IMG/VR virus record: IMGVR_UViG_3300031646_000024
Span: 1-20,126 of that record
Strand: one strand, 5' to 3'
Length of the DNA: 20,126 bases
Source: a virus
Below, one piece after another: positions 1-20,126 of this stretch (positions within the stretch are counted from its first letter, which is position 1; each line of letters starts with the position of its first letter). Under the pieces are notes generated by a model. The model worked only from the letters and a program-made list of their open reading frames with translations. It ran no database searches and was not told where the DNA came from. A program made the position numbers and the translations under genes.

Positions 1-549
1 GATCTTATAAGAAGTCGGTTTGGAAAAGACGCAATTACAACCGCAGATGATATGAAACTATCAGACTCAGTTTTAACAAGAAAAATGTTTGCAGACTTTA
101 ATAAAAGAAATAAAAAAGCTACTGCGGATGAACTTGTAGATCCTAATGTAACGCTTGAAAAAGCTTTAGATGAAGTTGGCGGTAATTTCGCAAGCGGCGA
201 CATGAAATATAATGCCGACATTCTAGCAGATGAACTAGCTTTTCAACGAGGTTTAATTAAAGAAGGTGAAGATATAACATATATAGCGGATCAAGCAACA
301 AGGTCTAAACTATACAATGAAGCTTATAGCGCTTTAAGTGCACAGTTCCTTAAACTAAGAAATATGAAGAAACAAGCAGCTATAGATATAAGTGATCCAA
401 GAGTTGCAGAGGATTTTACTAATTTTATAAAAAAGAATGATCCCAAAAGTTATAAAGAATTAGAACAAAAAGTAGACCTAATGAATTTTGATCCAACAGG
501 TCGTAAGAAAAATGCTAAAGGCGGTCTGGCTAAAATCTTGGAGGTATAA
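1..549 (+). CDS. C-terminal part of an unidentified phage protein (5' partial)
   Basis: The frame is open from the first base of the window, so the Met at 52 is probably internal and the gene starts upstream. About 182 residues are visible. They are charged and mostly predicted helical (Lys/Asp/Glu/Ala-rich), with no membrane segment or enzyme motif I recognise. The protein ends in a short Gly-rich basic tail reading KGGLAKILEV. I recall similar GGLA tails at the ends of several unknown proteins of marine phages, but cannot check this here. The stop (547-549) shares one base with the next start (TAATG), so the two genes are translationally coupled. Its place just before a putative internal virion protein and the portal suggests a structural or packaging-related role. 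Function unknown. Confidence 0.75.
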   Translation, partial: DLIRSRFGKDAITTADDMKLSDSVLTRKMFADFNKRNKKATADELVDPNVTLEKALDEVGGNFASGDMKYNADILADELAFQRGLIKEGEDITYIADQATRSKLYNEAYSALSAQFLKLRNMKKQAAIDISDPRVAEDFTNFIKKNDPKSYKELEQKVDLMNFDPTGRKKNAKGGLAKILEV

Positions 550-3113
550 TGGCAGAGTACAGAGGACGATGGAGTGAGGAAAATACTCGTTTAAGAAAAT
601 TACTTAGAGATTTTATACTTCGTTATAAAAGAAATAACCCTGGCAAACCGATTAATACCAAAACACTAGGAGAGAAAATTGAAGAAATTTGGGGATTGGA
701 TCGTAAAAAAGGTCAGTATCCAACACACAAATTATCTAGTCTAAGACGTAACAGTCCCGAGCTTTTTTCTGGCATTAGAGTGGTGCAGTCTCCTCATACG
801 TCATTTAACCTAAATAAATGGAGTTCACACGAGGGGGTAAGAAACTCCCTTAAAAGTTTCATTGATAGTTTTAAAAAAAATAATCCAGGCCAACCCATGA
901 AGGTTAAACTGCTTCATGATAAAGTTAAAGAAATTTGGAAGTTAAATGAAAGTGGTGCCCATAAACTATCTTCTTTAAGAGAGTATAATCCTGAGATTTT
1001 TTCAGGACTTAAAATTATATCTTCAAAAGAAAGTGCCCCTATGAATAAGCTTTATCAGGAGGACGCTAAGTTTAGAGAATTTTTTAAAAAGAATTATCCC
1101 AACAGGAAATGGGAGAACCTAACGGCTGAATCAGGCTTCATGGGGAAAAGTCTAAAAAATACAACGTATAGAAATTATTTAACAAGTCTTAAACGGGAAA
1201 AAGTTATTCCTAAGAATTACATAGGACACATCGAGTTTGCAAAAGAAATGGGACTAAATTATAAGACTCTTACATCCGCTAGAAGCAGTAACAATTTTAA
1301 TAATAAAATTGTTAAGGATCTTTTTAAACCAAAATTTTTTAATAGAGAAGTTTATTATGAGGCCCCTACTAAAGAGACTAAAGCTAAGTATAAAGAATTA
1401 TATAGTGAGGGAATTATAGAATCTAGAAAAGGGATGGTTGCTAAAAAACAAGCTGGTTTTACTGAACCTATTAAAGCTTTATATAAAGAACTACTAATAG
1501 ATCCGGATGCCTCTCCTCGAGAACTGGCTGAAGCTATTTATGGAGACAGCAAAGCAAGAACCTTACAATACATAGGTAATGATGCCTCTAAATTAACAGA
1601 GGTTTTAACAGGCTCAAGAAATCTTCCTGGATTTAGGGCTCCTTCCCCTCTCATTACTAAAGCTATCTTGGCTAATATTTTATCACCGGGAAATGGATGG
1701 TTTAATTATGGGAACTTTGAAAGAAGACGAGCAATGATGAGGGAGAGAGATCAAATTTTAAAAACTAAAGGAGACAAGCTCTCTCAATTAAGGTTTAAGT
1801 TACGGGCTCCCGGAAAACATTTAGATGAAGTCATGAGTCTAGCGGCTACTTATAAAAGAGCTCCGGGCTACACGGAATTAGCACAGAGTATAGCTCCCGA
1901 AGTCAATATGTTAAAAGGAAATACAATTGATCGAGAATTTTCTCTATTATTCGAAAAAGTTATAACCGGAAAAGAGGGTGTGGGTACTTTTCGAGGAACT
2001 AAATATAATAATCTAAAAGAACATATAAATTTATTTAATAAAGCGTCTGGAGATTTTCAGAAAGCCCACGGGGTAGACACAGCTATCATAGAATATCAGC
2101 CCAACAAGAAATTATTAGCAAAAGATTTTGTTAAAAATTTTAAATATCTTTCACCAGAAGCTGCAGTTAATGTTCAAGAATTAGCAGACAAGGGAATTGC
2201 TTTAAAATCTAATGCGATGCCAATGGGTAGAATGGTAGAAATGTTAGTTAATGCCGTAAAGAAAAGTCCGGCTGGGTGTCGAAACTTAATAGCGGCTCAA
2301 GTAGGGGGAAGCATTGCTACCTGTGTAGAAGTTATTAAAAGAGATCCGGTAGGTTCTGCTAATAAATTAAACGAAATTAAACCAACATCAGCAGCATTAG
2401 GTAAAGTTAGAAATGCAGCTAGATCTTTTTTGCAATTTGTAGGTAAAGGAAAATATTTTGCAGCTACAGCAGGCGTAGGTGCCGGAGTAAGTGCTCTTGT
2501 AAAACAATTTGTGTCTGATGATCCTTCAACTTATTTATCTAACGACAAACAAGCTAACGCAATGATACTTGATACTCTTGATCAAAGAGAACGGGAAGAG
2601 AGACAAGAAGCTATAGGTGATGCACCAGAATTATTAGACGAAGCATATATTGGAGCAGAGGTTGCAGCAACAGCTGCCGCGATCCCCGGTTCCGGAGCCT
2701 TGTACAAAGCTAGAAAAGGAAAAGGCTATGGTCCAGCACGAGCGGCGCTAGGACCGGTAGGAAAAGCTGTATCAGGATTTGCTACACCATTAGGTGTGGC
2801 AGCTCTAACGCCTTTAAGTGTTGCCAGTCAACTTTACGAAGGTAAATCAGCCGAGGACATTGCAACTAATCCATTAAATTATTTAGGACCAGCTTTTGCA
2901 GGAACGTTAACTAAAGAAGCTACAAGAGGAATGAACCCTACGGGTATGTTATCCAACGCATTAAGATTAGGAATGAAACCAAATACTATTAAAGCTATAT
3001 CAAGTAGGTTTGGATTACCTGGACTTGCTTTAAGTTTAGGTTACACAGGTTATGATCAATATAAAAAATACGGAGAAGGAAGAGGATTTGTTTACGATCT
3101 TTTTAATAAATAA
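549..3113 (+). CDS. Large putative internal virion (ejection-type) protein with duplicated N-terminal domain
   Basis: This 854-aa protein starts at ATG 549, with a GGAGG ribosome site at 540-544. Residues 8-80 and 91-158 are two copies of one helical unit sharing the patterns NNPGxP, EIWxL, HKLSSLR and PExFSG. Residues 165-225 are another basic helical region that may be a degenerate relative. The middle is Lys-rich and helical. Two cysteines (577 and 592) lie before a Gly/Ala-rich hydrophobic C-terminus, with segments near 638-651, 703-719, 743-760 and 821-835. Basic, possibly nucleic-acid-binding N-terminal units joined to membrane-prone C-terminal segments, placed directly before the portal, fit an internal head protein that leaves with the DNA. 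That is inference: I cannot name a family. A peptidoglycan-hydrolase domain is not visible. Confidence 0.8.
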   Translation: MAEYRGRWSEENTRLRKLLRDFILRYKRNNPGKPINTKTLGEKIEEIWGLDRKKGQYPTHKLSSLRRNSPELFSGIRVVQSPHTSFNLNKWSSHEGVRNSLKSFIDSFKKNNPGQPMKVKLLHDKVKEIWKLNESGAHKLSSLREYNPEIFSGLKIISSKESAPMNKLYQEDAKFREFFKKNYPNRKWENLTAESGFMGKSLKNTTYRNYLTSLKREKVIPKNYIGHIEFAKEMGLNYKTLTSARSSNNFNNKIVKDLFKPKFFNREVYYEAPTKETKAKYKELYSEGIIESRKGMVAKKQAGFTEPIKALYKELLIDPDASPRELAEAIYGDSKARTLQYIGNDASKLTEVLTGSRNLPGFRAPSPLITKAILANILSPGNGWFNYGNFERRRAMMRERDQILKTKGDKLSQLRFKLRAPGKHLDEVMSLAATYKRAPGYTELAQSIAPEVNMLKGNTIDREFSLLFEKVITGKEGVGTFRGTKYNNLKEHINLFNKASGDFQKAHGVDTAIIEYQPNKKLLAKDFVKNFKYLSPEAAVNVQELADKGIALKSNAMPMGRMVEMLVNAVKKSPAGCRNLIAAQVGGSIATCVEVIKRDPVGSANKLNEIKPTSAALGKVRNAARSFLQFVGKGKYFAATAGVGAGVSALVKQFVSDDPSTYLSNDKQANAMILDTLDQREREERQEAIGDAPELLDEAYIGAEVAATAAAIPGSGALYKARKGKGYGPARAALGPVGKAVSGFATPLGVAALTPLSVASQLYEGKSAEDIATNPLNYLGPAFAGTLTKEATRGMNPTGMLSNALRLGMKPNTIKAISSRFGLPGLALSLGYTGYDQYKKYGEGRGFVYDLFNK

Positions 3114-3268
3114 TGATAAATAAAACATTAACTAAAAACATGAAGAATGTGAAATGGAATGATATTCCACCTGTAAAAGGACCTAACCCACAGGGCTTGA
3201 ATGTTCCTATAAAACAAGTTAAAACAATAAAGAACTCGGAGAAAATAAATGGCAGACAGCATAGATAA
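3113..3268 (+). CDS. 51-aa micro-gene overlapping the portal start
   Basis: ATG 3113 shares one base with the preceding stop (TAATG) and the frame runs to TAA 3266-3268, overlapping the portal gene by 20 nt. It fills the gap that would otherwise lie before the portal. The product is basic and Pro/Asn-rich, with a central KGPNPQGLNVP segment, a type of motif I associate with small unknown proteins of marine phages. It has no membrane segment. There is no clear Shine-Dalgarno site for ATG 3113 or for the in-frame ATG at 3140, so expression would depend on coupling to the upstream gene. The portal ribosome site lies inside this frame, so translation of one could affect the other. Function unknown; the call rests on spacing, overlap and composition. 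Confidence 0.5.
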   Translation: MINKTLTKNMKNVKWNDIPPVKGPNPQGLNVPIKQVKTIKNSEKINGRQHR

Positions 3269-5783
3269 AGCTCTTCCTAATGTAGAGCAAGTAATTACCA
3301 TACCAGGCGAAGAAGAAGTCGTAGAAACTGAATCAACAGAAGATAGAATACCTTCTCCTGATGATATTGAAGTTACAAAAACTGACGATGGTGGTGCTGA
3401 GATTAATTTTGAACCGGGTGCAGTTAATCAAGCTGGCACAGAAGCACATTTCGACAACTTAGCAGATTTATTACCAGAAGATATTTTAGGAACATTAGCT
3501 TCAAGACTTTATGAAAATTTTCAACAATACAAAGAGTCCAGAAAAGACTGGGAAGATACTTATATAAAAGGTTTAGATCTTTTAGGATTTAAATATGTTA
3601 ACCCGACACAACCCTTTCAGGGAGCTAGTGGTGCAACGCATCCAGTTCTGGCAGAAGCGGTAACACAATTTCAAGCACAAGCTTACAAGGAATTACTTCC
3701 AGCCAATGGTCCAGTACACACCCAATCTTTAGGTTTGCCTAGCAGACAAAAAGAAGACCAGGCAGTAAGAGTAAAAGACTTCATGAACTATCAGCTCATG
3801 GATGTGATGAATGAGTACGAACCCGAGTTCGATCAAATGCTTTTTTATCTACCTCTCAGCGGTTCTACTTTTAAGAAAGTCTATTATGACGAACTCTTAG
3901 GTAGAGCCGTTTCTAAGTTTGTACCGGCTGATGATTTAATTGTACCTTACACAGCAACATCTATTGAAGATGCGGAAGCTGTTATGCATACACTTAAAAT
4001 GTCTGAAAATGATTTACGTAAACAACAAGTTTCTGGTTTTTATAGAGATGTAGAGATTCAACCTGGTTACTCAGAAGAAACTGAAATTGAGAAAAAGGAA
4101 AGAGAATTAGAAGGTGTTACAAAAAATAGAGATGAAGATATTTTTTCTATTGTGGAATGTCATACTAATTTAGATTTAGAAGGCTTTGAAGATATAGGTG
4201 AAGACGGAGAACCAACAGGAATTAAACTTCCGTACATTGTTACATTCGAAATAGGATCAAGAGAGATATTATCTGTCAGAAGAAATTATCAAGCTGTTGA
4301 CCCTAAAAAGAAAAAAATTGAATATTTTGTTCATTTTAAATTTTTACCAGGACTTGGTTTTTATGGTTTTGGTTTAATACATATGATCGGTGGCTTATCA
4401 AGAACAGCCACAACGGCTCTAAGACAATTATTAGATGCAGGAACGTTAAGTAATTTACCTGCAGGATTTAAGCAGAGGGGCATTCGTGTAAGAGACGAAG
4501 CACAAGCAATACAGCCCGGCGAATTCAGAGATGTCGATGCACCTGGTGGAAACATCAGAGATGCATTTATGACACTTCCTTTTAAAGAGCCTTCACAGAC
4601 TCTATTATCTTTAATGGGAATTGTTGTGCAAGCAGGACAACGGTTTGCCGCCATAGCTGACATGCAGGTCGGTGACGGCAACCAGCAGGCAGCTGTTGGT
4701 ACGACTATTGCCCTCTTAGAGCGAGGCTCGAGGGTCATGTCAGCCATACATAAAAGATTGTATGTGGCAATGAAACAAGAGTTTAAATTATTAGCAGGAG
4801 TTTTTAAAACTTATTTACCACCAGAGTATCCTTACGATGTTGTTGGTGGGGAGAGAAATGTTAAAGTTTCAGATTTTGATGACAAGGTAGATATTTTACC
4901 TGTTGCTGATCCAAATATATTTTCACAAGCTCAAAGAATTTCAATGGCACAAACAGAATTACAACTTGCACAATCAAATCCACAGATTCATAATCTGTAT
5001 GAAGCATACAGAGCAATGTATACTGCAGTTGGAGTAAAGGATATTGATAAAATTTTACCACCACCACAAGAACCGGTGCCAATGGATCCGGCACAAGAAA
5101 ATATTTTAGCTATGACAAGTAAACCTTTTCAAGCTTTCAAAGGACAGGACCATCAAGCACACATAACGGCACATTTAAACTTTATGTCAACAAATATTGC
5201 TAGAAATAATCCTATGATTTTGGGTGCATTAGAAAAAAATATACTCGAACACATAAGTATAATGGCACAAGAACAAATAGAAGTAGAATTTAGACAAGAA
5301 TTGACTAAGGTTCAGCAGATGCAACAAGTTATGCAACAAATGATGTCTCAAGGACCTCAGATGCAACAAAGTCCTCAGTTTATGCAAATACAGCAACAAT
5401 TATTGTCTATGACAATGAGTATGGAGTCAAGAAAAGCTAAATTGATTGCAGAAATGACAGAAGAATTTATGCAAGAAGAGAATAAAATCATGGGTGAGTT
5501 AGGAAATGACCCCGTTGTTAAATTAAAACAAAGAGAACTTGATTTAAAAGCTCAAGATGACTCTAGAAAAGAACAAGAAGGCAAAGAAAAAATAAATATT
5601 GATAAAATGAGAGCTATGATGAATCAAACTCAGCACAAAGACAAATTAGATCAAAATGAGGAATTAGCGGAACTTAGAGCTGATACATCCTTGACTAAAA
5701 CTCAAATGGGTATAGATTCTAAGAGACAAAGCGATAGAATGAAACAAAGAGATGTAAGTATCTTGAAAGGACCTAGAAGATAG
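3249..5783 (+). CDS. Portal protein
   Basis: The portal forms the dodecameric ring at one head vertex through which the terminase packages DNA and to which the tail binds. This 844-aa protein has an acidic, probably disordered N-terminus (1-65), then a core with signatures I recognise from marine podophage-type portals, such as GLDLLGFKY, PFQGASGATHP, QAYKELLP and FKKVYYDE. From about 683 to the end it is very Gln/Met-rich and then charged helix. This resembles the long C-terminal helical barrel of P22-type portals, although the protein is longer than P22 gp1 (725 aa). The start at ATG 3249 follows a GGAG site at 3239-3242. It sits upstream of scaffold and capsid genes, as expected. Assigned with high confidence to function; the exact family is less certain. 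Confidence 0.93.
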   Translation: MADSIDKALPNVEQVITIPGEEEVVETESTEDRIPSPDDIEVTKTDDGGAEINFEPGAVNQAGTEAHFDNLADLLPEDILGTLASRLYENFQQYKESRKDWEDTYIKGLDLLGFKYVNPTQPFQGASGATHPVLAEAVTQFQAQAYKELLPANGPVHTQSLGLPSRQKEDQAVRVKDFMNYQLMDVMNEYEPEFDQMLFYLPLSGSTFKKVYYDELLGRAVSKFVPADDLIVPYTATSIEDAEAVMHTLKMSENDLRKQQVSGFYRDVEIQPGYSEETEIEKKERELEGVTKNRDEDIFSIVECHTNLDLEGFEDIGEDGEPTGIKLPYIVTFEIGSREILSVRRNYQAVDPKKKKIEYFVHFKFLPGLGFYGFGLIHMIGGLSRTATTALRQLLDAGTLSNLPAGFKQRGIRVRDEAQAIQPGEFRDVDAPGGNIRDAFMTLPFKEPSQTLLSLMGIVVQAGQRFAAIADMQVGDGNQQAAVGTTIALLERGSRVMSAIHKRLYVAMKQEFKLLAGVFKTYLPPEYPYDVVGGERNVKVSDFDDKVDILPVADPNIFSQAQRISMAQTELQLAQSNPQIHNLYEAYRAMYTAVGVKDIDKILPPPQEPVPMDPAQENILAMTSKPFQAFKGQDHQAHITAHLNFMSTNIARNNPMILGALEKNILEHISIMAQEQIEVEFRQELTKVQQMQQVMQQMMSQGPQMQQSPQFMQIQQQLLSMTMSMESRKAKLIAEMTEEFMQEENKIMGELGNDPVVKLKQRELDLKAQDDSRKEQEGKEKINIDKMRAMMNQTQHKDKLDQNEELAELRADTSLTKTQMGIDSKRQSDRMKQRDVSILKGPRR

Positions 5784-5812
5784 TGTACAAATAACAACAG
5801 GAGATAAAAATT

Positions 5813-6175
5813 ATGGCAAAAAAAAAGAAAAGTAAAATAAAAAAAATATTAGGCGGAATAGCCGCAGCTGGATTAACAGCTTTAGCTGCTTCTAAATTTG
5901 GAAAAGGCGTAAAAGGAAATGTTTTAAAGACAGCTGCATCTGAAGATGCATATGATAGAACAGATATAGTAGATGGTATTACTAATTACACTAACAATCC
6001 TATTGTTACAAAAAAAAGAAGGGTACCCCCTATGCTTCCAAGTGATGGATATACTACACGAGAGAGTCCATGGGGAGAAGGTGGTGCAAAAAAAGGTGGT
6101 AGTGCTGGGAGAGCAAAAAGATCAACAATAACTGGAGTCGCTGTTCGCGGTTTTGGAAGAGCACTAAAGAGATAA
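5813..6175 (+). CDS. Small basic protein with one hydrophobic segment, unknown function
   Basis: A 120-aa protein beginning at ATG 5813 after an AGGAG site 29 bases past the portal stop. Residues 2-11 are almost all lysine. Residues 12-27 are a Gly/Ala/Leu hydrophobic stretch, too short and glycine-rich to be a secure membrane helix. The rest is basic and low in complexity, ending in an Arg/Gly-rich tail, TGVAVRGFGRALKR. The pattern resembles small virion-associated or DNA-associated proteins, and this style of C-terminal tail recurs among marine-phage unknowns as far as I can recall. It is part of a run of small genes between the portal and the head-assembly genes. No enzyme motif is visible. 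Confidence 0.75.
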   Translation: MAKKKKSKIKKILGGIAAAGLTALAASKFGKGVKGNVLKTAASEDAYDRTDIVDGITNYTNNPIVTKKRRVPPMLPSDGYTTRESPWGEGGAKKGGSAGRAKRSTITGVAVRGFGRALKR

Positions 6176-6180
6176 AAATT

Positions 6181-6396
6181 ATGACAAAAGACAAATGGGT
6201 TAATAAAGACGGATACGCATCAGGTGGTGTTAATGTTAGTGACTCTCCGAGTAAAGTTGGAACTGATCCTAGATCAGAAGTTATGACTAACCAATTTAGA
6301 GTTTTCAACAAGATCGACAAAGGAACTGTTGTTAATGTTAAAGGCACTAAACGTATGAGACCTGATAAGAAACCTGTCAAAGCTACTTGGTTTTAA
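6181..6396 (+). CDS. Small basic hypothetical protein
   Basis: A 71-aa protein that starts five bases after the preceding stop, so it is likely translated by coupling. The only purine-rich site nearby is GAGAT, inside the end of the upstream gene. The sequence is Gly/Ser-rich in the first third, then basic, ending KRMRPDKKPVKATWF. It has no cysteine, membrane segment or known motif. The gap to the following membrane-protein gene is three bases. Function unknown. Confidence 0.7.
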   Translation: MTKDKWVNKDGYASGGVNVSDSPSKVGTDPRSEVMTNQFRVFNKIDKGTVVNVKGTKRMRPDKKPVKATWF

Positions 6397-6399
6397 ACT

Positions 6400-6777
6400 A
6401 TGTGGTTAGGTGCAGCTAAATTAGCATTTCAAGCTGGTAGTCATATCTTTAAAAAAAGACAAGAGACAAAGATGATGATGGCGGATGCTCAGGCTAAACA
6501 TGCAGCAAAAATGGCTTCGGGCGAATTAGAATATTCCGGAAAATTATTAGAATCAAGAAATTCAGATTGGAAAGATGAATTTATTTTAATTTTATTATCC
6601 ATTCCTATCGTTATGTTAGGCTGGTCAGTATGGTCAGATAATCCTGTACATATGGAGAAAATGGAGCTATTCTTTGTACACTTCGGAAATTTACCCCTAT
6701 GGTACCAAACAATTTTCGTGGGAGTAATTGCGAGCGTCTATGGACTTAAGGCGACACATCTGATAAAAGGAAAATAA
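6400..6777 (+). CDS. Two-helix membrane protein, holin candidate
   Basis: A 125-aa protein. An amphipathic N-terminal helix (2-17) is followed by a charged stretch rich in Met, Ala and Lys. Two hydrophobic helices lie near residues 60-78 (FILILLSIPIVMLGWSVW) and 100-117 (WYQTIFVGVIASVYGL), with a short basic tail. Size, helix layout and lone membrane protein status fit a holin or holin-like gene-transfer-agent family (GTA holin type). These form pores in the inner membrane at lysis. No endolysin or spanin lies next to it in this window, so the assignment is inferred from topology alone. It could instead be a virion or ejection membrane protein. The start has no good Shine-Dalgarno site and lies three bases after the preceding stop. 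Confidence 0.75.
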   Translation: MWLGAAKLAFQAGSHIFKKRQETKMMMADAQAKHAAKMASGELEYSGKLLESRNSDWKDEFILILLSIPIVMLGWSVWSDNPVHMEKMELFFVHFGNLPLWYQTIFVGVIASVYGLKATHLIKGK

Positions 6778-6790
6778 CAAGGAGAAAAAT

Positions 6791-7012
6791 ATGAGAAATG
6801 ATTTCGGAAACAGACCTTACAAAGTAAGATTCCCTTACAAAAGTGGAAAAACTGGTAAGGAACAAGGATACAACGATAGACTTGACGAATCTTTAGGTGC
6901 TAGAAATGGCAAAAAATCTGAAAGCTTAAAAGCAAGAAGAGATGAATCTAAAGGTATGGAAAAAGCATCAGGTAAAAAAGCTTATTCTTCTGTCAAAACT
7001 ATGGACACATAG
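6791..7012 (+). CDS. Small highly charged hypothetical protein
   Basis: A 73-aa protein with a clear AAGGAG site before ATG 6791. The sequence is rich in Lys, Arg, Gly and Asp and probably poorly ordered. It contains two related patches, NDRLDESLGARNGKKSES and KARRDESKGMEKASGKK, that look like an internal duplication of an xxRxDES(L/K)G unit. I recall this pattern in small proteins of marine phages without an assigned function. It has no membrane segment or cysteine. Its stop lies three bases before the TTG start of the next micro-gene. Confidence 0.75.
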   Translation: MRNDFGNRPYKVRFPYKSGKTGKEQGYNDRLDESLGARNGKKSESLKARRDESKGMEKASGKKAYSSVKTMDT

Positions 7013-7014
7013 TT

Positions 7015-7125
7015 TTGCCGTTTAAATCTTCAAAGCAAAGAAGATTTTTATTTAAATTTAAACCTGCTCTTGCAAAAAAGTGGGCTAAGAAGTATAAATA
7101 TAAAGTAAAAAAAATGAAAGGCTAA
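7015..7125 (+). CDS. 36-aa MPFKS-type micro-protein with TTG start
   Basis: Reading from TTG 7015 gives a 36-residue protein beginning MPFKSSKQRRFLF, followed by KPALAKKWAKKYK and a Lys-rich end. This matches the pattern of a widespread tiny phage protein (MPFKSxxQRRFLF...P.lAkkWakky) that I recognise from many phage genomes. Its function is not known to me. The gene lies two bases after the preceding stop, and its TAA (7123-7125) shares one base with the next ATG (TAATG). It therefore fills the only apparent gap in this run exactly. No ATG exists at the right place and there is no strong ribosome site, so the TTG start probably relies on coupling. The product is strongly basic and could bind nucleic acid, but that is a guess. 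Confidence 0.75.
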   Translation: MPFKSSKQRRFLFKFKPALAKKWAKKYKYKVKKMKG

Positions 7126-7361
7126 TGGAAGACATAGGTTACATAACAAAAATACAGAGAATAATTAAACTAAGACATGATGATATAGTTTCTTCGTTAG
7201 CTTCAGGAGGGGTTGACACTATGGAAAAATATCAGTATATGATAGGGCAGATACGAACGTATCAATATATGAGTCAGGAGATATCCAGCCTGCTAGATAA
7301 AAAGGAGCAAAAAGACAATGAAGGAACAATTATTAACCTCAACACAAAACTCAAAGATTGA
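7125..7361 (+). CDS. Small helical hypothetical protein
   Basis: A 78-aa protein starting at the TAATG overlap with the preceding micro-gene. It is predicted to be almost all helix, with the pattern LRHDDIVSSLASGGV followed by MEKYQYMIGQIRTYQYM and SQEISSLLDKKEQ. That layout suits a short coiled-coil protein. I recall similar proteins of 70-80 residues in marine phages, near head-assembly genes, without known function. Its last 44 bases overlap the start of the GroES-like gene in another frame, and the ribosome site of that gene lies inside it. Confidence 0.75.
   Translation: MEDIGYITKIQRIIKLRHDDIVSSLASGGVDTMEKYQYMIGQIRTYQYMSQEISSLLDKKEQKDNEGTIINLNTKLKD
7302..7307 (+). promoter_or_regulatory. 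Ribosome binding site of the GroES-like gene
   Basis: AAGGAG ten bases before ATG 7318 and lying inside the preceding gene. It supports the start at 7318 despite the 44-base overlap. Confidence 0.7.
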
Positions 7362-7755
7362 GTTACCTAATAAAACATTAGTAGGTATTAAGAACAAAGA
7401 TAAAAAAGAAATTAAATCAGATTCAGGTAAGTTACCACAACCAACAGGTTGGAGAATTTTAGTCTTACCATTTAAACAAAAAAGTAAAACTAAAGGCGGA
7501 GTTCACTTAGCAGATACAACAATAGAAAGATCACAAGTAGCGTCAACTTGTGGTTTAATACTAGAAATGGGACCTCATTGTTATGATAAAGAAAGATATC
7601 CTGAGGGTCCATGGTGTAAGAAAGGTGATTGGATTATCTTTGCAAGATATGCTGGATCACGAATTAAAATAGACGGGGGTGAGGTAAGACTTTTAAATGA
7701 TGATGAAGTTTTAGCGACCGTGGAAAACCCTGAAGATATATTCCACGAATTTTAA
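7318..7755 (+). CDS. GroES-like co-chaperonin
   Basis: GroES (Cpn10) rings cap the GroEL folding chamber; phage versions such as T4 gp31 adapt host GroEL to fold the capsid protein. This 145-aa protein has an N-terminal extension (1-40). A Cpn10 core follows: PTGWRILVLPF, a flexible region with the mobile-loop-like GGVHLAD (about 60-66), then TTIERSQVASTCGLILEMGP, KKGDWIIFARYAGSRIKIDG and a LLNDDEVLATVENPED end. These match the usual order of GroES (strand, mobile loop, GxVxxxGP, GDxVxxxxYxG, ixx.dilA). An insertion of about 12 residues with two cysteines follows the GP turn. No GroEL is encoded here, so it would work with the host chaperonin. The adjacent scaffold and nearby capsid genes fit that role. 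Confidence 0.85.
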   Translation: MKEQLLTSTQNSKIELPNKTLVGIKNKDKKEIKSDSGKLPQPTGWRILVLPFKQKSKTKGGVHLADTTIERSQVASTCGLILEMGPHCYDKERYPEGPWCKKGDWIIFARYAGSRIKIDGGEVRLLNDDEVLATVENPEDIFHEF

Positions 7756-7773
7756 TAACCATAGGAGAAAACT

Positions 7774-8796
7774 ATGCCAACAGACGGTGAAGAAAAAACA
7801 ATAGACATTGATGATAAAGGCCCTGGTGCTGAAATCATTATAGAAGAAAAGGATAATAAAAATGAGAATACGGATGAGAATACGAATGAGAAAATTATTG
7901 AAGACGATACTAAGTCCGATGACGCATCTGAGAAATCTGATGAGCAGTTGGATGTTCGAGTTGAAAAGAATGAAGGGGGAGAAGTTGTACCAAAGCCTTC
8001 TGAAGAAAAGAGTGATAAGAAAAAAGACAACTCGAAAGATGTTGAAGAATATAGTGAAGGGGTTAAGAAAAGAATAGCCAAGCTAACTAAAAAGATGCGT
8101 GAGGCTGAAAGGCAAAAAGAAGAAGCCATTGATTATGCTAAGCGTGTTAAATCTGAAAGAGATCAATTAGGTAGAGCAGCTACAAGTTTAGATAGAAACT
8201 ATACTCAAGAAATGGAAGGAAGAATAGCTTCTTCTCTTTCAGCAGCTCAATCAAAATTATCTATTGCAAGAGAACAAGGAGATTCCAAATCTGAAGTAGA
8301 AGCATTAACTTCAATTTCTCAATTGGGTTATGAACAAGGTAAATTAGCAGAGGTTAAAACAAGACATGCTATGCAAGATAAGGAAGCAGCAATTAGACCA
8401 ACTCTTCAACCAAGACCTGTTCAACCTGCACCACCAGCTGATCCTAAAGCAGATGATTGGGCTAGTAGAAATGAGTGGTTTGGTAAAGATAATGCAATGA
8501 CATATACTGCATTTGATCTACATAGAAAAATTACCGAAGAAGAGGGTTTAGATCCTCAGTCGGACGAATACTATGAGGAAATAGATAAAAGAATGCGTCT
8601 TGACTTTCCGCATAAATTTGGTAAAACAAATACAGAACAGACGAGTAAACCTACACAAAACGTTGCTTCTGCAACGCGTAGTTCAAAGACTGGTCGCAGA
8701 ACTGTGAAGCTCACATCATCACAGGTTACAATAGCAAGAAAACTAGGTGTGCCATTAGAAGAGTATGCAAAACAATTAATCACGAAGGAGGTATAA
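7774..8796 (+). CDS. Capsid scaffolding protein
   Basis: Scaffolding proteins guide assembly of capsid and portal subunits into the prohead and then leave. This 340-aa protein has the typical layout. Residues 1-95 are acidic, low in complexity and contain short NENTDENTNE-type repeats. Residues 95-205 are a charged coiled coil, 207-225 a Pro-rich linker, and 226-282 a conserved segment (DWASRNEWFGKDNAMT, then SDEYYEEID and FPHKF). A short basic C-terminal helix region has the pattern LTSSQVTIARKLGVPLEEYAK, which I recognise from marine-phage scaffold proteins. The basic end would bind the capsid protein. It has a GGAG site before ATG 7774 and lies between the co-chaperonin and head genes. No protease motif is seen. 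Confidence 0.85.
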   Translation: MPTDGEEKTIDIDDKGPGAEIIIEEKDNKNENTDENTNEKIIEDDTKSDDASEKSDEQLDVRVEKNEGGEVVPKPSEEKSDKKKDNSKDVEEYSEGVKKRIAKLTKKMREAERQKEEAIDYAKRVKSERDQLGRAATSLDRNYTQEMEGRIASSLSAAQSKLSIAREQGDSKSEVEALTSISQLGYEQGKLAEVKTRHAMQDKEAAIRPTLQPRPVQPAPPADPKADDWASRNEWFGKDNAMTYTAFDLHRKITEEEGLDPQSDEYYEEIDKRMRLDFPHKFGKTNTEQTSKPTQNVASATRSSKTGRRTVKLTSSQVTIARKLGVPLEEYAKQLITKEV

Positions 8797-8800
8797 GCAT

Positions 8801-9289
8801 ATGACAAATAATAAACCAACTCGTGCGAGCCAAACGAATAAAAGTGATTCAACGAAAGTTGAAACACAAGCATCAAAGGCTACGCCTAAAATGCAAACAA
8901 AAGTTTGGACTCTACCTGGTTACTTAGATACGCCCAACGCGCCAAACGGATACCGACACAGATGGGTCAGGATTGAAACGTTAGGAGTTCCCGATACTAA
9001 AAATGTACAAGGACGATTAAGGTCCGGGTATGAATTAGTAAGAACGGATGAATATCCAGATGGATCATTTCCCGCTATCACGGACGGCAAATACGCTGGG
9101 GTTATAGGTCACGGAGGCCTTGTGCTGACAAGGGTACCTGAAGAGATCGCGCGACAACGTGAAGCTTATTTTCAAAAACAAGCTCAAGATCAGGTTGACG
9201 CAGTAGATAACGATCTTATGAAGGAACAGGATAATAGAATGCCTATCGATATCGATAAGCAGTCTCGTACCTTCGGTGGCAAACGATAG
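8801..9289 (+). CDS. Conserved head-cluster protein of unknown function
   Basis: A 162-aa protein with a strong AAGGAGG site (8785-8791) ahead of ATG 8801. The first 30 residues are Ser/Thr/Lys-rich and disordered. The central part has a compact fold pattern, NGYRHRWVRIETLG, LRSGYELVRTDEYPD and HGGLVLTRVPEEIARQRE, and then a helical region and an end reading RTFGGKR. I recall proteins of this pattern between scaffold and capsid genes in marine podophage-like genomes, usually unnamed. Position suggests an assembly factor or minor head component. It is not recognisable as a protease or decoration protein. It is the last gene before a promoter candidate. Confidence 0.8.
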   Translation: MTNNKPTRASQTNKSDSTKVETQASKATPKMQTKVWTLPGYLDTPNAPNGYRHRWVRIETLGVPDTKNVQGRLRSGYELVRTDEYPDGSFPAITDGKYAGVIGHGGLVLTRVPEEIARQREAYFQKQAQDQVDAVDNDLMKEQDNRMPIDIDKQSRTFGGKR

Positions 9290-9320
9290 TTAAAAAATTT
9301 TAACGATCCTAACCAACGAT

Positions 9321-9349
9321 TTAACAATAACAGTAGAACTACATATAGT
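9321..9349 (+). promoter_or_regulatory. Candidate sigma70-type promoter for the decoration and capsid genes
   Basis: TTAACA (9321-9326), a 17-base spacer, then TATAGT (9344-9349). Each hexamer matches the bacterial consensus at five of six positions and the spacing is optimal. The expected start near 9356 leaves a short leader that still holds the AAGGAG site at 9360-9365. Together with the terminator at 10885-10917 it would make a two-gene head transcription unit. AT-rich DNA gives chance matches, so this is a candidate only. Confidence 0.5.
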
Positions 9350-9371
9350 AGTTTTACATAAGGAGAAAAAT

Positions 9372-9947
9372 ATGGCTAATCAATCTACAACCGGGTTCGG
9401 TTTAAGACCAATTAGAATGGTGGGTCAAAGTGATAATAACGGCGGTTTAGGAGAATGGAAGAAAGCAGCGTCAACTACTGCAATCAACCATCAGGACTTA
9501 GTATTATTAGCAGCTACAGGTTACGCAACCGTAGGAACGGCAGGTGCCGGGGTGCTAAATCAACTAGGTTCATTAAACGGCAGTTTCTACACTGACCCAA
9601 GTACAAGCAAGCCGACTTGGTCGCAATATGCGCCCAATAACGCTGCAACTGATATGACTTGTCTAGTAAATGACAATCCACAGCAGATGTACGAAATGAG
9701 AACAACAATAACGACACTTACTCAGGCTGACGCAGGAGCTACTGCACCAATAGTAGCAACAGGCGGTTCTGGAACCCCTAATTTTTTATCGGGCTACACA
9801 ATCGGCGCTGTGACAGCTGTTGTAAATCAGTTAAAGTTGATCGGAATAACTAGAGATACCGAAAACAATACATTAGATGCATCAGGAAGCATCTGGCGTG
9901 TTATGCTTTCGAGTCATATTCTAGGCAACAACGTAGTAGGTATATAA
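9372..9947 (+). CDS. Probable head decoration or minor capsid protein
   Basis: A 191-aa protein with AAGGAG ahead of ATG 9372. It begins GFGLRPIRMVGQ and is Gly/Ala/Thr-rich with a beta-strand pattern. It contains the segments FYTDPSTSKPTWSQY and VNDNPQQMYEMRTT and a C-terminal region (GSIWRVMLSSHILGNNV). I recognise this layout from unnamed structural proteins encoded directly upstream of the major capsid gene in marine phages. Its place between a promoter and the capsid gene, with a gap of only 11 bases, suggests that it is made in large amounts with the capsid protein. A decoration or cement role is inferred from position and composition; no experimental family name is known to me. Confidence 0.7.
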   Translation: MANQSTTGFGLRPIRMVGQSDNNGGLGEWKKAASTTAINHQDLVLLAATGYATVGTAGAGVLNQLGSLNGSFYTDPSTSKPTWSQYAPNNAATDMTCLVNDNPQQMYEMRTTITTLTQADAGATAPIVATGGSGTPNFLSGYTIGAVTAVVNQLKLIGITRDTENNTLDASGSIWRVMLSSHILGNNVVGI

Positions 9948-9958
9948 GGAGATAAATT

Positions 9959-10867
9959 ATGGCTATATCACGAAACCAACTAGTTAAAGAACTAGAGCCA
10001 GGATTGAATGCTTTATTCGGCCTGGAATACAAACAGTATGAAAATCAGACTTCTGAAATTTATACTACTGAGTCATCTGACAGAGCTTTTGAAGAAGAAG
10101 TTATGTTGTCAGGTTTCGCATCGGCAAGAGTAAAACCAGAAGGTTCTGGCGTAGCTTTTGATAATGCGCAAGAAACTTTCACAGCTAGATACACTAACGA
10201 GACAGTTGCTCTCGCTTTTGCTATCACTGAGGAAGCTATTGAAGATAACCTGTACGATAGAATTGCTTCTAGATACACAAAAGCACTAGCAAGATCTATG
10301 GCGAGCACAAAACAAGTTAAAGGCGTAGCTCCATTAAACAATGGAATGCCAACTGGTACATATCTCTCTGGAGATAACGTAACTTTATTTAACGGTTCTC
10401 ACCCTACACTTGCTGGAACTTTCAGTAATACATTAGCAACAGCTGCTGATTTAAACGAAACTTCATTAGAACAAGCATTGATTGATATCGCTGCTATGAC
10501 TGATGAAAGAGGTTTAAAAATTGCTGCAAAAGGAACTAAGATGATTGTTCCTTCTGCATTACAATTTACTGCTGAGAGATTGATGAAATCTCAAGGTAGA
10601 ACGCAGACAGCTGATAATGATATCAACGCAATCAGATCTATGGGGATGATTCCTCAAGGATATTCAGTTAATAATTATTTAACTGATAGTGATGCGTGGT
10701 TTATCATTACAGATGTTCCTAATGGTATGAAGCACTTTAACAGAGCACCTCTTACAACTAAGATGGAAGGGGACTTTGATACCGGCAATGTAAGATACAA
10801 AGCTAGAGAAAGATACGTTTTTGGCGTTTCTGACCCTAGAGGTATTTTTGCATCACCAGGTGCTTAA
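9959..10867 (+). CDS. Major capsid protein
   Basis: This 302-aa protein would form the head shell. Recognised features are the N-terminal LVKELEPGLNALFGLEYKQY, the E-rich segment FEEEVMLSGFASARVKPEG, the conserved ARYTNETVALAFAITEEA and ALARSM stretch, and the late ERLMKSQGR, DAWFIITDVPNGMKHF and VSDPRGIFASPGA. These fit the HK97-fold capsid proteins of marine phages, distantly like the Mu gpT group. The N-terminus lacks a long delta domain, which fits the separate scaffold gene. AAGGAG precedes ATG 9959. A strong terminator follows 18 bases after the stop, as is common for highly expressed capsid genes. Confidence 0.92.
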   Translation: MAISRNQLVKELEPGLNALFGLEYKQYENQTSEIYTTESSDRAFEEEVMLSGFASARVKPEGSGVAFDNAQETFTARYTNETVALAFAITEEAIEDNLYDRIASRYTKALARSMASTKQVKGVAPLNNGMPTGTYLSGDNVTLFNGSHPTLAGTFSNTLATAADLNETSLEQALIDIAAMTDERGLKIAAKGTKMIVPSALQFTAERLMKSQGRTQTADNDINAIRSMGMIPQGYSVNNYLTDSDAWFIITDVPNGMKHFNRAPLTTKMEGDFDTGNVRYKARERYVFGVSDPRGIFASPGA

Positions 10868-10884
10868 TCAGTAATAAACTATTT

Positions 10885-10917
10885 AAATAGGGCGGCCTTA
10901 AAACCGCCCTATTTTTT
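10885..10917 (+). terminator. Strong intrinsic terminator after the major capsid gene
   Basis: An 11-bp perfect stem (AAATAGGGCGG with CCGCCCTATTT), an eight-base loop and a run of six Ts. The stem arms are 10885-10895 and 10904-10914. It is a textbook rho-independent terminator. Confidence 0.93.
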
Positions 10918-11193
10918 ATGAAAGATAAAAAAACCATGAAGAATTTCTTAATTAAAATCAGAGCCCACGGATATATAACTGAATTCAATGTTCGGTCACT
11001 AGATGAGGCTGAGTCTTTAGAAAAAGCTATAGTTGACAAACTGGGAAAAAATGATATAACTTGGGAGAAGTCAAATTTTTATAGTTTGACTAAAAAATGG
11101 TTGACTTTTGAGGAGGTCAAAGATGGAACACTTACAAGACCTGTACAAACAAAAACGGTCCTTGGAGTTGAACTGGGAACAGGAACATCTTAA
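10918..11193 (+). CDS. Small hypothetical protein
   Basis: The frame gives 91 aa from ATG 10918, but that codon touches the T-run of the terminator. The in-frame ATG at 10936 (MKNFLIKIRAHG) is the more likely start; neither has a good ribosome site. The first 50 residues look like a real small alpha/beta fold: a beta start (FLIKIRAHGYITEFNV), a helix rich in Glu and Lys, then ITWEKSNF. The last 27 residues overlap the next gene in another frame and look less constrained. It would depend on read-through of the terminator or on a promoter I cannot see. Function unknown. Confidence 0.55.
   Translation: MKDKKTMKNFLIKIRAHGYITEFNVRSLDEAESLEKAIVDKLGKNDITWEKSNFYSLTKKWLTFEEVKDGTLTRPVQTKTVLGVELGTGTS
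11111..11116 (+). promoter_or_regulatory. Ribosome binding site deciding the start at 11123
   Basis: AGGAGG six bases before ATG 11123, inside the preceding gene. It favours this ATG over the TTG at 11108, which would place the site inside the coding frame. Confidence 0.75.
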
Positions 11194-11338
11194 CGAGGGT
11201 AGATATACTCTTGATATGGTTAATATTGATCATAAGATCAGAGAGATCATTAATCATATAAAACTAGCTGAAACACAAGAAGAGCTTAAAGCTAGTAAAA
11301 TAAGTGACGCTGCACCACAGGTTTCTGTAGCTACTTAG
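11123..11338 (+). CDS. Small helical protein overlapping the preceding gene
   Basis: A 71-aa protein with an ideal AGGAGG site. It is highly charged and predicted to be a long helical hairpin: HLQDLYKQKRSLELNWEQEH, then YTLDMVNIDHKIREIINHI and AETQEELKA. It overlaps the upstream gene by 71 bases in another frame, which is long for a phage. The strong ribosome site and the coiled-coil-like sequence support it more than they support the end of the upstream frame. Function unknown; it might be a small assembly factor. Nothing else codes until 11510. Confidence 0.65.
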   Translation: MEHLQDLYKQKRSLELNWEQEHLNEGRYTLDMVNIDHKIREIINHIKLAETQEELKASKISDAAPQVSVAT

Positions 11339-11383
11339 TAAAAAGCTACATCATTGAAATAAGCACGTTCATCGAGCAATCTC

Positions 11384-11412
11384 TTGCACTCTATTTAAAA
11401 ATAACATATAAA
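11384..11412 (+). promoter_or_regulatory. Candidate promoter upstream of the structured leader
   Basis: TTGCAC (11384-11389), 17 bases, TATAAA (11407-11412). The -10 box matches at five of six positions, the -35 box only at its TTG. It lies in a 171-base gap with no coding frame, and the expected start near 11419 gives a leader of about 90 bases holding the inverted repeat at 11442-11487. Moderate support because the region is very AT-rich. Confidence 0.4.
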
Positions 11413-11441
11413 TTATATACCATACATTAAAATAAAAAAAA

Positions 11442-11500
11442 TAAATGTAGACGCGTATGGTCGACATGCCCCTAGGGACTACATTTAATATTCTAGGAGG
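11442..11500 (+). promoter_or_regulatory. Structured mRNA leader that may control translation
   Basis: A nine-base inverted repeat (TAAATGTAG at 11442-11450, CTACATTTA at 11479-11487) encloses a GC-rich segment unlike its AT-rich flanks. Inside it, GTATG (11455-11459) and CATGC (11465-11469) can pair around a five-base loop with one G-U pair. A CCTAG (11471-11475) can alternatively pair with CTAGG (11493-11497), which overlaps the ribosome site AGGAGG (11495-11500) of the next gene. The two states could exclude each other, as in riboswitches or protein-controlled leaders. No known riboswitch class is recognised. Confidence 0.45.
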
Positions 11501-11509
11501 AATATAAAC

Positions 11510-12061
11510 ATGGCAAACACAACATTTAACGGTCCGGTTAGATCCGAAAAAGGATTTCAACAGGTCAATAAAAATACTACAACAGGCGCTTATACTGCAA
11601 GAACTCTGGGACTAAAACCAGATCTTACAAGTTTAACTGCTACAGTAGTCGGAACAGGAGCCGCACTCACTTACACAAAAAATGTAATCACTGTTAATGA
11701 TTACACTGGTGTAGCTGCACAAACGGTAACTTTACCAGCAGCAGTAGTGGGAGATATAGTAGTTCACGCTCAATCTAAAGATACAACAGGCGGAATAACT
11801 AAACTGATTATCAATTGTGCTGGTAGTGATGTCTACAGAACTGGATCAAAGATGGAAAGTTCAGCAGGCGCATTAATGACACTGGTTACTTCAGCAGCTA
11901 GTAACGCAACTTTAACTTTCACACCGGTATCAGCAGCAACTAATAGATTAACAATTGGTTGTTACTTGTATTTTACATGCTATGAAAAAGGCACTTGGGA
12001 CATTGCTTATGATTTAGCTAAATATCCTACAGGTACTACTGGCGTTTTCGCTTGGAGTTAA
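11510..12061 (+). CDS. Beta-rich structural protein (possible decoration or fibre protein)
   Basis: A 183-aa protein with AGGAGG (11495-11500) before ATG 11510. It begins MANTTFNGPVRSEKGF, an N-terminus I recall from marine-phage structural proteins. The rest is Thr/Ala/Val/Gly-rich with alternating strands, typical of an all-beta virion protein: TAYTxGVAAQTVTLPA-like segments, VIT VNDYTG and TNRLTIGCYLYFTC. It ends in WDIAYDLAKYPTG. It has its own promoter candidate, leader and terminator, so it is probably expressed as a separate, abundant message. A head decoration role is plausible but not shown by the sequence. Confidence 0.75.
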   Translation: MANTTFNGPVRSEKGFQQVNKNTTTGAYTARTLGLKPDLTSLTATVVGTGAALTYTKNVITVNDYTGVAAQTVTLPAAVVGDIVVHAQSKDTTGGITKLIINCAGSDVYRTGSKMESSAGALMTLVTSAASNATLTFTPVSAATNRLTIGCYLYFTCYEKGTWDIAYDLAKYPTGTTGVFAWS

Positions 12062-12072
12062 TAAATAATTAA

Positions 12073-12105
12073 GGGGGCCCTTCGGGGCTCCTATAAATTT
12101 TTAAG
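12073..12105 (+). terminator. UUCG-tetraloop intrinsic terminator
   Basis: GGGGGCCC (12073-12080), loop TTCG, GGGCTCCT (12085-12092) make an eight-base stem with two G-U pairs closed by the very stable UUCG loop. The T run follows only after an ATAAA spacer (12098-12102), so termination may be partial and it could also protect the message end. The next ribosome site begins at once after it. Confidence 0.7.
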
Positions 12106-12116
12106 GAGATAAAAAT

Positions 12117-12437
12117 ATGGCAACAATGATATCTGATGTTAAAGCATCAATAGAGTTAGGAGCTTCAGGTCGACTACAAGGTTATATAGCTACTGCAGCT
12201 ACAAATCTTGGACCAATTAGAATTGTAAGTATTAATGCGCACTTAACAGCACCAGATGGTGAAATTACTATTCACGACAATACTTCTGCAGCTGGGGATA
12301 TTAAAATTCATCTTAAAGGTGGAAGTGGAAGTAACGAAACTTTAAATTTTACTTTTGGTGGTAACGGAGTTTATTTTAGCACTGCTGCTTATGTAACATT
12401 AGCAAATATAGATTCATTTACAGCCTATTACGCATAG
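12117..12437 (+). CDS. Small beta-rich structural protein, unknown
   Basis: A 106-aa protein with AAGGAG (12103-12108) before ATG 12117. Its composition is Ala/Thr/Gly/Ile-rich with alternating hydrophobic positions: RLQGYIATAATNLGPIRIVS, then GEITIHDNTSAAGDIKIHLKGG and ending FTAYYA. This reads as a compact beta-sandwich of a kind common in head or tail accessory proteins. It has no catalytic motif or membrane segment. It lies between a terminator and the neck genes, and its stop overlaps the ribosome site of the following gene (AGGAGG at 12436-12441). Confidence 0.75.
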   Translation: MATMISDVKASIELGASGRLQGYIATAATNLGPIRIVSINAHLTAPDGEITIHDNTSAAGDIKIHLKGGSGSNETLNFTFGGNGVYFSTAAYVTLANIDSFTAYYA

Positions 12438-12445
12438 GAGGCTAA

Positions 12446-13393
12446 ATGGCAAATACTACTTCAGGTGCTTATACATTTGATAAGACTTTCGCAATCGATG
12501 AGATTATAGAAGATGCATATGAACGTATTGGATTTCAAGGTGTTTCAGGTTATCAATTAAAAACAGCTAAGAGATCTTTAAATCTTTTATTTTCTGAATG
12601 GGGTAATAGAGAACTTCATTATTGGGAAGTAGCAAATCAAAACTTACCTTTAGTAAGTGGGGTAGCAGTTTATAACTTTTATCGTACAACATCTGATGGA
12701 ACTCAGACCAGTAGAATAACTACAACGTTGTCTGCAGCTATTACTTCAACTACAGCAACAGCTGGAATAACTTTAACTTCTGCTTCTAATCTTCCTACTT
12801 CTGGATTACTTTTAGTCGGAACAGAACAAATTTCTTATACAGGTTTTTCTTCAACAGAATTAACAGGAGTTGTTAGAGGAGCTAACGGAACTACTGCAGC
12901 CACACATCTTGATGATGCAACTGTTTATCAATTTGTAAGTGGTATGGATGATGTACTAGAGGCAAGTTATAGAAATGCTTCTAGTGTTGATGCACCTTTA
13001 ACAAAAAGAAGTAGATCACAGTATCAAGCTCTCGCTAATAAAACAGCTACAGGAACACCAACTCAATATTTTGTAGAAAGATTTATTGATAGAGTTACTA
13101 TAACTATATACTTAACACCTGGAAGTTCAGAAGCAGGAAATCATATTAATTTTTATTACCAAAAAAGAATTCAGGATGCTGGAGATGCTTATACAAATGC
13201 TACTGATGTACCTTATCGATTTGCTCCTTGTATGACAGCCGGTTTGGCATTTTATTTATCTCAAAAATATGCACCACAAAGAAGTCAAGAATTAAAACTT
13301 TATTACGAGGACGAGTTAACAAGAGCTTTAGCAGAAGATGGTTCTTCTTCTAGCACATTTATTGCGCCTAAATCTTATTACCCAGGAACATAA
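12446..13393 (+). CDS. Head-tail connector / tail accessory factor (P22 gp4-like) with inserted beta domain
   Basis: A 315-aa protein. The N-terminus (IDEIIEDAYERIGFQGVSGYQLKTAK, then LNLLFSEWGNRE) resembles the helical start of P22 gp4-type tail accessory factors, which seal the portal after packaging. The C-terminus (YRFAPCMTAGLAFYLSQK, then LKLYYEDELTRALAED) also fits that group. The protein is about twice the length of P22 gp4 because of an inserted beta module near residues 85-165 (ITLTSASNLPTSGLLLVGTE, ISYTG, GVVRGANGTTAATH). A related module occurs in the next gene. AGGAGG overlaps the preceding stop. The stop shares one base with the next start (TAATG). Neck function is inferred from the family pattern and from position after the head genes. 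Confidence 0.75.
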   Translation: MANTTSGAYTFDKTFAIDEIIEDAYERIGFQGVSGYQLKTAKRSLNLLFSEWGNRELHYWEVANQNLPLVSGVAVYNFYRTTSDGTQTSRITTTLSAAITSTTATAGITLTSASNLPTSGLLLVGTEQISYTGFSSTELTGVVRGANGTTAATHLDDATVYQFVSGMDDVLEASYRNASSVDAPLTKRSRSQYQALANKTATGTPTQYFVERFIDRVTITIYLTPGSSEAGNHINFYYQKRIQDAGDAYTNATDVPYRFAPCMTAGLAFYLSQKYAPQRSQELKLYYEDELTRALAEDGSSSSTFIAPKSYYPGT

Positions 13394-14193
13394 TGGCCTC
13401 ATTTGCATCAGGAAGACACGCATTAGCAGTTTCTGACAGATCAGGACAAACTTTTCCTTACAATGAAATGGTTAGAGAATGGAATGGTGCATGGGTACAT
13501 ACATCTGAATATGAACCTAAACAACCACAGTTAGAGCCCTCACCAGTTAGTTCAGATCCTCAAGGTTTAGAAAGAGCCAGACCTTCTAGAGTTGCTTTAG
13601 CAACACCTTCAGTTTTAGATAATAATCCTATTTCAATTACTAATACTTCAACAACAGTTACTATAAATCAAGACAGACATCAAAGATCTACTGGCGATTA
13701 TGTAAGATTGTATGATGTTAAGGAAGCTGTTGGTAATCTATCTATTGCAGAATTAGAACTATCTACAACTTTATATACAGCTATTACAGCTACATCTACT
13801 TCAATTGTATTATCAGATTCTACTAAATTTCCTTCTACAGGATATATTTGTATTGTATCTGCTGATTCTGAAACAGGATTAGATACTACAGAAACTATTT
13901 ATTATGGAGCAAACAACACCGGTACAAATACTTTATCTACAATAACTAGAGGTACGACCGCTCCTTTTTATGGAAAAACTCCAGTATCAACTGCAGCTGC
14001 AGCTCATGCTGTTTCCGATGCTGTTTTCGGATCAAGACTAATAACAATAGTTGAACAAACTTTTATAAACGATGCTAATAGTACAGAGACGTATAGTAAT
14101 ACTTTCACTTTTGTGGTAAATTCTACACCGTCAAGTACAGCAACAGGAGGCGGGTACTTTGTTTTTGGAGGACCTGTCAACGATAGAGCATAA
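13393..14193 (+). CDS. Neck or tail accessory protein with beta module
   Basis: A 266-aa protein that starts at a TAATG overlap. Residues 1-50 form a conserved start: ASGRHALAVSDRSGQTFPYNEM and VREWNGAWVHTSEYEPKQPQ. I have seen this in marine and other phages as a small domain that often carries paired cysteines (CDRCG type); here those positions are serine or threonine. Residues about 125-205 hold a beta module (TSIVLSDSTKFPSTGYICIV, ETIYYGANNTG, TITRGTT, AAAAH) related to the one in the upstream gene. The C-terminus is Thr/Ser/Gly-rich (ATGGGYFVFGGP). Probably a virion protein of the neck or short tail; not assignable to a named family. Confidence 0.75.
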   Translation: MASFASGRHALAVSDRSGQTFPYNEMVREWNGAWVHTSEYEPKQPQLEPSPVSSDPQGLERARPSRVALATPSVLDNNPISITNTSTTVTINQDRHQRSTGDYVRLYDVKEAVGNLSIAELELSTTLYTAITATSTSIVLSDSTKFPSTGYICIVSADSETGLDTTETIYYGANNTGTNTLSTITRGTTAPFYGKTPVSTAAAAHAVSDAVFGSRLITIVEQTFINDANSTETYSNTFTFVVNSTPSSTATGGGYFVFGGPVNDRA

Positions 14194-14195
14194 TT

Positions 14196-14945
14196 ATGAG
14201 TGGAATATCAAAATATACATACGCAACATTAACAACAGCAATAAGAGATTATACTGAAGTTGATAGTAATGTGTTCACTCAAGCTATTATTGATGGATTC
14301 ATCATGGCAGCTGAGAATAGAATTAATCTTGATTGTCCTTCAGACTCTGACAGATTTGTTCAAGAAGGAACACTAGCTGCAAACGTAAATAATATAAGAG
14401 TACCAGCAGGAACTTTATTTGTAAGAGGTGTAGAAGTATTTAATTCTACATCTGCTAGCACAGGCCCCGGTCAGTGGTTAGAGAAAAAAGATCAAACTTA
14501 TTTATCTGAATATATTGATAGAACTACAGGACCTTCTGGTGGGGTATCTGGTACAGCGGTAACAGGACTACCTAAATATTATGCTATGTTTGGTGGTGCT
14601 ACAGGTCTTACAGATACAACGTCTGGTTCTATATATTTAGCCCCTACACCAGATGTTAATTATATATTTAGAATATATTACAACAAAATGCCCGTGGGTC
14701 TGGGATCAGGGGGCGATGGAAACTCTGATACTTATATAAGTAGTTACTTTTCACAAGGACTGTTATATGCTTGTTTAGCAGAGGCTTTTGGATTTTTAAA
14801 AGGACCTATGGATATGTTGACATTATACGAAGGAAAGTATAATAAGGAGATACAAAAATTTGCAGGAGTGCAACTTGGAAGACGAAGAAGAGATGATTAT
14901 ACTGACGGAACCGTTAGGATACAAGTCAAATCACCGTCACCATAA
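14196..14945 (+). CDS. Neck adaptor / tail-tubular-A-like protein
   Basis: A 249-aa protein two bases after the preceding stop. It begins with a helix pattern (YATLTTAIRDYTEVDSNVFT, then IIDGFIMAAENRINLD) typical of the adaptor family that joins portal to tail in podovirus-like marine phages (T7 gp11-like group). The middle is mixed strand (FVRGVEVFNSTSA, GLPKYYAMFGG, IYLAPTPDVNYIFRIYYNKMP), also typical. It ends with a helical part (YACLAEAFGFLKGP, YEGKYNKEIQKFAG) and a basic RRRRDD tail. The family match is from memory of these patterns. Order portal, capsid, gp4-like, adaptor fits a short-tailed virion. Confidence 0.75.
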   Translation: MSGISKYTYATLTTAIRDYTEVDSNVFTQAIIDGFIMAAENRINLDCPSDSDRFVQEGTLAANVNNIRVPAGTLFVRGVEVFNSTSASTGPGQWLEKKDQTYLSEYIDRTTGPSGGVSGTAVTGLPKYYAMFGGATGLTDTTSGSIYLAPTPDVNYIFRIYYNKMPVGLGSGGDGNSDTYISSYFSQGLLYACLAEAFGFLKGPMDMLTLYEGKYNKEIQKFAGVQLGRRRRDDYTDGTVRIQVKSPSP

Positions 14946-14958
14946 CTAGGAGTAAAAT

Positions 14959-15399
14959 ATGGCAATAACATCAGCAGTTTGTAACAGTTTCAAAGTAGAA
15001 ATTTTAAAAGCGGTACATAATTTTACTATATCGGGTTCAGGTGGAAACACTTTTAACTTAGCTTTATATACAAGTTCAGCGACTTTAAATAAATCAACGA
15101 CAGCTTATACAACGTCTAATGAAGTTGCGACAGCATCAGGATATACAGCAAAAGGAAAAGCACTTGTAAGTGCAACACCAGTTTTATCAACAGACACAGC
15201 GGTTTGTGATTTTGGTAATATATCTTGGACGTCTGCTTCTTTCACAGCTCGAGGCTGTTTAATTTTTAATGACTCGGCTACAGGTGATCCAGCAGTTTGC
15301 GCAATAGATTTTGGCGGAGATAAAACTGTAACAAGCGGAACCTTCACAATAGAGTTTCCAGCACCTTCTGCAGGAACAGCTATTATAGGCATAGCATAA
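14959..15399 (+). CDS. Conserved phage beta-protein (tail or neck associated)
   Basis: A 146-aa protein with TAGGAG before ATG 14959. It begins with a helix carrying VEILKAVHNF, then a beta-rich body with NLALYTSSATLN, TAYTTSNEVA, SGYTAKGKAL, DFGNISWTSASFTARGCLIF, DFGGDKTVTSGTFTIEFPAP. This layout is common in tailed phages of very different hosts (the group with LALYTSSATL and SFTARG), usually annotated as structural or hypothetical. It has no catalytic motif. Its stop codon lies inside the perfect inverted repeat described at 15395-15415, so its translation is probably linked with the next gene. Confidence 0.8.
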   Translation: MAITSAVCNSFKVEILKAVHNFTISGSGGNTFNLALYTSSATLNKSTTAYTTSNEVATASGYTAKGKALVSATPVLSTDTAVCDFGNISWTSASFTARGCLIFNDSATGDPAVCAIDFGGDKTVTSGTFTIEFPAPSAGTAIIGIA

Positions 15400-15415
15400 G
15401 GAGTAACTCCTTATG
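15395..15415 (+). promoter_or_regulatory. Perfect inverted repeat covering stop, ribosome site and start codon
   Basis: The ten bases 15395-15404 (CATAAGGAGT) are the exact reverse complement of 15406-15415, around one central A. In RNA this would fold as a nine-base stem with a UAA loop. It holds the upstream stop (15397-15399), the AAGGAG ribosome site and the downstream ATG (15413-15415). The next gene's start would be hidden unless a ribosome finishing the upstream gene opens the stem. Confidence 0.7.
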
Positions 15416-16189
15416 GCTAATACTTGGAATCAATCCGGCACACTCTGGGGACAAAACTCTTGGGGCCAACAAGCTCAAGTTGATCTTTCCTTAACAGGAG
15501 TCTCAGCAACAACATCACTTGGAACTTTAAGCGCATATGTACAACCTGGCTGGGGTACACTTGACTGGGGTGAAAATAGTTGGGGAAATGTTGATTCAGC
15601 TACAGAAACTTTAACAGGACTTTCGGCAACATCAGCGGTAGGTGCAATTACACCAGCAGATGTAATGGGCTTGACAGGAGTTTCATCTACTCTAGCAGTA
15701 GGCTCTTTAAGTTTTACCATAGATGCTACATTTACTTTAACTGGGCAGTCAGCTCTTTCAGTAGTAGGTTCAATTATTCCTGAAATAGGTATTCCTTTAA
15801 CAGGACTTACAGCAACATCCGTAGTAGGTGCTCCAACTATAAGATCATATTATACAGAATCATTAACAGGACTTGGAGCAACAAGTGCTACAGGTTCATT
15901 AACTATTTCATCTAATCCAACAATTGCACCTACTGGAGTTTCAGCAACTTCTGCTGTAGGAGCTATTACACCCGCTAGTGTAATGGGACTAACAGGTGTA
16001 GCAATGACTTCTGCTGCAGGAATTATTGTTCCTGCCAATGTAATGGGATTAACTGGAATATCAGCAACAGTTAGTTTAGGAAATGTAGCACCATTAGGAT
16101 ATCAAGATATTACAGCTACTCAAAGTGCTAGTTATAGTAATGTAGCAGCTACCCAAAGTGCTAGTTATATTGATGTTAATAGTGTATAA
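15413..16189 (+). CDS. LTG-repeat structural protein
   Basis: A 258-aa protein made of repeats. Two Trp/Gly patches (LWGQNSWGQQ at 11-20 and GWGTLDWGENSWG at 46-58) precede nine copies of an LTGxSATSAVGxI-type unit. The copies start near residues 27, 67, 87, 109, 129, 151, 173, 192 and 212, a period close to 20 residues. Copies 2, 7 and 8 also carry an ITPAxVMG-type extension. It ends with two 11-residue repeats (TATQSASYSN, AATQSASYID). It is low in charge and probably beta-rich, perhaps a fibrous surface or tail protein. I recall WG/LTG-repeat proteins near tail genes in marine phages; the function is unknown. Its start is in the hairpin at 15395-15415. Confidence 0.75.
   Translation: MANTWNQSGTLWGQNSWGQQAQVDLSLTGVSATTSLGTLSAYVQPGWGTLDWGENSWGNVDSATETLTGLSATSAVGAITPADVMGLTGVSSTLAVGSLSFTIDATFTLTGQSALSVVGSIIPEIGIPLTGLTATSVVGAPTIRSYYTESLTGLGATSATGSLTISSNPTIAPTGVSATSAVGAITPASVMGLTGVAMTSAAGIIVPANVMGLTGISATVSLGNVAPLGYQDITATQSASYSNVAATQSASYIDVNSV
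16114..16179 (+). repeat. 33-bp tandem repeat at the end of the LTG-repeat gene
   Basis: Two 33-base units starting with AGCTAC at 16114 and 16147. The first 23 bases differ at one position (T/C) and later bases diverge. They encode the two 11-residue ATQSASY units of the preceding protein. Confidence 0.7.
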
Positions 16190-16195
16190 AGTTTA

Positions 16196-16224
16196 TTGAC
16201 ATAAAACTTGATAACTAATATATA
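16196..16224 (+). promoter_or_regulatory. Promoter for the tail-fibre and kelch gene cluster
   Basis: A perfect TTGACA -35 box (16196-16201) is followed after 17 bases by TATATA (16219-16224), or after 19 bases by TATAAA (16221-16226). It sits in a 67-base gap, the largest in the tail block, just before the fibre genes. The 13-base direct repeats at 16201-16234 overlap it. Confidence 0.6.
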
Positions 16225-16234
16225 AAACTTAATA
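16201..16234 (+). repeat. 13-bp direct repeats 21 bp apart across the promoter
   Basis: ATAAAACTTGATA at 16201-16213 and ATAAAACTTAATA at 16222-16234 differ at one base. Their spacing of 21 bases is two turns of the helix, so both faces match, as for tandem operator half-sites. The first copy follows the -35 box and the second covers the -10 region. An AT-rich odd palindrome (16186-16196) lies next to them. A regulator binding site is possible; chance repetition in AT-rich DNA is the alternative. Confidence 0.45.
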
Positions 16235-16256
16235 GACACATAAGAAGGATTAAATT

Positions 16257-17279
16257 ATGACATCAACGTACACACCTCTCGGCGTAGAATTAATGGTGAC
16301 TGGCGAAAACGCTGGTACCTGGGGAACAAAAACAAATACAAATTTAAACATTATAGAACAGATTTCGGGTGGTTATATGACACAAGCCATAGCGGGATCA
16401 GGTACAGACTCACCATCAACATTTGTTAAATCAGACGGAGCAGTAGGTGCTCTTGTTGCAAGTAGAGTAATTGTGCTTACAGGTGCTTTAACAGGTGCAA
16501 GAATTATTACTTTCCCAGTACTTACAGAAAATTTTTATCTTATTAAAAACTCAACAACAAATGCACAGACACTTCAGTTAAAAGCAGCTACAGGTTCAGG
16601 TGCAACCGTTACTTGGGCTACTGATGATAAAGGTTGGAAGCTAGTTTATTTTGATGGTGTAGCAACTAACACAGGTGTTTATGATGTAGGTTTTGGAGCA
16701 GCAACTGCACCAGGTGGTTCAACTACACAAATTCAATATAATAATTCAGGAGCTTTTGGCGGAGATGCAAATTTAGTATGGGCAGCAGGAACTGGTTTAA
16801 ATATCGGGACACGGAAAGAACTTAGACTTCAAGATAGTTCTGGTGGCCAGTATATAGGTTTTAGAGCAAACGCAACTACTACTAGTTATACATTAGATAT
16901 GCCAGCAGCCGTTGCTTCTTCTAATGATCAAATATTAACATCAACAACAGGCGGTGTTTTATCATGGGTGGATAACTCCGGTGGAACAGATTGGCAAGCA
17001 ATTAAAACTACAGGATTTACTGCTGTAGCTGGACAAGGATATTTTTGTAATACAACTTCAGGAATTTTTACAGCAACATTACCCGCAGGTACATTAGGTG
17101 ATGAAGTTACATTAGTAGATTACGCAGGAACATTCGATACAAATAATTTAACAGTAGCACCAAATGGTTCAGAAAAAATTCAAGGTGTTGCGGCAAGTTT
17201 AACCGTTTCAATAGAAAGAGCAGGCTTAACACTAGCTTACGTAGATGCTACACAAGGCTGGCTATTAAAGGATAAATAA
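16257..17279 (+). CDS. Tail-fibre-like protein
   Basis: A 340-aa protein with GAAGGA before ATG 16257. Residues 1-40 (TYTPLGVELMVTGENAGTWG, then TNTNLNIIEQISGGY) are a common N-terminal module of phage tail-fibre or tail-associated proteins. After that it is Thr/Gly/Ala-rich with strand pattern. One segment, GGSTTQIQYNNSGAFGGDAN, and a later LDMPAAVASSNDQILTSTTG also recur in fibre proteins. The C-terminal domain (TTGFTAVAGQGYFCNTTSG, then FTATLPAGTLGDEVTLVDY and ERAGLTLAYVDATQGWLLKD) is a small beta domain often found at fibre ends. It is the first gene after the promoter at 16196 and leads into the kelch genes. Probably attaches or presents host-binding parts; receptor unknown. Confidence 0.8.
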   Translation: MTSTYTPLGVELMVTGENAGTWGTKTNTNLNIIEQISGGYMTQAIAGSGTDSPSTFVKSDGAVGALVASRVIVLTGALTGARIITFPVLTENFYLIKNSTTNAQTLQLKAATGSGATVTWATDDKGWKLVYFDGVATNTGVYDVGFGAATAPGGSTTQIQYNNSGAFGGDANLVWAAGTGLNIGTRKELRLQDSSGGQYIGFRANATTTSYTLDMPAAVASSNDQILTSTTGGVLSWVDNSGGTDWQAIKTTGFTAVAGQGYFCNTTSGIFTATLPAGTLGDEVTLVDYAGTFDTNNLTVAPNGSEKIQGVAASLTVSIERAGLTLAYVDATQGWLLKDK

Positions 17280-17282
17280 TCC

Positions 17283-18272
17283 ATGGCTACTTATAAAGGT
17301 ATAAAAGGCTTTGAAGTTCAAAGTCTTGCTTCAGACCCAACAACAGCGTCTTCAGTAGGACAACTTTATTATAATACTACAGGTAGTGTTTTTAAATATG
17401 GCACTGTTGGTGTGGGAGCTTGGGCATCCGGTGGTGCTTTAAACACTGCTAGAACTGGTGTAACAGGATTTGGTCGTACTCAATCAACTGCTGTTGCGGC
17501 TGGTGGTACTGCTCCTGGTGGAATTTCAAATGCAACAGAAAAATACGATGGAACATCATGGGCTAATTCAGGAAATTTAAGTGCCGCAAAGGAAACTGCA
17601 GCATCTTTTGGAACATCAACAGCTGGAGTTATTGCTGGGGGTAATGTTCCACCTTATACAGCCGTAGTAGAAACTTTTAATGGTTCTGTTTGGAGTACTT
17701 CTCCAGCCACTATGAATACCGCTAGAAATTTAATAAAAGGAGCAGGACTATCTACAGCTGGATTAGTTGCTGGTGGAGGAACAACACCAGGATATGTAAC
17801 TAACACAGAATCATTTAATGGATCGTCATTTGCTAATGTTACAGGTACAAATACAGCTAGAGCTAATTATGGTATGGCTTCACAAGGAACACCCACAGCA
17901 GGATTAGTTTGGGGTGGTGGGGTTGCTCCTACTGGACAAACTGTAAATACAGAAAAATATAATGGTTCATCTTGGACTGAGGTTGCAAACTTGAATACTT
18001 CAAGAGAGGGATTTGCTAATGCAGGAACACAAACTTCGGCTATAGGTGGAGGCGGTTCTAATCCAGGTGGAAATGTCACAAATACAGAATCTTGGGATGG
18101 TACTTCATGGTCAGAGGTAGGAGAGATGGCTACTGCAAGAACTCTTATGGGATCAGGTGGATTAGGTTCTGGTTCAATGACTGGATTTGGTGGAGCAGCA
18201 CCTTCACATTCTGCTTTAACAGAAGAATGGACAGTTCCAGATATAGCAATTAAAACAGTGACAACAAGTTAA
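17283..18272 (+). CDS. Kelch-like beta-propeller protein 1 (putative host-recognition protein)
   Basis: A 329-aa protein. Residues 1-50 are a shared N-terminal module (TYKGIKGFEVQSLASDP, GQLYYNTT, GAWASGG). It is followed by six blades of about 46 residues with the pattern TARxxxxxxGTxTxxxxxGG and then (Y/F/W)(N/D)GxSW; these six-residue motifs sit at 88, 132, 178, 226 and 271. The sixth blade ends ALTEEWTVP. Paired glycines and the terminal Trp match kelch-type repeats, so a closed six-bladed propeller is likely. No catalytic residues are seen. AAAGGAT lies before ATG 17283. With two more related genes downstream it is a candidate receptor-binding or adhesin-like virion protein. Assignment as propeller is firm, function inferred. 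Confidence 0.85.
   Translation: MATYKGIKGFEVQSLASDPTTASSVGQLYYNTTGSVFKYGTVGVGAWASGGALNTARTGVTGFGRTQSTAVAAGGTAPGGISNATEKYDGTSWANSGNLSAAKETAASFGTSTAGVIAGGNVPPYTAVVETFNGSVWSTSPATMNTARNLIKGAGLSTAGLVAGGGTTPGYVTNTESFNGSSFANVTGTNTARANYGMASQGTPTAGLVWGGGVAPTGQTVNTEKYNGSSWTEVANLNTSREGFANAGTQTSAIGGGGSNPGGNVTNTESWDGTSWSEVGEMATARTLMGSGGLGSGSMTGFGGAAPSHSALTEEWTVPDIAIKTVTTS
18216..18239 (+). repeat. 24-bp exact repeat, first copy (end of kelch gene 1)
   Basis: The 24 bases here are identical to 19522-19545 in kelch gene 2. Both encode the LTEEWTVP end. Exact identity while most of the genes have diverged suggests strong selection or recent exchange. Confidence 0.8.
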
Positions 18273-18305
18273 AGATAATTTATAACAACAACAAAGGAGA
18301 AAACT

Positions 18306-18590
18306 ATGGCATATAAATATTGTACAGCGGACAACTGGGGGAAAGATTTCTTCACTCATGATGAGAGATTAAAATTTTATCTATCTGGTCAACCTGGAAA
18401 TGTTTGGGTTGTAGGCGATAATTCAGATGGTGAGGCGTGGATAACAAAAGTTTCTGGTGTTTCTAAAACAAAAGCAGAAGCACAAGCTATTGTTGACGCA
18501 GAAGTAGTAATAGCGAAAGCTAACTATGATTCACAATCAGATGAATATAAAGCCAATCACTCTAGTCCAACTGATATTACATTACCGTAG
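18306..18590 (+). CDS. Small conserved protein between the kelch genes
   Basis: A 94-aa protein with AAAGGAG before ATG 18306. It starts YKYCTADNWGKDFFTHDER, has a compact middle (PGNVWVVGDNSDGEAWITKV) and then a helix (KTKAEAQAIVDAEVVIAKAN) and ends SSPTDITLP. The mixture of a small alpha/beta part and a helix is compatible with a fibre-assembly chaperone or a small virion protein. I recall similar proteins beside kelch-repeat genes in marine phages, but no proven role. It has no membrane segment. It is the only non-propeller gene within the array. Confidence 0.7.
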   Translation: MAYKYCTADNWGKDFFTHDERLKFYLSGQPGNVWVVGDNSDGEAWITKVSGVSKTKAEAQAIVDAEVVIAKANYDSQSDEYKANHSSPTDITLP

Positions 18591-18603
18591 GGAAAATTAA
18601 TTA

Positions 18604-19581
18604 ATGTCCACATATAAAGGAATTAAAGGTTTTACTGTTCAGACCATAGCTGGAGATACAAGTCCTCTTAATGAAGGACAAGTTTATTACAATTCATCTA
18701 CTAATTTATTAAAAGTAAGTAAAAATGTTTTAGGTACTGGTGCTTGGTCGTCAGGTGGAAATGTAGTTAGAGCTAGATCAACATTTGCTTCAGCAATTAA
18801 CGCAACACAAACAGCAGCTTTATTTGCTGGTGGTTATCCAGCTCCTGCTGGAGAATCTGAAGAATATAATGGAACTTCTTGGGCTGAGGGTAATAATTTA
18901 AACCAAGCAAGACATGGTCTTATAGGTATGGGTACACAAACCTTAGCTTTAGCGGCAGGTGGAAGTGGTACTTATACTGCAAATGCAGAAACTTATAATG
19001 GCACAAGTTGGGCTACATCAACAGCTATGCCAGCTGGTAAAAATAATAGTTCTTCTGCAGGATTACAAACATCAGCTTTAATTTTTGGTGGCTTACTAAA
19101 TGGAGGAGCAGGAGCTTATGATGCTAATACTTATTTATGGAATGGAAGTTCATGGACAGAAGTAGCAGATATGAATACAGCTAGATCGGCTTTAAGTAGT
19201 TTTGGATTATCTAATGCGGCAATAGCTGCTAGTGGATATGCTCCAGGAGTTGTAACTAATGTAGAAAGCTACAATGGAACATCATGGTCAGAAATTACAG
19301 AATTAGGTGTTAGTAGAGCCTCAATGGCTGGTGGTGGAACACAAACATTAGGAATTTTTGGCGGTGGTTATGTAGGTCCACCATTTGTAGCAAACACAGA
19401 AACTTGGAATGGAACTGCTTGGGCAGAAGTAGCAGAGATGGCTACAGGTAGAGCTTCGGAAGGTTGTGGTTTAGGCACAGCTTCTTTAGCAATCGCTGGT
19501 GAAAATCCTGGTTATTCCGCATTAACAGAAGAATGGACAGTTCCACAAACAATAACTAATGTAACGGTATCAAGTAGTTAA
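18604..19581 (+). CDS. Kelch-like beta-propeller protein 2
   Basis: A 325-aa paralogue of the gene at 17283. It has the same N-terminal module (STYKGIKGFTVQTIAGD, GQVYYNSS, GAWSSGG) and six blades. The Y/W-NG-T/S-xW motifs are at 88, 131, 179, 223 and 268, and it ends SALTEEWTVPQ. The blade faces differ strongly between the two proteins while the frame is kept, as expected if loops bind different targets. A single cysteine lies in the sixth blade. No strong ribosome site precedes ATG 18604 (only GGGAAA), so it may be made at lower level. Function as in the first copy is inferred. Confidence 0.85.
   Translation: MSTYKGIKGFTVQTIAGDTSPLNEGQVYYNSSTNLLKVSKNVLGTGAWSSGGNVVRARSTFASAINATQTAALFAGGYPAPAGESEEYNGTSWAEGNNLNQARHGLIGMGTQTLALAAGGSGTYTANAETYNGTSWATSTAMPAGKNNSSSAGLQTSALIFGGLLNGGAGAYDANTYLWNGSSWTEVADMNTARSALSSFGLSNAAIAASGYAPGVVTNVESYNGTSWSEITELGVSRASMAGGGTQTLGIFGGGYVGPPFVANTETWNGTAWAEVAEMATGRASEGCGLGTASLAIAGENPGYSALTEEWTVPQTITNVTVSSS
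19522..19545 (+). repeat. 24-bp exact repeat, second copy (end of kelch gene 2)
   Basis: Identical to 18216-18239. Same position in the paralogous gene, coding for LTEEWTVP. Confidence 0.8.
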
Positions 19582-19582
19582 T

Positions 19583-20126
19583 ATGGCAACATACAAAAAT
19601 ATAAAAGGATTTAAAATTCAAAGTTTAGCAAGTGATCCACCTGCTCCTATTGCAGGACAGGTTTGGTATAATACAACAACAGACGCATTAAAAGGTCATG
19701 GAGTGTTAGGTGCAGGTACTTGGGCTTCAGGTGGAAATATGAATAGTGGTAGAGAGCAAGGTTCTTATTTTGGATCACAAAGTGCAGGAGTTGCCGCTGG
19801 AGGAAATGTTGCAACTAATGTTGAAGAATATAACGGAACTGCTTGGTCAAATGTAAATGTCATACCAGCAGGCGGTGTTTCTGGAGCTGGTACTGGTCCA
19901 CAAATAGCAGGAATAATATATGGATGGGGTCATGGTCCTAGTGGTGGATCTACAAATAATACTACAAATTATGATGGTACAAACTGGACCGAAGTAGGAA
20001 ATTTAAATACAGGACGAAATGTTGGAGGATGTGCTGGAGGAGTACAAACATCTGCTTTATATGCAGGGGGTACACCACCTACTATAGCTAATACTGAAAT
20101 TTGGAATGGAACTGCTTGGACAGAAG
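19583..20126 (+). CDS. Kelch-like beta-propeller protein 3 (3' partial)
   Basis: The frame opens at ATG 19583, one base after the preceding stop, and runs off the window after 181 codons. It has the same N-terminal module (TYKNIKGFKIQSLASDP, GQVWYNTT, GTWASGG) and three blades so far, with YNGTAW at 83, YDGTNW at 130 and WNGTAW at 174. Blade 2 is unusual for its Gly/Asn/Thr-rich insert (GHGPSGGSTNNTT). The rest of the gene and any C-terminal LTEEWTVP lie beyond the window. It is a third paralogue and shows that the array continues. Confidence 0.85.
   Translation, partial: MATYKNIKGFKIQSLASDPPAPIAGQVWYNTTTDALKGHGVLGAGTWASGGNMNSGREQGSYFGSQSAGVAAGGNVATNVEEYNGTAWSNVNVIPAGGVSGAGTGPQIAGIIYGWGHGPSGGSTNNTTNYDGTNWTEVGNLNTGRNVGGCAGGVQTSALYAGGTPPTIANTEIWNGTAWTE

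Follow-up and report, generated by a model that had tools for sequence, protein, structure and literature searches.

A position-tagged array of kelch propeller genes, probably a three-slot receptor-binding module of marine phages

Ackermannviridae such as CBA120 and S117 carry several receptor-binding genes per phage (TSP1-4). The position of each protein is set by its conserved N-terminus, while the variable heads are exchanged and the conserved 5' ends have been proposed as recombination sites (PMC11414711, PMC8825819). Kelch proteins are known from giant phages, and CBB_552 is a virion protein (PMC5259590). In marine phages, pelagiphages included, host-recognition genes vary between relatives within metaviromic islands, and the accessible text of that study has no mention of kelch and no three-slot architecture (PMC3909814). 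Our literature search found no description of kelch proteins in pelagiphages or as phage receptor-binding proteins.

Here we describe an array of kelch genes in marine phages, probably a receptor-binding module with three slots and interchangeable heads. It resembles the Ackermannviridae tailspike complex in combining a position-specific conserved N-terminal part with a variable head, a likeness seen here in the sequence pattern. The parts differ: in the Ackermannviridae, XD/TD gp10-like domains serve as anchors and tailspikes as heads, whereas the kelch array has an address of about 20-46 residues plus a tail, a kelch head and usually three slots, between which the heads move. No Pfam match to XD/TD gp10-like domains was found in the kelch genes, and the gene upstream of the array gave only a weak T4 gp9/10 N-terminal match, below the cut-off. 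A tailspike head was not found in the array, AlphaFold2 and Foldseek indicating a kelch fold instead. No homology to the tailspike complex was found; we regard it as the best functional parallel, the kelch array apparently being built from unrelated parts. The giant phages (CBB_550, 552 and 554; PhiPA3; PS119XW) likewise have kelch propellers, several per genome, but these share about 10-20% identity with the array in fold matches, and neither a slot-tagged triad nor propeller exchange is reported for them in the available portion of PMC5259590.

The window, that is, the whole stretch of DNA analysed, is a 20,126-base IMG/VR virus record, probably a fragment. Its capsid protein is 82% identical to that of Pelagibacter phage HTVC027P, and its portal and adaptor match SU10-type families; the source is an HTVC023P/027P-type pelagiphage contig, and the phage behind it probably infects SAR11. 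Pelagiphages are among the most abundant marine viruses. At the right end of the window, the upstream fibre gene is followed by kelch gene A, a 94-aa gene (small gene 'o'), kelch gene B and the start of kelch gene C, the slot class of each kelch gene being defined by its position relative to the small gene. The features are as follows.

16257..17279, + strand: upstream tail/fibre gene, 340 aa (phrog_31104, E 5.9e-81)
16953..17400, + strand: conserved island 1 (blastn), upstream C-terminal domain and tag A
17283..18272, + strand: kelch gene A, 329 aa, slot class A
17283..17402, + strand: slot tag of gene A, aa 1-40 (class readable in the first 46 aa)
17403..18212, + strand: propeller of gene A, aa 41-310, the exchanged unit
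18213..18269, + strand: C-tail of gene A, aa 311-329, opening the next conserved island
18216..18239, + strand: 24-base repeat, copy 1, coding for LTEEWTVP
18219..18641, + strand: conserved island 2 (blastn), C-tail A, small gene and tag B
18306..18590, + strand: small gene 'o', 94 aa, conserved array partner
18604..19581, + strand: kelch gene B, 325 aa, slot class B
18604-18723, 18724-19521 and 19522-19578, + strand: tag, propeller and C-tail of gene B
19522..19545, + strand: 24-base repeat, copy 2
19525..19696, + strand: conserved island 3 (blastn), C-tail B and tag C
19583..20126, + strand: kelch gene C, slot class C, cut by the window end
19583-19702, + strand: tag of gene C, with the '..LKG' signature

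A preliminary description, made from the sequence alone, had recognised three adjacent kelch paralogues here, and this was borne out: two are complete and one is cut, all are on the + strand, and an N-terminal module is common to them (70-79% nt identity to the first copy over 47 nt). As it also stated, the LTEEWTVP tail is found in both complete copies, and their blades are not alike (A and B have 46% aa identity). The conserved 94-aa gene between copies 1 and 2 was absent from that description. Elsewhere in the window, a tail-region protein built of TLTGLSATSSVG-like repeats (15413-16189) is variable between relatives, and a phage-encoded GroES co-chaperonin (7318-7755; phrog_3188) is annotated in related isolates too.

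Genes A, B and C match phrog_27227 (E 1.9e-71, 4.5e-66 and 2.3e-34, respectively), a family of unknown function whose second half is matched by the single-propeller proteins. Solved kelch structures were matched by A (E 7e-6), by B (E 2.6e-12) and by the family profile (E 1.5e-23). Pfam kelch models matched below the curated cut-off only (window best Kelch_3, 15.6 bits versus a cut-off of 22), and Kelch_6 matched 1 of 42 members (E 0.0052). The AlphaFold2 model of copy A, built with 42 sequences, had a pLDDT of 90.7 and a pTM of 0.85, with residues 1-6 alone below 50; its best PDB matches by Foldseek were KLHL12 and Keap1 (E about 1e-15, TM 0.67/0.77), and designed six-bladed kelch proteins were also among its neighbours. 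The propeller fold proposed from the sequence is thus predicted for copy A. With five motif blades and a half blade at either terminus, the propeller is most likely six-bladed; many relatives, about 610 aa long, contain two fused propellers. With a search pattern that itself requires the double glycine and spaced Tyr/Trp motif, 1617 blades were parsed from 530 proteins. The blade motif positions were conserved, partly by construction of the pattern, and the loop after the double glycine, which in Keap1 lies on the ligand-binding face, varied in sequence and in length (3-22 residues, within the limits of the pattern). Omega was 0.65 for this loop and 0.50 for the rest of the propeller, compared with 0.30, 0.17 and 0.32 for the small, downstream and upstream genes. 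The loops stand above both framework and neighbours, but a value of 0.65 does not prove positive selection; the propeller omega is relaxed or diversifying, and diversifying selection on the loops is suggestive only.

The small gene and the C-terminal domain of the upstream gene are conserved with the array. In the upstream gene, this domain, at about aa 231-340 ('...DATQGWLLKDK'), is 68-89% identical at the amino acid level to its counterparts in the closest relatives (L087, L088 and L010), compared with 24-48% for aa 1-230. When this gene was used as the seed of a viral scan, without any kelch sequence, a kelch gene came next in every readable locus except L247, where the visible next gene is a 123-aa end fragment. 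In the isolates HTVC023P (L084:24459-28680) and 023Pt_psg01 (L083:20162-24369), the corresponding place, downstream of the capsid genes, is taken by three tandem glycine-rich paralogues. Their start sequences differ by position (MSKIEVD, MTS-IKVDNI and MSEVKVN), and they share a domain like the C-terminal domain of the window's upstream gene; their heads are glycine-rich, ending in IRYKFQ or IRYRFQ, and are not kelch. The small gene is 83-91% identical in DNA between the window and near relatives, and at least 401 relatives were found among the 600 pattern matches listed from the IMG/VR scan, so that the family is widespread in viral contigs. Its protein was modelled by AlphaFold2 with a pLDDT of 92.9; no PDB fold match at E <= 0.001 and no Pfam match above the cut-off were found. 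A likely relative in SAG-MED28 (L173:7357-7713, identified by eye) precedes a different fibre gene, so the small protein may be a general tail partner.

To survey copy number, we ran viral scans with three seeds (gene A, the small gene and the upstream gene) and one genome scan, and the figures describe the sample formed by the best 80 loci of each viral scan. Complete sites, defined as lying between the upstream gene and the conserved downstream gene, numbered 88 after removal of redundancy, with three kelch genes in 71, two in 11 and one in 5; when the split third gene of L161 is counted as one, three genes are present in 72 of the 88. More than three were found in 0 of these 88 sites. The suggestion that the locus multiplies host-binding genes was therefore rejected: copy number does vary between relatives, from one to three, but the mode is three and there is no expansion. 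In the smaller sites one or two classes are missing (A-o-B, A-o-C, o-B-C, A-o and o-B), which looks like the loss of single slot classes from a fixed set of up to three. Two gene orders were present, A-o-B-C and C-A-o-B, and by sequence comparison the second looks like a rotation of the first: its tags scored best with first-order C, A and B in 21/27, 22/27 and 13/27 cases, respectively, while the reverse test was ambiguous for A and B. In L161 (12065-13931), a SAR11 single-cell contig, the third kelch gene lies in two reading frames, owing to a frameshift or an assembly error.

The three kelch genes form distinct classes with class-specific ends. Using HMMs of protein segments with 8-fold cross-validation, the first 46 aa placed genes in the correct slot in 126/132 and 80/81 cases (95-99%), and the last 24 aa did so in 67% and 81%. 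An earlier tag classification on a smaller set (60/79 and 33/34) is replaced by these values. Propeller segments gave the correct slot in 28-46% of cases, near the one-third expected; the exception was aa 46-92 of second-order genes (60%), for which their longer tags are the probable cause. When labels were shuffled within genomes, the tag signal stood about 25 and 23 null standard deviations out, whereas the propeller signal was 0.001 identity, with 44/2000 and 387/2000 shuffles equally high. The propeller thus carries little or no class memory, and the anticipated pattern of constant ends around a variable middle is found, with slot specificity kept over 71 complete arrays. A whole-protein tree of single-propeller genes clustered by position as well.

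Comparison of related phages revealed that propellers are exchanged as units between slots and phages. Between the window and L087, L088 and L010, tag A is 72-75% identical at the amino acid level (81-85% nt) and C-tail A 63-89%, while the A propeller between them is only 36-41% identical (53-55% nt), in line with the expected variation between relatives. In blastn, island 1 is 85% identical to L010 and L088 and 77% to L087; island 2 is 83% identical to L088 and L010, its homology to L087 continuing through propeller B at 81%; and island 3 is 77% identical to L010. The propellers between the islands stand at paralogue level relative to all three, except for the B propeller held in common with L087 (67% aa). 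In near-relative pairs, chosen by a small-gene identity of at least 75%, same-position propellers were mostly less than 50% identical, compared with an average of 0.62 for tags, and 20 pairs combined shared and replaced propellers. The small protein is identical between L041 and L073, whose A propellers are 40% identical. Conversely, matching propellers occurred under different slot tags: the slot C propeller of L138 matches the first propeller of the second-position gene of L155, which has a B-type tag (96% nt over 766 bp), the C propeller of L028 has its match in L046 B, in the second of the propellers there (91% nt over 834 bp), L119 C matches the second propeller of the first gene of L089 (91% aa), and L034 A matches L004 B (76% aa). 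These transfers support recombination, proposed earlier, as a source of variation.

The preliminary description had also pointed to the 24-base exact repeat (18216-18239 and 19522-19545) as a possible aid to recombination between copies. The repeat is real, but it is weak evidence for a special site. Genes A and B use the same codon for 60% of identical amino acids, so that full codon agreement along a given run of 8 identical residues has p about 0.017, and the 24-mer was carried by 2 of 351 genes, a number equal to the window's own two copies. No trace of gene conversion, sought as excess synonymous identity at C-tails within genomes, was seen (codon identity 0.56 in the tail and 0.57 in the body). 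A diversity-generating retroelement was set aside, reverse transcriptase (PF00078) being found in 0 of 16 contigs, all of them fragments. With regard to an invertible tail-fibre locus, which would have alternative genes in opposite orientation between inverted repeats, the kelch copies are on one strand in the arrays read (later array counts took + strand genes only), and the inverted repeats in the window are imperfect ones only.

Under the reading that we favour, the short N-terminal tag of classes A, B and C, and less so the C-tail, is specific to the place in the set. Each tag most likely docks its protein at its own tail site, near the C-terminal domain of the upstream fibre; the proteins would be part of the virion, with molecules on the host surface as the most likely ligands of the propeller loops. 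Since the propeller is flanked on both sides by conserved tags, tails and small gene, it could be replaced while the address is kept; homologous recombination between co-infecting phages or between slots would be the putative pathway. The class-specific ends could also persist by linkage to the conserved flanks alone. Whether the module amounts to combinatorial display, in which three tags correspond to three virion sites and phages with different capsid types take their propellers from one common pool, we consider evenly balanced; if it does, whole propellers move between slots and genomes, altering recognition of SAR11 and perhaps other marine bacteria. The array offers concrete candidate receptor-binding proteins for pelagiphages, shows how variation could arise without loss of assembly and makes slot specificity testable.

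The strong mode at three genes and the class-specific tags would also suit an obligate heterotrimer or three-part tip, in which the tags would direct assembly of the proteins with one another and not docking at separate sites, and the three tandem paralogues with another head at the corresponding place in HTVC023P and 023Pt_psg01 point the same way. We consider this unlikely, because any one class can be missing, as in the A-o-B, A-o-C, o-B-C, A-o and o-B sites, and because heads are freely mixed, and a slot may have either one or two propellers whatever the other slots contain. The name galactose oxidase has been given to several kelch proteins of phages, and the propellers might be enzymes (e.g. 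a glycan hydrolase or oxidase) or decoration proteins instead of receptor-binding heads; this seems quite unlikely, since the closest folds belong to kelch domains that bind proteins and ligands, not to enzymes, and loops so variable in length (within the pattern limits) and sequence are at odds with a conserved active site.

Two further explanations would turn the swaps themselves into something else. Nearly all relatives are metagenome contigs, in which the conserved ends could produce some chimeric joins, and short-read assemblers might in general have fused sequences of different phages where tags and tails are conserved; repeats do break up assemblies, and long reads contain kelch repeats 9 times as often as assembled data sets do (PMC9238414). 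Yet the conserved islands differ by 7-25% at the DNA level between most of the phages compared, so exact shared words are short, and the slot specificity of the 71 complete arrays, with a pattern recurring in many contigs and samples, makes this very unlikely as a general account. Least probable, by a little, is an ordinary tail family diverging by point mutation, in which apparent swaps reflect fast divergence under weak constraint and class-specific ends reflect simple descent: although the propeller omega (0.5-0.65) does exceed that of neighbouring genes, several pairs contradict it, with recent transfers between slots, at 91-96% DNA identity, whose edges lie at the propeller boundary, as does the identical small protein beside unrelated propellers. 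The tag, propeller and tail borders also allow these kelch genes to be recognised and sorted in viromes, kelch repeats being under-represented in assemblies.

With tblastn at the limits used, relatives of gene A, gene B and the small gene were found in none of 50,697 deposited phage genomes, and one second-order gene gave a marginal match (E 0.03) to a Paenibacillus phage; the set looks like a changeable host-recognition kit absent from the deposited genomes searched. A contig listed with the Pelagibacteraceae single-cell genome AG-422-J20 also carries the three-kelch set, which there adjoins a capsid gene 88% identical to that of Pelagibacter phage HTVC033P, and the window capsid protein has no match in that record. 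This contig connects the set with SAR11 and with two types of phage, the kelch set occurring with HTVC027P-like and HTVC033P-like capsids. HTVC033P itself has other genes at that place, as judged by gene sizes and names. In a contig binned as Flavobacteriaceae (L163:6717-8565), three tandem paralogues of ~200 aa lie downstream of the kelch array, with kelch-tag-like starts (MADYKDIK, MANYKDIK and MATYKSI) and a different head. In other relatives, e.g. L005:6749-10280, a run of genes of about 170-220 aa follows the conserved downstream gene, and isolates annotate 2OG-Fe(II) oxygenases at a similar place.
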